Below the pieces are notes generated by a model, which was not told the DNA's origin, searched no databases, and saw only the letters and a list, made by a program, of their open reading frames with translations. From Lentzea guizhouensis (GTDB taxonomy: Bacteria > Actinomycetota > Actinomycetes > Mycobacteriales > Pseudonocardiaceae), in assembly GCF_001701025.1 (NCBI RefSeq), contig NZ_CP016793.1:4836001-4900000 (forward strand): a stretch of 64,000 bases of DNA, written 5' to 3'. The translations under genes and the position numbers were made by a program. Shown here in pieces: positions 1-64,000 of the stretch; position 1 is the stretch's first letter, and each line of letters starts with the position of its first letter.

Positions 1-1551
1 GAGAGCGTCGCCAAGGCGGGCCACGACCTGAAGCTGCCGCTGCGCCGCGTGCGCGCCCGCGGGTGGAAGCTGCGCGGCCTCACCTCGGACACGGCACTCG
101 CCGCCTACCTGGTGCGTCCCGGCCAGCGTTCGTTCGCGCTCGACGACCTGGCGCTGCGCTACCTCAAGCGCGAGCTGCGGGCCGAGGAGTCCGGCGACGG
201 CCAGCTGTCACTGCTCTCCGACGAGTCGGAGGAGGCGCAGAAGATCGCGACCGGTGCGATCCTGCGCGCGCGTGCCGTGGCCGAGCTCGCCGACCGCCTC
301 GACGAGGAGCTGGTCACGATCGGCGGCGCCGACCTGCTCGCGAACCTCGAGCTGCCGCTGATGAACGTGCTGGACGACGTCGAGGCCATCGGCATCGCGA
401 TCGACGTCGAGCACCTGTCGGAGCTGGAGGCGCACTTCGCCGCCGGCGTGAAGCAGGCGGCGCAGGACGCGTACTCGGTGATCGGCAAGGAGATCAACCT
501 CGGCAGCCCCAAGCAGCTGCAGACGGTCCTGTTCGACGAGCTGAAGATGCCGAAGACGAAGAAGACCAAGACCGGCTACACCACGGACGCCGACGCGCTG
601 CAGAACCTGTTCGAGCAGACCGAGCACCCGTTCCTGCAGCACCTGCTGTCCCACCGCGACGTCACCCGCCTGAAGTCCACTGTGGACGGCCTGCTGAAGT
701 CGGTGGCCGACGACGGCCGCATCCACACGACGTTCCACCAGACGATCGCCGCGACCGGCCGGCTGTCCTCGACGGACCCGAACCTGCAGAACATCCCGAT
801 CCGCACCGACGAGGGCCGCCGCATCCGCCAGGCGTTCGTCGTCGGCGAGGGCTACGCGGAGCTGATGACCGCGGACTACAGCCAGATCGAGATGCGGATC
901 ATGGCCACGCTGTCCGGCGACGAGGGCCTGATCGCGGCGTTCAACTCCGGCGAGGACCTGCACACCTACGTGGCGTCGCAGGCGTTCTCGATCCCCACCT
1001 CCGAGGTGACGGGCGAGATGCGCCGCCGCATCAAGGCCATGTCGTACGGCCTCGCCTACGGCCTGTCGGTGTTCGGCCTCTCGCAGCAGCTCCGCATCCC
1101 GACCGAGGAGGCGCGCGAGCAGATGGAGGCGTACTTCTCCCGCTTCGGCGGCGTGCGCGACTACCTCAACGAGATCGTGGAGAAGGCCCGCAAGGACGGC
1201 TACACCGAGACCGTCCTCGGCCGCCGCCGCTACCTGCCGGACCTCAACTCCGACAACCGCCAGCGCCGCGAGATGGCCGAACGCATGGCCCTCAACGCGC
1301 CGATCCAGGGCAGCGCCGCCGACATCATCAAGGTCGCGATGCTCGGCGTCTTCCGCGCCCTGGAGTCGTCCGGCCTGCGTTCCCGCATGCTGCTGCAGGT
1401 CCACGACGAACTGGTCCTGGAGATCGCCGACGGCGAGCGCGAGGCGGTCGAGGCCCTGGTCCGCGACCAGATGGGCAACGCCTACCAGCTGCAGGTCCCG
1501 CTGGAGGTCTCCGTGGGCGTCGGCCGCTCGTGGGACGACGCAGCGCACTAG
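1..1551 (+). CDS. polA: DNA polymerase I, C-terminal part (5' end outside window)
   Basis: Family A DNA polymerase that fills gaps in excision repair and removes Okazaki primers. Only the last 516 residues are in the window; the frame is open from base 1, so the 5'-nuclease domain and the start lie upstream. Visible in order: the degenerate 3'-5' exonuclease-like region, then the polymerase motifs DPNLQNIP, motif A with DYSQIE (Asp codon at 874), motif B RRxxKAMSYGLAYG (from 1021) and motif C QVHDE (from 1396). In the O-helix the residue equivalent to E. coli Phe762 is Tyr, as in mycobacterial PolA and T7 polymerase; in known family members this Tyr lowers discrimination against dideoxynucleotides. 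It stops with TAG. The downstream gene has its own regulatory hairpin, so they are probably separate units. Confidence 0.97.
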   Translation, partial: ESVAKAGHDLKLPLRRVRARGWKLRGLTSDTALAAYLVRPGQRSFALDDLALRYLKRELRAEESGDGQLSLLSDESEEAQKIATGAILRARAVAELADRLDEELVTIGGADLLANLELPLMNVLDDVEAIGIAIDVEHLSELEAHFAAGVKQAAQDAYSVIGKEINLGSPKQLQTVLFDELKMPKTKKTKTGYTTDADALQNLFEQTEHPFLQHLLSHRDVTRLKSTVDGLLKSVADDGRIHTTFHQTIAATGRLSSTDPNLQNIPIRTDEGRRIRQAFVVGEGYAELMTADYSQIEMRIMATLSGDEGLIAAFNSGEDLHTYVASQAFSIPTSEVTGEMRRRIKAMSYGLAYGLSVFGLSQQLRIPTEEAREQMEAYFSRFGGVRDYLNEIVEKARKDGYTETVLGRRRYLPDLNSDNRQRREMAERMALNAPIQGSAADIIKVAMLGVFRALESSGLRSRMLLQVHDELVLEIADGEREAVEALVRDQMGNAYQLQVPLEVSVGVGRSWDDAAH

Positions 1552-1626
1552 TCACCGCGAGTTCCACCGGGCACTCTCCCCACTGGAACTTATAACGCAC
1601 CGGGGGACTTGCCGCAAGACCCGGGG

Positions 1627-1669
1627 TTCCCCTCACAATTCGTGGCCTACCAGCGAATTGTGAGGGGAA
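1627..1669 (+). promoter_or_regulatory. perfect 16-bp inverted repeat covering the glycosyltransferase ribosome-binding site
   Basis: Left arm TTCCCCTCACAATTCG (1627-1642), an 11-nt loop (1643-1653) and an exactly complementary right arm (1654-1669). The right arm contains the purine-rich GAGGGGAA that would serve as Shine-Dalgarno, ending about 8 nt before the ATG at 1677. It could be an RNA hairpin hiding the ribosome site or a dimeric repressor operator. There is no T-tract, so a terminator for polA is less likely. Confidence 0.75.
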
Positions 1670-1676
1670 ATCCATC

Positions 1677-2828
1677 ATGCGCTTTCTGGTGTCCACGATC
1701 GGTTCCCGCGGCGAGGCACAACCCGTGACCGCCCTGGCCGTGCGGCTGCGCGACCTCGGCAACGACGTCACCGTCGTCGCGCCTCCCGACTTCGCCGACC
1801 TGGTGACCGGCAACGGCATCCACTTCGTCCCGGTCGGCCCTGTGCTGCGTCGCGCCGCCGACGTCGATCCCTCGCAGCTCAAGGCATTGGCCGAACAGAG
1901 CGTGCGCGACCAGTTCGCGGTGTTGACCGCTGCCGCCGCCGGCGCCGACGTCCTGGTCGCAGGCGGCGCGTTGCAACACGCCACCCGTTCCGTCGCCGAA
2001 AGCATCGGCGCGCACTACGTGTACGCGAGCTTCTGCGCGAACACCTTGCCTTCACCTCACCACGCGCCACCCGCTTTGCTGGGCAACGTCTTCACCAACG
2101 GAACCCCACAGGAAAACCTCGCGCACTGGGAACAACAACGCTCCCTCTTCGATTTTTCCCGCGACACCGTGAACGCCGAACGCGCGAAACTCGACCTCCC
2201 ACCCGTCGACGACATCCGCGACCACATCTTCAGCGACACCCCGTGGCTCGCCGCCGACCCACTCCTCAGCCCGTGGCCGGGCCCCGGCGACCTCGTCCAC
2301 ACCGGCGCCTGGCTGCTACCCGACTCCCGCCCACTCGCCCCCGACCTGCAAGCGTTCCTCGACAACGGCGAACCACCCCTCTACCTCGGCCTCGGCAGCA
2401 TGTCCCGCACCACCCCGCACATCGTCACCGACGTAGTCCACGCCGCCCGTCTCCTCGGCAAACGCCTTGTCCTGCAACGAGGCTGGGCCGACCTCACCCC
2501 CGCCGACACCACCCCCGACCACATCACGATCGACGAGGTCAACCATCAGTCCCTGTTCCGCCGCGTCGCCGCCGTCATCCACCACGGCGGCGCCGGCACC
2601 ACCACAACCGCCGCCGCGGCAGGCGTCCCCCAACTCGTCCTGCCCCACATGTACGACCAGTACTACTGGGCCGCCCAGGTCGAACGCCTCGACATCGGCC
2701 GCTCCGGCCCACCGACCCCGGACACCCTCGCCGAAACCCTGACCCTCTCCCCACAAGCCACCAAGATCAGCCCCCACATCCGCACCGACGGCGCCCACCG
2801 AGCCGCCACGCGCCTGATGGCGTTGTGA
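1677..2828 (+). CDS. GT1-family (MGT-type) glycosyltransferase
   Basis: A 383-aa GT-B glycosyltransferase of the UDP-/NDP-sugar dependent GT1 family (macrolide, glycopeptide and antibiotic glycosyltransferase type). The N-terminus has the typical acceptor-domain start (FLVSTIGSRGEAQPVTALA). The C-terminal donor domain has the sugar-nucleotide signature HHGGAGTTTTAAAAGVPQ followed by LPHMYDQYYWA, at about residues 302-330. Length agrees with the family (380-420 aa). The acceptor cannot be told from sequence: a secondary metabolite, a lipid or an incoming antibiotic are all possible. No biosynthetic cluster surrounds it, which slightly favours detoxification or lipid glycosylation. Expression is probably controlled by the hairpin directly in front of the ATG. 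Confidence 0.88.
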   Translation: MRFLVSTIGSRGEAQPVTALAVRLRDLGNDVTVVAPPDFADLVTGNGIHFVPVGPVLRRAADVDPSQLKALAEQSVRDQFAVLTAAAAGADVLVAGGALQHATRSVAESIGAHYVYASFCANTLPSPHHAPPALLGNVFTNGTPQENLAHWEQQRSLFDFSRDTVNAERAKLDLPPVDDIRDHIFSDTPWLAADPLLSPWPGPGDLVHTGAWLLPDSRPLAPDLQAFLDNGEPPLYLGLGSMSRTTPHIVTDVVHAARLLGKRLVLQRGWADLTPADTTPDHITIDEVNHQSLFRRVAAVIHHGGAGTTTTAAAAGVPQLVLPHMYDQYYWAAQVERLDIGRSGPPTPDTLAETLTLSPQATKISPHIRTDGAHRAATRLMAL

Positions 2829-2876
2829 TCCGGCAAACCACCACCCCCACCGCCGCCACCGTGCTATCCCAACAAC

Positions 2877-3512
2877 ATGAGGATCCTCGCCCTGGCCCTG
2901 CTCCTGCTCGCCACCGCCTGCACGACCCCAGAGCCCGGAACGCCGTCCAAGGACCCCTTCCTCTCCGGCCCGCTGACCTTCCGCAAGGTCGAGGGCGAAG
3001 CCGTCCCGACCGCCCAGTCACCCACCAGCTACCCGGTCCCCCAACACGACGCCGACAACCCGGCCGTCACCGAAGCCAAAGCCGTCCGCCAACCCACCGA
3101 CCCCGCCGCCCGCAAACACCTCCTCGAAACCTTCGACTGCACCGCCCGCGACCCCCTCCTCGGCCACGACGACAGAAACCTCCCCCTCGTCACCTGCGAC
3201 GCCGGCGAGTTCCGCTACGACCTGGGCCCGGTCTTCCTCGACGGCGACCGCATCATGAAAGCCACCGCCAACCCCGACCCCAACAGCACCGGCCACCACA
3301 CCGTCACCATCGAGTTCGACCCACAAGGCGCCAAAACCTTCGGCGACTTCACCGCCGCCAACATCGGCAGCCGCATCGCCATCCTCGTCAACGGCCGCGT
3401 GCTCAGCGCCCCCACCATCCAGTCCGCAATCCCAGGCGGCGTCGTCAACATCGCCGGCCGCCTCACCAAGGACCAAGCCGACCAACTCGCCGCGCAACTC
3501 AACGGCAGCTGA
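2877..3512 (+). CDS. putative lipoprotein with SecD P1-head-like domain
   Basis: A 211-aa secreted protein. The N-terminus is a short hydrophobic signal (residues 2-13) ending in a lipobox-like ATAC with the lipidated Cys at 15. After a Pro/Thr-rich linker and a 60-residue variable region, residues about 115-208 match the periplasmic P1-head subdomain of SecD (VTIEFDPQGAKTFGDFT, then GSRIAILVNGRVLSAPTIQ). In SecD this domain contacts the emerging preprotein. Here it occurs alone, without the SecD membrane segments, so it is a stand-alone exported domain of unknown role. It lies 48 nt downstream of the glycosyltransferase; co-transcription is possible but no Shine-Dalgarno is obvious. Confidence 0.75.
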   Translation: MRILALALLLLATACTTPEPGTPSKDPFLSGPLTFRKVEGEAVPTAQSPTSYPVPQHDADNPAVTEAKAVRQPTDPAARKHLLETFDCTARDPLLGHDDRNLPLVTCDAGEFRYDLGPVFLDGDRIMKATANPDPNSTGHHTVTIEFDPQGAKTFGDFTAANIGSRIAILVNGRVLSAPTIQSAIPGGVVNIAGRLTKDQADQLAAQLNGS

Positions 3513-4937
3513 CCGGCGCAGCCTGCGGTCGAAGGGTCGTCTGCAGCGCACGCTCGTGTTGGTGCGCGGGGAAGATCGATCCTCCGGCCGCCTTGGTGGT
3601 CCCCACGGGGTCGCCGGGGCAGCGGCCGCGATCGACGACGTTTTGACCGTGGCCCGAGGCAATTCGAGCGGGCGGGCGCGCGGAAACGTTGCAGCACAGG
3701 GGTCTATCTCACCTTTGTGTCGCCGCTGAGCGTCGCACAAGGCACTCCGGCGGCTCGGTCTGCCGTCCAGAGACCAAGCGACTCACGTCTCCGCAACTCG
3801 CGTCGCTGCTGTGCCCTGCCCGCGCACCGTCTCCTGCGGATGCAACGTCCCTGCCGTGAGGCTTCGCGGCGTGATGACTCCGCGGCGGCGGATGCGGCGG
3901 ATTTTGAGGCGCGGGGCTTCGCGCCGGGGGCTGGGCGTGGGATTTCGCGGCGTGGAACCCAGCGGCGGGACCCGGCAGCGTGGAATCAGCGGCACGGCCC
4001 TGCGGCGGGGGCCCAGCGGCGAAAGCCTGGCGCGACGGATTTGCAGCGGGACAGGGGCCGCAAGATTTTCCAACGCTGGCCTCGACGGGTCGACAGTCAC
4101 CACCGAGCCGAAGCCGCGAGCATCGGCGCTCGCCGTCGGCGCCGTGCTGGAGCCAAGCCCCAGATGAGCTGATCGAGCCATCTGCTCAGGAGGCGGCAGG
4201 CAAGGCGATGTCCGGGCGGGTCTGCGGATTGTGCGGGGCCCTGGACTGTGCACGCCGCGGACTGCAGTGCCCCTGTTTCGGGCCGGACCGAGCCCTCGAT
4301 GCGGGAGGGCGGGTGGGCCGCAAACTCCGCGGCCGGGATGGGTGGGCCGCAAACCCCGCGCGCGGGCGTCGCGCGCAGCGCCTGCGTTTCGCCCAAACCG
4401 CTCGCCTCACCTGGGCCGTCGACCGTGTGGGGTGAGCCGGCGGGGGTCGGACGGTCGTGATCACCTCGCAATCGATGGCCGCCGCGCCGCGTTCCTTCTT
4501 CTTTTGCGGACGGCAACGGGGTTGACGTCGGGACATGGAGGAGACGAGGGCAGGTCTGGATCAGGACAGGGTTCACCCGATAGGGGGGACGAGGGGCGAA
4601 TCGGTCGCCGCGGCGCACGGCGAGCCGGTCGCCAGGACGAGGCGGTCGCCGGGACGAGGCGGTTGACCAGGCTCAGCAGCGGACCGCGCGAAACGCACCA
4701 GGCGAGGCAGCCGACCTGGGTGAGCCGACAGACCGCCGGGGAGCACCCGACGGCCTGGCAGCACCCGACGGCCGCGAAACGGTCGACAGAAGGCGGTCAA
4801 CCGGCAAGAGGCGGCCAACAAGAACCAAGCAACCCACCAGAGCGCCGCGATTCGAGTGACCCCGGCACCCCGACCTGAACCACCCCAGCGAAGACATACG
4901 TGTGTGAGGGTGTCCGCGCATAAGGGGTGACCCACTC
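3513..4937. other. 1.4-kb stretch without a supportable gene; short tandem repeats
   Basis: Several open frames cross this region on both strands, but none has a recognisable domain, plausible composition or ribosome site; their products are Arg/Pro/Ala-rich. It contains short repeats: two 20-bp copies of GGGTGGGCCGCAAACnCCGC at 4311-4330 and 4340-4359, two adjacent 17-bp copies of CGCCnGGACGAGGCGGT at 4630-4646 and 4647-4663, and two 13-bp copies of GCACCCGACGGCC at 4743-4755 and 4761-4773. The stretch may be decayed coding DNA or a repeat-expanded spacer. Confidence 0.6.
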
Positions 4938-5975
4938 ATGTCGTACCAGGTCGGGCTCGACATCGGATCCGCAGCCACCACCGTCTCCATCGCCCGTGGC
5001 GCCACCACCACCCACCCACGCAAGCACGCCGGCGTGGCAGCCGAAGTCGCCGAAGTGCTCGACGAGCTGACGGCCCGATACGGCGAGCCACCGAGCCGGG
5101 TGGCCATGACGCATCGGTTGGGCTGGGACCACCACGTGCTGGAGGACCTGCGCGGTGAGCTCATCAGACATGGACGGCCGGACATCTTGTTCGTGCCGGA
5201 GCCGCATGCGGCGGTGAAGGCCTATGACGAGGTGGCGCGGCTGCCGGAGTGCAGCACGGTGGTGGTGTGCGACTTCGGGGCCAGTCGGTGCGATGTGACG
5301 GTGTTGTGCAAGCAAGGGGTGTTCATGGTGGCCGGGCGGCCGGAGACGGTGGACATCGGTGGGCGGGACATCGATGAGTTCGTGGCTGAGCACGTGGCGG
5401 CGCGGACGGGGTGTCTCACTGCTGAGCTCAAGCGGAGCTGTGCGGAGGCCAAGGAGTTGCTCGGGTCGTATCCCGAGGTGCGGGTGCCGGTGGTGGTGCC
5501 GGATGCGCCGCTCGCCGAGGTGCGGTTGAGCCGCTTGGAGTTCGAGGCGATCATCCGGCCCGCGGTGGGTCTGGTGGTCGATGCGGTGGAGCGGGTGAGG
5601 CACCGGCCGGACCTGATCCTCTTGGTAGGTGGGTCGGCGCGGATTCCGTTGGTGGCGAGGGAGATCGCGGAACGGTTGGGGATTCCGGCGATCAAGGCGC
5701 CGGACGGGGCGACGGCCAGGGGTGCGGCGCACGAGGCGATGCAGCTCGAGCCGGAGCCGGTGGAGGTGCCGGCGGTGTGGGTGCCTGAGCGGCGGGAAGA
5801 AGAGCGGGCGAAGAAGAGGGTTGGCGTTACGCCGTTTGTTGCCGTCGGGTTGATGGCGGTGGCGGGTGCGTTTGTGGCGCACGAGGTCATGGAGCCGGAG
5901 GCGCCGCGGGTGGTGGTGGAGAGCGTGCAGCTGCCGCCGCCCGGTACGGCGGCGTTGCCGGTGCTGCAGCCATAA
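4938..5975 (+). CDS. Hsp70/actin-fold ATPase lacking a substrate-binding domain, C-terminal membrane helix
   Basis: A 345-aa protein of the Hsp70/MreB ATPase superfamily. It has phosphate-1 VGLDIGSAATTVSIA (residues 5-19), a phosphate-2 motif VVVCDFGASRCDVTVL around residue 113-128 and the adenosine motif LILLVGGSARIPLVA around 228-242. The usual DnaK nucleotide-binding domain is about 380 aa and is followed by a peptide-binding domain. Here the nucleotide-binding domain is compact and is followed by a charged KKR segment, one hydrophobic helix (about 300-318) and a short Pro-rich tail. This suggests a membrane-anchored ATPase with the ATPase domain in the cytoplasm. An AAGGGG ribosome site lies 10 nt before the ATG. 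Similar short Hsp70-like proteins occur in actinobacteria; the function is unknown. Confidence 0.8.
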   Translation: MSYQVGLDIGSAATTVSIARGATTTHPRKHAGVAAEVAEVLDELTARYGEPPSRVAMTHRLGWDHHVLEDLRGELIRHGRPDILFVPEPHAAVKAYDEVARLPECSTVVVCDFGASRCDVTVLCKQGVFMVAGRPETVDIGGRDIDEFVAEHVAARTGCLTAELKRSCAEAKELLGSYPEVRVPVVVPDAPLAEVRLSRLEFEAIIRPAVGLVVDAVERVRHRPDLILLVGGSARIPLVAREIAERLGIPAIKAPDGATARGAAHEAMQLEPEPVEVPAVWVPERREEERAKKRVGVTPFVAVGLMAVAGAFVAHEVMEPEAPRVVVESVQLPPPGTAALPVLQP

Positions 5976-6132
5976 AGGACGCTGATCCCGCCCATTTCCT
6001 CTGGCGAAGACGCTGGTTTAACCGCCGTTGACACCGACCGAACAAAACCAGCAGGCTATCGGAGCGTCACATTCGGAGCCGATTTCAGTGGGGGATTTTT
6101 TCGGCTGCAAACGACCGACCGGGGAGACGGAA

Positions 6133-6876
6133 TTGTCCATCGTCACTTCACTGGATTCGTCCATCGAGGAGCACGTTCACCGCGAGGTGGACAACGAGCA
6201 GCTGTGGGTTTCGCGCAAGTCGTTCTACGAAACTGGCTTCGCGCTCGTGTCGTACCTTCTGCCGGACGACGTGAAAGCCATGGTCTCGGCTGAGGTGAAC
6301 GAGCTGCTGGCTGAGCAGTCCATCCGACGGGATCTGCACCTCGCGGAGACCAGCAACAGCCCGCGGTACATGCGCAACGTCACGGCTGCCGACATCCGCG
6401 CCCACGCCGGTGCGACCGTCGACCTCTACCGCAGCCCCGCCTTCATCAGGGCGCTGAGCAACGTTGCAGGTGAGCAGGTTCTCGAGTGCCCGTACGAGCC
6501 GGAGCACTACGTCATCACGCACCTCGAACGGCCTGGTGACACGCACGGCTGGCACTGGGACGACTACAGCTTCGGCGTCATCTTCGTGGTCGACTGCCCG
6601 GACGTCGAGTACGGCGGGTTCGTCCAGACGGTGCCGAACACGTCGTGGGACAAGACGAACCCGCAGGTGTTCAAGCAGCTGGTGAACAACCCGATCTATT
6701 CGTACGAGCTGAAGCCCGGCGACATCTACCTGCTGCGCACCGACACCACGTTGCACCGCGTGCACCCCGTTGAGGAAGGCGCCAAGCGCACGATCATCAA
6801 CATGGCTTACGCGGCCGAACGGGATCTGAGCAAGGAAATCTCGCACGAAACCATGGAAGACCTTTTCCGCGTCTGA
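6133..6876 (+). CDS. Fe(II)/2-oxoglutarate oxygenase of the BesD/HalD family, hydroxylase-type metal site
   Basis: A 247-aa protein if started at TTG 6133, which has GGGGAG at 6121-6126 in good spacing; an upstream GTG at 6088 is the alternative. It resembles the BesD/HalD family of amino-acid halogenases and hydroxylases: the segment [12 protein letters not shown] holds His141-x-Asp143 and TLHRVHP holds the distal His208, a 67-residue spacing equal to that recalled for BesD (His137/His204). BesD halogenases replace the Asp by Gly to make room for chloride. Here the Asp is present, so hydroxylation (or another C-H oxidation) of a free amino acid is expected, not halogenation. Family substrates are basic amino acids such as lysine and ornithine. 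It is the first gene of a four-gene operon with ArgG, a formyltransferase and a RidA-like protein. Confidence 0.8.
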
Positions 6877-6893
6877 TTGCCAAGAGGAGCGTC

Positions 6894-8126
6894 GTGGTCA
6901 ACAAAGTGGTTCTTGCCTATTCCGGCGGTTTGGACACCTCGGTCATCCTGGCGTGGTTGAAGGAGACCTACGAGTGCGAGGTGGTCGCTTTCATCGCGGA
7001 CCTCGGCCAGGGTGAGGAGCTGGACCGGGCGAGGGACAAGGCGTACGCGATCGGTGCGGCGGAGGTGTTCGTCGAGGACCTGCGGGAGGAGTTCGCGCGC
7101 GACTACGTCTTCCCGATGCTGCGGGCCAACGCCGTCTACGAGGACGGTTACCTGCTCGGCTCGGCGATCGGGCGGCCGTTGATCGCGGCCAAGCAGATCG
7201 AGATCGCGAAGACCGTCGGTGCGGACGCCGTGGCGCACGGTGCCACCGGCAAGGGCAACGACCAGGTGCGGTTCGAGCTCGCGTACCAGACGCTCAACCC
7301 GGACATCAAGATCATCACGCCCTGGCGCGAGTGGGATCTCAACACCCGGTCGCAGCTGCTCAAGTACGCCGCCGACCACGGCATCCAGATCGACAGCACC
7401 GGTGCCGCCGACCGTCCCTACTCGGTCGACCAGAACCTCATGAACACCACGTACGAGGGTGAGGTGCTGGAGGACCCCGGCGCGTTGCCGCCGCTCGGCG
7501 TGTTCTTCCGGGTGCGCGACCTCGCGGAGGCGCCCGACGAGCCGGAACGCGTCACGATCACGTTCGAGGGCGGCGACCCGGTGGCGGTCGACGGCGTGCC
7601 GCTGAGCGCGACCGACACGTTCGGCAAGCTCAACGAGCTCGCCACCAAGCACGCGGTCGGCCGGGTCGACATGGTCGAGAACCGGATCATCGGCATCAAG
7701 ACGCGTGGCGTGTACGAGACGCCCGGCGGTACGGTCCTGCTGACCGCGCGGCGCGCGCTGGAGGCGTTGACGATCGACGGCGAGGTGGCGTTGCTCAAGG
7801 AGGAGCTGATGCCGCGGTACGCCAGGCTCGTCTACCGCGGCCTGTGGTTCGCCCCCGAGCGGGAGATGCTGCAGGCGGCGATCGACCACAGCCAGCAGAA
7901 CGTGTCCGGTGACGTGGAGGTGGCGCTGTACAAGGGGAACGTGAGCGTGCTGCGACGCACCTCGCCGTTCTCCAAGCACAGCCGCAAGCGCGTGTCGTTC
8001 GAGGCCGGCGTCGGTGCGGCGGCCTACGAGCGGCACCACCCGGAGGGCTTCATCCGGATGAACGCGCTGCGCTTCGCGTCGGTGGCCGCGGCGGCGTCCG
8101 ACCCAGCGCCTGAGGGAGTTTCATGA
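6894..8126 (+). CDS. argG: argininosuccinate synthase paralogue (ArgG family, non-actinobacterial type)
   Basis: A 410-aa ATP-dependent ligase expected to join citrulline (or an analogue) to aspartate. The PP-loop [12 protein letters not shown] is at residues 6-17, [16 protein letters not shown] near 119-134 and the citrulline-site region [16 protein letters not shown] near 180-195. Start GTG 6894 has AGAGGAG upstream. Phrases such as [17 protein letters not shown] and [10 protein letters not shown] resemble the proteobacterial-type enzyme more than the actinobacterial housekeeping ArgG as I recall it (which has VDVGQGGEDL). With no argF or argH beside it, this looks like a pathway-specific copy acting with the neighbouring oxygenase. 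Its stop overlaps the next start (ATGA). A housekeeping role cannot be excluded without the rest of the genome. Confidence 0.9.
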
Positions 8127-9025
8127 GGATCGTCTTCTTCGGCTACGGCGAGCTCGGCGCGGTGGTGCTGAGCTCGCTCGTCGAGCACCACGACGTGGTG
8201 CTGGTGCTCACGCACCGCACCGAGTTCACCGGACTCGGCGAACCCCACGTGGCCGAACTGGTCGAGGAGCACGCGCTGCCGTGCGTGATCTCGGCGAACG
8301 GGCGCGAGCCGGAGATCCTCGGCCGGTTGCAGGAGCTGCAGGCGGACGTCATCGTCTCCACGAACTGGCGCACGCGGCTGCCCGGCGAGCTGCTGACCAC
8401 GTCCCGGCTGGGCGCGTTGAACGTGCACGACGCGCTGCTGCCGAAGTTCTCCGGGTTCGGCGCGATCAACTGGGCGGTCCGGCAGCACGAGAGCGAAACC
8501 GGCGTCACCGTGCACCTGATGGAACCCGAGCTCGACACGGGACCCGTCGTGGTGCAGAAGGTCGTGCCGATCGGTGACCACGACACGGCGACCGAGATCT
8601 ACGAGCAGGTGACCGCCCAGTACGTGCCGGCGACGCTGGAGGCGCTGGACAAGCTGGCCGCCGGTGACCGGGGCACGCCCCAGGACGCGGCGAAGCGCAC
8701 GTTCTGGCACCGGATCACCGAGGACGACACCAGGATCGACTGGTCGAGGAGCACCAGGGAGATCTACGACCTGGTGCGCGGCCAGTCCGACCCGTACGTG
8801 AACGCCTGGACGACGCTCGACGGCCGCAAGGTCGCGGTCAAGAAGGCCGCGCCGCCGTCGATGGGCTTCTGCGGCACGCCCGGCAAGGTCGTGCGGCAGG
8901 CGGACGGCGGTGTCGCGGTCGTGACGGGCACCGAGGGGATCGTCCTGCTGGAGGTCCAGGTCGACGGCGAACAAGCACGTCCGGCCACCGAGGTGTTCAA
9001 GAAGATGGGCGCCCGGCTCACCTGA
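8123..9025 (+). CDS. formyltransferase of the Fmt/ArnA/N-hydroxyornithine type
   Basis: A 300-aa formyl-tetrahydrofolate dependent transferase. The catalytic Asn-x-His is in [20 protein letters not shown] (around residues 95-114) and the catalytic Asp in [11 protein letters not shown] (around 133-143). A C-terminal OB-like domain follows (residues about 205-300), as in methionyl-tRNA formyltransferase and ArnA. The conserved tRNA-binding loop of Fmt is not evident and the start is coupled by ATGA overlap to the upstream argG-like gene, so a small amine or hydroxylamine substrate made by the operon is more likely than Met-tRNA. Related formyltransferases act on amino sugars and on N-hydroxyornithine. 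Confidence 0.82.
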
Positions 9026-9052
9026 TCGTGGCGATGCGGGAGGATGCGGTGC

Positions 9053-9442
9053 GTGCGTACCGCATCCTTCACGCCGATCAAGACGGCGATCCCCAGCCCC
9101 GGCTACGTCCAGGCCGCCAGCGTGCCCGGCGGCAGCAAGCTGTTGTTCGTGAGCGGTCAGATCCCCGCCGACGCCGACGGCAACGTGCCCGACGACTTCG
9201 AGGCGCAGTGCCGCCAGGCGTGGGCGAACGTGTTCGCCACCCTCGAGGCCGCCGGCATGGACCGCACGAACATCGTCAAGGCGACGACGTTCCTGGCCGA
9301 CCGCGAGTACCGCGGCGTCAACTCCCGTGTGCGCCGCGAGCTGCTCGGCGACCACGAGCCGGCGGTCACCGTGATCGCCTGCGACATCTACGAGGAGGAA
9401 TGGCTGGTGGAGATCGAGGTCGTGGCCGCGGCTACCGAGTGA
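9053..9442 (+). CDS. RidA/YjgF-family protein lacking the catalytic arginine
   Basis: A 129-aa Rid-family protein. GTG 9053 is preferred as start: GGGAGG (9038-9043) lies 9 nt upstream, while it would touch the ATG at 9044. The fold is recognisable from LLFVSGQIPAD, the FEAQCRQAWANVFATLEAAG helix and the C-terminal VEIEVVA strand. True RidA enzymes, which hydrolyse reactive 2-aminoacrylate/imine intermediates, have an Arg in PxRxxV; here the segment reads EPAVTVIACD with no Arg. It therefore belongs with Rid subgroups whose function is not imine deamination or is unknown. It sits 27 nt behind the formyltransferase, so it probably belongs to the operon. It ends in an 11-nt convergent overlap with the next gene. 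Confidence 0.82.
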   Translation: MRTASFTPIKTAIPSPGYVQAASVPGGSKLLFVSGQIPADADGNVPDDFEAQCRQAWANVFATLEAAGMDRTNIVKATTFLADREYRGVNSRVRRELLGDHEPAVTVIACDIYEEEWLVEIEVVAAATE

Positions 9443-10661
9443 GCGACCGGATCTCCGCGAGCGTCCTGTCGATCTCCTGCGGTGTGTTCACGATCGCGGT
9501 GCCGACGCGCGCGTAGGGGATCCGGTAGGGCGCGGTGGTGATCTGGATCCGCTTCTGCGCCAGCAGGGCGACGAGCCCCTCACCGGTCTGCCCGGCGACG
9601 TCGAAGCACACCAGGCCCGCGGACAGCCCTGGGTCGCGCGGTGTGTGGACGGCGACGCCGGGCAGGCCGGCCAGCCCGTCCTTGAACCGCGTCGCCAGCT
9701 CGGTGATGCGGCTCGCGACGCGGCTCCGGCCGAGTCGCTGGTGGAACTCGACGGCGGCTTTCACCGCGTAGAAGTGCTCGAACGCGTGGAAGCCGCCCGG
9801 CCCGGGCAACGCTGTGTCACCGCGGCCGCCCAGGCTCGGCAGCAGCGGCACGATCTGGTCGCCCACCTGCGGGTTCACCCACACCATGCCGGTGCCGCGC
9901 GGCCCGAACAACCACTTGTGCGTGCCCGCGACGAACACGTCCGCGCCCGTCTTCGCCGGGTCGTCGTCGACGGCGGCCAACCCGTGCACGCCGTCGACGA
10001 CGAGCAGGCAGCGGTCCTCCTGCGTGCGTCCCCTGTTCGCCTCGGCGACCACCCTGGCGCACGCCCGCACCGGCATCCGCAGCCCCGTGCTCGACTGCAC
10101 CCAGGTGATGCCGACGGCGCGGGTCTGCGGCGTGATCGCGTTGCGGAGCCTGGTCGCGATCTCGTCCTCGGTGGCCCGCGCCGGGCTCTCGAACAACGTG
10201 CCCACCCGCGTGCGCGCACCGGCTCGTCGCGCTGCCAGCTCCGCGGCCTGCCGGTGCCACGGGTGGTCCTGGTCGCTGAGCAGCAGCTCCTGGTCGGCGC
10301 GGAGCTTGAGGCCGCCGTAGACGATCGACAGCCCGACAGTGGTGTTGGGGACGAACGCGATGTCGTCCGCGTTGCCACCCGTGTACTGCCCGAGCGCTTC
10401 GGCGACCTTCTGCGCTTCGCCGGTCATCAGGTCGTGCGAGTTCGCGTCGAGCTTGCGCTTGAACGACTCGACCGCGTCCCGCACCTCGCGCGGGTTCGAG
10501 GCCAGGTAGAACTGGCCGAGGTTCACCAGCTCCGGGTCCAGCCGGAACTCACGCCGCACGGCGCCCCAGTCCAGGTCCTGCGCGGCCGAGGCGGCGACGA
10601 CCGGCGTGACGGCGAGCAGCCCGGTACCCATGAGGAAGTCACGACGCTCCACGCCTGTCAT
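9432..10661 (-). CDS. Tat-exported class-V aminotransferase (isopenicillin N epimerase-like)
   Basis: A 409-aa PLP enzyme. The N-terminus MTGVERRDFLMGTGLLAV is a twin-arginine signal, so the protein is predicted to be exported already folded. The class-V aminotransferase fold follows, with the cofactor lysine in VAGTHKWLFGPRGTG (around residue 268) and the PLP-binding Asp in LLVVDGVHGLAAVD (around 240). The nearest recognisable group is the isopenicillin N epimerase / cysteine desulfurase-like class that is often Tat-exported in actinobacteria; the substrate is unknown. It converges on the RidA-like gene, and the downstream (10639-11115) gene on the same strand overlaps its 5' end by 23 nt, suggesting a two-gene transcript read from the operator at 11119-11159. 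Confidence 0.85.
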   Translation of the reverse strand: MTGVERRDFLMGTGLLAVTPVVAASAAQDLDWGAVRREFRLDPELVNLGQFYLASNPREVRDAVESFKRKLDANSHDLMTGEAQKVAEALGQYTGGNADDIAFVPNTTVGLSIVYGGLKLRADQELLLSDQDHPWHRQAAELAARRAGARTRVGTLFESPARATEDEIATRLRNAITPQTRAVGITWVQSSTGLRMPVRACARVVAEANRGRTQEDRCLLVVDGVHGLAAVDDDPAKTGADVFVAGTHKWLFGPRGTGMVWVNPQVGDQIVPLLPSLGGRGDTALPGPGGFHAFEHFYAVKAAVEFHQRLGRSRVASRITELATRFKDGLAGLPGVAVHTPRDPGLSAGLVCFDVAGQTGEGLVALLAQKRIQITTAPYRIPYARVGTAIVNTPQEIDRTLAEIRSLTR

Positions 10662-11103
10662 CGAACCTCGTCAGCGGGCTCTTTGTCTTGTCCGGCGCGA
10701 ACGGAACACCAGTGCTGAGCGCTTTGGCGCCAATCGCGCAGAGCTCGCCGAGCATGCTCACGCCGATCGACAGCTGCGTCGGCGCGTGCCCACCGACCAG
10801 GAAACCGAGCCCGGCGCTCACGCCCAACGACGTCACCCACACAAGCAACGTCCATGGCGTGTACCGCTGCCACAGGTGCCCGTCGCGTTCGTAGAGCTTG
10901 GTCGTCATGCCCCTGAGCACGCCGAACGCGAACCCCGCCGCGAGCGGGACGAGGTAGATCGCGTGGAAGTCGGTCGTCGCCCGGATGCCGAAGAACAGCA
11001 GGAACGCCGGTGGGGCGAGGAGGTCTCGCGCGGTGAGCGGTTCGCCGAGGAACCTGCGGATGAGCACGTACAGCACACCTGCCGCTATCAGCACGTATGT
11101 CAT
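10639..11103 (-). CDS. small integral membrane protein, function unknown
   Basis: About 154 aa when started at ATG 11103, which has GGGGGAAG directly upstream; an in-frame ATG at 11115 is less well placed. Four hydrophobic segments are visible (near residues 1-14, 28-42, 47-62 and 84-107, with a further one at 112-130), followed by a charged tail. It resembles small DUF1453-type membrane proteins but the match is weak. It is divergent from the TetR-family gene at 11169, with the double operator 11119-11159 lying immediately upstream of its start, so it is very probably the regulated target. The end overlaps the aminotransferase start by 23 nt, indicating coupled expression. Confidence 0.7.
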   Translation of the reverse strand: MTYVLIAAGVLYVLIRRFLGEPLTARDLLAPPAFLLFFGIRATTDFHAIYLVPLAAGFAFGVLRGMTTKLYERDGHLWQRYTPWTLLVWVTSLGVSAGLGFLVGGHAPTQLSIGVSMLGELCAIGAKALSTGVPFAPDKTKSPLTRFDDRRGAS

Positions 11104-11118
11104 TGCTTCCCCCATTAA

Positions 11119-11159
11119 GTAGCATGACCCTGCTACTTAAACTAGCAGGGTCATGCTAC
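11119..11159. promoter_or_regulatory. double TetR-type operator, perfect 17-bp inverted repeat
   Basis: Arms GTAGCATGACCCTGCTA (11119-11135) and its exact reverse complement (11143-11159), separated by 7 nt. Each arm is itself a short palindrome TAGCA-N6-TGCTA, so the site reads as two adjacent operators in mirror orientation. It fills the intergenic space between the membrane-protein gene and the TetR gene and ends 10 nt before the TetR start. Confidence 0.8.
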
Positions 11160-11168
11160 AAAGAGGAG

Positions 11169-11765
11169 GTGTCTCCGCGAGTCGTCGATCCCGTCGCCCG
11201 CCGTCAGCACGTCGCCGAGGCGGTCTTCCGCGTGGTGGTGCGGGACGGCGTCGAACAGGCGTCACTGCGGAACGTCGCGGTGGAGGCCGGGCTCGCGATC
11301 GGGTCGATCCGCCACTACTTCGACAGCCACGACGCGATGATCATCTTCGCCGTCGAGGCGCTGGTGGACTCGATCGGCGCACGCGTGCTGGCGCACGTAG
11401 AGGCGTTGTCGGCGGGGGAGGGCCGGCCGGCGGTGCGGGTGTTGTCGGAGGTGCTGCCGCTGGACGGGCGCCGGCGCGACGAAGCCGTGCTGTGGCTGGC
11501 GTTCGCGACGGCGGCGCGGACCCGGCCGGGGCTGTTGCCGCACGCCGAGCGGCTCTACGACGGGGTGCGGTTCATCTGCGACAAGGTGGTGCGGCGGATG
11601 GTGGCGGAGGGGACGGCGGCTGCGGACCTCGACGTGCAGCTGGAGGTGGAGCGGCTGGCGTCGCTGCTCGACGGGCTCACCGTGGACGGGGTGCTGCACC
11701 CGGACCGGATGACGCCGGAGCTGACGGTGTCGGTGCTGGAGAGGCATCTGGGCTCGCTGCGGTGA
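11169..11765 (+). CDS. TetR-family transcriptional regulator
   Basis: A 198-aa regulator if started at GTG 11169, giving the usual family start (VSPRVVDPVARRQHVAEAVF). The helix-turn-helix is in LRNVAVEAGLAIGSIRHYFDS (around residues 35-55), followed by an all-helical ligand and dimerisation domain. Upstream extension to 11097 would run through the operator and is unlikely. It should repress itself and the divergent membrane-protein/aminotransferase unit via the double palindrome at 11119-11159. The ligand is unknown. Confidence 0.9.
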   Translation: MSPRVVDPVARRQHVAEAVFRVVVRDGVEQASLRNVAVEAGLAIGSIRHYFDSHDAMIIFAVEALVDSIGARVLAHVEALSAGEGRPAVRVLSEVLPLDGRRRDEAVLWLAFATAARTRPGLLPHAERLYDGVRFICDKVVRRMVAEGTAAADLDVQLEVERLASLLDGLTVDGVLHPDRMTPELTVSVLERHLGSLR

Positions 11766-11853
11766 CCCACCGCGCCGAAACGCCTCGAACCGGCACCTGA
11801 GTAGGGCATTCTCAGGAACGCACGCACGTGCTCATCTACTGGGGGATGGGGGT

Positions 11854-14800
11854 GTGGGCGTGAAAGCGCTCGTACTGGGGCCGGTCGAGGTGTGGGTCGG
11901 CGGCAGACAGGTGAACCTCGGCGGGCCGAAACCGAGGACCCTGCTCGCGGCACTTCTGCTGCAGCCGCGGCAGGTCGTGCCGGTGGAACGGTTGATCGAC
12001 CTCATCTGGGATGACCAGCCGCCGCAGACCGCGGGCGCGTTGGTGCACACCTACGTGTCGTCGTTGCGCAGAGCGCTCGACAAGGCGCTCATCACCAGGG
12101 CGCCGGGGTACGTGCTGGACGTCGACAGCGACGTGGAGATGTTCAGCCGGCACGTGTCCACGGCGCGGCAGGCGGAGCGGGCGGGGGACCAGAGCACGGC
12201 GGCCGCGCACTACCAGCAGGCGTTGGGGTTGTGGCGGGGGCCGGCGTTGCACGGGGTGGAGGCGCAGTTCGCGAGGGGGCACGCGCTCGCGCTGGAGGAG
12301 CAACGGCTCAGCGTCGAAGAGGGGCTCGGGCGGTGTGAGCTGCAGCAGGGCAGGGCGCACGACGCGATCAGCCGGCTCACGGCGTTGGCCAATGCGCACC
12401 CGGCGCGCGAGGAGACGCGTGAGTTGTTGATGCGGGCATACCACCGTGCGGGGCGCACGGCGGATGCGTTGACCGTGTACCGCGAGGCGCGCGAGTACCT
12501 GTTGGACGAGCTGGGCATCGAGCCGGGCGAGAAGCTCAAAGAGCTGCAGACGGCGATCCTCAACGGCACGACCGAGGACACGCTCACGAAGACCGTGCCG
12601 CCGCCGGTGCTGGTCAGGCCGCAGGTCGTGCCACACCACCTGCCGCCCGACATCAGCGACTTCACCGGCCGCCAGGAGGCGCTCAAGCAGGTCATCGGCC
12701 TGTGCGAGGCGCCGGAGGACGGCACGGCGACGCCGACGGTGGTGATCTCGGGGTTCGGCGGGGCCGGCAAGTCGGCGCTGGCCGTGCACGCGGCACACCT
12801 GCTGCGCAAGGCCTATCCCGACGGGCAGCTGTTCGCGGACCTCCGCGGTGCGGGCAGGGACCTCGAACCGCAGGAGGTGCTCGGGCGGTTCCTCGGGCTG
12901 CTCGGCGTCCCCGGCAACGACCAGCCGGCCGCGCCGGACGAGCGGGTCGAGCTGTACCGGCGCACGGTCGCCGACCGCAGGCTGGTGGTGGTGCTCGACA
13001 ACGCCCGCAGCGAGGCGCAGGTCAGACCGCTCCTGCCCGGCAACGCGAACTGCTTCGTCATCATCACCAGCCGCAGCAGGCTCACCGGGCTGGAGGGCGC
13101 GGAACCGATCGAGCTCGGGTTCCTCAGCGAGGACGTCGCAGCCGAGATGCTCAGCCGGATCGTCGGCTCCGACCGCGTCGGCGGCGAACCCGAGGCGGCG
13201 CACCAGATCGCGACGCTGTGCGGCGGGGTGCCGCTGGCGCTGCGGGCGGCGGGCGCGAAACTGCTCGCCCGGCCGCACTGGCCGTTGCGGACGCTCGCCA
13301 AGCGCCTGTCCGACGAACGGCGCCGGCTCGACGAGCTGGAGACGGGCGACCTGGCCATCCGCTCGTCGCTGCGGCTCAACTACGCCGAGCTCGACGTGCC
13401 GCACCGCAGGGCCTTCCACCTGCTGTCGCTGCTCGACCTGCCGGACTTCGGGGCGTGGGTCGCGGCGCCGTTGCTGGACATCTCGCCCTACGACGCCGAA
13501 GACGTCGTCGAGCACCTCGTCGACCTGCGGCTGGTGGACGTCGCCGGGGTCGACCAGATCGGTCGCGTGCGCTACCGGTTCCACGACCTGGTGCAGCTCT
13601 TCGGCGCCGAGCAGGCGCAGGAGGAGCCCGCCGAGGAGATCACCGGGGCCGTCACGCGCATGCTCGCGACGTGGCTCGCGCTCGTGGAGACCGGTGTGCG
13701 GGACCTGCCGCGGGTGATGCTGGGCGTGCGGCCGCAGCTCGCCGCGCCGTTCGAGGTGGACCGGCGGCTCGCCGAGGACGTCGAGGAGGACCCGAACGGC
13801 TGGCTGCAGTCGGAGACGGGCGCGGTGGTGCGGGCCGTCGAACGCGCGCACGACCTCGGCGTCGACGAGCTGACCACGACCGTGATCACGTCGCTGCTGT
13901 CGTCCCCCTTCGCCGCCCGCAACGACTTCGGCAACTGGCAGCGCACCCACGAGGTCGCGCTGTCCTCCGCCCGCGACCGCGGCAACCGCAAGGCGGAGGC
14001 GGTGCTGCTGGCCGGGCTCGGGCAGCTGCGCTACCAGCAGGACGACTTCGCCAGGGCGTTGCGGGACTTCCGGCAGGCGGCCGGGATCGCGCGCGACATC
14101 GGCGACACCGAGACGCTCGCCGTGGCCTACGTCGGCATGGGCACGGTCCACCGCGACCTCGCCGAGTTCGCACCGGCCCGTGAGCTGCTCGACCAGGCCA
14201 TCGCGGTGGGGGACCGGGGAGTCGTCGCCGCCGCGAGCTACGGCGTCGCGGCGATCCTGCGCGACCACGGGGACGTCACCGAGGCGATCGCGGCCTTCGA
14301 ACGCTGCGTCGAGCTGTACCGCTCGCTCGCCGACCGGCGCGGCGAAGCGCTGGCGTTGCGGGGGTTGAGCGTCTGCCACCGCGCGACGGGGGCGTTCGCG
14401 CCGGCCGTCGAGCTGAGCCGGGACGCGGAACGGATCCTGCGCGAGGCGGGCGACGAGCTCGGGACCACCTACGCGGTCCAGTCCCTCGCGAAGGCGTCAC
14501 TGCGGGCGGGCGACCTCACCGGCGTGGAGGACCTGCTGGCCGGGTGCATCGAGGTCTGCACCCGCCAGCACGACCGGTTCGGCCTGGCGCTGATGACGCG
14601 AACCCTCGGCGAGGCCGTGCTCGCCCAGGGCCGGGACGACGAGGCCGCGGCCCTGCTGGAGGACGCGCTCGACCAGTGGACCACGCTCGGGCTGCCGATC
14701 TGGCAGGCCCGCACGATGCGCGACCTCGCGGTGGCGACCGGGGACGAGGAGATCTGGGCCCAGGCCAAGGCGCTGTTCACCGACCTGCGTGCGCGGGAGG

Positions 14801-14859
14801 CGGGGGAGCTGGAGGGGGTGAGCGCCAGGCAGTGGCGCTCAACCCATCTGACCACTTAG
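11854..14859 (+). CDS. AfsR-type SARP regulator with NB-ARC and TPR domains
   Basis: A 1001-aa modular regulator. Residues 1-90 form an OmpR-like winged helix (start VKALVLGPVEVWVGG, then KPRTLLAALLLQPRQVVP). Residues 95-245 are the bacterial transcriptional activation domain (AYHRAGRTADALTVYREA, then LGIEPGEKLKELQ). Next is an NB-ARC ATPase with P-loop SGFGGAGKSAL near 297-307 and Walker B LVVVLDN, and finally a TPR array to about residue 970. Such proteins activate antibiotic or stress gene sets in actinobacteria, with ATP/ADP state and TPR partner sensing. A GTG six nt further in (11860) is an alternative start, with GGGGG upstream. No obvious target lies next to it. Its TAG overlaps by 4 nt with the end of the facing gene. 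Confidence 0.92.
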   Translation: MGVKALVLGPVEVWVGGRQVNLGGPKPRTLLAALLLQPRQVVPVERLIDLIWDDQPPQTAGALVHTYVSSLRRALDKALITRAPGYVLDVDSDVEMFSRHVSTARQAERAGDQSTAAAHYQQALGLWRGPALHGVEAQFARGHALALEEQRLSVEEGLGRCELQQGRAHDAISRLTALANAHPAREETRELLMRAYHRAGRTADALTVYREAREYLLDELGIEPGEKLKELQTAILNGTTEDTLTKTVPPPVLVRPQVVPHHLPPDISDFTGRQEALKQVIGLCEAPEDGTATPTVVISGFGGAGKSALAVHAAHLLRKAYPDGQLFADLRGAGRDLEPQEVLGRFLGLLGVPGNDQPAAPDERVELYRRTVADRRLVVVLDNARSEAQVRPLLPGNANCFVIITSRSRLTGLEGAEPIELGFLSEDVAAEMLSRIVGSDRVGGEPEAAHQIATLCGGVPLALRAAGAKLLARPHWPLRTLAKRLSDERRRLDELETGDLAIRSSLRLNYAELDVPHRRAFHLLSLLDLPDFGAWVAAPLLDISPYDAEDVVEHLVDLRLVDVAGVDQIGRVRYRFHDLVQLFGAEQAQEEPAEEITGAVTRMLATWLALVETGVRDLPRVMLGVRPQLAAPFEVDRRLAEDVEEDPNGWLQSETGAVVRAVERAHDLGVDELTTTVITSLLSSPFAARNDFGNWQRTHEVALSSARDRGNRKAEAVLLAGLGQLRYQQDDFARALRDFRQAAGIARDIGDTETLAVAYVGMGTVHRDLAEFAPARELLDQAIAVGDRGVVAAASYGVAAILRDHGDVTEAIAAFERCVELYRSLADRRGEALALRGLSVCHRATGAFAPAVELSRDAERILREAGDELGTTYAVQSLAKASLRAGDLTGVEDLLAGCIEVCTRQHDRFGLALMTRTLGEAVLAQGRDDEAAALLEDALDQWTTLGLPIWQARTMRDLAVATGDEEIWAQAKALFTDLRAREAGELEGVSARQWRSTHLTT

Positions 14860-16316
14860 GACAGCCGCGGGGCGTCCACGGCCCAGTACCAGTTGTTGCC
14901 GGCGTCGAAGAGACGCCACGACACCTTGACGCTGCGGGCGCCCGGCGGGACGGCCACGTCCAGCGTGATCTGCTGGGCGATGCCGTTCGCGTCGTGGGTG
15001 CGCACGACCTGGGCCGGCCCGCCGTCGAACGACACGGCGACCGTGCCGCGCTGCGTGCCCTCCTGCAGGTAGTGCGACCCGTACTCGATCCGCGCGCTGG
15101 ACCTGCCCGTCACGTCGTACGCGGGCGAGGTCATCGTCGAGTCGAACCTGCCGCTCGCCGACGGCGACCCCTTGTCGTCCCACTCGTCCGGGTCCGCGAC
15201 CGCGAACACGCCACGCGCGCGCACGTTCGCCTCACGCGACTGCGACGGCGCGGTGCGGGTCCAGAAGTCGTCGGTCGTGAACGACCAGCCCTGCCACTCC
15301 GCGACACCCTGCGGCATCGACGACGCCGTGGTCACCGTCCACCCGGCCGGGCCCTGGTGCGTCCAGCCCAGCACCGACGACGGCACGCCGGTCTCGTCCT
15401 GGCGCGGCTTCAGCGGCACAGAGTCGAACGCGTCCACCGGCGCGCTGCCGAGCGCGTACCCGTCGAGCGCCGCGGACACGCCGAGGTGCCGCAACGCCGT
15501 CGCCGCCACGTCCACCAGCTTCGGCGCCACGGCCGGGCGCGCGGCACCCGTGGAGATCACGAACGTCATCCGCTCCTCCGGCGAGTCACCGCCGTGGCCA
15601 CCCGCAGCCGTGTGGCCGTGGTCGGTGGTCATCATGATCAGCCAGTCCTCGTTCGCGTACGTGGGTCGCGACTCGACGGCCTTGACCAGCCGGCCGATCT
15701 GCGCGTCGTTGGTGCGCATCGCGGCGGCGTACTGGGAGGAGTCGGCACCGTGGTCGTGCCCGGCGATGTCGATCTGCCCGAGGTAGACGAACGAGGCGTC
15801 CGCGGCGTTCGAGCGCAGGTGCTGCTCGGCGTCGGCGGTGATCTTCTCGTCCGACCCGGTGTAGCCGGCGGTGTCGCCGTCCAGCACGTACTTGCGGTCC
15901 TGGCCGGAGCGCAGGACGCGGTCGCTGATCGGCTTCCAGTCCACCGCCGCGTACGTCGACAGCGCGGGCTTCGCGGTGTTGGCCCGCTCCAGCCAGCTCG
16001 GGTGGGACGCGAGCGCGTTGCCGGTGAAGGAGTTGTCCTTCACCTTGTGCTTGTCCGGCCACACCCCGGTCAGGACCGTCGACCAGCCGGGGCCGCTGGA
16101 GGTCGCGGCCATGCCCGACCCGTACAGGGAGCTGCGGGCGCCGTAGCCGCGGTTGAGCAGCGCGTGGATGTTCGGCGTGTCGGCGGCGAGGAGCTTGTCG
16201 TAGCGAGCGCCGTCGAGCCCGATCACCAGCACCTTGGGCGTCTTCGCCGGCGCCGCGACGGCGGCGGGCGCGAGCAGGAACAGCGGCAGGAGTAACGCAA
16301 GAGCAGCTCTTGTCAT
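14856..16316 (-). CDS. secreted alkaline-phosphatase superfamily phosphodiesterase with C-terminal beta-sandwich
   Basis: A 486-aa exported hydrolase. The signal peptide is residues 1-22 (MTRAALALLLPLFLLAPAAV). The catalytic domain follows the nucleotide pyrophosphatase/phosphodiesterase plan: VLVIGLDGARYDKL (first metal Asp), the nucleophile segment SGPGWSTVLTG, QIDIAGHDHGA, and MTTDHGHTAAGGHGG with the remaining metal ligands. It ends near residue 285. A separate domain of about 170 residues, rich in Gly, Ser and Trp and ending in NNWYWAVDAPRLS, looks like a jelly-roll carbohydrate or ligand module. The substrate is a phosphodiester or phosphonate ester outside the membrane; the identity is unknown. 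Confidence 0.87.
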   Translation of the reverse strand: MTRAALALLLPLFLLAPAAVAAPAKTPKVLVIGLDGARYDKLLAADTPNIHALLNRGYGARSSLYGSGMAATSSGPGWSTVLTGVWPDKHKVKDNSFTGNALASHPSWLERANTAKPALSTYAAVDWKPISDRVLRSGQDRKYVLDGDTAGYTGSDEKITADAEQHLRSNAADASFVYLGQIDIAGHDHGADSSQYAAAMRTNDAQIGRLVKAVESRPTYANEDWLIMMTTDHGHTAAGGHGGDSPEERMTFVISTGAARPAVAPKLVDVAATALRHLGVSAALDGYALGSAPVDAFDSVPLKPRQDETGVPSSVLGWTHQGPAGWTVTTASSMPQGVAEWQGWSFTTDDFWTRTAPSQSREANVRARGVFAVADPDEWDDKGSPSASGRFDSTMTSPAYDVTGRSSARIEYGSHYLQEGTQRGTVAVSFDGGPAQVVRTHDANGIAQQITLDVAVPPGARSVKVSWRLFDAGNNWYWAVDAPRLS

Positions 16317-16402
16317 GACAAGAACACTCGCTGGCTGAAACCGTCTTCAGCAATGGAGCGGACCGGATGTTCACCTGGGCTTCGACGGTTGTCAGTACAA
16401 GT

Positions 16403-16852
16403 TCACGCGCGCGCCGTCACGTGCACGTCCCGCGCGGTCAGCTCGGCACCGCAGTCCGTGCACTCGACCTTCGCCCGCACTCCGCCGCCGCAGTCGCGGT
16501 GCTCGAGCGTGAACGACTCGTCCTCCTGCTCGGTCGACATCCACTTCTCGCCCCACGTGCGCAGCGCCATCAGCACCGGGTAGAGGTCCTTGCCCTTCTC
16601 GGTGAGGCGGTACTCGTGCCGGGTGCGGCCCTCGTGCTGGTACGGCACGCGCTTGAGCACGCCCTCGTCCAGCAACATGCTCAGCCGGTCGGTCAGCACG
16701 CTGCGGGAGATCTCCATCGTCGACTGGAAGTCCTCGAACCGGCGCGTGCCCAGGAAGATCTGGCGGAGCAGCAACAACGTCCAGCGCTCGCCGAGCAGCG
16801 CGGCGGGGCGGCCCAGGGTGCAGGGCAGACTGGCGAAGCTCGCGTACGACAT
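16403..16852 (-). CDS. HxlR-family transcriptional regulator with zinc-ribbon-like tail
   Basis: A 149-aa winged-helix regulator. The family signature is visible as LLGERWTLLLLRQIFLGTRRFEDFQ (around residues 19-43), then SRSVLTDRLSMLLDEGVL. After the winged helix there is a short segment with HxxC and CxxC (HRDCGGGVRAKVECTDCG), which could bind zinc. HxlR proteins sense quinones, aldehydes or redox change and usually regulate a divergent neighbour; here that neighbour is the GNAT gene at 16924, and two tandem palindromes fill the space between them. Confidence 0.92.
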   Translation of the reverse strand: MSYASFASLPCTLGRPAALLGERWTLLLLRQIFLGTRRFEDFQSTMEISRSVLTDRLSMLLDEGVLKRVPYQHEGRTRHEYRLTEKGKDLYPVLMALRTWGEKWMSTEQEDESFTLEHRDCGGGVRAKVECTDCGAELTARDVHVTARA

Positions 16853-16872
16853 GACCCCAGGATATCCCTTGC

Positions 16873-16912
16873 GTTCGATTTTCGAACTCAGCTACAGTTC
16901 GGATTCCGAACT
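16873..16912. promoter_or_regulatory. two tandem palindromic operators for the HxlR regulator
   Basis: GTTCGA-TTT-TCGAAC at 16873-16887 and AGTTCGGA-T-TCCGAACT at 16896-16912. Centres are 24 bp apart, about two helical turns, so two dimers could bind on one DNA face. Both carry the same GTTCG/CGAAC half-site. They sit between the HxlR gene and the divergent GNAT gene. Confidence 0.75.
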
Positions 16913-16923
16913 CAGGGGGTCTG

Positions 16924-17436
16924 ATGCGTGTGACCGAGCTCGACCGGGAAACAGCGCCCGCGGCTGTCGACGCGGTGTTCGAAGGCCTGTCCGCGCGCAG
17001 CCGCTACCAGCGCTTCCACTCGCCGACCCCACGCCTCACCGCGTCCGCGCGCCGGGTGCTGGCGGACGTCGACGGCGTCCGGCACGCGGCCGTGTGCGCC
17101 CGCGTCGGCGGTGACCCGATCGGCATCGCCCGCGTGATCCGCACCGGTGAGTGCGGCGCCGAGATCGCCGTCGCCGTCGTCGACCGCTGGCAACGCCGCG
17201 GTGTCGGCAAGCGGTTGCTCGAGGCGCTGACCGAGGTGGCGGCCCGGCTGGGGGTCGCGGAGCTGCACGGCGACGTGCTGCCGGACAACCACGCCATGCT
17301 CGCCCTGGTCCGCAAGGTGCTGCCGGGGGTGCGGCTGACCGGTCAGGACGACACGATCCAGCTCAGCTACCCGCTCGCCTGGGCCATCGCCGAGATCACC
17401 GACGCCGACCTTATAGGGAGTTTGCAGGGCATTTAA
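16924..17436 (+). CDS. GNAT-family N-acetyltransferase
   Basis: A 170-aa acetyl-CoA dependent transferase. The CoA-binding motif A is visible as VAVVDRWQRRGVGKRLLEAL (around residues 82-101), and the following beta-bulge and helix as HGDVLPDNHAMLALVRK. ATG 16924 has AGGGGG at 16914-16919 close upstream. Enzymes of this shape acetylate small amines or protein lysines; the substrate is not evident. Regulation by the divergent HxlR protein is likely from the shared operator region. Confidence 0.85.
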   Translation: MRVTELDRETAPAAVDAVFEGLSARSRYQRFHSPTPRLTASARRVLADVDGVRHAAVCARVGGDPIGIARVIRTGECGAEIAVAVVDRWQRRGVGKRLLEALTEVAARLGVAELHGDVLPDNHAMLALVRKVLPGVRLTGQDDTIQLSYPLAWAIAEITDADLIGSLQGI

Positions 17437-17437
17437 A

Positions 17438-17452
17438 GGTCGGTCACCGACC
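17438..17452. promoter_or_regulatory. 15-bp palindrome between GNAT gene and NlpC/P60 gene
   Basis: GGTCGGT-C-ACCGACC, exact arms of 7 bp, starts 2 nt after the GNAT stop and ends 8 nt before the GTG at 17461. It could be an operator or a small mRNA hairpin. No T-tract follows, so termination is unlikely. Confidence 0.4.
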
Positions 17453-17460
17453 ATCGCCGC

Positions 17461-17931
17461 GTGACCACCGCACGCACCGCCGGCCGCCTGATCGGCCGTG
17501 CCGAGATCGTGGAACGCGCGTGCACCTGGCTGCGTGACTCGGTGCCCTACGGCCAGGCGAAGTTCCACGCCAACGAACACGGCATCTACCGCGCCGACTG
17601 CTCCGGGTTCGTCTCCATGGCCTGGGGCCTCCCCGGCAAACCGGAGGACCGCCACGGCGGCCTCGACACCCCCGGTCTGGCCGGCGTCAGCACCCCGATC
17701 CGGCGCGAGGAGCTGCGCGCGGGCGACATCGTCATCCGCACCGACGGCACCAACCTGACCCGGCACGTCGTGATCTTCGCGGCCTGGGCGGAGGAACAGG
17801 GGCGGTACTGGTCCTACGAGCAGGCCGGCGGGTACCGGACCCGGCTGCGGGTGATCGAGTACCCGTACGACAGCGCGGCCGAGCTGTACGTTCCGCGGCG
17901 GTACGCGAGCGTGCTCGACCAGCACCCGTGA
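17461..17931 (+). CDS. NlpC/P60-like protein without signal peptide
   Basis: A 156-aa domain of the NlpC/P60 (papain-like) superfamily, with the catalytic Cys in YRADCSGFVSMAWG (about residue 45) and the His in RHVVIFAAW (about 101). It closely resembles the catalytic half of the secreted protein encoded just downstream (18077-19549), sharing DCSGxVSMAWGL and the ELRAGD/DLRPGD turn, so the two are paralogues. Unlike that gene no signal peptide or membrane segment is present. It may act on a cytoplasmic gamma-glutamyl or peptidoglycan-fragment substrate, or be exported by another route. GTG 17461 is chosen because the homology starts soon after it; no good Shine-Dalgarno is visible. Confidence 0.8.
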   Translation: MTTARTAGRLIGRAEIVERACTWLRDSVPYGQAKFHANEHGIYRADCSGFVSMAWGLPGKPEDRHGGLDTPGLAGVSTPIRREELRAGDIVIRTDGTNLTRHVVIFAAWAEEQGRYWSYEQAGGYRTRLRVIEYPYDSAAELYVPRRYASVLDQHP

Positions 17932-18063
17932 CCAGCCTGGGCGCCGTGCGGGGACGAGGACCTCAAGGGCAGTTCGGTCGCCCATCGGGGCTGAGTTCAC
18001 CGGCCGTTCGTCCGCCGGGCGACTCAGGCCGTTCGACCGGACCAAAACTTCACATCAGCTTGC

Positions 18064-18069
18064 TACGGT
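18064..18069 (+). promoter_or_regulatory. -10 box TACGGT for a leaderless NlpC/P60-propeller mRNA
   Basis: TACGGT ends 7 nt before ATG 18077, which places transcription start at or next to the A of the start codon. There is no Shine-Dalgarno upstream of this ATG. The weaker GTG at 18068 would lie within the -10 box itself. Confidence 0.5.
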
Positions 18070-18076
18070 GACCGGC

Positions 18077-19549
18077 ATGAGATCGTGGGGGATGTTGGCG
18101 GTCGCCGCGGCGGCCATCACGTTCGGCTCGACGCTGGCGATGCCCGACGTCGCGGTGGCGGCTGCCGAGGGTGGCGCGAACTGCGGTACGTACGCGGCGA
18201 ACTCGAAGATCACGCGCAGCGAGGTCCTCGCCAGGTCGCGGACGTGGATCAGCGCGCGGGTGCCCTACAGCCAGAGCGACTGCTTCGGCAACAAGTACGG
18301 CGCCTACCGCACCGACTGCTCCGGCTACGTGTCGATGGCGTGGGGCCTGCGCATCTCCTACACGACCCACATCCTCGAACAGGTCGCGCACCGCATCGAC
18401 TGGGAGGACCTGCGTCCCGGCGACGCGTTGAACGACCGCCTCAACCACGTGGCGCTGTTCATCGGCTGGGCGGACGCGGCCAAGACCCGGCCCATCGTGC
18501 GCGAGCAGGCCGGTCCCGACGGCTCCCGGCCCGTGCAGCGGGTGTGGAGCGCCGCGACCGCCAGCCGGTACGTGCCGCTGCGCTACAACGGCCTGGTCGA
18601 GTCCGGTGGCAGCACCGTCACCAGCGACACCCCGGTGACCGACGCGCCGGTCGTGAGCAGCGGGCCGCAGATCTCCAACACCGCCGCGCAGTCGCTCGAG
18701 GTCTTCGCGCGCGCCGCGGACGGCACGGTCATCACGAACTTCCACAAGACGAGCCGCTGGGCGGGCTGGCAGCAGCTCGGTCCCGAGCTCTTCGCCGGCG
18801 ACCCGGTCGCGCTGCTCAACCCGGCCACCAAGATCGTCGAGCTCTACGCGCGCGGCACCGACGGCCGCGTCCACCACCGCGCCGACGGCAAGTGGCTCGC
18901 GCTCGGCGACACCGCCGTGGCCGGCAACCCGACGCTGCGCTGGAACGACAGGGACAAGGCCGTCGAGGTGCTCGCCCGCGGCACCGACGGCTCGCTGCTG
19001 CGGTTCGCCGCCGGCCAGTGGGCCCCGCTGGGCGACCGCAAGATCGCCGGCAACCCCGCCGTGCTCGACAAGGACGTCTACGCCCGCAGCGACGACGACA
19101 AGCTCGTCAAGTGGGACGGCGAGAAGTGGCAGGACCAGGGCGACACCAAGATCGTCAGCGACCCGAGCGTCGCCGTCGACCAGGTCTTCGTCCGCAGCGC
19201 CGCCGGCAGCGTCGAGCAGTACGCCGCAGGGGTCTGGAAGACCCTCGGCGGCAAGGGCACCGGCACCCCGGCGGCGGTCTACAACACGACCACCGGCTCG
19301 ATCGACGTGCTGCAGCTCGGCGCCGAGGGCGTGGTCGAGCACTCCCGCGCCACCGACGGCGGCTGGACCGCGTGGGCCAAGCTCGGCACCACCGAGGTGT
19401 CCGAGGCGCCGACCGCGATGTACCACGCGCAGACCAAGACGATCGAGGTCTTCGCCCGCACCGACGACGGCAAGCCGATCCGCCGCTTCTACAAGGAGAA
19501 GGCGGGCTGGAGCCAGTGGGCGCTGCTGGGCGACCGCACGGTCAGCTGA
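18077..19549 (+). CDS. secreted NlpC/P60 hydrolase with lectin-like beta-propeller
   Basis: A 490-aa exported protein. The signal peptide spans residues 1-30 (hydrophobic AVAAAAITFGSTLA). The NlpC/P60 catalytic domain is at about 38-175 with Cys in YRTDCSGYVSMAWGL and His in LNHVALFIGW. The C-terminal 290 residues are repeated blades with the pattern VxxxARxxDGxxxxxxxxxxxWxxWxxLG, as in PLL/fucolectin-like beta-propellers that bind sugars. The natural reading is a cell-wall peptidase with a carbohydrate-targeting module. It probably starts as a leaderless mRNA at ATG 18077 and ends before a strong terminator at 19564-19598. Confidence 0.88.
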   Translation: MRSWGMLAVAAAAITFGSTLAMPDVAVAAAEGGANCGTYAANSKITRSEVLARSRTWISARVPYSQSDCFGNKYGAYRTDCSGYVSMAWGLRISYTTHILEQVAHRIDWEDLRPGDALNDRLNHVALFIGWADAAKTRPIVREQAGPDGSRPVQRVWSAATASRYVPLRYNGLVESGGSTVTSDTPVTDAPVVSSGPQISNTAAQSLEVFARAADGTVITNFHKTSRWAGWQQLGPELFAGDPVALLNPATKIVELYARGTDGRVHHRADGKWLALGDTAVAGNPTLRWNDRDKAVEVLARGTDGSLLRFAAGQWAPLGDRKIAGNPAVLDKDVYARSDDDKLVKWDGEKWQDQGDTKIVSDPSVAVDQVFVRSAAGSVEQYAAGVWKTLGGKGTGTPAAVYNTTTGSIDVLQLGAEGVVEHSRATDGGWTAWAKLGTTEVSEAPTAMYHAQTKTIEVFARTDDGKPIRRFYKEKAGWSQWALLGDRTVS

Positions 19550-19563
19550 CCTGAACCGACGAG

Positions 19564-19598
19564 AACGGGGGCCGCGGCGTTGTGCCGCGGCCCCCGTT
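19564..19598. terminator. bidirectional hairpin terminator
   Basis: A 15-bp perfect stem (AACGGGGGCCGCGGC and its complement) with a 5-nt loop GTTGT, between the convergent genes ending at 19549 and 19612. It is followed by only TTC on the plus strand, typical of GC-rich actinobacterial terminators. Confidence 0.85.
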
Positions 19599-19611
19599 TC
19601 GCGTTGTCAGC

Positions 19612-20094
19612 TCAGCACTGGATGACGATGTCCCTCATCGCGGCCTCACCCTTGGGCAGGTCCTCGTTGAGCGCGGCCTCGGTCAGCGACTTCGCGGCGG
19701 TCCGGCACTTCGCCGAGGCGGCCGCGTCGGCCTCCGCCTTCTTCTGCGCGTCGACGGCCCGCACGGCGTCGTCCTTGCTGTTCTCCGCCTTCCTGGTCAG
19801 GTCCGCGATCTCCCGGTCCTTGCTCTCGACCTGCTTCGACAGGCCGGCCGACCGGTCCTTCTCCAGGAAGAACAGCACGCCGAACGCCGCTCCGGCGCCG
19901 AACAGCAGCACGACGAACAACGACAGCACCACGATGCCGGTCTTCTTCGGCTTCGGCGGCGCGACCGGAGCCATCGGCGCCGACACGGGCTGCTGCGGTG
20001 CGAACGACGGCGTGTAGACGTCGAACTCCACCGGCGGGTCCGGCTGGACCGCGGGCTGTGGCTGTGGCTGCGGTTCGTGCACAGGGTTGGTCAT
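19612..20094 (-). CDS. single-pass membrane protein with coiled coil, unknown function
   Basis: A 160-aa protein starting at ATG 20094, which has GGGGGAAA directly upstream; an ATG four codons earlier lacks a site. A Pro/Gln-rich cytoplasmic N-terminus (about 45 residues) is followed by KPKK, one transmembrane helix (TGIVVLSLFVVLLFGAGAAF, about residues 52-72), and an outside coiled coil with heptads (SKQVESKDREIADLTRKAEN) and a Cys pair (AKCRTA ... VIQC at the very end) that could form a disulfide. No domain is recognised. Confidence 0.75.
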   Translation of the reverse strand: MTNPVHEPQPQPQPAVQPDPPVEFDVYTPSFAPQQPVSAPMAPVAPPKPKKTGIVVLSLFVVLLFGAGAAFGVLFFLEKDRSAGLSKQVESKDREIADLTRKAENSKDDAVRAVDAQKKAEADAAASAKCRTAAKSLTEAALNEDLPKGEAAMRDIVIQC

Positions 20095-20191
20095 GGTTTC
20101 CCCCAAAAGATTTGCCCCCTTGCGCCTATCATCGCCGCGCCGTCAACGCCGTTACGTGAGCCGCAGCACAGCCGACGTGCGGTTAGGGTGT

Positions 20192-20205
20192 GGAAAGCGC
20201 TTACC
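20192..20205. promoter_or_regulatory. LacI-family operator-like palindrome
   Basis: GGAAAGCGCTTACC with the core AAGCGCTT at 20195-20202, the usual centre of LacI/CcpA-class operators. It overlaps the probable start of transcription (TAGGGT -10 at 20184-20189) and lies 12 nt before the ATG of the first oxidoreductase. No LacI-type regulator is in the window. Confidence 0.6.
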
Positions 20206-20217
20206 CGGGAGGTCCTG

Positions 20218-21483
20218 ATGGCTCGCAGGCGGTACGCCGTGGTCGGCACGGGAGCACGGGCCGGGCGGCACGTCCACGCCATCGCCGTCGAGCACGCGGA
20301 GACCTGCGAGCTCGTGGCGTTCGCCGACGTCAACCGCACGCGAATGGCCGCGCACAACGACCGGCTCACCGAGTGGGGTGTGGAACCGGTCCCCGTCTAC
20401 GCCGCCGAGGACTTCCTCGTGATGCTGGAGGAGCAACGGGTCGACGTCGTCGTCGTGACCACTGTCGACCGCTACCACGACACCTACATCGTCGAGGCGC
20501 TGGACGCGGGCCGTGACGTCGTGACGGAGAAGCCGATGACGACGGATGTGCCGTCGGCGCGCAAGATCTTGGACGCGGTGCACCGCAACGACGGCAACGT
20601 GACGGTCACGTTCAACTACCGCTACAACCCGATCCACGAAAAGGTGCGCGCGCTGCTCGCCGACGGAGCTGTCGGTGAGATCGGGTCCGTGCACTTCGAG
20701 TGGCTGCTCGACACCCGGCACGGCGCCGACTACTTCCGCCGCTGGCACCGCGACAAGGCCAACTCCGGCGGTCTGATGGTGCACAAGGCCACGCACCACT
20801 TCGACCTGCTCAACTGGTGGGTCGGCAGCGTGCCGGAGACCGTGTACGCGCACGGGCGGTTGTTCTTCTACGGCAACGAGAACGGCCAACGCCACGGGTA
20901 CGCGGACGACGAGCGGTTCGCGTTCGACCTGAAGAAGGACGACTGGCTCAAGAAGCTCTACCTCGACGCACGGCACGAGGACGGCTATCGGCGCGACCAG
21001 AACCCGTTCGAGCCAGGGGTGTCCATTGAGGACGACATGTCCGTGCTCGTCCGCTACGCCAGCGGCGCCGACCTGACGTACCACCTCACGGCCTACTCGC
21101 CGTGGGAGGGCTACCGGCTGATGGTCAACGGCAGCAGGGGCCGGTTGGAGCTGGAGGTAGTGGAGAACGCGTGGGTGTCGAGTCAGCACCCGGCGGTGCA
21201 TGGCGTGCGGGCCAACCCGGAGGAGGGCTGGGCGAAGCTGTCCGTGCAGCGGTTGTTCGAACGGCGCGAGGACATCCCGCTGGACTTCGACCGGGACGGC
21301 CACGGCGGTGCCGACCAGCGCATGGTCGACGCGCTGTACGGGCCGCCGGGCCAGAAAGACCCGTTGGGACGCAGGGCAACGCACTACGACGGCACGCTGT
21401 CGCTGCTGACCGGGTTCGCCGCGAACCGCAGCTTCGAGACCGGGACACCGGTCAGAGTCGCCGACGTGATCGACCTGCGCTGA
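20218..21483 (+). CDS. Gfo/Idh/MocA-family oxidoreductase
   Basis: A 421-aa NAD(P)-dependent oxidoreductase acting on sugars, inositols or their derivatives. ATG 20218 has GGGAGG at 20208-20213. The Rossmann N-terminus is YAVVGTGARAGRHVHAI, the family signature TEKPM is near residue 105, and the substrate-side catalytic segment HKATHHFDLLNWW lies near 183-195. The long C-terminal part is typical of the larger members of the family. It is followed by a second, unlike member at 21626, and both may form a sugar catabolic unit controlled by the LacI-type operator in front. Confidence 0.9.
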   Translation: MARRRYAVVGTGARAGRHVHAIAVEHAETCELVAFADVNRTRMAAHNDRLTEWGVEPVPVYAAEDFLVMLEEQRVDVVVVTTVDRYHDTYIVEALDAGRDVVTEKPMTTDVPSARKILDAVHRNDGNVTVTFNYRYNPIHEKVRALLADGAVGEIGSVHFEWLLDTRHGADYFRRWHRDKANSGGLMVHKATHHFDLLNWWVGSVPETVYAHGRLFFYGNENGQRHGYADDERFAFDLKKDDWLKKLYLDARHEDGYRRDQNPFEPGVSIEDDMSVLVRYASGADLTYHLTAYSPWEGYRLMVNGSRGRLELEVVENAWVSSQHPAVHGVRANPEEGWAKLSVQRLFERREDIPLDFDRDGHGGADQRMVDALYGPPGQKDPLGRRATHYDGTLSLLTGFAANRSFETGTPVRVADVIDLR

Positions 21484-21625
21484 GCGGATCCGGTGCCTGG
21501 TTGCTGTCACAACCATGTCTTGCTTGGCGCGGCGCATTGAAATTCCACGCAGCTCGGCCGATGCTGAAGTTCGCGTCGATGGTCGCCGTGTGCTGGTGCA
21601 AGCCCTCCGAGAAGGGTGTGAGCGA

Positions 21626-22672
21626 ATGCGTGTTGCGCTGGTAGGGGCCCGCGGGCATGGGGCGCGGCACGTGGCGAACCTCCTCCGGCTCGGCCACGAC
21701 GGGACCGCGACGTTCGTGGGCGTGGTGGACGTGGCCGACGTCGACGTGCCGGTGCCGGCCTACCCGGACCTGCCGGCGCTGGCGGCCGAGGTGCACCCGG
21801 AGGTCGTGGTGATCTCCTCGCCGCCCGCGACGCACCGCGAGCTCGCGCTGAGCGCGTTCGAGCTCGGCTGTGACGTGCTGGTGGAGAAGCCGGCGCTGCT
21901 GAGCGTCGCCGACTTCGACGAGATCTCCGCCGCGGCGGCCGGGCGCGGGCTGGTGTGCCAGGTCGGGTTCCAGTCGCAGGGCACCGGGACGTACCGGCGG
22001 CTGTGCTCGTTGATCGGCTCCGGCGCGCTGGGGGAGATCGCGGGCATCGGCGCGGCCGGGCGGTGGGTGCGGACCGACTCCTACTACGAGCGGGCCGAGT
22101 GGGCCGGGCGGCAGGGCGAGGACGGGTGCCTGGTCAACCCGTTCGCGCACGCGTTGCAGAACGCGTTGCTGCTGGCGGACGTCGAGGAACGGACCGACAT
22201 CACCGTCGAGCTGGAGCTGTTCCGGTGCCGCGACACGATCACCGCCGACGACACGGCGTGCGTGCGCGTGACATCGGACGGTGCGCCGCCCGTGGTGGTG
22301 GCGACGACGTTGTGCGCGCAGACATCGTTGCCACCGGTCGTGCTCGTGCACGGATCGCTGGGTCAGGCCGTGTGGTGGTACGACGACGACAGCCTGATGG
22401 TCAACGACCACAAGATGGCCGTCCCTCCGCCCGTGGACCTGTTGGAGAACCTCATTCGGCACCGTCAGACCGGGGAACCGCTCGTGGCGCCATTGGCCGC
22501 GGCGCGCGCGTTCACCGCCGTGGTGGAGGCGTGCGGCAAGGCCGACGTGCCGGTCCTGCCCGCCCGCCGCGACGCCGACCGCGTGGTGCTCGACGGAATC
22601 GACGAGGTGGTGGTGCGCGCCGCCGAGAAGATCGCTACCTTCGCGGAACTCGGTTGCGGTTTCGGAAGGTAG
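21626..22672 (+). CDS. Gfo/Idh/MocA-family oxidoreductase, second copy
   Basis: A 348-aa protein started at ATG 21626 (MRVALVGARGHGARHVANLL, with GAGAAGGG 9 nt upstream). It has the family signature VEKPA near residue 93 and the sequence NPFAHALQNAL in place of the usual catalytic Lys/His segment. It is shorter than and only distantly related to the gene before it, so the pair is not a recent duplication. The 142-nt gap between them shows no terminator. Substrate unknown. Confidence 0.85.
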   Translation: MRVALVGARGHGARHVANLLRLGHDGTATFVGVVDVADVDVPVPAYPDLPALAAEVHPEVVVISSPPATHRELALSAFELGCDVLVEKPALLSVADFDEISAAAAGRGLVCQVGFQSQGTGTYRRLCSLIGSGALGEIAGIGAAGRWVRTDSYYERAEWAGRQGEDGCLVNPFAHALQNALLLADVEERTDITVELELFRCRDTITADDTACVRVTSDGAPPVVVATTLCAQTSLPPVVLVHGSLGQAVWWYDDDSLMVNDHKMAVPPPVDLLENLIRHRQTGEPLVAPLAAARAFTAVVEACGKADVPVLPARRDADRVVLDGIDEVVVRAAEKIATFAELGCGFGR

Positions 22673-22675
22673 CCC

Positions 22676-23191
22676 GTGGACACCTACATCGACCTCAGGG
22701 ACGTCCGGCTGACCGGATTCGTGAGCCAGGGCCTGATCGCCCTGGTCGCCGCGGAGTCGGTGTGGGGCACCGTGAACGACTGGTCCGGCGGTTCGTCGAC
22801 GTGGAGCTTCCTCGCGCAGGTGTTCTACCTGCCCGCGGCCGTGGCGTTCGTGCTGTGGTTCCGCAACGCCACCCACAACGCCGAGGCCATCGCGCTGCAC
22901 GGCGTCCGCATGATCAACGACGTGTGGCGGGCGAGCGACCCGTCGCAGCGGTCGAAGCCGTTCAAGGAACGCACGGTGAGCCCGTTGATCAAGCCGTGGC
23001 AGTACGCGTTCCTCGCGATGGTGCTCACCGACCTGCTGGAGACGCTGCTGCTCGACACCGGGGCGTACGTGGTGTTCTCGACGCTGTCCACGGTGAGCGC
23101 GGTGGTGGCGGCGGGGCTCGCGTGCTTCCTGATCTGGCGGATCTCGTGGATGCAGCAGCAGTTCGCGGTGCCGAGGGCCAAACGCCGCTGA
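22676..23191 (+). CDS. DUF4328-like membrane protein
   Basis: A 171-aa integral membrane protein starting at GTG 22676, with GGAAGG 6 nt upstream and only 3 nt after the preceding stop, so it is co-transcribed with the oxidoreductase. Four hydrophobic segments are seen (about residues 13-30, 43-60, 105-120, 130-152). The spacing and the segments FLAQVFYLPAAVAFVLWF and WMQQQF agree with DUF4328 proteins, whose role is not known. Confidence 0.75.
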   Translation: MDTYIDLRDVRLTGFVSQGLIALVAAESVWGTVNDWSGGSSTWSFLAQVFYLPAAVAFVLWFRNATHNAEAIALHGVRMINDVWRASDPSQRSKPFKERTVSPLIKPWQYAFLAMVLTDLLETLLLDTGAYVVFSTLSTVSAVVAAGLACFLIWRISWMQQQFAVPRAKRR

Positions 23192-23230
23192 GCGGTGCCC
23201 TCGCCGGCCCGTTTTCGTTAGCCTGGGCCG

Positions 23231-23803
23231 ATGCCGTTGCTCGGACCAGCTGATCCGCTGCCGCACGTGCCCCGGCGCATCCTCGTCGCCGGAAACGCCG
23301 GATCCGGCAAGTCGACCCTGTGCCGCCGCATCGCCGGGCAGCACGGCGTCCGGTACGTGGAGCTGGACGGCCTCTACTGGGGTCCACAGTGGACACCGCG
23401 GCCGGAGTTCGCCGCCGACGTGGCGGCGTTCGCGGACTCCGGCGGGTGGGTGACGGAGTTCCAGTACAACGAGGTGCGCCCGCAGCTCCTCGCGCGGGCG
23501 GACACGCTGGTGTGGCTCGACCACCCGTTCCCGGTGGTGATGGGCCGGCTGGTCGGCAGGACGATCCGGCGCCGGGCGGGGCGGGTGGAGTTGTGGAACG
23601 GTAACCAGGAGTCGTCGCTGTGGTCGGTGTTCACGGACCCCGAGCACATCCTGCGGTGGGGCTGGAAGACGTACGGGCGCAACCGGGCCAGGGTGCGCGG
23701 GCTCGTCGACCAGGTCGTGGTGGTGCGGTTGAGCGGGCAGGGGCAGGTGGAACGGTGGCTGACCGGCCCGTTGGCCGCCGTGGGTGAGGAGCGTGCACGG
23801 TGA
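23231..23803 (+). CDS. P-loop kinase-like (adenylate-kinase-type) NTPase
   Basis: A 190-aa nucleotide kinase-like protein. The Walker A is RILVAGNAGSGKSTLCRR (around residues 16-33), followed by an acidic ELDGLYW acceptor-side motif and a Walker-B-like LVWLDHPF near residue 96. An Arg-rich lid (RTIRRRAG) completes the plan. It resembles the group often annotated as topology modulation protein. A -10 TAGCCT ends 6 nt before ATG 23231, suggesting a leaderless transcript. The stop overlaps the next start (GTGA). Confidence 0.78.
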   Translation: MPLLGPADPLPHVPRRILVAGNAGSGKSTLCRRIAGQHGVRYVELDGLYWGPQWTPRPEFAADVAAFADSGGWVTEFQYNEVRPQLLARADTLVWLDHPFPVVMGRLVGRTIRRRAGRVELWNGNQESSLWSVFTDPEHILRWGWKTYGRNRARVRGLVDQVVVVRLSGQGQVERWLTGPLAAVGEERAR

Positions 23804-24309
23804 GGACTGCGCTGGTGCTCGGCGGGAGCGGGATGTTGGCGGGCTGCGCGGGGAGGCTGGTCGCGCGCGGGTGGCAGGTGGTGCTGCCGTGCCGCAACCG
23901 GCCGCTGGCCGCGGACGAGGGACCGGGCAGGGCGGCGCGGGCGTCGTTGTCGAGGGGCCACCGCCCGACCTGGGTGAAGGCGGACTGGGCCAAGCCCCGC
24001 GAGCTGGCGGGCGAGGTCGAGTACGAGCTGGCCGGCCGCCAGGTGAACCTGCTCGTTGCGTGGGTGCACGACAGCTACCGCGTGGACGTGCTGAGCGCCG
24101 TCGAGCACCTGCTGGCCGAGAACGCGCCGGTGGTGGAGGTGCACACGTCCGCACCGGTACCAGACCCGGTGCTCGGGCACCCGACCCAGCAGGTGCTGCT
24201 CGGCCACTTCGCGCACGACGCCGCCCGGCACACGAGCGAAGCCGTGCTGGACGCCGTCGTGCGCGCGCTGGAGGGTAAGGCACCCTCGCTGCACCTGGTC
24301 GGTTTCTAG
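23800..24309 (+). CDS. short Rossmann-fold NAD(P)-binding protein
   Basis: A 169-aa protein starting at GTG 23800 in 4-nt overlap with the kinase-like gene, so translationally coupled. The N-terminus ALVLGGSGMLAGCAGRLVARG is a dinucleotide-binding GGxGxL motif of the SDR type. It is too short for a full dehydrogenase and has no YxxxK. Similar 170-200 aa proteins are annotated only as short-chain dehydrogenase-like. Function unknown. Confidence 0.7.
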   Translation: MRTALVLGGSGMLAGCAGRLVARGWQVVLPCRNRPLAADEGPGRAARASLSRGHRPTWVKADWAKPRELAGEVEYELAGRQVNLLVAWVHDSYRVDVLSAVEHLLAENAPVVEVHTSAPVPDPVLGHPTQQVLLGHFAHDAARHTSEAVLDAVVRALEGKAPSLHLVGF

Positions 24310-24456
24310 CCCTCGGCGATCTGCGCGCGCCGTCCGGGTGGTGAGCTCGGCACTGCACGTCCTGATCGGACTGACGACGGTCAGCGTCGCGGACGGTCAT
24401 CGGCTGGTTCGTCCCGCTCCTGAACGTGGACCTGCCCGGCGTGTCGACGCAGTACG

Positions 24457-25062
24457 TCAGCCGTCCGCCGGTCCAGGACGGCGGGCCTGTCCGAGTCCAC
24501 GCACCAGGAGCATGACCGACTCGCGCACCTCCGCCCGTGACCGCTCCGGCTGGAACACCTGCCAGTCGAGCGCGATCACGAGCAGCGTGCCGAACAACGC
24601 CGCCGACGCGGTGCCGACCTCCACGCCCTCCGGCAGGCGGCCCGCGTCGGCCAGGCGCTTCATCTGACCGCGCACGATCGACACGATGTCGTCGCGCAGC
24701 AGCGACAACGTCCCGTGCCACTGGCCCGGCGTCCGCCACAGCTCCGACACCAGCAACTGGCCGAACGCCGGGTACTCGGCCCAGAAGCCGAGCATCTGGT
24801 CGACCAGCGCCTCCAGCGAGTCCTCCGACGACTCGGCCGACTCCGCCGAGCGCAGCCGGCCCGCGAGGATCTCCACCCCGTGGTGCAGCAGCGCCTCTAC
24901 CAGCGCGTCCTTCGAGGCGAAGTTGTAGTAGATCGTGCCCTTGGCGACGCCCGCCTCCGCGGCGATCTCGTCGACCGTCACCGAGGCCGCGCCCCGTTCG
25001 CCGACCAGCTTCAACGCCGCGTCGAAGAGCTTCTGCTTCGTCGCCGTCGTCCGCGCGCTCAC
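24457..25062 (-). CDS. TetR-family regulator of the YhgE operon
   Basis: A 201-aa regulator started at GTG 25062, which overlaps the stop of the YhgE gene (GTGA) and so is translationally coupled to it. The helix-turn-helix is in VTVDEIAAEAGVAKGTIYYNFASKD split over residues 28-52. The long ligand-binding part (to about 190) is typical of efflux repressors. It most likely binds the palindrome at 27630-27643, in front of the ATPase-YhgE-TetR operon, and represses its own operon. Confidence 0.9.
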   Translation of the reverse strand: MSARTTATKQKLFDAALKLVGERGAASVTVDEIAAEAGVAKGTIYYNFASKDALVEALLHHGVEILAGRLRSAESAESSEDSLEALVDQMLGFWAEYPAFGQLLVSELWRTPGQWHGTLSLLRDDIVSIVRGQMKRLADAGRLPEGVEVGTASAALFGTLLVIALDWQVFQPERSRAEVRESVMLLVRGLGQARRPGPADG

Positions 25063-26984
25063 AGCACGAGCTCCGGCTTGAGCTTCGAGGGTGTCCACAC
25101 CCGCTGCTTGTAGGCCGCCACGGACGACAAGGCTAGGGCCCCGGCCAGCCAGGCGAGAAGGATCAGGGCGTCCTGACCCACGCTGCCCAGGTCGCCGCCG
25201 TACATCAGATGACGCAGACCGTCGACCGCGTAGCCCATCGGCAGGCCGTAGTGCAGCGGGTACAGCGGCACCGGGATCGTCTGCCACGGGAACGTGCCAC
25301 CCGCGCTGACCAGCTGCAGGATGAGCAGGATCAGGCCCAGGAACTTGCCGACGGCACCGAACGCGGCGTTCAGTGCGTGCAGGATCGCGACGAACGTGAG
25401 TGACATCAGCACGAGGAACGCGAACGTGCCGATGGGGTTCGACGGCTCGATGTCCACCACGAACCGCACGACCGAAAACATCACGAGCACCTGCACGACA
25501 CCGAGCAACGCACCCGGCAGCCAGCCGCCCAACGCCACGCGCAACGCCGATTGGCCAGCGGCCAGCGCACGGCGTGAGAGCGGGCGCAGCAGCAGGAAGA
25601 GCACGAACGCTCCGATCCACGTCGCAAGGCCGAGGAAGAACGGAGCCAGACCGGCGCCATAAGTGGCCGCCTTCGTCTGCGACAGGCCCTTCACCGCCAC
25701 CGGGTCACCAATGGCCTTCGCGATCGCCTCACGCGTCGGGTCGTCGGCGTTCGGGATCTTGCCGACGCCGCCGGTCAGGCCGTCGCGCAGCTGGGCCGAC
25801 CCGTCCGCGAGCTTCGCGGCACCGTCCTTGAGCTGCGGAGTGCCGGTCGCCGCCTGTTGCAGGCCGGTGCGGAGCTGCGCGTTGCCGTCGGCGAGCTTGG
25901 TGGCGCCGTCGTCGAGCTTCGCGATGCCGTCCACCAGGGCGGGCATCTTCGACGACAGCTGCGCGGCGCCATCCGCGACCTGGTCCGCGCCGGTCGCGAG
26001 CTTGCGCAGGTTGCCGGCCGCGCCCTGGACCTTGCCGTTGGCGTTGTCGAGCGGCTGGCGAGCCTGGGTGAGGGTGGTCATCACGCGCTGCACCTGTTCC
26101 TCGGTGAACCCCAGAGCGCGCAACCGGTTCGCGACGTCCCCGTTGAGCTGGTCGAGCCCGCCGACGAGGGTCTGGGCCAGCTTCGCGTACGCCTCGGCCT
26201 CGGCCGCGGCGGTCTCGTTGCCGTCCGCGACCTGACGCGCGCCGTCGGCGACCTTCTGCGCACCGGCGGGCAGCGGCTGGGTCTGTGACCGGAGCTCGTG
26301 CAGGCCGTCGCGCAGCTGGGCGGCACCGGTCGCGGCGGTCGCGGCGCCGGTGGAGAGCTGCTGCACGCCGGTGTCGAGCTCGGTCAGCTTGTCGCGCAGC
26401 TGGGCGTTGCCGTCGGCCAGCTGGGTGGCGCCGTCCGCGGCCTTGGTGGTCTCCTGGCGGATCGTGGAGAAGCCGAGCAGCAACCGGTCGGCGGCCTCGG
26501 TGGAGACCTTCTCGGTCACCGCCCGGCGCACTTCGGAGACGACCTGGTTCGCGATGGTGCTGCCGAGGTAGTTGTTGGCGTCGTTGGTCGTGAGGGTGAG
26601 CACGCCCTGGCGCGGCTTCATGTCCGCCGGTGAGGTGAGCGCCTCGGAGAAGTCCTCCGGCAACGTCAGCGCGAAGACGTACTTGCCCTTGCGCACGCCC
26701 TCGTCGGCCTCCTCGCCGCTCGCGACGACCTGCCAGTTGAACTTCTTGCCGTTGAGCAGCTCGTCGGCGACGTCCTTGCCGGCGTTGAGGTCCTGGGTGC
26801 CGCGGTCCTGCACGACCAGCGCGGCCGGGACGTTGTTCAGGTTCGCGTACGGGTCCTTGTTGGCGTACAGGTAGAGCGACGCGTACAGCAGCGGCACCAG
26901 GGCCAGTGCGAGGACCGCGAGCCGGGGCAGGGTGCCGGAGGTGATCCGGCGCAGTTCGTTGAAGGCCATGCGAAGGGCGCTCAT
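25059..26984 (-). CDS. YhgE/Pip-family membrane protein (ABC-2 type)
   Basis: A 641-aa protein with the YhgE/Pip layout: a first membrane helix (residues about 20-42), an extracytoplasmic domain, then a long stretch (about 180-420) of repeated LADGxxQLxxGL/T heptads, and five more helices in the last 220 residues. This family includes phage infection protein and EsaA-like receptors; some are thought to export or to act with type VII secretion. It starts with a 4-nt overlap (ATGA) after the ATPase gene. The repeats are an in-frame, low-complexity coiled array and may vary in copy number. Confidence 0.9.
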   Translation of the reverse strand: MSALRMAFNELRRITSGTLPRLAVLALALVPLLYASLYLYANKDPYANLNNVPAALVVQDRGTQDLNAGKDVADELLNGKKFNWQVVASGEEADEGVRKGKYVFALTLPEDFSEALTSPADMKPRQGVLTLTTNDANNYLGSTIANQVVSEVRRAVTEKVSTEAADRLLLGFSTIRQETTKAADGATQLADGNAQLRDKLTELDTGVQQLSTGAATAATGAAQLRDGLHELRSQTQPLPAGAQKVADGARQVADGNETAAAEAEAYAKLAQTLVGGLDQLNGDVANRLRALGFTEEQVQRVMTTLTQARQPLDNANGKVQGAAGNLRKLATGADQVADGAAQLSSKMPALVDGIAKLDDGATKLADGNAQLRTGLQQAATGTPQLKDGAAKLADGSAQLRDGLTGGVGKIPNADDPTREAIAKAIGDPVAVKGLSQTKAATYGAGLAPFFLGLATWIGAFVLFLLLRPLSRRALAAGQSALRVALGGWLPGALLGVVQVLVMFSVVRFVVDIEPSNPIGTFAFLVLMSLTFVAILHALNAAFGAVGKFLGLILLILQLVSAGGTFPWQTIPVPLYPLHYGLPMGYAVDGLRHLMYGGDLGSVGQDALILLAWLAGALALSSVAAYKQRVWTPSKLKPELVL

Positions 26985-27610
26985 GCGGTGATCTCCATCT
27001 TGGTGTCGTTGTCCTCACCAAGGCGCGCGTGCGGGATGTCGAGGAGCTGAGCGGAGGAGTTCGAGCACAGGGCGACCACGGACCGTTCGGGGGTCACGTG
27101 GTCATGCGCCAAGGCGAACCACTCGCGCGGATTCGGGTGGTAGCGGTCCGGGCAGTCGAGGACCAGCGTCGTCACGTCAGGGCGTGCGGCGGCCAGTTCG
27201 AGCATCACGGCGCACCGCGTCTGCGGTGGCACGAACTCAAACCGCTTCGATGCGTGTTCATCGGCCGCGTGCTCGACCAACCAGTCGTGCACGGCCTTCT
27301 TGCCGGAGGGCATGTCGTTCATGGCGAGCTCCTCGCCGACGACGGCGGCCAGCGTGAGCGCGTCCTCCGGCTCGTTCACCTCGGGGGCGTCGACGAGGAC
27401 GACGAGCCTGCGCAGCGTCTTGAGGTCCGGCGTGACGGTGCCGGTGGAGGGCTTCATCCGGCCGGAGAGCAGCAGGCCGAGAGCCGTGTGACCGGTGCCG
27501 GGGTCGCCCGCGACGAGGGTCAGCTCGCCCGGCTTCACGGTCAGCGAGGTCGGGCGGAGCAGGGGACCATGAGCCCCGTTGACGCCGGCGCGGTGAGCGC
27601 GGATCTCCAC
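26981..27610 (-). CDS. degenerate ABC-type ATPase partner of YhgE
   Basis: A 209-aa protein related to ABC ATP-binding subunits. The start has the usual strands (MEIRAHRAGVNGAHGPLL, then LTVKPGELTLVAGDPGTGHT). The Walker A reads GDPGTGHTAL, with His where the catalytic Lys should be. The signature motif LSGGQ is not found, and the Walker-B region LVLDCPD lacks the catalytic Glu. It therefore probably does not hydrolyse ATP as a normal ABC subunit would, and may be a regulatory or structural partner of the YhgE protein, with which it overlaps by 4 nt. It is first in the operon after the TetR operator. Confidence 0.78.
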   Translation of the reverse strand: MEIRAHRAGVNGAHGPLLRPTSLTVKPGELTLVAGDPGTGHTALGLLLSGRMKPSTGTVTPDLKTLRRLVVLVDAPEVNEPEDALTLAAVVGEELAMNDMPSGKKAVHDWLVEHAADEHASKRFEFVPPQTRCAVMLELAAARPDVTTLVLDCPDRYHPNPREWFALAHDHVTPERSVVALCSNSSAQLLDIPHARLGEDNDTKMEITA

Positions 27611-27629
27611 GGCTTTACCTTCCGTTTAA

Positions 27630-27643
27630 ACTGACCGGTCAGT
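27630..27643. promoter_or_regulatory. TetR operator ACTGACCGGTCAGT
   Basis: A perfect 14-bp palindrome (with flanking AA on the left and AC on the right) located 20 nt before the start of the ATPase-YhgE-TetR operon. ACTGACCGGTCAGT-like sites are classic for TetR regulators of membrane and efflux genes. Confidence 0.8.
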
Positions 27644-27688
27644 ACAAATTCTCGCGCAGACCTCTCCGCGGGGCAACTCGGACACAGG

Positions 27689-28609
27689 TCACCGAAGGCC
27701 GGAGGCGGGGCGTACTTCCCAGACGGTCCACAGCGGGCGGTAGCCCTGACGTGGCCAGAACACGCTGCTCAACGGGTTCGGCGGGTTGTAGTAGAGGTAG
27801 GTGCCGACCACGCCCGTGCGATGCAGCTCATGGTGGGCGTGGGCGACGAGCTGCTGCCCGACGCCGCTGCCGCGGGCGCCGGGCAGCACCGAGACGCAGT
27901 TCACGTACCCCCAGCGGCCTTGGGGGAGCCGCAGCGCCGCGCTGGTGCCCGGCTCGGACACCACGATCGCGCACTCGACGAGGCCGACCGCGATGCCGTC
28001 GCGCTCGGCCAGCCAGATCGGGCTCGCGTTGTTCAGGCGTTCGGTGAGCGCGCGCCGTTTGAGGGCCGGGGCCTCCGGTCGCACGATCGTGGAGCCGACC
28101 AGGGACGAGTACTCCAGCTCGGCCAGCGACAGCTCCACCACGCTGTCCAGGTCGCTCAGGGTGGCGCGGCGGATCGTGAGCGTGCGCGGCATGGGTGACA
28201 CGGGGGTGCGCAACCGGACGCCGAGCACCGACAACGGCACCAGGCCGTGGTCGAGGAACGCGCGCGCTGCGACCGTGTCACGGCTCGGCCAGTGCACGAC
28301 GCACGCCGTGTCCTCACCTATCTCCTGCGTGTCGAGGTACCGGCGGAACCGGCTGAGCAGCGCGTCCATGCCCTGGGCGGTGCCGACCAGTGGCAGCAGC
28401 TCCCAGACCTCGGCCGCGCTCCACAGCCTCGTCGTGGAGTGCGGCTCGAACGACTCGTGGCAGATCACCCCGGCCACGCGGGTGCCGTCGGCGAGCGCGG
28501 CGGTGACCACGTGGCCGTCGCCAGGGGGCTCGGCGGCAGGGGGCAGCAGCGGGTCCAGTGCGGCGAAGCGTGCTGACTGGGCCGCCACGAGTCCGCGTGC
28601 CGAGCTCAT
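27689..28609 (-). CDS. GNAT-family N-acetyltransferase (two-domain)
   Basis: A 306-aa protein started at ATG 28609. The C-terminal half holds a GNAT fold with motif A SVLPGARGSGVGQQLVAHA (around residues 254-272) and the catalytic-side NCVSV and YLYYNPPNPLSSVFWPRQGY. The N-terminal 150 residues may be a second, degenerate GNAT repeat (it contains TAALADGTRVAGVICHESF). The reading frame remains open far upstream through the methyltransferase on the same strand, but that extension is not real. Substrate unknown; it is probably in one transcript with the methyltransferase 11 nt upstream. Confidence 0.82.
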   Translation of the reverse strand: MSSARGLVAAQSARFAALDPLLPPAAEPPGDGHVVTAALADGTRVAGVICHESFEPHSTTRLWSAAEVWELLPLVGTAQGMDALLSRFRRYLDTQEIGEDTACVVHWPSRDTVAARAFLDHGLVPLSVLGVRLRTPVSPMPRTLTIRRATLSDLDSVVELSLAELEYSSLVGSTIVRPEAPALKRRALTERLNNASPIWLAERDGIAVGLVECAIVVSEPGTSAALRLPQGRWGYVNCVSVLPGARGSGVGQQLVAHAHHELHRTGVVGTYLYYNPPNPLSSVFWPRQGYRPLWTVWEVRPASGLR

Positions 28610-28620
28610 GACACCGCAGA

Positions 28621-29454
28621 CTACGACGTCAGACGGGTGCGGAAGATCGCGGTGCCGGGGAAGAGCTTGCCCCGCAGAGGGCTCCACTGGCCCCAGTTGC
28701 GGGTGTGCCCCTTCGGCCACTCCGGCTCGACGAGGTCCTCCAGCGCGAAGCCGGTCGCCGTGAGCGCCCTGACGTAGTCGCCGAGCGTGCGGTGGTGCTC
28801 GACGTAGGTGGCCTGGCCCTGCGCGTCCACCTCCACGTAGGGGGTGCGGTCGAAGTACGACTGGGTGACCGTGAGCCCGAGCGGGCCGGGGTCGTCGGGG
28901 AAGATCCACCGCATCGGGTGGTTGACGGCGAACACCCACGGCGCGCCCGGCCGGAGCACGCGGGCGACCTCGCTGAAGACCTGCTGGACGTCCGCGACGA
29001 ACGGGACGGCCCCGAACGCCGAGCAGGCGCCGTCGAAGGTGGCGGTCCGGAACGGCAGCTGGTCCGCGCTCGCCTGCACCAGCGGGACGTCGATGCCGGT
29101 CTTGGCGTTGTTCTCGCGCGCGTGGCGGAGCATGCCCTCGGAGATGTCGAGCGCGGTCACGTCGGCGCCGTTCGCCTTGAGCCAGCGGGCGCACGGGGCA
29201 CTGCCGCTGCCCACCTCCAGGATGCGCTGACCTGCGACTTCTCCGAGAAAGCGGGTGTCCTCCTCGCGGAGGCCCTCCGGGCACCAGACGAAGTCCGCCG
29301 CGCCCAGGAAGTCGCCGTGCGTGTCGTGGTAGGAGTCCGCGTCCGCGTCCCACCAGATGCGGTTCGCCACGCGTGACTCGGCGGCGCCGGCACCGCGCTT
29401 GACGATGCCGGCCGTGCCGAGCGCTTGTTCCGCGCTCGCGTGCTGGTTGGACAC
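28621..29454 (-). CDS. class I SAM-dependent methyltransferase
   Basis: A 277-aa enzyme with motif I ILEVGSGSAPCARWL (around residues 78-92), an acidic motif II (VTALDIS) and the motif for substrate-side binding ASADQLPF. GTG 29454 has AAGGAG 6 nt upstream. A methyltransferase of this type, divergent from rpsA, is a common actinobacterial arrangement. The methylated substrate is not known. The divergent gap to rpsA holds the rpsA promoter. Confidence 0.9.
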   Translation of the reverse strand: MSNQHASAEQALGTAGIVKRGAGAAESRVANRIWWDADADSYHDTHGDFLGAADFVWCPEGLREEDTRFLGEVAGQRILEVGSGSAPCARWLKANGADVTALDISEGMLRHARENNAKTGIDVPLVQASADQLPFRTATFDGACSAFGAVPFVADVQQVFSEVARVLRPGAPWVFAVNHPMRWIFPDDPGPLGLTVTQSYFDRTPYVEVDAQGQATYVEHHRTLGDYVRALTATGFALEDLVEPEWPKGHTRNWGQWSPLRGKLFPGTAIFRTRLTS

Positions 29455-29479
29455 ACTGCTCCTTCACGTGGGGGCTGGT

Positions 29480-29509
29480 TTGCTTGCGCCTCTGGCGGCC
29501 GCGTACGAT
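29480..29509 (+). promoter_or_regulatory. candidate rpsA promoter (-35 TTGCTT, -10 TACGAT)
   Basis: TTGCTT at 29480-29485 and TACGAT at 29504-29509 with an 18-nt spacer. It would give a leader of about 120 nt before rpsA, within which ribosomal-protein autoregulation could act; no known element is recognised in the leader. Confidence 0.5.
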
Positions 29510-29634
29510 ATCGCGTGCGTAGTGGGTTAGTGCTGCCCATGATCCAAACGGTCGGGGATTTCCAGGTCGCTGCGACGCTGCGCGCGCACCACTACCACTC
29601 ATTAATGCCAATCCGTACCGGAGCCACCTACCTA

Positions 29635-31125
29635 ATGTCCACCGACACCACCACCGCCCCCGTTGCCGCTGCGCCCAAGCAGGTCGCGATCAACGACATC
29701 GGGACGGAGGAGGACTTCCTCGCTGCTATCGACGCGACGATCAAGTACTTCAACGATGGCGACATCGTTGAAGGCACGATCGTCAAGGTCGACCGGGACG
29801 AGGTCCTGCTCGACATCGGCTACAAGACCGAGGGCGTCATCCCCTCGCGTGAACTGTCGATCAAGCACGACGTCGACCCCAACGAGGTCGTCAAGGTCGG
29901 TGACGAGGTCGAGGCACTTGTTCTCCAGAAGGAGGACAAGGAAGGCCGTCTGATCCTCTCCAAGAAGCGCGCCCAGTACGAGCGCGCCTGGGGCACCATC
30001 GAGGCCCTCAAGGAGAAGGACGAGCCCGTCAAGGGCACGGTCATCGAGGTCGTCAAGGGTGGTCTCATCCTGGACATCGGTCTCCGCGGCTTCCTCCCCG
30101 CCTCCCTCGTCGAGATGCGTCGCGTCCGCGACCTCCAGCCGTACGTCGGCCGTGAGCTCGAGGCGAAGATCATCGAGCTGGACAAGAACCGCAACAACGT
30201 GGTCCTGTCCCGCCGCGCGTGGCTGGAGCAGACCCAGTCCGAGGTCCGCAGCGAGTTCCTCAACCAGCTGCAGAAGGGCCAGGTCCGCAAGGGCGTCGTG
30301 TCCTCGATCGTCAACTTCGGTGCCTTCGTGGACCTGGGTGGCGTCGACGGTCTCGTCCACGTCTCGGAGCTGTCCTGGAAGCACATCGACCACCCGTCCG
30401 AGGTCGTCGAGGTCGGCCAGGAGGTCACGGTCGAGGTCCTGGACGTCGACATGGAGCGCGAGCGCGTCTCCCTGTCGCTGAAGGCGACCCAGGAAGACCC
30501 GTGGCGCCAGTTCGCCCGGACCCACGCGATCGGCCAGATCGTGCCGGGCAAGGTCACCAAGCTGGTTCCGTTCGGTGCGTTCGTCCGCGTGGACGAGGGC
30601 ATCGAGGGCCTGGTCCACATCTCCGAGCTGGCCGAGCGCCACGTCGAGATCCCGGAGCAGGTCGTCCAGGTCGGCGACGACGTCATGGTCAAGGTCATCG
30701 ACATCGACCTCGACCGCCGTCGCATCTCGCTGTCGCTCAAGCAGGCCAACGAGGGCTTCACGGTCGACACCGAGTTCGACCCGACCCAGTACGGCATGGC
30801 CGCCGAGTACGACGACCAGGGCAACTACATCTACCCCGAGGGCTTCGACCCGGAGACCCAGGAGTGGCAGGACGGCTTCGACAAGCAGCGTGAGGAGTGG
30901 GAGCGCCAGTACGCCGAGGCGCACACTCGTTACGAGGCCCACATGAAGCAGATCCGCAAGGCCGCCGAGGCCGAGGAAGAGGCAACGGCCGAGGGTGCGG
31001 GCAACTACACCTCCGGTGGCGACGCCCCGTCCGCTTCGGTGGGCGCGCCGGCTCAGTCCGGTGGCACGCTGGCCTCTGACGAGCAGCTCGCGGCGCTCCG
31101 CGAGAAGCTGTCGGGCGGCATGTGA
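29635..31125 (+). CDS. rpsA: 30S ribosomal protein S1
   Basis: A 496-aa protein with four S1 RNA-binding domains, the actinobacterial number (E. coli has six). They begin near residues 37 (GDIVEGTIVKVDRDEVLLDIGYKTEGVIP), 123, 208 (VRKGVVSSIVNFGAFVDLGG) and 295 (IVPGKVTKLVPFGAFVRVDEG), broken here by the writer. A C-terminal tail of about 120 residues is acidic and Gly-rich. ATG 29635 is chosen from the conserved MSTDTT start; the ribosome site is weak. It delivers mRNA to the 30S subunit. The strong terminator at 31158-31191 ends the unit. Confidence 0.97.
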   Translation: MSTDTTTAPVAAAPKQVAINDIGTEEDFLAAIDATIKYFNDGDIVEGTIVKVDRDEVLLDIGYKTEGVIPSRELSIKHDVDPNEVVKVGDEVEALVLQKEDKEGRLILSKKRAQYERAWGTIEALKEKDEPVKGTVIEVVKGGLILDIGLRGFLPASLVEMRRVRDLQPYVGRELEAKIIELDKNRNNVVLSRRAWLEQTQSEVRSEFLNQLQKGQVRKGVVSSIVNFGAFVDLGGVDGLVHVSELSWKHIDHPSEVVEVGQEVTVEVLDVDMERERVSLSLKATQEDPWRQFARTHAIGQIVPGKVTKLVPFGAFVRVDEGIEGLVHISELAERHVEIPEQVVQVGDDVMVKVIDIDLDRRRISLSLKQANEGFTVDTEFDPTQYGMAAEYDDQGNYIYPEGFDPETQEWQDGFDKQREEWERQYAEAHTRYEAHMKQIRKAAEAEEEATAEGAGNYTSGGDAPSASVGAPAQSGGTLASDEQLAALREKLSGGM

Positions 31126-31157
31126 GTCGCACCGGCTCCTTCGGGTAGCTGACTGAC

Positions 31158-31191
31158 GAAGGCCCCCGCACCTCACGGTGCGGGGGCCTTC
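31158..31191 (+). terminator. rpsA terminator
   Basis: A 15-bp perfect stem GAAGGCCCCCGCACC with a 4-nt loop, 32 nt after the rpsA stop. GC-rich stem, with no U-run, as usual in actinobacteria. Confidence 0.9.
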
Positions 31192-31502
31192 GCCGTTCGC
31201 GGGGCCCGCCCTTGGGGGCGTGCTGTGCCGAACCTGGCGGTTCGGGTGTTCCTGGGGCTCCGCCCCAGACCCCGACACTCCCGAAGAAGCCCTCCACCTC
31301 CGCCACTCTCAGGTAGATGGCACGCCTGTTGCTCAGAGCGGCTGCGCGTTGCGTAGGTGCTTGCGGAACCGCCCGAGGAAAGGCTGACCGGGACGAAGGC
31401 TTCGAAGCCTCGCCTCCGGCTCGAACAATCCGCGCCGGCCGTCGTCCGACCGGGATTCCGCGCCACCCGTTCACTCTGTGGTGGAGGCCTGAGTCCGTTG
31501 TG
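31192..31502. other. intergenic region with two hairpins and an actinobacterial repeat motif
   Basis: No gene is supportable. It has the hairpin CCGAACC-TGGC-GGTTCGG (31228-31245) and CTGGGGC-TCC-GCCCCAG (31252-31268) followed by ACCCC. The second is the extragenic motif CTGGGGCTCCGCCCCAGACC that is widely repeated in actinobacterial genomes. A fragment CGCCTCGCCTCCGGCTCGA near 31410 recurs near 39728. Confidence 0.6.
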
Positions 31503-31517
31503 TAGGTTGACAAACCT

Positions 31518-32132
31518 ATGCGTGGGATAAGTCTCTTCATGGCACTGGGCGCGGTCGCCTTCACCGCCGCCTGCTCGTCCGCGAGCCCGCAGACCCAGTC
31601 GCCACCGCCGCAGATTCCGAAGATCAACCCGCCGACCAGTGCGTCGAAGGTCCCGGCGATGGTCGACCGGCCCGCGCTGCCCGACGACTGCGATCTCGTG
31701 GTCGACGCCGATTCGATGAACGCGATCATCGGGCAGGAGATGCCGGGTGTGCCGCAGATCATCATCGGCATCAAGGAGCCGAGCATCGGGCGCACCGGGA
31801 AGATCGACTGCTACTACGGCATCCCCGCCAAGCAGGGGCTGCCGGCCGCGAAGATCGTCATCGGGCTGTCCACCTACACCGATGAGCTCACGGCGCGTAC
31901 GCGGGTCACGGAGAGCGTGGAGGCGGAGCGGCAGGACGGGGCGAAGATCACCGAGGTGGACGTCGGCAAGCAGAAGGGGACGCTGGTCGAGGGCAAGGAC
32001 GAGCAGTTGCTGATCGGGTCCTTGGGCAAGTCGACGTTCGTGGTGCGGTCGCGGAACAACTTCGTGCCACGCGAGAACCTCATGAAGATCCTGCCGCCGC
32101 TGGCTCAGCGGGCGATGACGCCGCCGGTCTAG
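31518..32132 (+). CDS. DUF3558-like lipoprotein
   Basis: A 204-aa lipoprotein with signal residues 1-18 and lipobox FTAAC (lipidated Cys19). A Pro-rich linker follows, then a globular domain (residues 55-200) with two Cys (PDDCDLV and KIDCYYG) that probably form a disulfide; this pattern agrees with the DUF3558 lipoproteins of actinobacteria. The ATG overlaps the right arm of an inverted repeat TAGGTT-GACA-AACCTA (31503-31518), which is also a possible -10 region. Role unknown. Confidence 0.78.
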   Translation: MRGISLFMALGAVAFTAACSSASPQTQSPPPQIPKINPPTSASKVPAMVDRPALPDDCDLVVDADSMNAIIGQEMPGVPQIIIGIKEPSIGRTGKIDCYYGIPAKQGLPAAKIVIGLSTYTDELTARTRVTESVEAERQDGAKITEVDVGKQKGTLVEGKDEQLLIGSLGKSTFVVRSRNNFVPRENLMKILPPLAQRAMTPPV

Positions 32133-32475
32133 CGTTGATGATCGTGTCCAAAGCGGACTGGGCGGCGACCAGGGCGGCGATGGACTCGGAGATGCGGGCG
32201 CGTTCCACGAGCAGTTCGTCGACGAGCTCGGGGCAGATCGAGGCGATGAGGCGTTCGCCGTCCACGCCCATGCACGGCAGCACGTCGGCGATCGTGGCCG
32301 TCGACAGGCCCGCCGCGAGCAGGTTGCGGATGTGGGCGACCCGCAGGACGTCGTCTTCGGTGTACTCGCGGTAGCCGCTGGGCAGACGCGTCGGCGTCAG
32401 CAGGTCTTGTTCCTCGTAGTAGCGCAGCAGCCGTTGGCTGACGCCCGTGCGTCGGGCGAGGTCGCCTATTCGCAT
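32080..32475 (-). CDS. MerR-family transcriptional regulator
   Basis: A 131-aa regulator started at ATG 32475 with GGGGGAAA upstream. The winged helix-turn-helix RIGDLARRTGVSQRLLRYYE (residues 2-21) and the second half SGYREYTEDDVLRV are typical. A dimerisation coiled coil follows. No Cys metal site is present, so a drug-sensing (BmrR/TipA-type) role is likelier than metal. The C-terminal end overlaps the lipoprotein gene by 53 nt in convergent orientation. It should control the divergent MFS transporter through the promoter at 32486-32516. Confidence 0.9.
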   Translation of the reverse strand: MRIGDLARRTGVSQRLLRYYEEQDLLTPTRLPSGYREYTEDDVLRVAHIRNLLAAGLSTATIADVLPCMGVDGERLIASICPELVDELLVERARISESIAALVAAQSALDTIINARPAASSPAEPAAAGSS

Positions 32476-32485
32476 GATTTCCCCC

Positions 32486-32516
32486 TTGACTCTCACACCC
32501 ATGTGAGACTTTAGCG
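32486..32516 (+). promoter_or_regulatory. MerR-type promoter with 19-bp spacer and operator
   Basis: TTGACT (32486-32491) and TTAGCG (32511-32516) are separated by 19 bp, the overlong spacing used by MerR activators, and the spacer contains TCTCACA-CCCA-TGTGAGA (32491-32508). The -10 ends 7 nt before ATG 32524, so the transporter mRNA is probably leaderless. Confidence 0.7.
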
Positions 32517-32523
32517 TCGCGGC

Positions 32524-33789
32524 ATGACTGTGAGATCAACTGAACGGGCCTGGCTCGGGCTCGCCGTCCTCACCCTGCCGACGGCCTTGCTGGCCATGGA
32601 CATCACGATCCTCTACCTCGCGTCCCCGCACCTCGCGCGGAGCCTGCAGCCGACCGGCACGGAGCTGCTCTGGATCCTCGACAGCTACGGGTTCGTGCTC
32701 GCGGCGCTGCTCATCCCGATGGGCGTGCTCGGTGACCGCATCGGGCGGCGGAGGTTGTTGCTCATCGGTGCCGGCGCGTTCGCGGTCGCGTCGGTCGGAG
32801 CTGCCTACGCGCCGACGCCGGAAGCGCTGATCGCGGCACGGGCGCTGCTGGGTGTGGCCGGGTCGACGTTGATGCCCTCGACGCTCGCCCTCATCAGTTC
32901 GCTCTTCCCCGATCCGGTGCGCCGGGGCACGGCGATCGGGGTGTGGGCGGCGGCGATGTCGGGTGGTGTCGCGCTTGGGCCCGTGGTCGGTGGGCTGCTG
33001 CTGCAGACGTGGTGGTGGGGAGCGGCGTTTCTGATCGCGGTGCCGGTCATGGGGCTGTTGCTGGTCTTCGGGCCGTTCGTGCTGCCGGAACACCGTGGGC
33101 CTGCACAGCGCGTGGACCTGGTGAGCGTGGCGTTGGTACTGGTGGCGACGGTGCTGACCGTTTACGGCATCAAGCACTTCGACGTGGTCCCCGCGCTCGC
33201 CGGGGTGGTGGTCGCGGTGGTCTTCGTGCGGCGGCAGGGGAAGGTCGAACGGCCGCTCGTGGACGTCGGGTTGTTCCGCGGGCGGTTCGGGCGGGCGATC
33301 GTGGTGCTGGTGGTGGACGCGGCGCTGACGGCGGGTGTGTACCTGCTGGTGACGCGGCAGCTGCAGGAACGGTGGTCGCCGTTGGAGGCCGGGCTGTGGT
33401 TGTTGCCGGCCGCGGTGGCCATGGTCGTCACGTCGGTGCTCGCGCCGAGGCTTGCCGCGCGGTTCGGTGGTGGGCGGGTGGTGGCGGTGTCGTTGCTGGT
33501 GGCGGCGGTGGGATTCGTGCTCGTGCCGCACGCGGTGGTGGTGGGGATCCTCGTGGTCTACCTGGGGCAGGGGCCGGTGATGGCGTTGAGCACCGACCTC
33601 GTCGTCGGGGCGGCGCCGCGGGAGAAGGCGGGTGCGGCGGCGGCGTTGTCGGAGACCGGGACCGAGTTCGGGCTGGCGCTCGGCGTCGCGGTGATCGGGA
33701 CGGCGGCTGCCGCCGCGAGCTTCGGTGCGATCGGGGTCGTGGCGGCGGTGATCTCGGTTCTGCTCGCCGTCGTCGCCCGGCTAACCTGA
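32524..33789 (+). CDS. MFS drug-efflux transporter (DHA2/EmrB-like)
   Basis: A 421-aa transporter with about 12-13 predicted membrane helices. The first helix motif is LAMDITILYLASPHLA and the loop-2 motif GVLGDRIGRRRLLLIG. This is the DHA2 (EmrB/QacA/SmvA) pattern, though 14-helix members are usually near 480-520 aa, so this is a shorter variant. It exports cationic or lipophilic drugs with proton exchange. It is controlled by the divergent MerR protein. Confidence 0.9.
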   Translation: MTVRSTERAWLGLAVLTLPTALLAMDITILYLASPHLARSLQPTGTELLWILDSYGFVLAALLIPMGVLGDRIGRRRLLLIGAGAFAVASVGAAYAPTPEALIAARALLGVAGSTLMPSTLALISSLFPDPVRRGTAIGVWAAAMSGGVALGPVVGGLLLQTWWWGAAFLIAVPVMGLLLVFGPFVLPEHRGPAQRVDLVSVALVLVATVLTVYGIKHFDVVPALAGVVVAVVFVRRQGKVERPLVDVGLFRGRFGRAIVVLVVDAALTAGVYLLVTRQLQERWSPLEAGLWLLPAAVAMVVTSVLAPRLAARFGGGRVVAVSLLVAAVGFVLVPHAVVVGILVVYLGQGPVMALSTDLVVGAAPREKAGAAAALSETGTEFGLALGVAVIGTAAAAASFGAIGVVAAVISVLLAVVARLT

Positions 33790-33794
33790 CCTGC

Positions 33795-34943
33795 ATGCTC
33801 AGGGTGGGGTTGACCGGGGGGATCGGGTCGGGCAAGTCGACGGTCGCGCGGCTGCTGGCGGAACGCGGCGCGATGATCATCGACGCGGACAAGCTCGCGC
33901 GGGAGGTGCTGGAGCCGGGCACCGAAGGCCTCGCCGAGGTCGTGAAGGCGTTCGGTGAGGACGTCCTCAACGCCGACGGCACGCTGAACCGGGCGGCGCT
34001 GGCGGCCAAGGCGTTCGCGACCGAGGAGGCTCGGCAGACGCTCAACGGCATCACGCACCCGCGGATCGGGCGGCTGACCGCCGAACGCATGGCGGCCGCG
34101 CCCGAGGACGGCATCGTGGTGCACGACATCCCGTTGCTGGTGGAACGGGACATGGCGGCCGCATATCACCTGGTCATCGTGGTGTACGCGGACGCGGAGA
34201 CGCGGCTGCGGCGCCTCGTCACGAGCCGGGGCATGGACGAGGACGACGCACGTCAGCGGATCGCGGCGCAGGCCACCGACGAGCAGCGGCGGGCCGTGGC
34301 AGACGTGTGGCTGGACAACTCCGGCGAGGTGCCGGACGTGACGGGGTTGTGGGACCGGCTGGTCGGGTTCGAGAAGAACGTGCGCACGCAGACGTACGCG
34401 TCGGGGCGGCCGGTCGTGGTGCCGTACGACGAACGCTGGCCCGCGCAGGCGAAGCGGCTCGCCCGGCGGATCAGCCTCGCCGCGGGCGGGCGGCACGTCG
34501 AGCACATCGGGTCGACCAGCGTTCCCGGTCTCGCGGCCAAGGACGTGCTGGACTTCCAGCTCGCCGTCGAGGACGTGGAGACGGCCGACGGGTTGCGGGA
34601 AGTGCTGGCACAGGCCGGTTTCCCGTACGTGGGGCCGTACGAGGACACGCCGCGCGGTGACGGCTGCTGGGACAAGAGGCTGCACGCGGGCGCGGATCCG
34701 GGGCGGCGGGTGAACCTGCACCTGCGGGTCCGGGGTGCGGCGAACTGGCAGTGGGCGGTGGACTTCCGCGACTGGCTGCGGCACGACGCGCAGGCGCGCG
34801 AGGAGTACGCGAACGTCAAGCTCGAGCTGTCCCAGCGGTTTGCGGCCGACAGCACCGGGTTCGCCTACGGTGACGCGAAGGAGCCGTTCATGGAGGCGGC
34901 CGTGGAGCGGGTCAAGGCCTACAGGGGCGGCCAGGCGTCGTAG
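33795..34943 (+). CDS. coaE: dephospho-CoA kinase fused to a GrpB-type domain
   Basis: A 382-aa protein. Residues 1-200 are dephospho-CoA kinase, the last step of coenzyme A synthesis: P-loop GLTGGIGSGKSTVARLLAERG and the acceptor motif DADKLAREV and HDIPLLVE. Residues about 215-380 are a GrpB/UPF0157 (nucleotidyltransferase-like) domain with HIGSTSVPGL and the DFQLAVED acidic pair. The fusion is also found in mycobacteria. TAACCT (33782-33787) ends 7 nt before the ATG, so a leaderless mRNA starting within the end of the upstream gene is likely. Confidence 0.95.
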   Translation: MLRVGLTGGIGSGKSTVARLLAERGAMIIDADKLAREVLEPGTEGLAEVVKAFGEDVLNADGTLNRAALAAKAFATEEARQTLNGITHPRIGRLTAERMAAAPEDGIVVHDIPLLVERDMAAAYHLVIVVYADAETRLRRLVTSRGMDEDDARQRIAAQATDEQRRAVADVWLDNSGEVPDVTGLWDRLVGFEKNVRTQTYASGRPVVVPYDERWPAQAKRLARRISLAAGGRHVEHIGSTSVPGLAAKDVLDFQLAVEDVETADGLREVLAQAGFPYVGPYEDTPRGDGCWDKRLHAGADPGRRVNLHLRVRGAANWQWAVDFRDWLRHDAQAREEYANVKLELSQRFAADSTGFAYGDAKEPFMEAAVERVKAYRGGQAS

Positions 34944-35437
34944 ATGCCGTGCCAGGTCAGCCACGACGTGAGGTTGTGGTTGACGTCGCTGAGCTCTTCG
35001 AGGGTGCGGTGGACCGTGCGCAGCGCCTGGTCGGCGTCGCCCGGCTGCAGCACGCGACCCGCGACGGCCGCGGCGAACTCCTCGCTGCGCACGATGCGGG
35101 CCGTGGTGCCGCCGGGAACGGCCAGGCCCAGCAACAGGTCCGTGGTCTGCCAGTGGCGGTGGTCGCGTTCGACGCGCACGGCGGTCAGCACGCTCGGGCC
35201 ACTGCGCGCGTGCCGGGAACGTGGGTGGAAGGCCGTGAGCCGCACGCCCAGATCGGGCAGCAGCCACGTCACCTCGGAGTCGGAGAACGGGTCCTCCGGT
35301 GTGGGGTGCTCGATGCGCAGACCCCAGCGTTCGACGTGGCACGAACTGAGGTGCCGCATGCCGCCGGACGAATAGCTGCGAACGCCCGAAATGGTGTCGA
35401 CGGTGTCGACCAGCTGAGGTGTAGTGACCGCTCCCAC
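34919..35437 (-). CDS. DUF402-like protein, degenerate copy
   Basis: About 172 aa from GTG 35437 (a TTG at 35455 is the alternative start). It aligns along its length with the neighbouring DUF402 protein (35526-36035), for instance in HWQTTDLLLGLAV against SVWRTTDLYLDLLV and in the last 40 residues. The acidic residues expected of the family (Asp/Glu in the DFYVDVV and DLYLD segments) are replaced (LTAVRVERD, DLLLGLAV), so phosphatase-type activity as in DUF402/FomD-like enzymes is doubtful. It overlaps the end of coaE by 25 nt. Confidence 0.65.
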   Translation of the reverse strand: MGAVTTPQLVDTVDTISGVRSYSSGGMRHLSSCHVERWGLRIEHPTPEDPFSDSEVTWLLPDLGVRLTAFHPRSRHARSGPSVLTAVRVERDHRHWQTTDLLLGLAVPGGTTARIVRSEEFAAAVAGRVLQPGDADQALRTVHRTLEELSDVNHNLTSWLTWHGIYDAWPPL

Positions 35438-35525
35438 ACCGCCGAGGGTAGTCAAATATGTGCTTGCAGTTACCCGTCAGATCGATTTGTTACGTCACGG
35501 TCAGATGACGACTACACTCTGTGTA

Positions 35526-36035
35526 TCAACGCCAGGTCGTGGAGCAACCCGAATAGGCGAGCCATCTGACTACATCGTGACCGTGTGCTGAAATACCGGA
35601 CACCGCCGCATAGGTGGTTTCCAACGCCCATTGCGCGCGTTCCGCGGAGATCAGGTTGTGCTGGACCGCGGAGATCAGCTCGTCGGTGTCGAGCACGGTG
35701 GTGCTGCGGCCCGTCCGGACCAGCAGGTCGAGGTAGAGATCGGTCGTCCTCCACACGCTGCCGATCGCCGAGATCTCCACGACGTCGACGTAGAAGTCGA
35801 AGTCCTGCTCGTGGCCGCGGTGCCAGGACTGGCGGGTGACCCGCAGGTTCAGCTTGGGCACGAACCAGCTCTCGAAGTGGCTGATCTTCGGGTGCCCGGC
35901 GAGCGGCCGGAACATGTAGAGGCCCGTCGGGGTGAGGCGGTACTCGTCGACGCTCCTCAGCTGCCCCTTGGGGTCGGTGTTGCTCTTGGCGTCCAGGTCG
36001 AAGTACTCGATCTTCGGCGGATGGATGTGTGCCAC
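35526..36035 (-). CDS. DUF402-family protein
   Basis: About 169 aa if started at GTG 36035 (start VAHIHPPKIEYFDLDAK); the frame is open to GTG 36071. It has the DUF402 acidic pattern DFDFYVDVVE, DLYLDLLV and LDTDEL, shared with FomD/Sc4828-type nucleoside diphosphatases that use two metal ions. A DUF402 gene between coaE and uvrB is a conserved actinobacterial arrangement. A duplicated, degenerate copy lies just downstream. Confidence 0.75.
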   Translation of the reverse strand: MAHIHPPKIEYFDLDAKSNTDPKGQLRSVDEYRLTPTGLYMFRPLAGHPKISHFESWFVPKLNLRVTRQSWHRGHEQDFDFYVDVVEISAIGSVWRTTDLYLDLLVRTGRSTTVLDTDELISAVQHNLISAERAQWALETTYAAVSGISAHGHDVVRWLAYSGCSTTWR

Positions 36036-36085
36036 GTCAGCGATACTGCCACCACTTTCGTCAACGGCCACTTAGGATCTCGCGC

Positions 36086-37177
36086 ATGTTCGGGATCATC
36101 CGCCCCTGCCGCAACAGACTGGGCGCTGAGCTGCGGTCCGCGTGGCTCGCGCACCTGTGCGGGATGTGCTTGTCGTTGCGTGACGAGCACGGTCATCTGT
36201 CACGTCTGGTCACCAACTACGACGGGTTGATGATCTCGGCCGTGGTCGAGGCGCAGACCGGGTTGTCGCGCCGCTCGGCCGGGCCGTGTGCGTTGCGGGG
36301 CATGAAGTCCGCGGACGTGGCCGTCGGGTCGGGTGCGCGGCTGGCGGCGTCGGTGTCGCTGGTGCTGGCGTCGTTGAAGATCCACGACCACGTGGACGAC
36401 GGGGACGGGCTCGCCGGGCGGGTCGGCTGGGCGGGGCGCGCGGTGGCCCAGCGGTGGGCGGCCAAGGGCGTCGGCACGGCGTCCGACCTGGGGTTCGACG
36501 CGTCGGTGATGGTCGACTCGGTGCGGCGGCAGACAATCGTCGAGGCGGCGGCGGGGCTGGGCAGCTCGGTGCTGGTGGTGACCGAGCCGACGGAGACCGC
36601 GACCGGGTTCGCGGTGGCGCAGACGGCGATCATCGCGGGGCGGCCGGCGAACGCGGAGCCGTTGCGCGAGGTCGGGCGGCTGTTCGGGCGGGTCGCGCAC
36701 CTGATCGACGCGGTGGAGGACCTGGAGGAGGACCGGGCGGCGGGAGCGTGGAACCCGTTGCTGGCCACCGGGACGACGGTGCAGGAGGCGCACCGGCTGT
36801 GCCTGGACGCGTTGGCGGGGATCAGGCTCGCGCTGGCCGAGGTGGAGTTCGTGGACGGGCGGCTGGTACACAAACTGCTGGTGCACGAGCTGGAGGAGTC
36901 GGTCGTCCGGGCGTTCGGCAAGCGGAAGCGGCACCAGTACCCGCCGGGCAAGCCGCGCTGGTCGGACCCCGGCAGCGGGCTGTGGGCGTACCCGAGGCTG
37001 AACTGGCAGCGTCAGCCGCGCGGGTGCTTCACGGGGTGCGGGGCGTTCCTCTACATGTGCGGCACGTGCCAGTTCTGCTGCCGCGACCCGTTCCCGGGGC
37101 CGTGGAGCGACAAGCGGCGCGACGGGTGCGACGGCGGCGACTGCGGCCCGAACTGTGACTGCGACTGCAGCTGCTGA
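36086..37177 (+). CDS. DUF5685-type protein with cysteine-rich tail
   Basis: A 363-aa protein starting at ATG 36086 (MFGIIRPCRNRLGAEL). TAGGAT at 36073-36078 is 7 nt upstream, so the mRNA is probably leaderless. The body is helical and the start LRPCR...LCGMCLSLRDEHG agrees with DUF5685 proteins of actinobacteria. The last 55 residues are extremely Cys-rich: about 12 Cys including GCGAFLYMCGTC, FCC and a C-terminal CDCDCSC. This resembles metal-binding tails. No function is established; a role in metal or cofactor binding is inference. Confidence 0.75.
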   Translation: MFGIIRPCRNRLGAELRSAWLAHLCGMCLSLRDEHGHLSRLVTNYDGLMISAVVEAQTGLSRRSAGPCALRGMKSADVAVGSGARLAASVSLVLASLKIHDHVDDGDGLAGRVGWAGRAVAQRWAAKGVGTASDLGFDASVMVDSVRRQTIVEAAAGLGSSVLVVTEPTETATGFAVAQTAIIAGRPANAEPLREVGRLFGRVAHLIDAVEDLEEDRAAGAWNPLLATGTTVQEAHRLCLDALAGIRLALAEVEFVDGRLVHKLLVHELEESVVRAFGKRKRHQYPPGKPRWSDPGSGLWAYPRLNWQRQPRGCFTGCGAFLYMCGTCQFCCRDPFPGPWSDKRRDGCDGGDCGPNCDCDCSC

Positions 37178-37216
37178 TCATGCCGTCAAGGGGTGCTGAC
37201 CAGGCGCAATCTGAAA

Positions 37217-37239
37217 TTGTCAGACCCCCGGCGTAACGT
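37217..37239 (+). promoter_or_regulatory. RecA-independent DNA-damage (PafBC-type) promoter of uvrB
   Basis: TTGTCAGAC (37217-37225), 8 nt, TAACGT (37234-37239). This matches the mycobacterial RecA-NDp consensus TTGTCRGTG-N8-TANNNT except the last two bases of the first box. The -10 ends 7 nt before GTG 37247 and no Shine-Dalgarno is present, so the mRNA is expected to start at the initiation codon. Confidence 0.75.
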
Positions 37240-37246
37240 GCTTCCC

Positions 37247-39406
37247 GTGGCATTCGCAACCGAGCTCCCACCAGAGGAGAGCACCGTCAAGGCGCACTCC
37301 GAGCACCGTCCCGTCGGCGAGATCACCCGGACCGGCGGGCAGTTCCGCGTGGTCAGCGACTACGTGCCGGCGGGCGACCAGCCGGCCGCCATCGCCGATC
37401 TGGAGAGGCGGGTGCGCTCGGGCGAGCGCGACGTCGTGCTGCTCGGTGCCACCGGTACCGGCAAGTCGGCGACGACGGCGTGGCTGGTCGAGAAGCTGCA
37501 GCGGCCGACGCTGGTCATGGCGCCGAACAAGACGCTGGCCGCGCAGCTGGCGAACGAGCTGAAGGAGCTCTTCCCGCACAACGCGGTGGAGTACTTCGTC
37601 AGCTACTACGACTACTACCAGCCAGAGGCGTACATCCCGCAGACGGACACCTACATCGAGAAGGACTCCTCGATCAACGAGGACGTCGAGCGGCTGCGAC
37701 ACTCCGCCACCATGTCGCTGCTGACCCGGCGCGACGTCATCGTGGTCGCCTCCGTCTCGTGCATCTACGGCCTCGGCACCCCGCAGTCCTACCTCGACCG
37801 CTCGATCCCGCTGGCCGTGGGCGCCGAGGTGGAGCGCGACAAGTTCCTGCGCGCCCTGGTCGACGTGCAGTACAGCCGCAACGACATGTCGTTCACCCGT
37901 GGCTCGTTCCGGGTGCGCGGCGACACGGTGGAGATCATCCCGTCCTACGAGGAGCTCGCCGTGCGCGTCGAGTTCTTCGGCGACGAGATCGACAAGCTCT
38001 ACTACCTGCACCCGCTGACCGGTGACGTGGTGCGCGAGGTCGACGACCTGCGGATCTTCCCTGCCACCCACTACGTCGCGGGCCCGGAGCGCATGGAGCG
38101 CGCGATCCGCGACATCGAGGCGGAGCTGGAGACGACGCTCGCCCAGATGGAGCGCCAGGGCAAGCTGCTCGAAGCCCAGCGCCTGCGCATGCGCACGTCC
38201 TACGACATCGAGATGATGCGCCAGGTCGGCTTCTGCAACGGCATCGAGAACTACTCGCGCCACATCGACGGCCGCGGCCCCGGCACCGCACCGGCCACGC
38301 TGCTCGACTACTTCCCCGACGACTTCCTGATGGTCATCGACGAGTCGCACGTGACCGTCCCGCAGATCGGCGGCATGTACGAGGGCGACGCCTCCCGCAA
38401 GCGCAACCTCGTCGAACACGGCTTCCGCCTCCCGTCCGCGCTCGACAACCGCCCGCTGACGTGGGAGGAGTTCGCCGACCGCATCGGCCAGGTCGTCTAC
38501 CTCTCCGCCACGCCGGGCCCCTACGAGCTGGGCCAGTCCGGCGGCGAGTTCGTCGAGCAGGTCATCCGCCCCACCGGCCTGGTCGACCCCGAGGTCGTCG
38601 TGAAGCCGACCGAGGGCCAGATCGACGACCTGGTCCACTCCATCCGCGAACGGGCAGAGCGCGACGAGCGCGTCCTGGTCACCACCCTGACCAAGAAGAT
38701 GGCCGAGGACCTCACCGACTACCTCCTCGAACTCGGCATCCGCGTCCGCTACCTCCACTCCGAGGTCGACACGCTGCGCCGCGTCGAACTGCTCCGCCAG
38801 CTCCGCCTGGGCGAGTACGACGTCCTCATCGGCATCAACCTGCTGCGCGAGGGCCTCGACCTCCCCGAGGTCTCCCTGGTCGCCATCCTCGACGCGGACA
38901 AGGAAGGCTTCCTGCGCTCCGGCACCTCCCTGGTGCAGACGATCGGCCGCGCGGCCCGCAACGTCTCCGGCGAGGTCCACATGTACGCGGACCGCATCAC
39001 CGACTCCATGCGCCACGCCATCGACGAAACCAACCGCCGCCGCGCCAAGCAGGTCGCCTACAACGAGGAACGCGGCCTCGACCCCCAACCGCTCCGCAAG
39101 AAGATCACCGACATCCTCGAAGCCGTCTACTCCGAGGCCGACGACGTCCCGGTCGGCGGCTCCGGCCGCAACCAGTCCCGCGGCAAACGCGCCACCGGCG
39201 AAAGCGGCCGCTCCTCCGGCGTCCTGCAGTCCCACGAACGCGCCGGCATGGCCCGGTCGGAGCTGGCCGACCTGGTGCAGCAGCTGACGGACCAGATGAT
39301 GAACGCAGCCCGGGACCTGCAGTTCGAGCTGGCGGCGCGGCTGAGGGACGAGATCCAGGACCTGAAGAAGGAGCTGCGGGGGATGGATGCGGCGGGCGTG
39401 AAGTAA
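37247..39406 (+). CDS. uvrB: excinuclease ABC subunit B
   Basis: A 719-aa helicase-like subunit of the nucleotide-excision repair complex, loaded by UvrA and incising with UvrC. Visible: Walker [14 protein letters not shown], the beta-hairpin [21 protein letters not shown] which inserts between the strands, Walker B/DEAD-type VIDESH, the helicase motif VI region QTIGRAARN and the C-terminal UvrC-binding UVR motif ([20 protein letters not shown]). Broken where needed to keep pieces short. GTG 37247 is chosen because the promoter at 37217-37239 places transcription start there and homology begins soon after. DNA-damage induction independent of LexA is expected. Confidence 0.97.
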
Positions 39407-39555
39407 AGGCTTGCTCAGAGGGCGCCGGACGGCGCGCTCGGGGTTGTGGTGGCTTGGGGTGCGGGCTGGGGTCCGCACCTGGTCGATCACCTTGGGTGCG
39501 TGGTTGATCAGACACTGGCCGAAATTGTGGAGTTCATCGCCGCTTCGCGACGATA

Positions 39556-39681
39556 GCGATTGGGGCTTGACTTCGAGCCTCTGGCGGGGCGATGCATCGG
39601 CCTTCAAAAGCCGGGCTGAAAAGAGCCCGGCCGTTCCGAACCAAGCGTATCGCCCCGCACTCAAAGTCAAGCCCCAATCGC
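39556..39681. repeat. 126-nt palindromic (hairpin) element
   Basis: Outer arms GCGATTGGGGCTTGACTT (39556-39573) and its exact complement (39664-39681), followed inwards by matching GAG, GCGGGGCGAT (39584-39593 with 39649-39658) and a central 8-bp stem GCCGGGCT/AGCCCGGC (39610-39617, 39624-39631) around GAAAAG. The whole folds into a long interrupted hairpin. It could be a MITE-like or REP-like element, or a structured RNA. No transposase is near. Confidence 0.7.
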
Positions 39682-40141
39682 GATGCCGGTGGGTGTCACC
39701 GCTACCCGTCGCTGCAGGTTGAAACGCCTCGCCTCCGGCTCGATGAGGCTCGCCCGGCGGGGACGGGTCGATTCGTCTCGCTTCGCTCGATCACCTGGCC
39801 TGGCCCAGGCATGCCCTTGGGGCTCCGCCGTGCTCTCGCTGTCGGGCCTTGTCGTGCGCTCGCCGCTAAGCGCCTCAGCGCACCCGCCGCGAAGCCTTGG
39901 CGCACCGCCGCGAAGCCTTGCCACAAAGCCTTGCCCGCTTCGCCTCCCCGGCCGCCCTCGCTCTCGCCGCCCTGCTCCGCCGCCCCGCTCGCTTCGCCTC
40001 CTCGCCTGGGCCCGCGTCGCTTCGCCTCCACCTGGTTCGGCTCGCCCAGACGTGAGCCGAGGCGGTCTGCCTTGCCTCGCCTGATTGCCTCCACCCGGCT
40101 TGGCTTGCCCCGGTCGGCACTGTTGCTGTCGCAGCCCGAAA

Positions 40142-40164
40142 TTGTCAGACCTCGCGAGTACGTT
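40142..40164 (+). promoter_or_regulatory. orphan RecA-independent damage-type promoter
   Basis: TTGTCAGAC (40142-40150), 8 nt, TACGTT (40159-40164): the same first box as in front of uvrB and the TANNNT -10 at the exact spacing. No convincing gene begins downstream within 250 nt. It may drive a small RNA or be left from a lost gene. Confidence 0.6.
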
Positions 40165-40417
40165 GGGCCGCGGGGACCCAACATCGAAGGGGACCCCTGC
40201 GCGAGCCTGCAATCCGCCCGCCGCGCCCCTCCACCGCCACCGCACCCGCAGCAATCCACTGTGGACAGACGACCAATCACCCGGCTCTGTCGCTGACCGT
40301 TAGACCAGCGAACGCGGTGGGTGATGAAATCCCGTGGATGCGCAAGAAAGTCGTCGCGTGAATCGCCCTCTGGGGTGAGATGTCGGCTGACAACACTCTT
40401 TGTGACTCGGGACGGCC

Positions 40418-40861
40418 ATGATCTCCCGGGTGGACGTCGAGACCCACCTTGCCGCGGTGGAGCAGGCGCTGATCGCTATGCGACGCAGCCAGTCACGCAG
40501 GGCCCTTGCCGAGTTGGCCGTGCCGGCCTTCGAGGTGCTGGACGTGATCGAGGCGGCGGAGCGGAGCGGTTCGCAGGCAACGGTTTCCGGGGTGGCGGCG
40601 GCGTTGCACGTCGATCAGCCTCGGGCCAGCAAGCTCGTCACCAGTGCTGTTGATGCCGGGTTGGTGGCTCGGGTTGCGGACAAAGCTGATGGGAGGCGGG
40701 TATTGCTCGTGCGCACGCCGAGGGGGCGGGCCACCAGTGCTGATCTGCACCGGGCGCGGCAGGCGGCTTGTGCGGCGGCGATGGCTGACTGGAGTGATGA
40801 GGAGCGGGTGGTGTTCGCCGGGTTGTTGACGCGTTTCGTTGCGGTCTTCGGCGCGCGATAA
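40418..40861 (+). CDS. MarR-family transcriptional regulator
   Basis: A 147-aa winged-helix regulator: the helix-turn-helix is in VSGVAAALHVDQPRASKLVTSAVDAGLV split over residues 53-80, and the wing is RVADKADGRRVLLVRTPRG. The target is unknown; the neighbouring small genes (MmcQ/YjbR and VOC) have their own promoters. It is a MarR protein by sequence, but without recognised effector. Confidence 0.88.
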   Translation: MISRVDVETHLAAVEQALIAMRRSQSRRALAELAVPAFEVLDVIEAAERSGSQATVSGVAAALHVDQPRASKLVTSAVDAGLVARVADKADGRRVLLVRTPRGRATSADLHRARQAACAAAMADWSDEERVVFAGLLTRFVAVFGAR

Positions 40862-40868
40862 TCGTGTT

Positions 40869-41216
40869 GTGACAATGGACGAGCTGATCGCCTACTGCGC
40901 CGCGAAGCCCGGTGCCGAGGAGACGTATCCGTGGGGTGAGGCCGAGCTCGTCTGCAAGGTGGGCGGCAAGGCCTTCGCGTTCGTCGGACTCGACGTGCAC
41001 ACCGTCGGGTTGAAGTGCGGAGCTGATGCCGAGGCCGCTGCGGTGTGGCGGGAGCGCTTTCCCGATGACATCACGGTGAGCGGGTACATCGGGCGGTACG
41101 GGTGGAACACCATCGCGCTCAAGGGGGCGGTGCCCGACGACGACCTGTTGGAGCTGGTGGACGGGTCCTACGAGGCCGTCGTCGCGCGGTTGCCCAAGAG
41201 GAAGCGGCCCGTCTAG
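40869..41216 (+). CDS. MmcQ/YjbR-family protein
   Basis: A 115-aa protein with the family phrase CAAKPGAEETYPWGEAELVCKVGGKAF split at residues 9-35 and GRYGWNTIAL near 78-87. GTG 40869 is preferred over ATG 40875 as start, because GATAAT (40857-40862) ends 6 nt before it and no Shine-Dalgarno is seen, so the mRNA is likely leaderless. The CyaY-like fold suggests a DNA-binding or small-molecule role; function unknown. Confidence 0.85.
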   Translation: MTMDELIAYCAAKPGAEETYPWGEAELVCKVGGKAFAFVGLDVHTVGLKCGADAEAAAVWRERFPDDITVSGYIGRYGWNTIALKGAVPDDDLLELVDGSYEAVVARLPKRKRPV

Positions 41217-41222
41217 GAGTGG

Positions 41223-41242
41223 CTGTCCGCTACTCCGGACAG
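41223..41242. promoter_or_regulatory. inverted repeat CTGTCCG-N6-CGGACAG
   Basis: Exact 7-bp arms at 41223-41229 and 41236-41242, between the MmcQ gene and the VOC gene and 20 nt before the -10 TACGGT (41263-41268) of the latter. An operator for the VOC gene is plausible. Confidence 0.5.
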
Positions 41243-41274
41243 TGGTTGTCCGCATTGGGTTTTACGGTGGCGTC

Positions 41275-41679
41275 ATGGCAACCGAAATCCAGGTGACGAT
41301 GGACGCGGCGGACCCGGCCAGGCTGGCCGCCTTCTGGGCGGAGGCGCTCGGTTACGTGGTGCAGCCGCCGCCTGCCGGGTTCGAGACGTGGGAGGCGTTC
41401 GCCGAGGCGAACAACATCCCGCGGGAGCGGCGCAACGACTACTCGGCGATCATCGACCCGGACGGTTCAGGGCCGCGGTTCTTCTTCCAGCGCGTGCCGG
41501 AGGGCAAGACGGCCAAGAACCGCGTCCACCTCGATGTGAACGCGGGTCTTGAAGCCGTCGACCGGCTCGTCGCCCTCGGTGCGACCAAGGTCGAGGAGTT
41601 CGACCAGGGTGCGATGGGGCACTGGGTCGTCATGCTCGACCCCGAGGGCAACGAGTTCTGTGTGCAGGGCAAGCACTAG
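41275..41679 (+). CDS. VOC-family (glyoxalase-like) protein
   Basis: A 134-aa metal-dependent vicinal-oxygen-chelate fold: VTMDAADPARLAAFWAEALGY at the start, RVHLDVNAG and HWVVMLDPEGNEFCV at the end, with the metal-site His and Glu in HLD and GNEFC. Related proteins are dioxygenases, glyoxalases and drug-binding resistance proteins; the substrate is unknown. TACGGT at 41263-41268 ends 6 nt before the ATG, so the mRNA is likely leaderless. Confidence 0.85.
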   Translation: MATEIQVTMDAADPARLAAFWAEALGYVVQPPPAGFETWEAFAEANNIPRERRNDYSAIIDPDGSGPRFFFQRVPEGKTAKNRVHLDVNAGLEAVDRLVALGATKVEEFDQGAMGHWVVMLDPEGNEFCVQGKH

Positions 41680-42603
41680 CTAGCTGGTGATGTCCTTGGT
41701 GACGAACCGGCGCGCCGCGAGCAACGTGAAGATGCCGCCGTAGACGAGCGCGGAGAACACCCCGCGCGTCATCTCCGACCAGTCCACATCGGTCGAGAGC
41801 AGGTCGGCCCACGCCATCGAGTAGTGCGTCGGCAGGTAGTTGCGCAGGTCCTCGAGCGGTTCGATCTGGTCGAGGATCTGCGACAGGATCGACACGAGCA
41901 CCGTGCCGCCGACAGCGCCCAGTGGCGCGTCGGTGGACACGGACAGGAACAGCGCCAGGCCCGCGACCCAGAACAGGTTGATCGCGATGTAGCAGACGGC
42001 GAGCGCCATGCCGAGCACGCCGTCCGCGAACGGTGCCGCCTCACCGGTCGGGCTCACCACCTCGCCCGCGCCGTACCAGAGCACGCCGACGCCGAGTGCC
42101 ACCGCCGGCAGCAGCGCGAGGGCGAAGAAGCTGAGGATGCCGCTGCTGATCGCCTTCTGCCGCAACAGCCGGTGCCGCGGAATCGGTGCGGCCAGCAGGT
42201 ACTTGAGGCTCGACCACGACGCTTCGGACGCGATCGTGTCGCCGAAGAACAGCGCCACGATCATCGGCAGCAGGAAGCTGCCGCTCACGAACAGCGTGAG
42301 CACCACGAAGTTGATGCCGCTGGCCGTGGCGAGGTCCACGAACCCGCCGGAGCGGCGGTTCTGGCTCTCGCCGAGCTCGAAGCTCAGCGCCAGGATGAAC
42401 GGCAGCAGCACCAGGAAGCCCAGCACGAGCTGGGTCCGGCGGCGCTTGAGCTGGCGTTGCAGCTCGACGCTGATCCGCAGGGTCCTGCGCGCCTTGTAGC
42501 CCTTCGAGGAGCCGTCCTCGGCCACCTCGGTGTGCTGCTGGGCGGCGGCCTCGGTCAGGTCGCTGATCGCTCCGGGGTCGGTGTGGACGCCGTTCTCGCT
42601 CAC
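41680..42603 (-). CDS. ABC-2 type transporter permease
   Basis: A 307-aa membrane protein. GTG 42603 has GAGGAGG well placed upstream. After a 60-residue cytoplasmic, acidic N-terminus there are six hydrophobic segments (about 58-76, 98-118, 152-172, 188-212, 222-242, 283-298). The segment SLKYLLAAPIPRHRLLRQK is typical of ABC-2 permeases. It is the partner of the hydrolase-ABC fusion at 42987-45836, encoded upstream in the same direction, linked by two small overlapping reading frames. The exported substrate is not known. Confidence 0.85.
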   Translation of the reverse strand: MSENGVHTDPGAISDLTEAAAQQHTEVAEDGSSKGYKARRTLRISVELQRQLKRRRTQLVLGFLVLLPFILALSFELGESQNRRSGGFVDLATASGINFVVLTLFVSGSFLLPMIVALFFGDTIASEASWSSLKYLLAAPIPRHRLLRQKAISSGILSFFALALLPAVALGVGVLWYGAGEVVSPTGEAAPFADGVLGMALAVCYIAINLFWVAGLALFLSVSTDAPLGAVGGTVLVSILSQILDQIEPLEDLRNYLPTHYSMAWADLLSTDVDWSEMTRGVFSALVYGGIFTLLAARRFVTKDITS

Positions 42604-42839
42604 CGGTCCACCTCCTCGTGCGCGCCGAAATTGTCGGTGCTGCCTGGGATAATTGAGTCAAGGGGACCCCCTTCGCGCGCGGGCGACGTGCGCTCGCACG
42701 AGGAGGGGACGCCTGCGGGAGCGTGCCTGCCGGAGCTCAGGCCGGAACTCTGGCTGGAGCTCCGGCCGGTGGTCAGGCCCGCGGTCAGGCGGGTGCGGTT
42801 GGCGTTCGCCAGAGGCCGCGTGGTGGGCAGTGAGGTCAT
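42600..42839 (-). CDS. small overlapping reading frame (79 aa), uncertain
   Basis: A Ser/Thr/Arg-rich frame with no recognisable domain, whose ATG overlaps the stop of the 52-aa frame (ATGA) and whose TGA overlaps the permease start (GTGA). AGGAG lies about 8 nt before the ATG. The arrangement supports translation in coupling, but composition (SSSQSSGLSSG) is weak evidence of protein. The antisense strand carries a damage-type promoter (42631-42653). Confidence 0.35.
   Translation of the reverse strand: MTSLPTTRPLANANRTRLTAGLTTGRSSSQSSGLSSGRHAPAGVPSSCERTSPAREGGPLDSIIPGSTDNFGAHEEVDR
42631..42653 (+). promoter_or_regulatory. RecA-independent damage-type promoter-like site, opposite to the ABC operon
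   Basis: TTGTCGGTG (42631-42639), the exact consensus, then 8 nt and GATAAT (42648-42653). It reads towards the right, against the surrounding genes. No gene on the plus strand follows. Confidence 0.45.
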
Positions 42840-42986
42840 CCGGCACGCTCCTGCTCGTCCACGAATCCGTTCACGGTCCCGTCCACGGCTTCGTCGGCCG
42901 CCACGTCGAGGCCCGCCTCGGTCAGCACCTCGAGCGAGGCCGGGTCCGGGGCGTCCGCCGTGGCGGACGCCGCTGCCATCAGGAAG

Positions 42987-42994
<8 letters not shown>
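42836..42994 (-). CDS. small acidic reading frame (52 aa), uncertain
   Basis: Starts at GTG 42994, overlapping the fusion-gene stop (GTGAATGA) and ends in ATGA overlap with the next small frame. The product is acidic and begins MNDFLMAAASATADAPDP, ending GFVDEQERAG. No domain is recognised. Tight overlaps on both sides suggest real coupling, though the ribosome site is weak. Confidence 0.4.
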
Positions 42995-45836
<2,842 letters not shown>

Positions 45837-46040
45837 AGCGATGACGATATGCGAGTTTCGCTGAGAACCACCTGTCGGGATCCGCTGCCGGTCTCAGCAA
45901 GAGTGGATCTTCAGCCGTCCTTCAGGTAGGAGCTGCCAGAACCCCGTCAGCACGGAACGTATTCCCGTTGCACCTGGTTGCGTGGGTCTGCTCACCCTGT
46001 GTGGCGCTAAGCGGTCTCCGTAGAGCACAATATTCACGCA
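45837..46040. other. divergent intergenic region before the riboswitch
   Basis: About 200 nt with no gene. It contains the minus-strand -10 TATCGT of the hydrolase-ABC gene and should contain the terC promoter; no clear -35 is visible for the latter. Confidence 0.5.
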
Positions 46041-46186
46041 GGATGGAGGGGAGTACTCCCTAAGCGGCGGTGTCGTCAGTACGGAGCCCGGTTTCACCGG
46101 CTCCCGGTGCCGTTGGTCGCTCGAGAGATCATCTCGGCGGCGGAGGAGACCTCCGGGTTGTTTGGCATGCGCTGAGATCCCGGAGG
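46041..46186 (+). ncRNA. manganese (yybP-ykoY) riboswitch with translational expression platform
   Basis: The aptamer has the family sequences GGGGAGTA (46048-46055) and GGAGACCTCC near 46145-46154, at the base of the helix, with the usual multi-stem core between. Helix P1 is GGAGG (46045-46049) with CCTCC (46150-46154). The same CCTCCGGG (46150-46157) is exactly complementary to CCCGGAGG (46179-46186), which holds the terC Shine-Dalgarno GGAGG (46182-46186), 7 nt before GTG 46194. Folding the aptamer would therefore free the ribosome site, giving expression when Mn2+ is high. Confidence 0.85.
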
Positions 46187-46193
46187 TTGGGTT

Positions 46194-47192
46194 GTGAACG
46201 TCCCCGCATGGATGTGGATCGCGACGATCGTTGGTCTGCTCGTCCTGCTCGCCGTGGACCTTGTGATCGTCGATCGAAAACCCCATGAGGTGACGATCGG
46301 TGAAGCAGCCCGGTGGGTGACCTTCTACGTTGCGATGGCGGCGCTCTTCGGCGCCGGTATCTGGTACTTCTCCGGCGGTCAGTACGCGACGGAGTTCTTC
46401 GCCGGGTACATCACCGAGTACTCGTTGAGCGTCGACAACCTGTTCATCTTCTTGATCATCATGACGACGTTCAAGGTGCCCGCGATCCACCAGCACAAGG
46501 TGCTGCTGATCGGCATCCTGCTCGCGCTCGTCATGCGAGGCATCTTCATCGCGCTCGGCGCCGCGCTCATCGCGCAGTTCAGCTGGGTCTTCTTCATCTT
46601 CGGCGCGTTCCTCATCTACACCGGCTGGCAGCTGGCGCGGGAGAACCACGACGAGGAAGAGGAGTACAAGGAGAACCTGATGCTGCGCATGGTGCGCAAG
46701 GTTTTCCCGGTCACCAACGAGTTCCACGGCTCCAAGTCGTTCATCAAGATCGACGGCAAGCGCTTCGTGACCCCGATGTTCATCGTGATGGTCGCGATCG
46801 GCTCCACCGACCTGCTCTTCGCGCTCGACTCGATCCCCGCGATCTTCGGCCTCACCAAGGAGCCGTTCCTGGTGTTCACGGCCAACGCGTTCGCGCTGAT
46901 GGGTCTGCGCCAGCTGTACTTCCTGCTCGGTGGCCTGCTGGCGAAGCTCATCTACCTGTCGATCGGCCTCGCGGTGATCCTCGGCTTCATCGGCGTGAAG
47001 CTGATCCTGGAGGCGCTCCACACGAACAGCCTGCCGTTCCTCAACGGCGGCGAGCCCTTCCACGTGCCGACCATCGGCATCGAGGTCTCGCTGTCGGTGA
47101 TCATCGGCGTGCTGGCGATCACGACGATCGCCAGCCTGCTCAAGGTGAAGCGCCACCCGGAAGCCGCCAAGCACGTCGGCGCCGACCACTAG
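46194..47192 (+). CDS. TerC-family manganese exporter
   Basis: A 332-aa membrane protein with about nine helices: helix 1 is WMWIATIVGLLVLLAVDLVI. The family motifs are EYSLSVDNLFIF with acidic residues inside the membrane, and GSTDLLFALDSIPAIFG. TerC proteins export Mn2+, often metallating secreted proteins. GTG 46194 is the riboswitch-controlled start. It ends 3 nt before the convergent amidohydrolase stop. Confidence 0.93.
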   Translation: MNVPAWMWIATIVGLLVLLAVDLVIVDRKPHEVTIGEAARWVTFYVAMAALFGAGIWYFSGGQYATEFFAGYITEYSLSVDNLFIFLIIMTTFKVPAIHQHKVLLIGILLALVMRGIFIALGAALIAQFSWVFFIFGAFLIYTGWQLARENHDEEEEYKENLMLRMVRKVFPVTNEFHGSKSFIKIDGKRFVTPMFIVMVAIGSTDLLFALDSIPAIFGLTKEPFLVFTANAFALMGLRQLYFLLGGLLAKLIYLSIGLAVILGFIGVKLILEALHTNSLPFLNGGEPFHVPTIGIEVSLSVIIGVLAITTIASLLKVKRHPEAAKHVGADH

Positions 47193-47195
47193 CTG

Positions 47196-48395
47196 TCAGA
47201 GCGGGACGCCGTTCTGGTAGACGGCGCGGACGGCCTGCTTCAGCGTTCCGGCCTTCACGTGCTGTTCGGCGTCACCCTCGATGAGAACGAGATCGGCGAG
47301 CTTGCCCGGTGCGAGCTCGCCGAGCTCGTTTTCCAGGCGCAGCAACGCCGCCGCGGACTGCGTGGTGGCGTGCAGTGCCTCCGCGGGCGTCATGCCGTAC
47401 TCGGTCATCAGGGTGAGCTCGGTGAGGTTGTTCCCGTGCGGTCCCACGCCCGAGTCGGTGCCCATCGCGATCTTCACGCCGGCCTGGTGCGCCTTCTGGA
47501 ACGACTGGAAGTGTTGCGTCACCACGGCTTTCGCCTTGTCCAGCACGACGTCCGAGATCGCCACGCCCTGGGCGGCCTGGTCGAGCACCATGCGCGGCGC
47601 CATCAGCGTGGGCACGAGCCAGGTGCCGTTCTTGAGCATCTCCTCGACGCCCTCGTCGGTGAGGAAGACGCCGTGCTCGATGGACCGGACGCCGTTGCGC
47701 ACGGCGGTGAGGATGCCATCGCCGCTCATGGCGTGCGACATCACCGCGATGCCGGCGGCGGCGGCCTCCTGCACGATCATCGCGATCTCGTCGTCGCGGA
47801 AGTGCGCGTGCCGCGGGTTGCTGCGCGGTGACAGCACGCCGCCGCTGGAGGCGATCTTGATGATGTCCGCGCCGTGCCGGACCAGTGTGCGGACGACCTT
47901 GCGCAGCTCCTCGGGGCCGTCGGCGACGGTGTCGGGCAGGCCGGGGTGCAGCGGCGGGCTGACGTGCGCGCCGCACTGCATCCAGTCGTCGTTGTGGCCG
48001 CCGGTCTGCGAGACCATGTTGATCGCGATCTGCATGCGCGGGCCTTGGACGAGCCCCCTGCGCACCGCCTCCGCGACACCGAGGTCGGCGCCGAGCGCGT
48101 CGCGGACCGTGGTGATGCCGCAGTCGAGCGTGGCGCGCATGTTGCCGATGGCCTGGTAGAAGGGCAGCGAGAACGGCGTGTTCAGGTCGCGGACGAGGTC
48201 GGCGCCGCTGAACATGAAGTGCACGTGGCAGTCGAACAGCCCCGGCAGGAGCGTGTGCCCGGAGGCGTCGATCCTGGTGTCGCCGTCGAGGCCGATGCCC
48301 ACGTCGACGATGCGGTCGCCCTCGACGACCACGTCGCCTGGCTCGGTCGTTGTGCCGGTGAAGACCCGTCCACCGGAGAACACGATGCGCGTCAT
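47196..48395 (-). CDS. amidohydrolase (imidazolonepropionase/prolidase-like)
   Basis: A 399-aa metal-dependent amidohydrolase. Metal ligands: DCHVHF, the carboxylated-Lys-type IIKIASSGG, SHAMSG, EHGVF and MGTDSGVGPHG. The last is the catalytic Asp. This pattern is shared by Xaa-Pro dipeptidase-like, organophosphate-hydrolysing and ochratoxinase-like amidohydrolases. Substrate unknown. The -10 TACATT 7 nt before ATG 48395 suggests a leaderless transcript. It is divergent from the S9 peptidase; shared regulation is possible. Confidence 0.87.
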   Translation of the reverse strand: MTRIVFSGGRVFTGTTTEPGDVVVEGDRIVDVGIGLDGDTRIDASGHTLLPGLFDCHVHFMFSGADLVRDLNTPFSLPFYQAIGNMRATLDCGITTVRDALGADLGVAEAVRRGLVQGPRMQIAINMVSQTGGHNDDWMQCGAHVSPPLHPGLPDTVADGPEELRKVVRTLVRHGADIIKIASSGGVLSPRSNPRHAHFRDDEIAMIVQEAAAAGIAVMSHAMSGDGILTAVRNGVRSIEHGVFLTDEGVEEMLKNGTWLVPTLMAPRMVLDQAAQGVAISDVVLDKAKAVVTQHFQSFQKAHQAGVKIAMGTDSGVGPHGNNLTELTLMTEYGMTPAEALHATTQSAAALLRLENELGELAPGKLADLVLIEGDAEQHVKAGTLKQAVRAVYQNGVPL

Positions 48396-48484
48396 ACGCG
48401 GAAATGTATGTGCCGAGTCAATTTTTGTGATCGGTCAACAAAGCGTTGTGAGCGTTGCTAACGAAACCTGTTACCGTCCGTGGC

Positions 48485-50347
48485 GTGCGCCCCGAAGACC
48501 TGGAGCTGCTCACCACGCCCGGCACCGTCGCGGTGTCCGGAGACCTGGTGCTGGTCAGCCTTGCCACGCCCGACCTGGAGACCAACACCTACCGCGGTGG
48601 TCTGCACCGGGTCCGCCCCGACGGCAGCACGACACCGTGGACACACGGTGACCGTGACCAAGCCCAGCGTATTTCTCCGGACGGCGCGTGGGTCGCTTTC
48701 CTGCGCGTTTCGGGCAAATCGAAGCCGCAGCTCTACGTCATGCCGACCGCGGGCGGCGAACCGCGCAAGCTCACCGACCTGCCGCTGGGCGCGGGCGCCC
48801 CGGTGTGGTCGCCGGACTCGACGCGCATCGCGTTCGTCGCGCGCGTCCCGGAAGCCGGCCGCTACGGCACCGCCGACGACGGCCCCGAGGCCGAGGCGCC
48901 GCGCCGCATCACCCGCCTCGACTACCGCGTCGACGACGTCGGCTTCCTGCTCGACCGCCGGCCGCGGCTGCACGTGGTGGACCTGGAGGGCACCGTCGTC
49001 GAGCTGACCGACGGCTCCTGCGACGTCTCCGACCCGGCGTGGCGGTCCTCGTCGGAGCTGATCTTCTCGGCGCCGCGCGACTTCGGTGTGTCCGAGACGT
49101 TGTTCAGCGACCTGTACACCGTGCCCGCGTCCGGTGGAACGGTGTCGTTGCTGGTGCGCGGCCTGGGCGAGACGTCGATGCCGTTCGTCGCGGACTCGTT
49201 CGTCTACTGGGTGGGCACGGAGTTCACCGGCATCGACGGCGTGGCGCGCAACGCGGGCCTGTGGCGGGCGCCGCTGGACGGTTCCGGTGAGCCGTCGCGG
49301 TTGACCGACGTGGAAACCGTTGACATCGAACGACTTTCTGGCCCGCCGGTGGTCGTCGGCTCCGACGTGCTGGTGGCGGTGCGCAACCGCGGTGCCGTGG
49401 AACTGCAGCGGATCCCGTTGTCGGGCGGTCCTGGTGAGGTGCTCGCCGGTTCTTCCGCGGTGGTGAAGGCGTTCGCCGCCGACGGGTCCACTGTGGTCGC
49501 TGTTGTGTCCACTCCGGACTGTGTCGGCCAGGTGGAGCTCGTCGGAACCGGCGTGCGCACGTCGTTCGCCGGTCTTCCGGCCCGCCGGGTGGTGGAGCTG
49601 AACGGTTCCGCGTCCGACGGCTACCCGGTCCACGGCTGGCTCGTGCTGCCCGACGGCGACGGCCCGCACCCGGTCGTGATGGCCGTGCACGGCGGCCCGT
49701 TCATGTACCACAGCTGGGGTTTCTTCGACGAGGCCCAGGTCTACGCGACCGCCGGCTACGCCGTCGTGCTCCCGAACCCGCGCGGCTCGGCGGGCTACGG
49801 CCAGGCGCACGGCCAGGCGGTGGTCGCCAAGTTCGGCACGGTCGACGTCGACGACGTGCTGTCGTTGCTGGACGTGGCGCTGGAACGCCCGGACTGCGAC
49901 GCCGACCGCGTGGGCGTGATGGGCGGCTCCTACGGCGGCTTCATGACCTCCTGGCTGTCGGCGCACCACGGCGAACGGTTCCGCGCGGCCTGGAGCGAAC
50001 GCGCCGTGAACGCCTGGGACTCGTTCACCGGCTCGTCGGACATCGGCTACTACTTCCCGGACGCCTACTGCGGCCCCGACCCCGAGGCCCAGCGCGCGAT
50101 GAGCCCGCTGACCTACGTCGAGAAGATCAACATCCCGTTCGCGGTCGTGCACTCCGAGCAGGACTGGCGCTGTCCGCTGGAGCAGGCGCAGCGGATGTTC
50201 GTGGCGCTGCGGCGGCGCGGGGTGGAGGCGGAGATGCTGATCTTCCCGGGCGAGGGGCACGAGCTGACCCGGTCGGGACAGCCGCGGCACCGCAAGCAGC
50301 GGTTCGACGCGGTGCTCGAGTGGTGGGGCCGCTACCTCAAGGCGTGA
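48485..50347 (+). CDS. S9-family serine peptidase (acylaminoacyl-peptidase type)
   Basis: A 620-aa cytoplasmic peptidase with no signal peptide. Residues about 1-370 are a seven-bladed-type beta-propeller with TolB-like WSPDSTRIAF repeats. The C-terminal alpha/beta hydrolase has Ser in GGSYGGFMTSWLSAHHG, Asp in SEQDWRCPLEQ and His in FPGEGHELTRSG, with HGGPF as oxyanion segment. GTG 48485 has TACCGT at 48472-48477, 7 nt upstream, and no Shine-Dalgarno, so it is probably leaderless. Such enzymes degrade short, often N-acylated peptides. Confidence 0.92.
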   Translation: MRPEDLELLTTPGTVAVSGDLVLVSLATPDLETNTYRGGLHRVRPDGSTTPWTHGDRDQAQRISPDGAWVAFLRVSGKSKPQLYVMPTAGGEPRKLTDLPLGAGAPVWSPDSTRIAFVARVPEAGRYGTADDGPEAEAPRRITRLDYRVDDVGFLLDRRPRLHVVDLEGTVVELTDGSCDVSDPAWRSSSELIFSAPRDFGVSETLFSDLYTVPASGGTVSLLVRGLGETSMPFVADSFVYWVGTEFTGIDGVARNAGLWRAPLDGSGEPSRLTDVETVDIERLSGPPVVVGSDVLVAVRNRGAVELQRIPLSGGPGEVLAGSSAVVKAFAADGSTVVAVVSTPDCVGQVELVGTGVRTSFAGLPARRVVELNGSASDGYPVHGWLVLPDGDGPHPVVMAVHGGPFMYHSWGFFDEAQVYATAGYAVVLPNPRGSAGYGQAHGQAVVAKFGTVDVDDVLSLLDVALERPDCDADRVGVMGGSYGGFMTSWLSAHHGERFRAAWSERAVNAWDSFTGSSDIGYYFPDAYCGPDPEAQRAMSPLTYVEKINIPFAVVHSEQDWRCPLEQAQRMFVALRRRGVEAEMLIFPGEGHELTRSGQPRHRKQRFDAVLEWWGRYLKA

Positions 50348-50675
50348 ACGCCTTGAACCGGTCAAGCAGCTCCCTCGCGGGGGCGGAGCCGGGGTCGAAC
50401 GCCACGAGCCGGTGGCGTTCGTCCAACTCCTCGACCCCGACCCAGCAGCACCCGTAGCAGAACTTCAACGTGAACAGCGGGTCGTCCGCGCCGTACACGT
50501 CGATCGCGTAGGCGGGGTTGTAGCACCTGGCCGGCTCGCCGGTCGGGAAGGAGGCGACGAGGTCGAGGACCACCCCCACCTCCTCGCCTTCCCACACGCC
50601 GAGCTCCTCGCCGCTGGTCGTGCGCGCTTCGAGCAGGACGGCCCTCGCCGCGCTATCCGGCATCTGCGTCTTCAT
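50337..50675 (-). CDS. small conserved protein of unknown function
   Basis: A 112-aa protein started at ATG 50675 (start MKTQMPDSAARAVLLEARTT); a GTG at 50693 would add six residues. It is acidic, with GVWEGEEVGVVLDLVASFP and FTLKFCYGCCWVGVEELDERH (a CYGCC cluster). No family is recognised. It overlaps the peptidase end by 11 nt and is divergent from the first NLR gene, whose upstream sequence is shared with the second NLR. Much longer frames on this strand to 55208 are shadows. Confidence 0.6.
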   Translation of the reverse strand: MKTQMPDSAARAVLLEARTTSGEELGVWEGEEVGVVLDLVASFPTGEPARCYNPAYAIDVYGADDPLFTLKFCYGCCWVGVEELDERHRLVAFDPGSAPARELLDRFKAFTP

Positions 50676-50777
50676 CGGTTCCCGGTCGGTCACCGGATCA
50701 TCCTCGCCGACGCACGACCCGTTCGGCCGCTGTTCCTCCAGCTGCCCCGGCGTGATGGTGTTCCGGTAGACAACACG

Positions 50778-52868
50778 GTGTCCGGGACGGTGCACGGCGC
50801 GGTGGTGCAGGCGCGGGACGTGTACGGCAACGTCACCGTGCACGCGCCGCCCGATGCGGTGGTGCCGCGGCAACTCCCCGCCGGTGCGGGCAAGTTCAGC
50901 GGCAGGCAGGTCGAACTCGACCGGCTCGAACAGCTCGAGTCGGCGACGGGTTCGGACGCCGTGGTCATCTCGGCGGTCAACGGCACCGCGGGCATCGGCA
51001 AGACCGCGTTGGCGTTGCACTGGGCCCACCGGGTCGCGGAGCGGTTCCCGGACGGCCAGTTGTACGTGAACATGCGCGGGTTCGAGCCCGACCGCGAGCC
51101 GATGTCTCCGGCCGAGGCGGTGCGCGCGTTCCTCGACGCGTTCGGTGTGCCCCGCGACGCCGTGCCGATCGGTCTGGACGCGCAGGCCGCGTTGTTCCGC
51201 AGCAAGGTCGCCGGTCGGCGGGTGCTGCTGGTGCTCGACAACGTGCGCGAAGCCGCCCAGGTGCACCCTTTGTTGCCCGGCGCCTCCGGGTGCTTCGTCC
51301 TGGTCACCAGTCGCAACCGCCTGGACAGCCTGGTCGCCCGGCACGGCGCCAGGCAGCTGCGGCTCGATCTGCTCACGGAGGACGAGGCAGCCGCGCTGCT
51401 GCGGGACCGCCTCGGCGACCTCGACCCGCCGGTGCTGGCCGAGCTGGTGCGGCTGTGTGCCGGTCTGCCCCTCGCGCTCAGCATCGTCGCCGCCAGGCTC
51501 GACCGACGGGGCACCATCCCGGCCGCCAACCTGGCCGAGGAACTGCGGGCCGAGCGCCTCGAGGCCCTCGAGCTCGACGAGCACTTCAACCCCCGGTCGA
51601 TCTTCTCCTGGTCCGTGCGGGCGCTGTCGGAGCCGGCGGCACGGTTGTTCCGCCTGCTCGGGCTGCACCCCGGCCCGGACATCGACGTGCGTGCGGCCGC
51701 CGCGCTGGCCGGTCTTCCGGTGGCCGACTGCCGCAGGCTCCTGCGCGAACTGCTCCGCGCCACACTCGTCGACGAGTACCTGCCCGGCCGGTACCGCTTC
51801 CACGACCTGCTCAGGCTGTTCGCGCGGGAGCTGGCCGGCGCCGATGACGACGCCCAGCGGCGGATGCTCGGCTTCTACCTGCACTCGGTGTGGGCGGGCG
51901 ACCGGGCGTTGGTGGCGAAACGCGTCGGCGTCGAGCTGCCGGCACTGGACCCGGTCGTCACCGCGATGACCTTCACCGGCCCGGCGGACGCGAGCCGCTG
52001 GTTCACGTCCGAACACGCGGTGCTGACCGGGCTGGTCGGCCACGCGGCCGCCACCGGGTTCGACGAGCACGCCTGGCTGCTCGCGCTGGCGATGCGGAGC
52101 TACCTCGACACCCACGGCCACTGGCGCGACTACGCGTCGGTCTACCGCGCGGCGATCGACTCGGTGAACCGGCTGGCCGACCCGTTGGCGCAGGCGAGAG
52201 TCCACAGAGGACTCGGCAGGGCGCTCAGCAGGCTGTCCGAGTGGGACGAGGCGGAACGGTGGCTGAAGCTGGCGCTGGACTTCACCCGGCGGACCGGTGA
52301 CCGCCGGCAGGAGGCGCACAGCCACGAGGCGCTGTCCTGGCTGTACTCCGAACGACAGCTGTCCGACCGGGCACTCGACCACGCGAAGGCCGCGGTCGAC
52401 CTGCACCCGCCCGGCGACAACCCCGTGTGGCGCGGGTTCGCCCTCAACGTGGCGGGACGGTGCTACGCCGCGCTGGGCCGGTTCGACGAGGCGTTGGAAC
52501 ACTCCCGGGCGGCCTTGGCGGCACACCGCGACCTGGCGCTGCGCAACGACCACACGGGCGAGGCGGAGGCGCTCAACACCATCAGCTTCATCCAGCTGGG
52601 CAGGGGTGAGCTCGAGCCGGCCATGCGCAGTGGCGAGGAGGCGCTCACCCTGCACCGGCACCTCGGCAACCGGCCGGGCACCGCCGAGGCGCTGGAGCGC
52701 ATCGGAGACGTGCACCGCGCGCTGCACCGGCCCGATGACGCCCGCGTCGCCTGGGAGGAGGCGGTCGCGATCTTGGAGGAGCTTCAGCGCGCGACGCTGG
52801 GCGAGGTGAAGCGCAAGCTCGCCGAGCTGGACAATCCCGGACACGCGTCGTCCTCGCCCGGCACCTGA
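50778..52868 (+). CDS. NLR-like NB-ARC/TPR protein with N-terminal RHIM-like motif, copy 1
   Basis: About 696 aa from GTG 50778. The codon matching the ATG of its tandem paralogue is GTA here (50766), so the start had to be placed at the next GTG. Residues 1-22 hold VSGTVHGAVVQARDVYG, similar to RHIM-like amyloid-signalling motifs found on bacterial NLR proteins. The NB-ARC ATPase follows (P-loop VNGTAGIGKTAL at 68-79, Walker B VLLVLDN, FVLVTSRNRL and GLPLAL), a winged-helix region and C-terminal TPR repeats (about 450-690). Such proteins sense threats or signals and trigger effectors. It is 49 nt ahead of copy 2, to which it is closely similar. Confidence 0.83.
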   Translation: MSGTVHGAVVQARDVYGNVTVHAPPDAVVPRQLPAGAGKFSGRQVELDRLEQLESATGSDAVVISAVNGTAGIGKTALALHWAHRVAERFPDGQLYVNMRGFEPDREPMSPAEAVRAFLDAFGVPRDAVPIGLDAQAALFRSKVAGRRVLLVLDNVREAAQVHPLLPGASGCFVLVTSRNRLDSLVARHGARQLRLDLLTEDEAAALLRDRLGDLDPPVLAELVRLCAGLPLALSIVAARLDRRGTIPAANLAEELRAERLEALELDEHFNPRSIFSWSVRALSEPAARLFRLLGLHPGPDIDVRAAAALAGLPVADCRRLLRELLRATLVDEYLPGRYRFHDLLRLFARELAGADDDAQRRMLGFYLHSVWAGDRALVAKRVGVELPALDPVVTAMTFTGPADASRWFTSEHAVLTGLVGHAAATGFDEHAWLLALAMRSYLDTHGHWRDYASVYRAAIDSVNRLADPLAQARVHRGLGRALSRLSEWDEAERWLKLALDFTRRTGDRRQEAHSHEALSWLYSERQLSDRALDHAKAAVDLHPPGDNPVWRGFALNVAGRCYAALGRFDEALEHSRAALAAHRDLALRNDHTGEAEALNTISFIQLGRGELEPAMRSGEEALTLHRHLGNRPGTAEALERIGDVHRALHRPDDARVAWEEAVAILEELQRATLGEVKRKLAELDNPGHASSSPGT

Positions 52869-52916
52869 CCCGTTCGGCCGCTGCGCGTGCGCCTGTTCCG
52901 GCGTGATGGTGTTCCG

Positions 52917-54947
52917 ATGGACAACACGGTGTCCGGGACGGTGCACGGCGCGGTGGTGCAGGCCGGGTCCGTGCACGGCGGCGTGCACATCCATCCGCAG
53001 GTGAACGAGGTCGTGCCGCGGCAGCTGCCGTTGGAGGTGGCCGCGTTCTGCGGGCGGCAGGACGAGATCGACGAGCTGGAGTCGGCGTTGAGCTCGGGAG
53101 CCGTGGTGATCTCCGCGGTCAACGGCACGGCCGGGGTGGGCAAGACCGCGTTGGCGTTGCACTGGGCGCACCGGGTGGCCGACCGGTTCCCGGACGGGCA
53201 GTTGTACGTGAACATGCGCGGGTTCGAGCCGGATCGTGAGCCGATGGCGGCGGCGGAGGCGGTGCGCGGGTTCCTGGACGCCTTCGGCGTGCCGAGTGAT
53301 GCGATTCCGGTGAGCTTGGACGCGCAGGCGGCGTTGTTCCGCAGCATGGTGGCGGGGCGGCGGGTGTTGCTGGTGCTGGACAACGTGCGCACGGTCGAGC
53401 AGGTGCGGCCGTTGTTGCCGGGGAGTGCGAGCTGTTTCGTCGTGGTGACCAGTCGGCGGCAGCTGGCCGGGCTGGTGGTGCGGGACGGGGCGCGGCCGCT
53501 GCGGCTCGACCGGTTGTCGGCGGGTGAGGCCACGGCGTTGCTGAAGGCGCGCCTGGGTGACGTGGACGCCGCCGAGTTGGCCGAGATCGTCGAGATGTGC
53601 GCTGGGCTGCCGCTGGCGCTGGCGATCGTGGCGGCGCGGATCGTGGTGCAGCCGCACCTGCCGGTCGGTGAGGTGGTCGCGGAGCTGCGGGCGGGACGGC
53701 TGGAGGCGCTCGACCTGGGTGAGGACGAGCTGAGTGCGCGGGCGGTGTTCTCCTGGTCGGTGCGGGCGTTGGGAGAACCGGCGGCGCGGTTGTTCCGGTT
53801 GCTGGGGTTGCATCCCGGGCCGGACGTCGATGCTTGCGCAGCGGCCGCGTTGGCGGGGGTGCGGGAATGCCGGGGACTGTTGCGGGAACTGGTCGCGGCG
53901 AGCTTGCTGGACGAGTACCTGCCAGGGCGGTTCCGGTTCCACGACCTGTTGCGGTTGTTCGCGCGGGAGCTGGCGGGGATGGACGAGGACGCGCTGTGCC
54001 GGATGTTCGGGTTCTACGTGCACACGGCGTGGGCGGGGGATCGGGCGTTGGTGTCGCAGCGGATCGCGGTCGAGCTGCCGACGCTGGACCCGGTGGTGGT
54101 TCCCCTGACGTTCGCCGGGCCGGCGGACGCGGCGGAGTGGTTCGCGGCCGAGCACGCGGTGTTGACGGGCATGGTCGGTCACGCGGCGGCCGCGGGGTTC
54201 GACAGGCACGCCTGGCAGCTTGCGTTGACGTTGCGGAGCTACCTCGACACGCAAGGACATTGGCGCGACTACGCGGCCGTGTACCGGGCGGCGGTCGAGT
54301 CGGTGGGGCGGCTCGGTGACCCCATCGCGCGGGTTCGTGTCCACAGAGGACTCGGGCGGGCGCTGTGCAGGCTGTCCGAGTGGCAGGAAGCAGAACGAGT
54401 GCTCAGGATCGCGTTGTCGATCGCGATGTCGACCGATGACCACAGGCAACAGGCGCACTGCCAGGAGGCGTTGTCGGTCCTGTTCCTGGCCCGGGGAGTG
54501 CACGACGTCGCCCTGACGCACGCGACCATGTCGAAGATGACGCACCCGGATGACGACGGCGCGTGGCTCGCGTCCTCGTTTGCGTTGAAGGCGCGCTGCC
54601 TCGCCGCGTTGGGGAGGTTCGACGAGGCGTTGGCCGACGTCGAGAGAGCGTTGGAACTGCACCGCGCACTCGTGCCGGCGGACGAGACCGGGGAAGCCGA
54701 CGCGTTGAACATCGCCAGTCGCGTGCTGTTCAGGACGGGTGAGTTCGACCGCGCGCTGGTGTCCGGGCGGCAAGCGCTTGCGCTGCACCGGCACCTGGGC
54801 AACCGGCCGAGCACGGCCGAGGCGTTGCAGTGCATCGGAGATGCGCATGCTGCTCTGGGGCAGGCCGGCGACGCGGCCGCCAGGCACGAGGAGGCCGCGG
54901 CGATCATGGCGGAGCTGGCTCGGGGAGCTCAGCCCAGCAGCGTGTAG
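52917..54947 (+). CDS. NLR-like NB-ARC/TPR protein with N-terminal RHIM-like motif, copy 2
   Basis: A 676-aa protein from ATG 52917 (MDNTVSGTVHGAVVQAGSVH). The motif NTVSGTVHGAVVQAGSVHGG is more canonical than in copy 1. P-loop VNGTAGVGKTALA is at 68-80, Walker B VLLVLDN, then FVVVTSRRQL, GLPLALAI, and TPR repeats to the end. Sequence of 60-70 per cent visual identity with copy 1 shows a tandem duplication including about 50 bp of upstream sequence (CCCGTTCGGCCGCTG and GGCGTGATGGTGTTCCG). A GTG 30 nt earlier is an alternative start. No effector gene with the same motif is next to it. Confidence 0.87.
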   Translation: MDNTVSGTVHGAVVQAGSVHGGVHIHPQVNEVVPRQLPLEVAAFCGRQDEIDELESALSSGAVVISAVNGTAGVGKTALALHWAHRVADRFPDGQLYVNMRGFEPDREPMAAAEAVRGFLDAFGVPSDAIPVSLDAQAALFRSMVAGRRVLLVLDNVRTVEQVRPLLPGSASCFVVVTSRRQLAGLVVRDGARPLRLDRLSAGEATALLKARLGDVDAAELAEIVEMCAGLPLALAIVAARIVVQPHLPVGEVVAELRAGRLEALDLGEDELSARAVFSWSVRALGEPAARLFRLLGLHPGPDVDACAAAALAGVRECRGLLRELVAASLLDEYLPGRFRFHDLLRLFARELAGMDEDALCRMFGFYVHTAWAGDRALVSQRIAVELPTLDPVVVPLTFAGPADAAEWFAAEHAVLTGMVGHAAAAGFDRHAWQLALTLRSYLDTQGHWRDYAAVYRAAVESVGRLGDPIARVRVHRGLGRALCRLSEWQEAERVLRIALSIAMSTDDHRQQAHCQEALSVLFLARGVHDVALTHATMSKMTHPDDDGAWLASSFALKARCLAALGRFDEALADVERALELHRALVPADETGEADALNIASRVLFRTGEFDRALVSGRQALALHRHLGNRPSTAEALQCIGDAHAALGQAGDAAARHEEAAAIMAELARGAQPSSV

Positions 54948-55585
54948 TTCAGCTCCTCGCACACCCGCGCCAGCGGCAGGTCCAGCCCGGGGTGGTCCAG
55001 CGGCAGCAACACGTCCGGTGCGGCCGGCAGCCCCGAAGCCCCCGGCGGGTCCCACAGGCACACCGCGGGGTCGCCCGAGTCCATCGACGACCGGTACCAG
55101 AGGCCGTCCAGCTCGGGGTACGCGGCGCGGATCGCGCGCGCCCACGCCTGGGTCACGTTCTTCGGGCCCGTCGAGATCTCCTGGGAGGCACCCACGCGCG
55201 TCGGCCACAGGCCGCCGAGGTCCAGCAGGCGCAGGGTGCGGCGGGGGCGCAGGACGACCAGGAACGGGGAGCGGGTGCGGCGGTCGACCATCGAGGTGGC
55301 CTGGAAGACCTCGGCGATGGAGGTGCGCACGGACAGGCCGAAGTAGAGGACGCCGTTCTCGTGGTCCGGGGCCGGGATGCCGTCCGCGGTCGGGGGCTGG
55401 GCGTCGAAGCGGGCGTGCGGCAGGGGGCCTGCGTAGCGGAACGTGTTCCAGCGCTGCGGGTGGGAGCCTTTTGCCGTGAAGACGCGCACGAGGCGGGTGG
55501 CGCGGTGGACGGCCACGACGTCTTCTGTGCGGCGCAGGTGTGCCTGGAGCACGGCAGGGGCAGGCGGCTGCGGAAGCCGTGACAT
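54929..55585 (-). CDS. RES-domain toxin (NAD+-degrading type)
   Basis: A 218-aa protein of the RES family, toxins that phosphorolyse or hydrolyse NAD+. The three namesake residues are seen: Arg in VHRATRLVRVF (around residue 28), Glu in YFGLSVRTSIAEVFQA (around 91) and Ser in LWYRSSMDSGD. ATG 55585 has AGGA upstream. It is 31 nt downstream of the antitoxin-like gene, in the same transcript. It converges with copy 2 of the NLR gene and overlaps its end by 19 nt. Confidence 0.82.
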   Translation of the reverse strand: MSRLPQPPAPAVLQAHLRRTEDVVAVHRATRLVRVFTAKGSHPQRWNTFRYAGPLPHARFDAQPPTADGIPAPDHENGVLYFGLSVRTSIAEVFQATSMVDRRTRSPFLVVLRPRRTLRLLDLGGLWPTRVGASQEISTGPKNVTQAWARAIRAAYPELDGLWYRSSMDSGDPAVCLWDPPGASGLPAAPDVLLPLDHPGLDLPLARVCEELNYTLLG

Positions 55586-55616
55586 TCGGGTCCTGTCGGG
55601 GGTGTGCGGGAACGGC

Positions 55617-56201
55617 TCAGGCGGGGGTGCCGAGCGCGGAGGCCAGGTCGGCGACGAGGCGCGGGTCTCCTCCTGCGAGGAGCCACTCGCGGGGCGTCGC
55701 GGGCTTGCCGTCGACCAGCAGGTCCTCCTGGGCGGTGGTCATGTAGGCGGCGACGACGAGCGCCGGCTGGTCGGTGGGGACGGCGGCGAGCACCGTTTCG
55801 AGGCCCGGCAGGACACCGGTGCCGGCGAACTGCCAGGCAGGTAGCCGCCAGCTGCCGCGGTCCTTCCAGCCGACGAGCCTGCCGACGCCCAGCCGGTGCC
55901 GGATGCGGCTCGTGTCGACCTGGAGCTGGCGCGCGGCCTCGGCGACGGTCAGCGCCGAGTCGCGCAGGACCGCGTGCGCCACCACGGTACGGGCGTGCGG
56001 CTTGGCGTCCGAGGGGCCGGCCGGGGACAGGTCGAGGCCCACGTCGGCGAGCGCGGACTGCTGCTCGGGCGTGAAGTAGCTGGCCGGTTCCGGGTGTGGC
56101 GGGGCGAGCCTGCGGGCGGCGTCGGTCACGAGAGCGAGGAACTCGTCGGGCGTCACCTGCAGGCCGGCCTTGGCCAGCACCGTCTCCAGCGCGGGGCTCA
56201 T
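55617..56201 (-). CDS. antitoxin-like DNA-binding protein of the RES toxin
   Basis: A 194-aa protein from ATG 56201. Residues about 75-115 look like a helix-turn-helix (ALTVAEAARQLQVDTSRIRH). The C-terminal part has the pattern TPREWLLAGGDPRLVADLAS, common to the MbcA/ParS/Xre antitoxin C-terminal domain that binds the RES toxin. TACCCT on the minus strand ends 6 nt before the ATG, so it is probably leaderless. Autoregulation is expected; imperfect repeats (GTGCGC-TTTT-GTGCGC at 56222-56237) lie just upstream. Confidence 0.68.
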   Translation of the reverse strand: MSPALETVLAKAGLQVTPDEFLALVTDAARRLAPPHPEPASYFTPEQQSALADVGLDLSPAGPSDAKPHARTVVAHAVLRDSALTVAEAARQLQVDTSRIRHRLGVGRLVGWKDRGSWRLPAWQFAGTGVLPGLETVLAAVPTDQPALVVAAYMTTAQEDLLVDGKPATPREWLLAGGDPRLVADLASALGTPA

Positions 56202-56345
56202 GCGCACAGGGTAACCCGTGCGTGCGCTTTTGTGCGCTCCACCAACAGAGTTCCACGTTGTGCGTTCACGCAACGACGCTACGTGAGATTTCCGGTCCGG
56301 TGTCCGTGACGTGGGCCTCACCAGGCGCATCGCTAGGATTTCCCG

Positions 56346-57506
56346 ATGCAGCTGGACCGGGGAGCCAAGCGCGTCGTGGTGGCGTGGGCCGTCGTCATGA
56401 TCGGCACGCTCACGTACGTGCTGCTGCGCCCTCCCGGCTGGTCGCTGGACCTGCGGGTCTACCGCAACGGCGGCGACGCGCTGCTGCAGGGCATGCCGCT
56501 CTACGTGGAGGGTTTCGCGAAGCCGCTCGGTGGCCCCGATCTGCCCTTCACCTACCCGGTCGCCGCCGCGGCGCTGTTCAGCCTGCTGGCGCTGGTGCCG
56601 CTGGTCGTGGCGATCCTCGTGGTGGCCGTGGCGAACCTGGCGTTCCTCACGACGTTGTGCCTGATCGCGGCCTCGCGCGTGGTCGGATGGGGGCCGCAGG
56701 CGGTCAAGTGGGGCTTGGGTGCCGCTGCCGTGTCGTCGATCTTCGACCCGCTGCGCGAGACGCTCTGGTTCGGCCAGGTCAACCTGCTGCTCGGCGTGCT
56801 GGTGATGGCCGACTGCCTGCTGGAACGCACCCGGTGGTGGCCGCGCGGGGCGTTGATCGGGCTGGCCGCGGCGATCAAGCTGACGCCGGCGTTCTTCGCG
56901 TTGTTCTTCGTCGCGCGCGGCCAGTGGAAGCCGGTGCTGGTCGCAATCGGGTCGTTCTTCGCGTTCGGGCTGCTCGGGTTCCTGATCAGGTTCGACGACG
57001 CGCGCGAGTTCTGGACGCACGCGCTGCTCGACCCGAGCCGCGTCGGCCGGCTGACCTACGCGTCGAACCAGTCGCTGCGCGGGCTGCTGGCCCGTTTCGG
57101 GCTGGAGAGCGGCCCGCAGGTGGTCACCTGGGTCGTGCTGTCGTTGCTGGTCGTGGCGCTGACGTGGTGGGTCGCGTCGCGCGTCGGCGAGGTCGAGGCG
57201 TTCTTCGTGGTGGCGCTCGGCGGGCTGCTGATCTCGCCGGTCTCGTGGGGGCACCACTGGATCTGGATCGGGCCCGCACTGGTGCTGCTGTCGCGGCCGG
57301 CGCTGCTGCGGCACTGGGCGTCGTGGCTGGTCGTGGCGGTGTTCGCGGTGGGGCCGCACTGGCTGTTCCCGCGCGACAACGACGTGGAGCAGCAGTGGGA
57401 GTGGTGGCAGCAGGTGATCGGCAACCTCTACGTGTTCGCGGGAGTCGCCGTCCTGGTCACGCTCGCTGTGCGGGCGCGCCGGCGAGCTGTCGCAACCGCA
57501 GGCTGA
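56346..57506 (+). CDS. GT87-type polyprenol-phosphate-dependent glycosyltransferase
   Basis: A 386-aa membrane enzyme with about 10 helices. The catalytic-type Asp is in the first loop (GWSLDLRVYRNGG, near residue 34), and AIKLTPAFFALFF, SLRGLLARF and SPVSWGHHW are as in the PimE/GT87 mannosyltransferases that build actinobacterial cell-envelope lipids using polyprenyl-phosphate mannose. TAGGAT (56334-56339) ends 6 nt before the ATG, indicating a leaderless mRNA. It ends in a 50-nt convergent overlap with the HdeD gene. Confidence 0.87.
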   Translation: MQLDRGAKRVVVAWAVVMIGTLTYVLLRPPGWSLDLRVYRNGGDALLQGMPLYVEGFAKPLGGPDLPFTYPVAAAALFSLLALVPLVVAILVVAVANLAFLTTLCLIAASRVVGWGPQAVKWGLGAAAVSSIFDPLRETLWFGQVNLLLGVLVMADCLLERTRWWPRGALIGLAAAIKLTPAFFALFFVARGQWKPVLVAIGSFFAFGLLGFLIRFDDAREFWTHALLDPSRVGRLTYASNQSLRGLLARFGLESGPQVVTWVVLSLLVVALTWWVASRVGEVEAFFVVALGGLLISPVSWGHHWIWIGPALVLLSRPALLRHWASWLVVAVFAVGPHWLFPRDNDVEQQWEWWQQVIGNLYVFAGVAVLVTLAVRARRRAVATAG

Positions 57507-57993
57507 ACAGCACCAGCACCACGCCCCACAGCACCGCGAACACCCCGATGGTGACCACGAACGCCATCGCGCCCGCCGCCGGGTTCACGATCAGGATGAT
57601 GCCGAGCAACGTCGTCAGGGCGCCCGTGACGACGTAGAACCACTCGTTCGTGATCACCTTGCGCAGCCGGACCGCGTCGACGATCTGCAGCACGCCGGTG
57701 ACCAGCGCCCAGACCGCGATCAGGAGCAGCAGCGCGGTGGCGGTGAGGCCCGGCCAGAACAACGCGACCAGGCCCGTGACCAGGCCCAGGACGGCGATGC
57801 CCGCGAGCGCCCAGCGGGCGGGCCAGTGCTTGTGGGTGATCGCGGCGTAGAGGGTGGTCGCGCCGTCGATGACCGTGTAGGCGCCCCAGAGCAGGACCAG
57901 CACCAGCAGGGTCGCGTCCGGCCAGGCCAGCGCGCCGAGCCCGAACAGGATCGCGACCACTCCGCGCAGTGTGAAGAGCCACCACCGTTGCAT
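57457..57993 (-). CDS. HdeD-family membrane protein
   Basis: A 178-aa protein from ATG 57993 with six hydrophobic segments paired by short loops: LRGVVAILFGLGALAWP, TLLVLVLLWGAYTVIDG and the next pairs. This is the HdeD/DUF308 pattern of two-helix repeats. E. coli HdeD is linked to acid resistance; the function in actinobacteria is unknown. The frame extends upstream without a good start. Confidence 0.87.
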   Translation of the reverse strand: MQRWWLFTLRGVVAILFGLGALAWPDATLLVLVLLWGAYTVIDGATTLYAAITHKHWPARWALAGIAVLGLVTGLVALFWPGLTATALLLLIAVWALVTGVLQIVDAVRLRKVITNEWFYVVTGALTTLLGIILIVNPAAGAMAFVVTIGVFAVLWGVVLVLFSLRLRQLAGAPAQRA

Positions 57994-58224
57994 GGCTCGG
58001 ATGGTGTCGGGTGTCGTGTGGGCCGGCAACCTGGGACGCTCGTCCGGTGCTGATCCGAGTGGCCGACTGGGAGCGGATCCGGGCAGGTGAGGTGACGCTC
58101 GCGTTCCGGAGGTGGAAGCGGCCGGCGGTGCGGGCGGGACGTGCGCAGCTCCTTGCGTGCGTCGGCGGACGTGACCGGTCTGGTGCTGGCCGAGGCGGCG
58201 GTGGCTGGCCTGGATCGATCCCGA
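57994..58224. other. region between HdeD gene and insertion sequence
   Basis: About 230 nt. It holds no supportable gene and should contain the HdeD promoter on the minus strand; no convincing promoter motif is seen. Its right part may be the truncated remainder of what the insertion sequence interrupted. Confidence 0.4.
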
Positions 58225-59495
58225 CTGGTGCGGTGACCACGAACGTTCGCCGGGTAGTGACACGCCGGTCGAGGTGCTGGACTCGTGGTCTGTGTTGATC
58301 TCACGCTCGACGGCGACGAAGTCGTTGTCGAGCGTGAGGAAACGTCGATGGCCGAGCCGGTCAGAGCACGGCGGTTAACCGAGAATGAGGGACGCACGCT
58401 GCTGCGGATCACTCGTCGTGGCAAGCATGAGTCGATCCGGGTGCGTCGGGCGACGATCATCATGGCCGCGGCATCGGGGACGCCGGCTCCCGCGATCGCG
58501 CGGCTGCTCGGCGCGCACGAGGACACCGTCCGCGACGTGATCCACGCCTTCAACGAACGGGGGCCTGGCCGCGTTGGACCCTCAGTGGGCGGGAGGCCGT
58601 CCCCGCCTGATCAGCGCCGATGACGAACAAGTCATCGTGGCGACGGCCACCACCCGGCCCACCACGCTGGGCAAGCCCTTCACCCGGTGGAGCCTGCGCA
58701 AACTCGCTGACCACCTCAGCCACGACCTGGCCCGGCGGATCCGGATCGGCCGGGAACGACTCCGGCAGATCCTGCGCGAGCACGGCATCACCTTCCAGCG
58801 CACTCGAACCTGGAAGGAATCGGCCGACCCGGACTTCGACACCAAGCTCGACCGGATCGAGGAGGTCACGTCCCGGTTCCCGAAGCGGTGTTTCGCCTTC
58901 GACCAGTTCGGGCCCTTGTCGATCCGCCCGCACCACGGCTTGGGCTGGGCACCACGAACCCACCCTGACCGGCTGCCCGCGACTTACACCCGCACGCACG
59001 GCATCCGCTACTTCCACGGCTGCTACTCACCGGTCGACGACCAACTCTGGGGTGTCATGCGCCGCCGCAAAGGCGGTGATCACGGCCTCGCCGCCCTGAA
59101 ATCGATCAGAGCGGCGAGACCGGACGGCGCCCCGATCTACGTGATCATGGACAACCTGTCGGCGAACAAGACCCCGAAGATCAGAAGATGGGCAGAGCGC
59201 AACAACGTCGAGCTCTGCCTGACCCCGACCTACGCCTCCTGGGCCAACCCGATCGAGGCCCAGTTCGGGCCGCTGCGCACGTTCACGATGAGCAACTCCC
59301 ACCACCCCAACCACACCGTGCTCGCCCGCACGACTCAGGCATACCTGCGCTGGCGCAACGCCAACGCCCGCCACCCCGACGTCCTGGCGGCCCAACGCAA
59401 GGAACGAGCCCGCATCCGCAGCGAACGCCAACAACGCTGGGGCCGCCCACGAGCAGCCTGACCAACCCGGCGAACCTAAGTGGTCAACGCACTAG
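58225..59495 (+). mobile_element. IS630-family insertion sequence
   Basis: About 1.27 kb with imperfect terminal inverted repeats of 31 nt: left CTGGTGCGGTGACCACGAAC continuing to 58255, right 59465-59495 reading ACCCGGCGAAC at its inner side; 26 of 31 positions agree. Between them is one frameshifted transposase. A clear TA duplication at the flanks could not be assigned. Inside, near the left end, is a further inverted repeat CTCACGCTCGAC/GTCGAGCGTGAG (58300-58311 and 58327-58338). Confidence 0.8.
58348..59461 (+). pseudogene. IS630-type transposase, frameshifted
   Basis: The first frame (58348-58623) has the N-terminal helix-turn-helix regions (RVRRATIIMAAASGTPAPAIA). The second frame, open from 58574 to 59461, has the rest with the DDE residues: Asp in FAFDQFGP, Asp in VIMDNLSANK and Glu in NPIEAQFGP. 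The expected joint HAFNERG-LAALDPQWAGGRP is broken at a run of five G (58559-58563), where an extra G shifts to the +1 frame. The element is therefore likely inactive unless a +1 ribosomal frameshift is used, which is not the usual IS630 mode. Confidence 0.85.
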
Positions 59496-59541
59496 CGACC
59501 CCTCGGGGGTGCGCGAGAGCCCACTCCAATCGTCTCAGGCG

Positions 59542-59564
59542 GCACCGACAGTTTGTGTCGGTGC
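59542..59564. terminator. 9-bp hairpin right of the insertion sequence
   Basis: GCACCGACA-GTTTG-TGTCGGTGC, an exact 9-bp stem, in the spacer between the insertion sequence and the toxin-locus genes. It may terminate leftward or rightward transcription. Confidence 0.5.
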
Positions 59565-59597
59565 GCTGTGGGAGACGGCGTCGGGATGCACATGCGA

Positions 59598-59626
59598 ACG
59601 GGGCCCGGCCGGTAGCCGAGCCCCGT
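59598..59626 (-). terminator. terminator of the polymorphic-toxin locus
   Basis: ACGGGGC/GCCCCGT outer stem with an inner CGGC/GCCG stem, 15 nt after the stop of the 59641-60522 gene on the minus strand. A GC-rich terminator for the leftward transcript. Confidence 0.65.
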
Positions 59627-59640
59627 CGTGACGTCCGGTG

Positions 59641-60522
59641 CTACTGGCCGGTGATCAGCGAGACAGCGCGGTCCTGCTGCGCCTCGCTCACCTCGCCGAT
59701 CTGGAACCCGCGCGCGACCGCGTGCGCGACCAGCTCCGGCTCCGGCGGCAGGCCGTACTTGCGCAGGTAGTGCGGTACCGCGCCGGCCCAGATCCAGGTG
59801 CCGTCGGTGCGGAAGTTGAGCGGCACGTCCTGCTCGCCGTTCGCGGAGAACTCGTCCACGTCGAAGCTGCGCGCGGCCAGCACGACCGGCGCGGTCTCGA
59901 GGTAGGTGAGCAGGTTGTCGACCAGCTGCGGGTCGACCGGCTGGCGGTTCACCACGATGCGGCCGTCGTCGTTCTTGCCGTCGTACACGCGGGCCGTGCG
60001 CAGGTCGGCCGACTGCTGCTGCTCCGGCTGCTGCGGCGGGACCTGGAACTCCTGCTGGGGCTCCGGCTCCTGCTGGGGCAGCGGCGGCAGGCCGATGCGC
60101 TGACGCCACCAGTCCGGGATGAGGCGGTCCGGTCGCGGGAACGTCTGCAGCTCGTCGCGGAACCCGATCGGCGGCGGTGTGTTGCGCCAGCGCGGCTCGT
60201 CCTCGGCGTTGAAGTCGACCGTGAACGCCGCCGGCGCCTCGATCTCGTACTTCGCGCTCAGCCACGTGCCGCGGTCGGGCTGGTACATCCCACCGCGCAG
60301 CTGGCCGAAGAGCTGCACCACGTCCATCGGCGGCCGCACCGGCCGCAGCTGCCCGTCGGGCCCGGCGAACGCCAGGTCGACCTCGATGTGCCGTCCCGCC
60401 GCGCGGTACTCGGCATGGATGCGCTGCCAGCCCTGCGGCATCGCCGGCAGCATGGCACGGCCGATCTGCCGCACGAGCTGCTGCTGTTCCTGCTCGCTCA
60501 GCGGTGTCGCTGGCTGGCCCAT
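59641..60522 (-). CDS. hypothetical protein of the polymorphic-toxin locus
   Basis: A 293-aa cytoplasmic protein from ATG 60522 with GAGGAG just upstream. The N-terminal 115 residues (MLPAMPQGWQRIHAEYRAAG, then DLAFAGPDGQ and DVVQLFGQLRGGMY) resemble YezG-type immunity proteins. A Gln/Pro-rich linker (about 150-175) leads to a second domain (about 178-293) with GTWIWAGAVPHYLRKYG and ELVAHAVARGFQ, which recurs in actinobacterial toxin-associated proteins. It is therefore probably an immunity or accessory protein; not established. Confidence 0.6.
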   Translation of the reverse strand: MGQPATPLSEQEQQQLVRQIGRAMLPAMPQGWQRIHAEYRAAGRHIEVDLAFAGPDGQLRPVRPPMDVVQLFGQLRGGMYQPDRGTWLSAKYEIEAPAAFTVDFNAEDEPRWRNTPPPIGFRDELQTFPRPDRLIPDWWRQRIGLPPLPQQEPEPQQEFQVPPQQPEQQQSADLRTARVYDGKNDDGRIVVNRQPVDPQLVDNLLTYLETAPVVLAARSFDVDEFSANGEQDVPLNFRTDGTWIWAGAVPHYLRKYGLPPEPELVAHAVARGFQIGEVSEAQQDRAVSLITGQ

Positions 60523-60674
60523 GTGCTCCTCGCCCCTCTCCCCGTCAAACCGCGCTGATCTTATCGGGCTGCCGTCACGCGTGCGGGCCGGTCGGTGACT
60601 CCGGCCCGTTCACACTGGTCTGAGGCTGTTGATCTACCTGGGGTTCCCGCCCGTGCTACTCAGGGTGGTTGCGC

Positions 60675-60962
60675 TCAGGTGGTCACCTCACCCACCCGGC
60701 CGCCGCCCAGCAACGTGCCGGGCAGGTAGTCGGAGCGCACCCGGATCTTGAGCCCGGCGTCCTGCGCGAAGCAGGCGAGGGCGAGCGGCGCCAGCGCGAC
60801 GACCCCGTCGGGGTCGGCGGCGCGGTCGGCCGACTCGGTCCAGTACCGCTGGTGCAGGGTGAGGTCGACGGTGCGTTGGTACATGCGCATTCCCCAGGAC
60901 TTCGGTGCTCTGGTGACGACGCCCGCCGGGACATCGACGGTCTGGTGTCGGTCGGCCCGCAC
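60675..60962 (-). pseudogene. chimeric remnant: MORN-gene start joined to Imm49 tail
   Basis: A 95-aa frame. The first 16 residues (MRADRHQTVDVPAGVV) match the start of the neighbouring MORN-type immunity protein (VNRHQTVETPAAIL). From about residue 24 it changes to the C-terminal end of Imm49 immunity proteins (VVALAPLALACFAQDAGLKI then VRSDYLPGTLLGGG), which are normally about 250 aa long. It looks like the result of recombination in an immunity-gene array that left only the tail of Imm49. Whether the product is made is unknown. Confidence 0.65.
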
Positions 60963-60999
60963 CGATCCGTCCGAACAGGACCTGGCGCTGATCGCATGT

Positions 61000-61359
61000 T
61001 CAGGTGTGTTCGTAGATCAGGTTGCCCTGGTCGTCCCATTCCCGGCGGTAGAGCTGGCGGCTCTGCGCGTCGAACTCGGTTTCGAGCGCGACCTGCCCGT
61101 TGGGGTGCCACTGCCGGTGTACGCCGATCAGCAGGCCGAAACGCATGGTGCCCGTCCTGAACGGGCGGTCTGGGGAGTACCACTCGGCGTACGGGCCGTC
61201 CTGCGTGCCGGCGTAGTACGTGTACAGCGAGAGCAGGTTGCCGTCCTCGCCGACCTCGACCACCTCGCCGGTGAACGGGGTCCCCTGGTGGAAAACGCCC
61301 TCAGCCCTGTCTTCGGTGTCCTCCACCCGCACGCGGAGCTCAGAGTCCTCGGGTGACAC
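61000..61359 (-). CDS. YwqK/MORN-type immunity protein, third copy
   Basis: A 119-aa protein with MORN-like repeats: GTPFTGEVVEVGEDG, AEWYSPDRPFRTG, WHPNGQVALE and EWDDQGNLIYE. The same repeat order occurs in YwqK antitoxins that neutralise deaminase and other toxins. It overlaps the middle copy by 20 nt and is the last intact member of the array. Confidence 0.78.
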   Translation of the reverse strand: MSPEDSELRVRVEDTEDRAEGVFHQGTPFTGEVVEVGEDGNLLSLYTYYAGTQDGPYAEWYSPDRPFRTGTMRFGLLIGVHRQWHPNGQVALETEFDAQSRQLYRREWDDQGNLIYEHT

Positions 61360-61714
61360 CGGACAGTCTCTCCTCCACGAGGACGCCGTTCTCGTCCCAC
61401 CGCCGCAGTTCGACCAACTCGCCGAACTTGTTGAACAGGCTTTGCTCGGCGAGTTTGCCGTTGCGGTGCCATTCGCGCCATTCGCCGACCGCGCAGCCTT
61501 GGTCGCACCGGCCTTCGACGTGCTTCTCGCCGGTCGGGTACCACTCGGTTTGGGGGCCGTGTTCGAGGCCGTTCACGTACGACGTGAGCGCAATCGTGCG
61601 ACCTCCGGTGTCGGTGTCCTCGAGTTCGCCGGTGAACGGCTCACCGTTGTGCAAGAGGATGGCGGCCGGCGTCTCGACGGTCTGGTGCCGATTGACGCGC
61701 ACGGCGTCGATCAC
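61340..61714 (-). CDS. YwqK/MORN-type immunity protein, second copy
   Basis: A 124-aa protein with HNGEPFTGELED, TEWYPTGEKHVEGR, EWHRNGKLAEQ and RRWDENGVLVEE repeats. It starts with a 4-nt overlap (ATGA) after the first copy, so translation is coupled. The conserved N-terminus RHQTVETPA is the segment also found in the chimeric remnant at 60675-60962. Its similarity to the first copy suggests duplication followed by divergence, as in immunity arrays facing variable toxins. Confidence 0.8.
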   Translation of the reverse strand: MIDAVRVNRHQTVETPAAILLHNGEPFTGELEDTDTGGRTIALTSYVNGLEHGPQTEWYPTGEKHVEGRCDQGCAVGEWREWHRNGKLAEQSLFNKFGELVELRRWDENGVLVEERLSGVTRGL

Positions 61715-62061
61715 CGCCCGAACGTCTTGTCCTCAGTCGGGTTGCCGTCCCTGTCCCAGCGCTTGCGTGCGACCGGCTGACCCTGGGCGTCGAACGTCCG
61801 CCACTCGGCGAGTTGACCGTTCGGATGCCATTTCTGCCACTCACCCACGGCGAGGCCGGCGTTGTTCACACCCTCTTGGCGCTTCTGCCCGTCGGGGTAC
61901 CAGAGAACCTGCGGGCCGTGCGGAATTCCCTGCCAGTAGGTGACGAGTCCGATGACGTTGCCGTCGGCGTCTTTGGTCTCCACCTCCCCGTCGAAGAGCT
62001 CACCATCGTGATGGACGCGCGTGGTCTCGTCCACGTACGACTCTGTGCTGTCGATGCGCAT
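61711..62061 (-). CDS. YwqK/MORN-type immunity protein, first copy (next to toxin)
   Basis: A 116-aa protein with MORN repeats HDGELFDGEVETKDADGN, VLWYPDGQKRQEG, KWHPNGQLAEWR and KRWDRDGNPTEDK. It starts 3 nt after the toxin stop, so it is the most likely cognate immunity protein. In Bacillus subtilis the YwqJ deaminase toxin is neutralised by YwqK, the same pairing as here. Confidence 0.85.
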   Translation of the reverse strand: MRIDSTESYVDETTRVHHDGELFDGEVETKDADGNVIGLVTYWQGIPHGPQVLWYPDGQKRQEGVNNAGLAVGEWQKWHPNGQLAEWRTFDAQGQPVARKRWDRDGNPTEDKTFGR

Positions 62062-62064
62062 GGG

Positions 62065-64000
62065 TCATTCCGTCGCTGGAGGTATGAAACTTCCCTTGGA
62101 CCTGTGGTCGAAGGGCGAATATTGAATGCGGCCAGTGTAACTGGGCACATCCCGCAGAAGCGTGTTGCAGTTGGCACACGCAGGCGCGTCGCTGCCGACG
62201 GGTGCCGTCACGACCTTCTTCTGCATCATGTCCTGCGTCCAGCGCGGGTCGAAGCGCATTTCCTGCAACGCTTCCCGGCCGAGAGCGGGAGGCACGGAGC
62301 CGGGACCGTGCTCTGCCTTCCACTGCGCGTCGAACTCCCGCTGGCGCGCCCACAACAACTCGTTGACCGCCTTGACCTCGGCGTGGCGCAGCGGCTCGTC
62401 GTGGTGGGCCTGTCCCTGCATGATCCACGGCTCGGTGACCACCTTGCCGTCGGCGTCCTTGAGGGCCTTCCCGTTCTCGCCCAGCACCGGCTTCTGCTGC
62501 ATGTCGGTGTCGTTCTTCATGACCGGGTGCTGCCAGTCACCCATGCCCTTGTAGTTCTCGCGCAGCAGCGGGTGCACGTTCTCCGGGTCGATGAGGTCCG
62601 TGGTGCCGCCGTTGACGCCCTCGGTGATCTTGCCGGTCTTGAGGTCCATGGCGACCGCGGAACACGGGCCGTCACCGGGCAGCTTGTTGGCGGCGTGGTA
62701 CTCCGCGCGTTGCCGGGAGAGGTCCTGGATGTACTCCTTGACCGGCTTGCCGTCGACGGTGTGGATGAGCCCGTCCTTCAACGTGACCCGGCTCGTGTCG
62801 TTCGGGTCGATCTCCTCGACGAGCGACCCGCGGGACCTGTCCTGGTCGAAGTCGGGATCGCGGACGTCAGGCGCCGGCCCGGGGTCCACCGCGGGATCCG
62901 GCAAGTGCTTCGGGTGGTCGACCGGTTGGTCACTCGCCGAGGGAGCCTTGGGCGACTCGTCCGCGTCCTCGCCGTCCCTGGTGGTCCCGTTGTCGTTGGC
63001 GGTCGAGTCGGTGTCGTCCGTGCCGCGGTCCTTGGCGCCGTCGGTGTCCGTGCCGTCGGTGTGGCGGTCGCTGTCCGGGGCGTAGCCGTCGTCGCCGGTC
63101 TTGGTCTTCGAACCGTCCGGGTGGTGGGTCTCCCACTCGCCGTTCGGCGGGATCTTCGGCTGGCGGGTGCCGTCGGGGCGGATCTCGGCGTCGCTGGTGA
63201 AGACGCGGCCGTTGGCGTCGGTCCAGGCCGGCTTGGTGGGGGCGAGGACCGGGGCGTCGAGGTGCTTGGAGAGCTGCTTGGCGAAGTCGTTGCTGCCGGC
63301 GTCGCAGCCGATCAGGCGAACGGGCTTGCTGCCGTCGTAGCCGCTGCGGCGCAACATGTCCGCGTACTCGGCGGGGGTGTAGTGGTGGCCGCCGACGCGG
63401 GCCCTGCCGTCCGGGGTGACGTGGACGTCCGCGGTGAAGTAGCGCGGGTCGTTCGGCACGCGGTGGGGGAGGTCGCCCATGTCCGGGTCGCCGCCGTGGT
63501 GGGAGACGCCGGCCGGGGTGGTTTCGACGTGCCGGTTGTGCGCCTCCTCGGGGGAGGGGCGGTCGGGGTCGTGCGTGGAGGGGTCGCTGTCGTGCGGTCG
63601 GTCGGGGTCGTGGGGCTTGTCGGCGTCCGAGCCGTGGTGGGGCGTGTCGGCGTCGGGGTGGCGCGGGGAGTCCGGGTGGGTGCCGGGCGCGTCGGGGGAG
63701 TGGTGCGGGGGTGCGGCGGTGTCGGTGCCACGGGAGCGAGAAGTGTCCGGGGTGTGCGGACGCGTGCCGTCGGGACGGGTGCCGTCGGGCCTGGTGCCGT
63801 CGGGACGGGAGGGGCTCTCGGGACGGTGCCGGGCCGGTGCCGTCTGGGCGGGAGGGGCTGTCGGGCGGTGCGGGCGTCCGGGCGGTTGGGGGCGTCCGGA
63901 CGGGACGGGCCGTTGGACGGGTGGCCGGTCGGGAGTCCGTGCGGGGCGAGGTGTCCGGGCGCGGCCGGCGTCGGACGGTTGGGGCGTCCGGGCGGGTCGG
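62065..64000 (-). CDS. polymorphic toxin with YwqJ-type deaminase domain (5' end outside window)
   Basis: The frame is open from the window edge; at least 645 residues are visible. The upstream part (64000 to about 63480) is a Pro/Asp/His-rich repeat linker (DGTRP, DPDRP units). Next comes a conserved pretoxin segment with RRSGYDGSKPVRLIGCDAG and VLAPTKPAWTDANGRVF, then another acidic linker. The last about 200 residues are a YwqJ-like nucleic-acid/nucleotide deaminase: CSAVAMDLKTGKITEG, zinc-binding His with catalytic Glu in RHAEVKAVNEL (codons near 62385) and CANC near the end. Such toxins are delivered to rival cells by type VII or similar secretion. It is followed at 3 nt by its YwqK immunity gene. 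Confidence 0.85.
   Translation of the reverse strand, partial: RPARTPQPSDAGRARTPRPARTPDRPPVQRPVPSGRPQPPGRPHRPTAPPAQTAPARHRPESPSRPDGTRPDGTRPDGTRPHTPDTSRSRGTDTAAPPHHSPDAPGTHPDSPRHPDADTPHHGSDADKPHDPDRPHDSDPSTHDPDRPSPEEAHNRHVETTPAGVSHHGGDPDMGDLPHRVPNDPRYFTADVHVTPDGRARVGGHHYTPAEYADMLRRSGYDGSKPVRLIGCDAGSNDFAKQLSKHLDAPVLAPTKPAWTDANGRVFTSDAEIRPDGTRQPKIPPNGEWETHHPDGSKTKTGDDGYAPDSDRHTDGTDTDGAKDRGTDDTDSTANDNGTTRDGEDADESPKAPSASDQPVDHPKHLPDPAVDPGPAPDVRDPDFDQDRSRGSLVEEIDPNDTSRVTLKDGLIHTVDGKPVKEYIQDLSRQRAEYHAANKLPGDGPCSAVAMDLKTGKITEGVNGGTTDLIDPENVHPLLRENYKGMGDWQHPVMKNDTDMQQKPVLGENGKALKDADGKVVTEPWIMQGQAHHDEPLRHAEVKAVNELLWARQREFDAQWKAEHGPGSVPPALGREALQEMRFDPRWTQDMMQKKVVTAPVGSDAPACANCNTLLRDVPSYTGRIQYSPFDHRSKGSFIPPATE

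Follow-up and report, generated by a model that had tools for sequence, protein, structure and literature searches.

Acidic residues of BesD presumably contact the side-chain amine of its substrate. Halogenases of the BesD/HalD group are described as using free amino acids, lysine and ornithine included (PMC10187165), and the halogenases have the iron-binding Asp/Glu swapped for Gly or Ala, as reported in PMC13244439. The ArgG fold also does other chemistry than arginine biosynthesis, since an ArgG-family nitrile synthetase is known (PDB 9lei, 9leh; PMC13060819). In Salinispora tropica, the proteins listed for the orphan cluster nrps1 include ArgG (A4X2R7), Fmt (A4X2R8) and RidA (A4X2P5), and all three were detected by proteomics (PMC7888443); that paper gives no product structure. 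Here we describe a four-gene cassette that combines these families in a 64,000-nucleotide stretch of the genome of Lentzea guizhouensis, a soil actinomycete (the stretch is called the window).

Layout and insertion of the cassette

Positions 6133-9442 hold four open reading frames on the same (+) strand, all present and open, between two flanking genes that are conserved in sister genomes and lie outside the cassette:

4938..5975, + strand: Hsp70-like gene, left flank
6133..6876, + strand: HalD/BesD-family Fe(II)/2-oxoglutarate oxygenase, predicted hydroxylase type (PF23169; start TTG 6133, alternative GTG 6088)
6894..8126, + strand: second argininosuccinate synthase, ArgG (PF00764 and PF20979; start GTG 6894)
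8123..9025, + strand: formyltransferase of a distinct Fmt/ArnA-like clade (PF00551 and PF02911; start ATG 8123)
9044..9442, + strand: RidA-family protein without the usual PAR arginine (PF01042; start ATG 9044 or GTG 9053)
9432..10661, - strand: PLP class-V gene, right flank, resembling PvdN at a score below the PvdN cut-off

The reading frames and Pfam (a scan of eight proteins from the window) bear out the first-pass annotation, which had named four genes of these families in one run. The spacings it gave also stand, i.e. 17 nt between oxygenase and ArgG, an ATGA overlap at the ArgG/formyltransferase junction and a gap of 27 nt before RidA, the last holding for the GTG 9053 start (18 nt from ATG 9044). 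The cassette is missing from all five sister genomes read (L216-L220), where the Hsp70-like and PLP class-V genes abut. As the whole block is absent in each, the four genes form a unit, and the cassette was gained as one insertion. A bigger biosynthetic cluster around it was considered and rejected, as no peptide- or polyketide-synthetase-type protein was recognised among the genes predicted in the window's first 40 kb. A mobile carrier was rejected as well: no relatives were found in viral contigs, the oxygenase relatives in 110 plasmid records were all below 60% identity, and in three Sinorhizobium plasmid records the match to the ArgG gene covered 36% of its length, with 73.7% identity.

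The encoded proteins

The oxygenase reaches 332.6 bits against PF23169 (HalD; cut-off 26) and thus belongs to the HalD/BesD family; related solved structures are those of BesD, HalB, HalD and a lysine hydroxylase. The earlier proposal of a specialised-metabolism cassette acting on a basic amino acid is supported in this respect, at the level of the family. The motif reads HWD where BesD has HWG, so that the Asp is kept, as D143, which is invariant across 41 aligned sequences. Against the BesD halogenase equivalog NF042920 the score of 221.5 bits falls below the cut-off of 450. Because HWD replaces HWG, the enzyme is predicted by motif to be a hydroxylase, and a BesD-type radical halogenase is ruled out.

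ArgG scores above the cut-offs of two equivalog models for argininosuccinate synthase, TIGR00032 (448.6 bits, cut-off 268.2) and NF001770 (549.5 bits, cut-off 334). We placed its citrulline/aspartate-site positions after human ASS1, and on this presumed correspondence all 14 cassette-type sequences examined retain Y86, T118, N122, D123, R126, S177, E262 and Y274. Of the two remaining serines of the site, one is replaced in the window by alanine (A91) and the other by threonine (T186); alanine at 91 also occurs in 20 of 117 canonical ArgG rows, while position 186 is Ser in all 117. Residues specific to the cassette type (S90, G93, I265, T270) lie near the presumed citrulline site. Judged by these residues, the enzyme looks catalytically complete. 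The first-pass annotation had considered that it might be the only ArgG in the genome, which is not the case: it is the second of two copies, the other belonging to the NF003779 equivalog, and a distant ArgG (31-33%) is present in 24 of 24 genus genomes, with the cassette type in only two. One ArgH above cut-off is encoded in the window genome, far from the cassette, and neither the loci checked nor the 64-kb window yielded an ArgH-type lyase.

The formyltransferase scores 158.7 bits against the Met-tRNA enzyme model TIGR00460, below its cut-off of 201.5. Asn-His-Asp, which we take to be the catalytic triad of 10-formyl-tetrahydrofolate-dependent formyltransferases, corresponds to N100, H102 and D138, invariant in 65 of 65 sequences of its clade. 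About 64 of the proteins listed fall into this clade (45-93% identity), ahead of the next near-full-length match at 39%, and the enzyme is predicted to be a small-molecule type in a separate Fmt/ArnA-like clade. It too is a second copy, with another formyltransferase at G000:C1:1028812.

The last protein matches PF01042 at 76.2 bits and stays below the TIGR00004 cut-off (58.3 against 106.25). PAVT stands where PAR would be expected; the arginine of that motif is presumably the substrate-binding residue of RidA imine deaminases. It is missing in all six cassette-associated proteins aligned (the truncated RidA of one further locus, L051, was left out) and present in both reference stretches, in agreement with the earlier description of an atypical RidA.

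Linkage in other genomes

We surveyed 81 oxygenase loci, i.e. the window and the best 80 of 211 relatives found. Oxygenase, ArgG and formyltransferase (the trio) occur together at 11 of these 81 loci, window included, so the genes are kept together in relatives, the opposite of what the first-pass annotation had named as evidence against its proposal. Since, in addition, the five sisters read lack the block as a whole, the linkage goes beyond chance. Other actinomycetes, too, have relatives of the set. ArgG without the formyltransferase was seen at none of the 81 loci, and oxygenase plus formyltransferase without ArgG at two, one of the two formyltransferases being apparently broken. The gene kept least regularly among the four is RidA, close to six of the 11 trio loci in this survey, and an amino-acid permease lies near five. 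At one trio locus (L049) a divergent ornithine-carbamoyltransferase (OTCase)-like gene stands behind ArgG, formyltransferase and permease; its protein scores under the OTCase cut-offs. Five Streptomyces loci among the best 80 carry oxygenase, permease and the same OTCase-like gene but lack both ArgG and formyltransferase.

Oxygenases of this family also stand beside many other genes: 63 of the 81 loci carry none of the partner genes tested. One gene-calling comparison took in 43 of the 80 relatives, and in five the gene caller missed the oxygenase. Strong oxygenase matches in 297 family genomes numbered 11, only three of them beside ArgG within 1.5-kb flanks. The nearest oxygenases outside trio loci are from Kutzneria and Streptomyces (93% and 91%; L042, L043), with neither ArgG nor formyltransferase in the locus stretches examined. 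The formyltransferase clade, searched for in 390 genomes of the family and 397 of the order, turned up in five distinct genomes, all with ArgG and oxygenase directly upstream, and a phylum-wide search matched the window genome only (1 of 396). A class-wide ArgG search (394 genomes) gave two matches, one of which (L135) has no oxygenase or formyltransferase within 1.5-kb flanks.

Proposed route and alternatives

We tentatively propose that the cassette was gained for a modified basic amino acid, made through hydroxylation, formylation and conversion of a formamide to a formamidine, and serving either in free form or as a building block of a peptide. The oxygenase would hydroxylate a carbon of free L-ornithine or L-lysine, and the formyltransferase would move a formyl group from 10-formyl-tetrahydrofolate to the side-chain amine. 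ArgG with ATP could then activate the side-chain formamide and couple aspartate, after which host ArgH would free fumarate, the product being an amino acid with a formamidine (N-formimidoyl) group that resembles arginine; the RidA-like protein may work on an imine-like or cyclising intermediate. Each substrate and the order of steps we infer, beside the observed genes, families, catalytic motifs, insertion, linkage and second-copy status. The proposal draws support from the linkage of the genes as a unit, the HWD motif, the free amino acids used by halogenases of this group, the retained N-H-D triad and ArgG-site residues, and the permease near five of the 11 trio loci. A formylation step ahead of ArgG agrees slightly better with the partner pattern, because in the survey (window and best 80 of 211) ArgG never occurs without the formyltransferase and the reverse does, a nesting that rests on two loci, one with a decayed formyltransferase gene. 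That ArgG was recruited for the N-formyl to formamidine step, so that formyltransferase, ArgG and host ArgH would turn ornithine or lysine hydroxylated by a BesD-family enzyme into arginine mimics without carbamoyl phosphate, is a possibility about which we are doubtful. The absence of an ArgH-type lyase from the window and the loci checked counts against the proposed formamidine route, as do the many other partners of the oxygenase family.

A ureido substrate is just as natural for this ArgG, since it keeps most of the presumed citrulline site and passes both equivalog cut-offs. In such a route, which is close to the one suggested in the first-pass annotation and which we consider somewhat unlikely, the oxygenase would hydroxylate ornithine or lysine. 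A carbamoyltransferase, supplied by the host or, in L049, by the cassette itself, would then yield a hydroxycitrulline, and ArgG with host ArgH would give hydroxyarginine, the formyltransferase capping the alpha-amine or another amine. The OTCase-like gene at L049 and at the five Streptomyces loci speaks for this route and counts against the formamidine, although the encoded protein is under the OTCase cut-offs and 10 of the 11 trio loci have no such gene within 7.5 kb (window and best 80 of 211). The ureido route also leaves the formyltransferase without a needed step, although no surveyed locus has ArgG without it; its presence at 11 of 11 trio loci follows from the definition of the trio. 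Published Salinispora mass data bear on both routes through a weak comparison, made after the hypothesis against 17 names of our own choosing, with ions tied to nrps1 by correlation only. None of three units matches arginine, hydroxyarginine or citrulline, a weak test that goes against the ureido route. One unit obtained from formula differences, C6H13N3O2, has the composition of N5-formimidoyl-ornithine, a weak match that other isomers share; N5-formimidoyl-hydroxyornithine does not match, and this lack of the oxygen expected from hydroxylation counts against the formamidine route.

It is distinctly unlikely that ArgG works without ArgH, the aspartate adduct being kept, or a nearby hydroxyl or amine trapping the activated formamide or ureido group so that a ring forms, such as a cyclic amidine, oxazoline or tetrahydropyrimidine, perhaps with help from the RidA-like protein. 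The missing linked lyase, the loss of the PAR arginine common to the aligned cassette RidA proteins and the nitrile synthetase (solved structures; PMC13060819) favour this, but an ArgH encoded elsewhere in the genome could do the step and RidA is close to only six of the 11 surveyed trio loci. Spare copies of an arginine-pathway ArgG and a Met-tRNA formyltransferase, brought beside the oxygenase by chance, are highly improbable: an ArgG that looks catalytically complete would suit them, while the conserved linkage, the other copies of both genes and the formyltransferase score under the Met-tRNA cut-off led us to reject them as the main explanation.

Significance and comparison with known systems

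The cassette suggests a small, movable pathway that would end in an arginine-like amino acid or building block. The set occurs both stand-alone, accompanied in some relatives by an amino-acid permease, and within a marine peptide cluster with a product yet to be isolated. Being only four or five genes in size, it lends itself to direct expression, which makes the orphan Salinispora nrps1 chemistry testable. The formamide to formamidine step, if true, would be a new reaction for ArgG.

The first-pass annotation knew of no characterised pathway with this set. None was found in the literature listings either, but the trio is already present in the published orphan cluster nrps1 (PMC7888443), so the set had been glimpsed without its product and is not wholly unseen. 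In a Salinispora tropica genome (G838), oxygenase, ArgG and formyltransferase are ordered as in the window. As far as described in PMC7888443, nrps1 surrounds the trio with the condensation, adenylation and thioesterase parts of a peptide synthetase, and adds a decarboxylase, acyl-CoA dehydrogenases and a ClpP gene. The window cassette, in contrast, stands alone with RidA adjoining and has no peptide synthetase genes beside the trio, only the Hsp70-like and PLP class-V flanks.

Its single enzymes likewise have described counterparts from which they differ. The oxygenase shares its Pfam family with the BesD/HalD radical halogenases and the BesD-family lysine hydroxylase (PDB 6nie, 7u6i, 7u6h, 7jsd) and is alignable over most of its length, but departs from BesD in motif and equivalog score. 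The formyltransferase has both Pfam domains and the N-H-D triad of Met-tRNA formyltransferase and ArnA-type sugar formyltransferases, but falls under the Met-tRNA equivalog cut-off and forms its own clade. ArgG resembles the enzyme of arginine biosynthesis in its equivalog scores, but is a second copy with set-specific changes near the presumed citrulline site and without linked ArgH. The ArgG-family nitrile synthetase described in PMC13060819 shares with our proposal an ArgG fold outside arginine biosynthesis, but its structures are distant from the cassette ArgG (80 bits against 470 for true ArgG).

Gene content and genomic setting

The four genes of the cassette are present as plus-strand ORFs where a first-pass annotation had placed them. 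The first two are 17 nt apart, the second and third overlap at ATGA, and the RidA gene follows after 18 or 27 nt, depending on the start chosen for it:

4938-5975: Hsp70-like gene, upstream flank
6133-9442, plus strand: cassette of four genes
Cassette gene 1: oxygenase, Pfam HalD (PF23169, 332.6 bits)
Cassette gene 2: ArgG, Pfam argininosuccinate synthase, two domains
Cassette gene 3: formyltransferase, Pfam formyltransferase, two domains
Cassette gene 4: RidA-like protein, Pfam RidA family
9432-10661: PLP class-V gene, downstream flank

The enzyme families are known, but their combination is uncharacterised and conserved, and no pathway with this gene set was found described in the titles and abstract openings listed by searches of the open-licence literature. 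Cassette ArgG occurs in two of 24 genus genomes (G000, the window genome, a single contig of 10 Mb, and G272). In the window, the four genes separate the Hsp70-like from the PLP class-V gene; in all five sister genomes read, out of eight other genus genomes with a close orthologue (E < 1e-60) of an upstream flanking gene, these two lie tail to tail with a 17-20 nt overlap and nothing between. The four proteins at the Nocardia sp. NRRL S-836 locus (L041) are 96, 98, 91 and 97% identical to those of the window, and the closest named formyltransferases outside that strain, among the matches listed, are from Lentzea (90%). At L041 the Hsp70-like gene was not detected, and the PLP gene was detected only as a 77-residue stretch behind RidA.

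A sole ArgG copy that complements arginine auxotrophy would have spoken against the earlier proposal, but the cassette ArgG is not the only one: G000 also encodes an NF003779-type ArgG (840.9 bits, cut-off 657), and a distant ArgG, 31-33% identical to that of the window, is found in all 24 genus genomes. A second formyltransferase lies at G000:C1:1028812. One ArgH exceeds its cut-off, about 133 kb from the cassette, with three weaker lyase matches below it. The ArgH query had no match in the 64-kb window, 17 related loci or two stretches of G838 (the genome carrying the Salinispora tropica cluster nrps1), nor did a nitrosuccinate-lyase-type query, its own locus L036 excepted. Next to argH of G000, between it and an ArgR-like gene, lies an ORF of 88 residues (L121:1198-1464) whose only match is to a small part of the C-terminal domain of ArgG (PF20979, 28.4 bits, cut-off 27). 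It is perhaps a relic of an argG lost from the arginine operon, whose role may have been taken over by the NF003779-type ArgG elsewhere.

Conservation of the linkage

Genome contigs were scanned using aligned oxygenase relatives as the query, and the best 80 of the 211 relatives detected were kept, which gave 81 loci with the window; partners were counted within 7.5 kb at > 38% identity. The proposed linkage is borne out in relatives, with ArgG and formyltransferase both present at 11 of these loci (window, L041, L044, L045, L049, L051, L052, L058, L059, L063, L090) and RidA near six of the 11, in L051 as just a 72-residue stretch. The sources are the window genome, NRRL S-836, Saccharothrix, Winogradskya (2), Amycolatopsis, Actinoplanes, Sphaerisporangium, Salinispora, Micromonospora and a Micrococcales metagenome record. 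The trio of oxygenase, ArgG and formyltransferase is rare but tight, because the formyltransferase clade occurs in few genomes (4/390 of the family at E < 1e-85, next match 43% identical at 3e-68; 2/397 of the order, G838 and G000, next match 41%; 1/396 in a phylum sample, G000), yet ArgG and oxygenase lie directly upstream in all five distinct genomes. Judged by their lengths, four contigs are apparently common to an oxygenase and a formyltransferase across two protein lists, and the Cystobacter ferrugineus oxygenase P0076 and ArgG P0125 apparently share one, matched at contig level. Viewed from the oxygenase the linkage is loose: ArgG adjoins three of 11 strong hits (E < 1e-40; 297 family genomes), and 63 of the 81 loci have no tested partner gene.

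Residues of the partner enzymes

Y86, T118, N122, D123, R126, S177, E262 and Y274, which we take to be ATP, Asp and citrulline positions of ArgG, are unchanged in all 14 cassette-type sequences compared with 117 canonical rows; two other presumed citrulline serines are A91 and T186 in the window protein. The 14 include P0122, P0123 and P0125 as proteins alone, regardless of gene context, and omit P0121 and P0124 as repeats of included loci. Cassette-type markers are S90 (elsewhere Thr), G93 (Ala), I265 (Phe/Tyr) and T270 (Ser/Ala), with one exception each at 90, 93 and 265 (P0125 retains Ala at 93). The Thr-to-Ser and Ala-to-Gly changes adjoin a presumed citrulline contact, and the smaller side chains would suit an altered substrate. 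In the formyltransferase clade (window plus P0241-P0304, fragment P0305 excluded), N100, H102 and D138 are invariant in 65/65 sequences and a GFG-[AS]-x-NW stretch is nearly so; the 55 comparison rows still include two clade-like fragments, P0318 and P0348. The window protein scores below the Met-tRNA formyltransferase cut-off. Cassette RidA proteins carry PAVT, PALT or FAMT (6/6) versus PAR in two reference stretches.

Proposed route and product

Formyltransferase without ArgG occurs at two loci (L060 and L062, the latter copy apparently broken), while ArgG without formyltransferase was not seen among the 81. This nested pattern suggests that formylation precedes ArgG and therefore leads us to prefer, tentatively, a route in which the oxygenase would hydroxylate an amino acid, the formyltransferase would formylate its side-chain amine, and ArgG/ArgH would turn the formamide into a formamidine. 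A ureido route, in which a carbamoyltransferase would supply hydroxycitrulline for conversion to hydroxyarginine by ArgG/ArgH, is somewhat less probable; its strongest argument is L049, where an ornithine-carbamoyltransferase-like gene (265 bits, cut-off 306) and a short-chain dehydrogenase follow the permease. At five Streptomyces loci (L046, L047, L050, L053, L055) the oxygenase is accompanied by such a gene, 67-71% identical to that of L049, and a permease, with neither ArgG nor formyltransferase; they represent a sister pathway, probably to a carbamoylated hydroxy amino acid. L047 additionally has a short-chain dehydrogenase.

An AA_permease_2 gene follows the formyltransferase at five of the 11 trio loci (L044, L045, L049, L051, L090), which, like the cassettes that stand alone, points to a free amino acid as product. 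At L052, L059 and L063 the trio lies behind a large protein, in L063 a condensation-PCP-thioesterase. The longer G838 stretch adds RidA and a condensation-adenylation-PCP protein, besides regulator, adenylation, decarboxylase, acyl-CoA dehydrogenase and ClpP-like genes that were assigned on inspection or from their resemblance to L063. This locus is nrps1 of S. tropica, a form that suggests a building block. PMC7888443 reports ions 4, 6 and 7 from S. tropica, and its link between them and nrps1 is purely correlative. Once the core C16H21NO3 is taken off (given there for ions 4 and 6, an assumption for 7), the remainders are C6H12N4O3 (fits hydroxycapreomycidine or formyl-norarginine), C6H13N3O2 (N5-formimidoyl-ornithine, equally 5-guanidinovalerate) and C7H15N3O2 (fits formimidoyl-lysine or a methyl homologue). 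None of the three remainders matches N5-formimidoyl-hydroxyornithine, the unit predicted for the full pathway, and the comparison is a weak check on the preferred formamidine route. In Table 2 of that source, fragment m/z 142.0979 is printed as C6H12NO3, but the calculated mass 142.0975 is that of C6H12N3O.

The oxygenase among BesD-family enzymes

Relatives of the oxygenase also occur in other settings. Those of L042 (Kutzneria viridogrisea) and L043 (Streptomyces sp. NBS 14/10), 93 and 91% identical to that of the window, share a different cluster with transketolase-like, class-IV aminotransferase-like and FAD proteins, and with oxidoreductase, phosphotransferase, adenylation and ketosynthase-like genes named by eye; the same hydroxylated amino acid may be a component of what this cluster makes. 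At L036 and L037 (genus g21 of the same family), oxygenases 59-60% identical are close to a gene similar to nitrosuccinate lyase (559.7 bits, short of its cut-off at 650), a hint of nitrous-acid or N-N chemistry adjoining this hydroxylase family. At eight Nocardia loci (L066, L067, L068, L069, L073, L076, L077, L084) an alpha/beta-hydrolase-like gene, named by eye, follows the oxygenase, and several share further genes.

The window oxygenase can be aligned with BesD, HalB, HalD and the BesD-family lysine hydroxylase. According to PMC10187165, the BesD-type halogenase group uses amino acids in their free form, lysine and ornithine among them, and in halogenases of this kind the iron-binding Asp/Glu is replaced by Gly/Ala (PMC13244439). 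The window protein carries HWD where BesD has HWG, and D143 is invariant in an alignment of 41 sequences; by this rule, the motif predicts that it should act as a hydroxylase.
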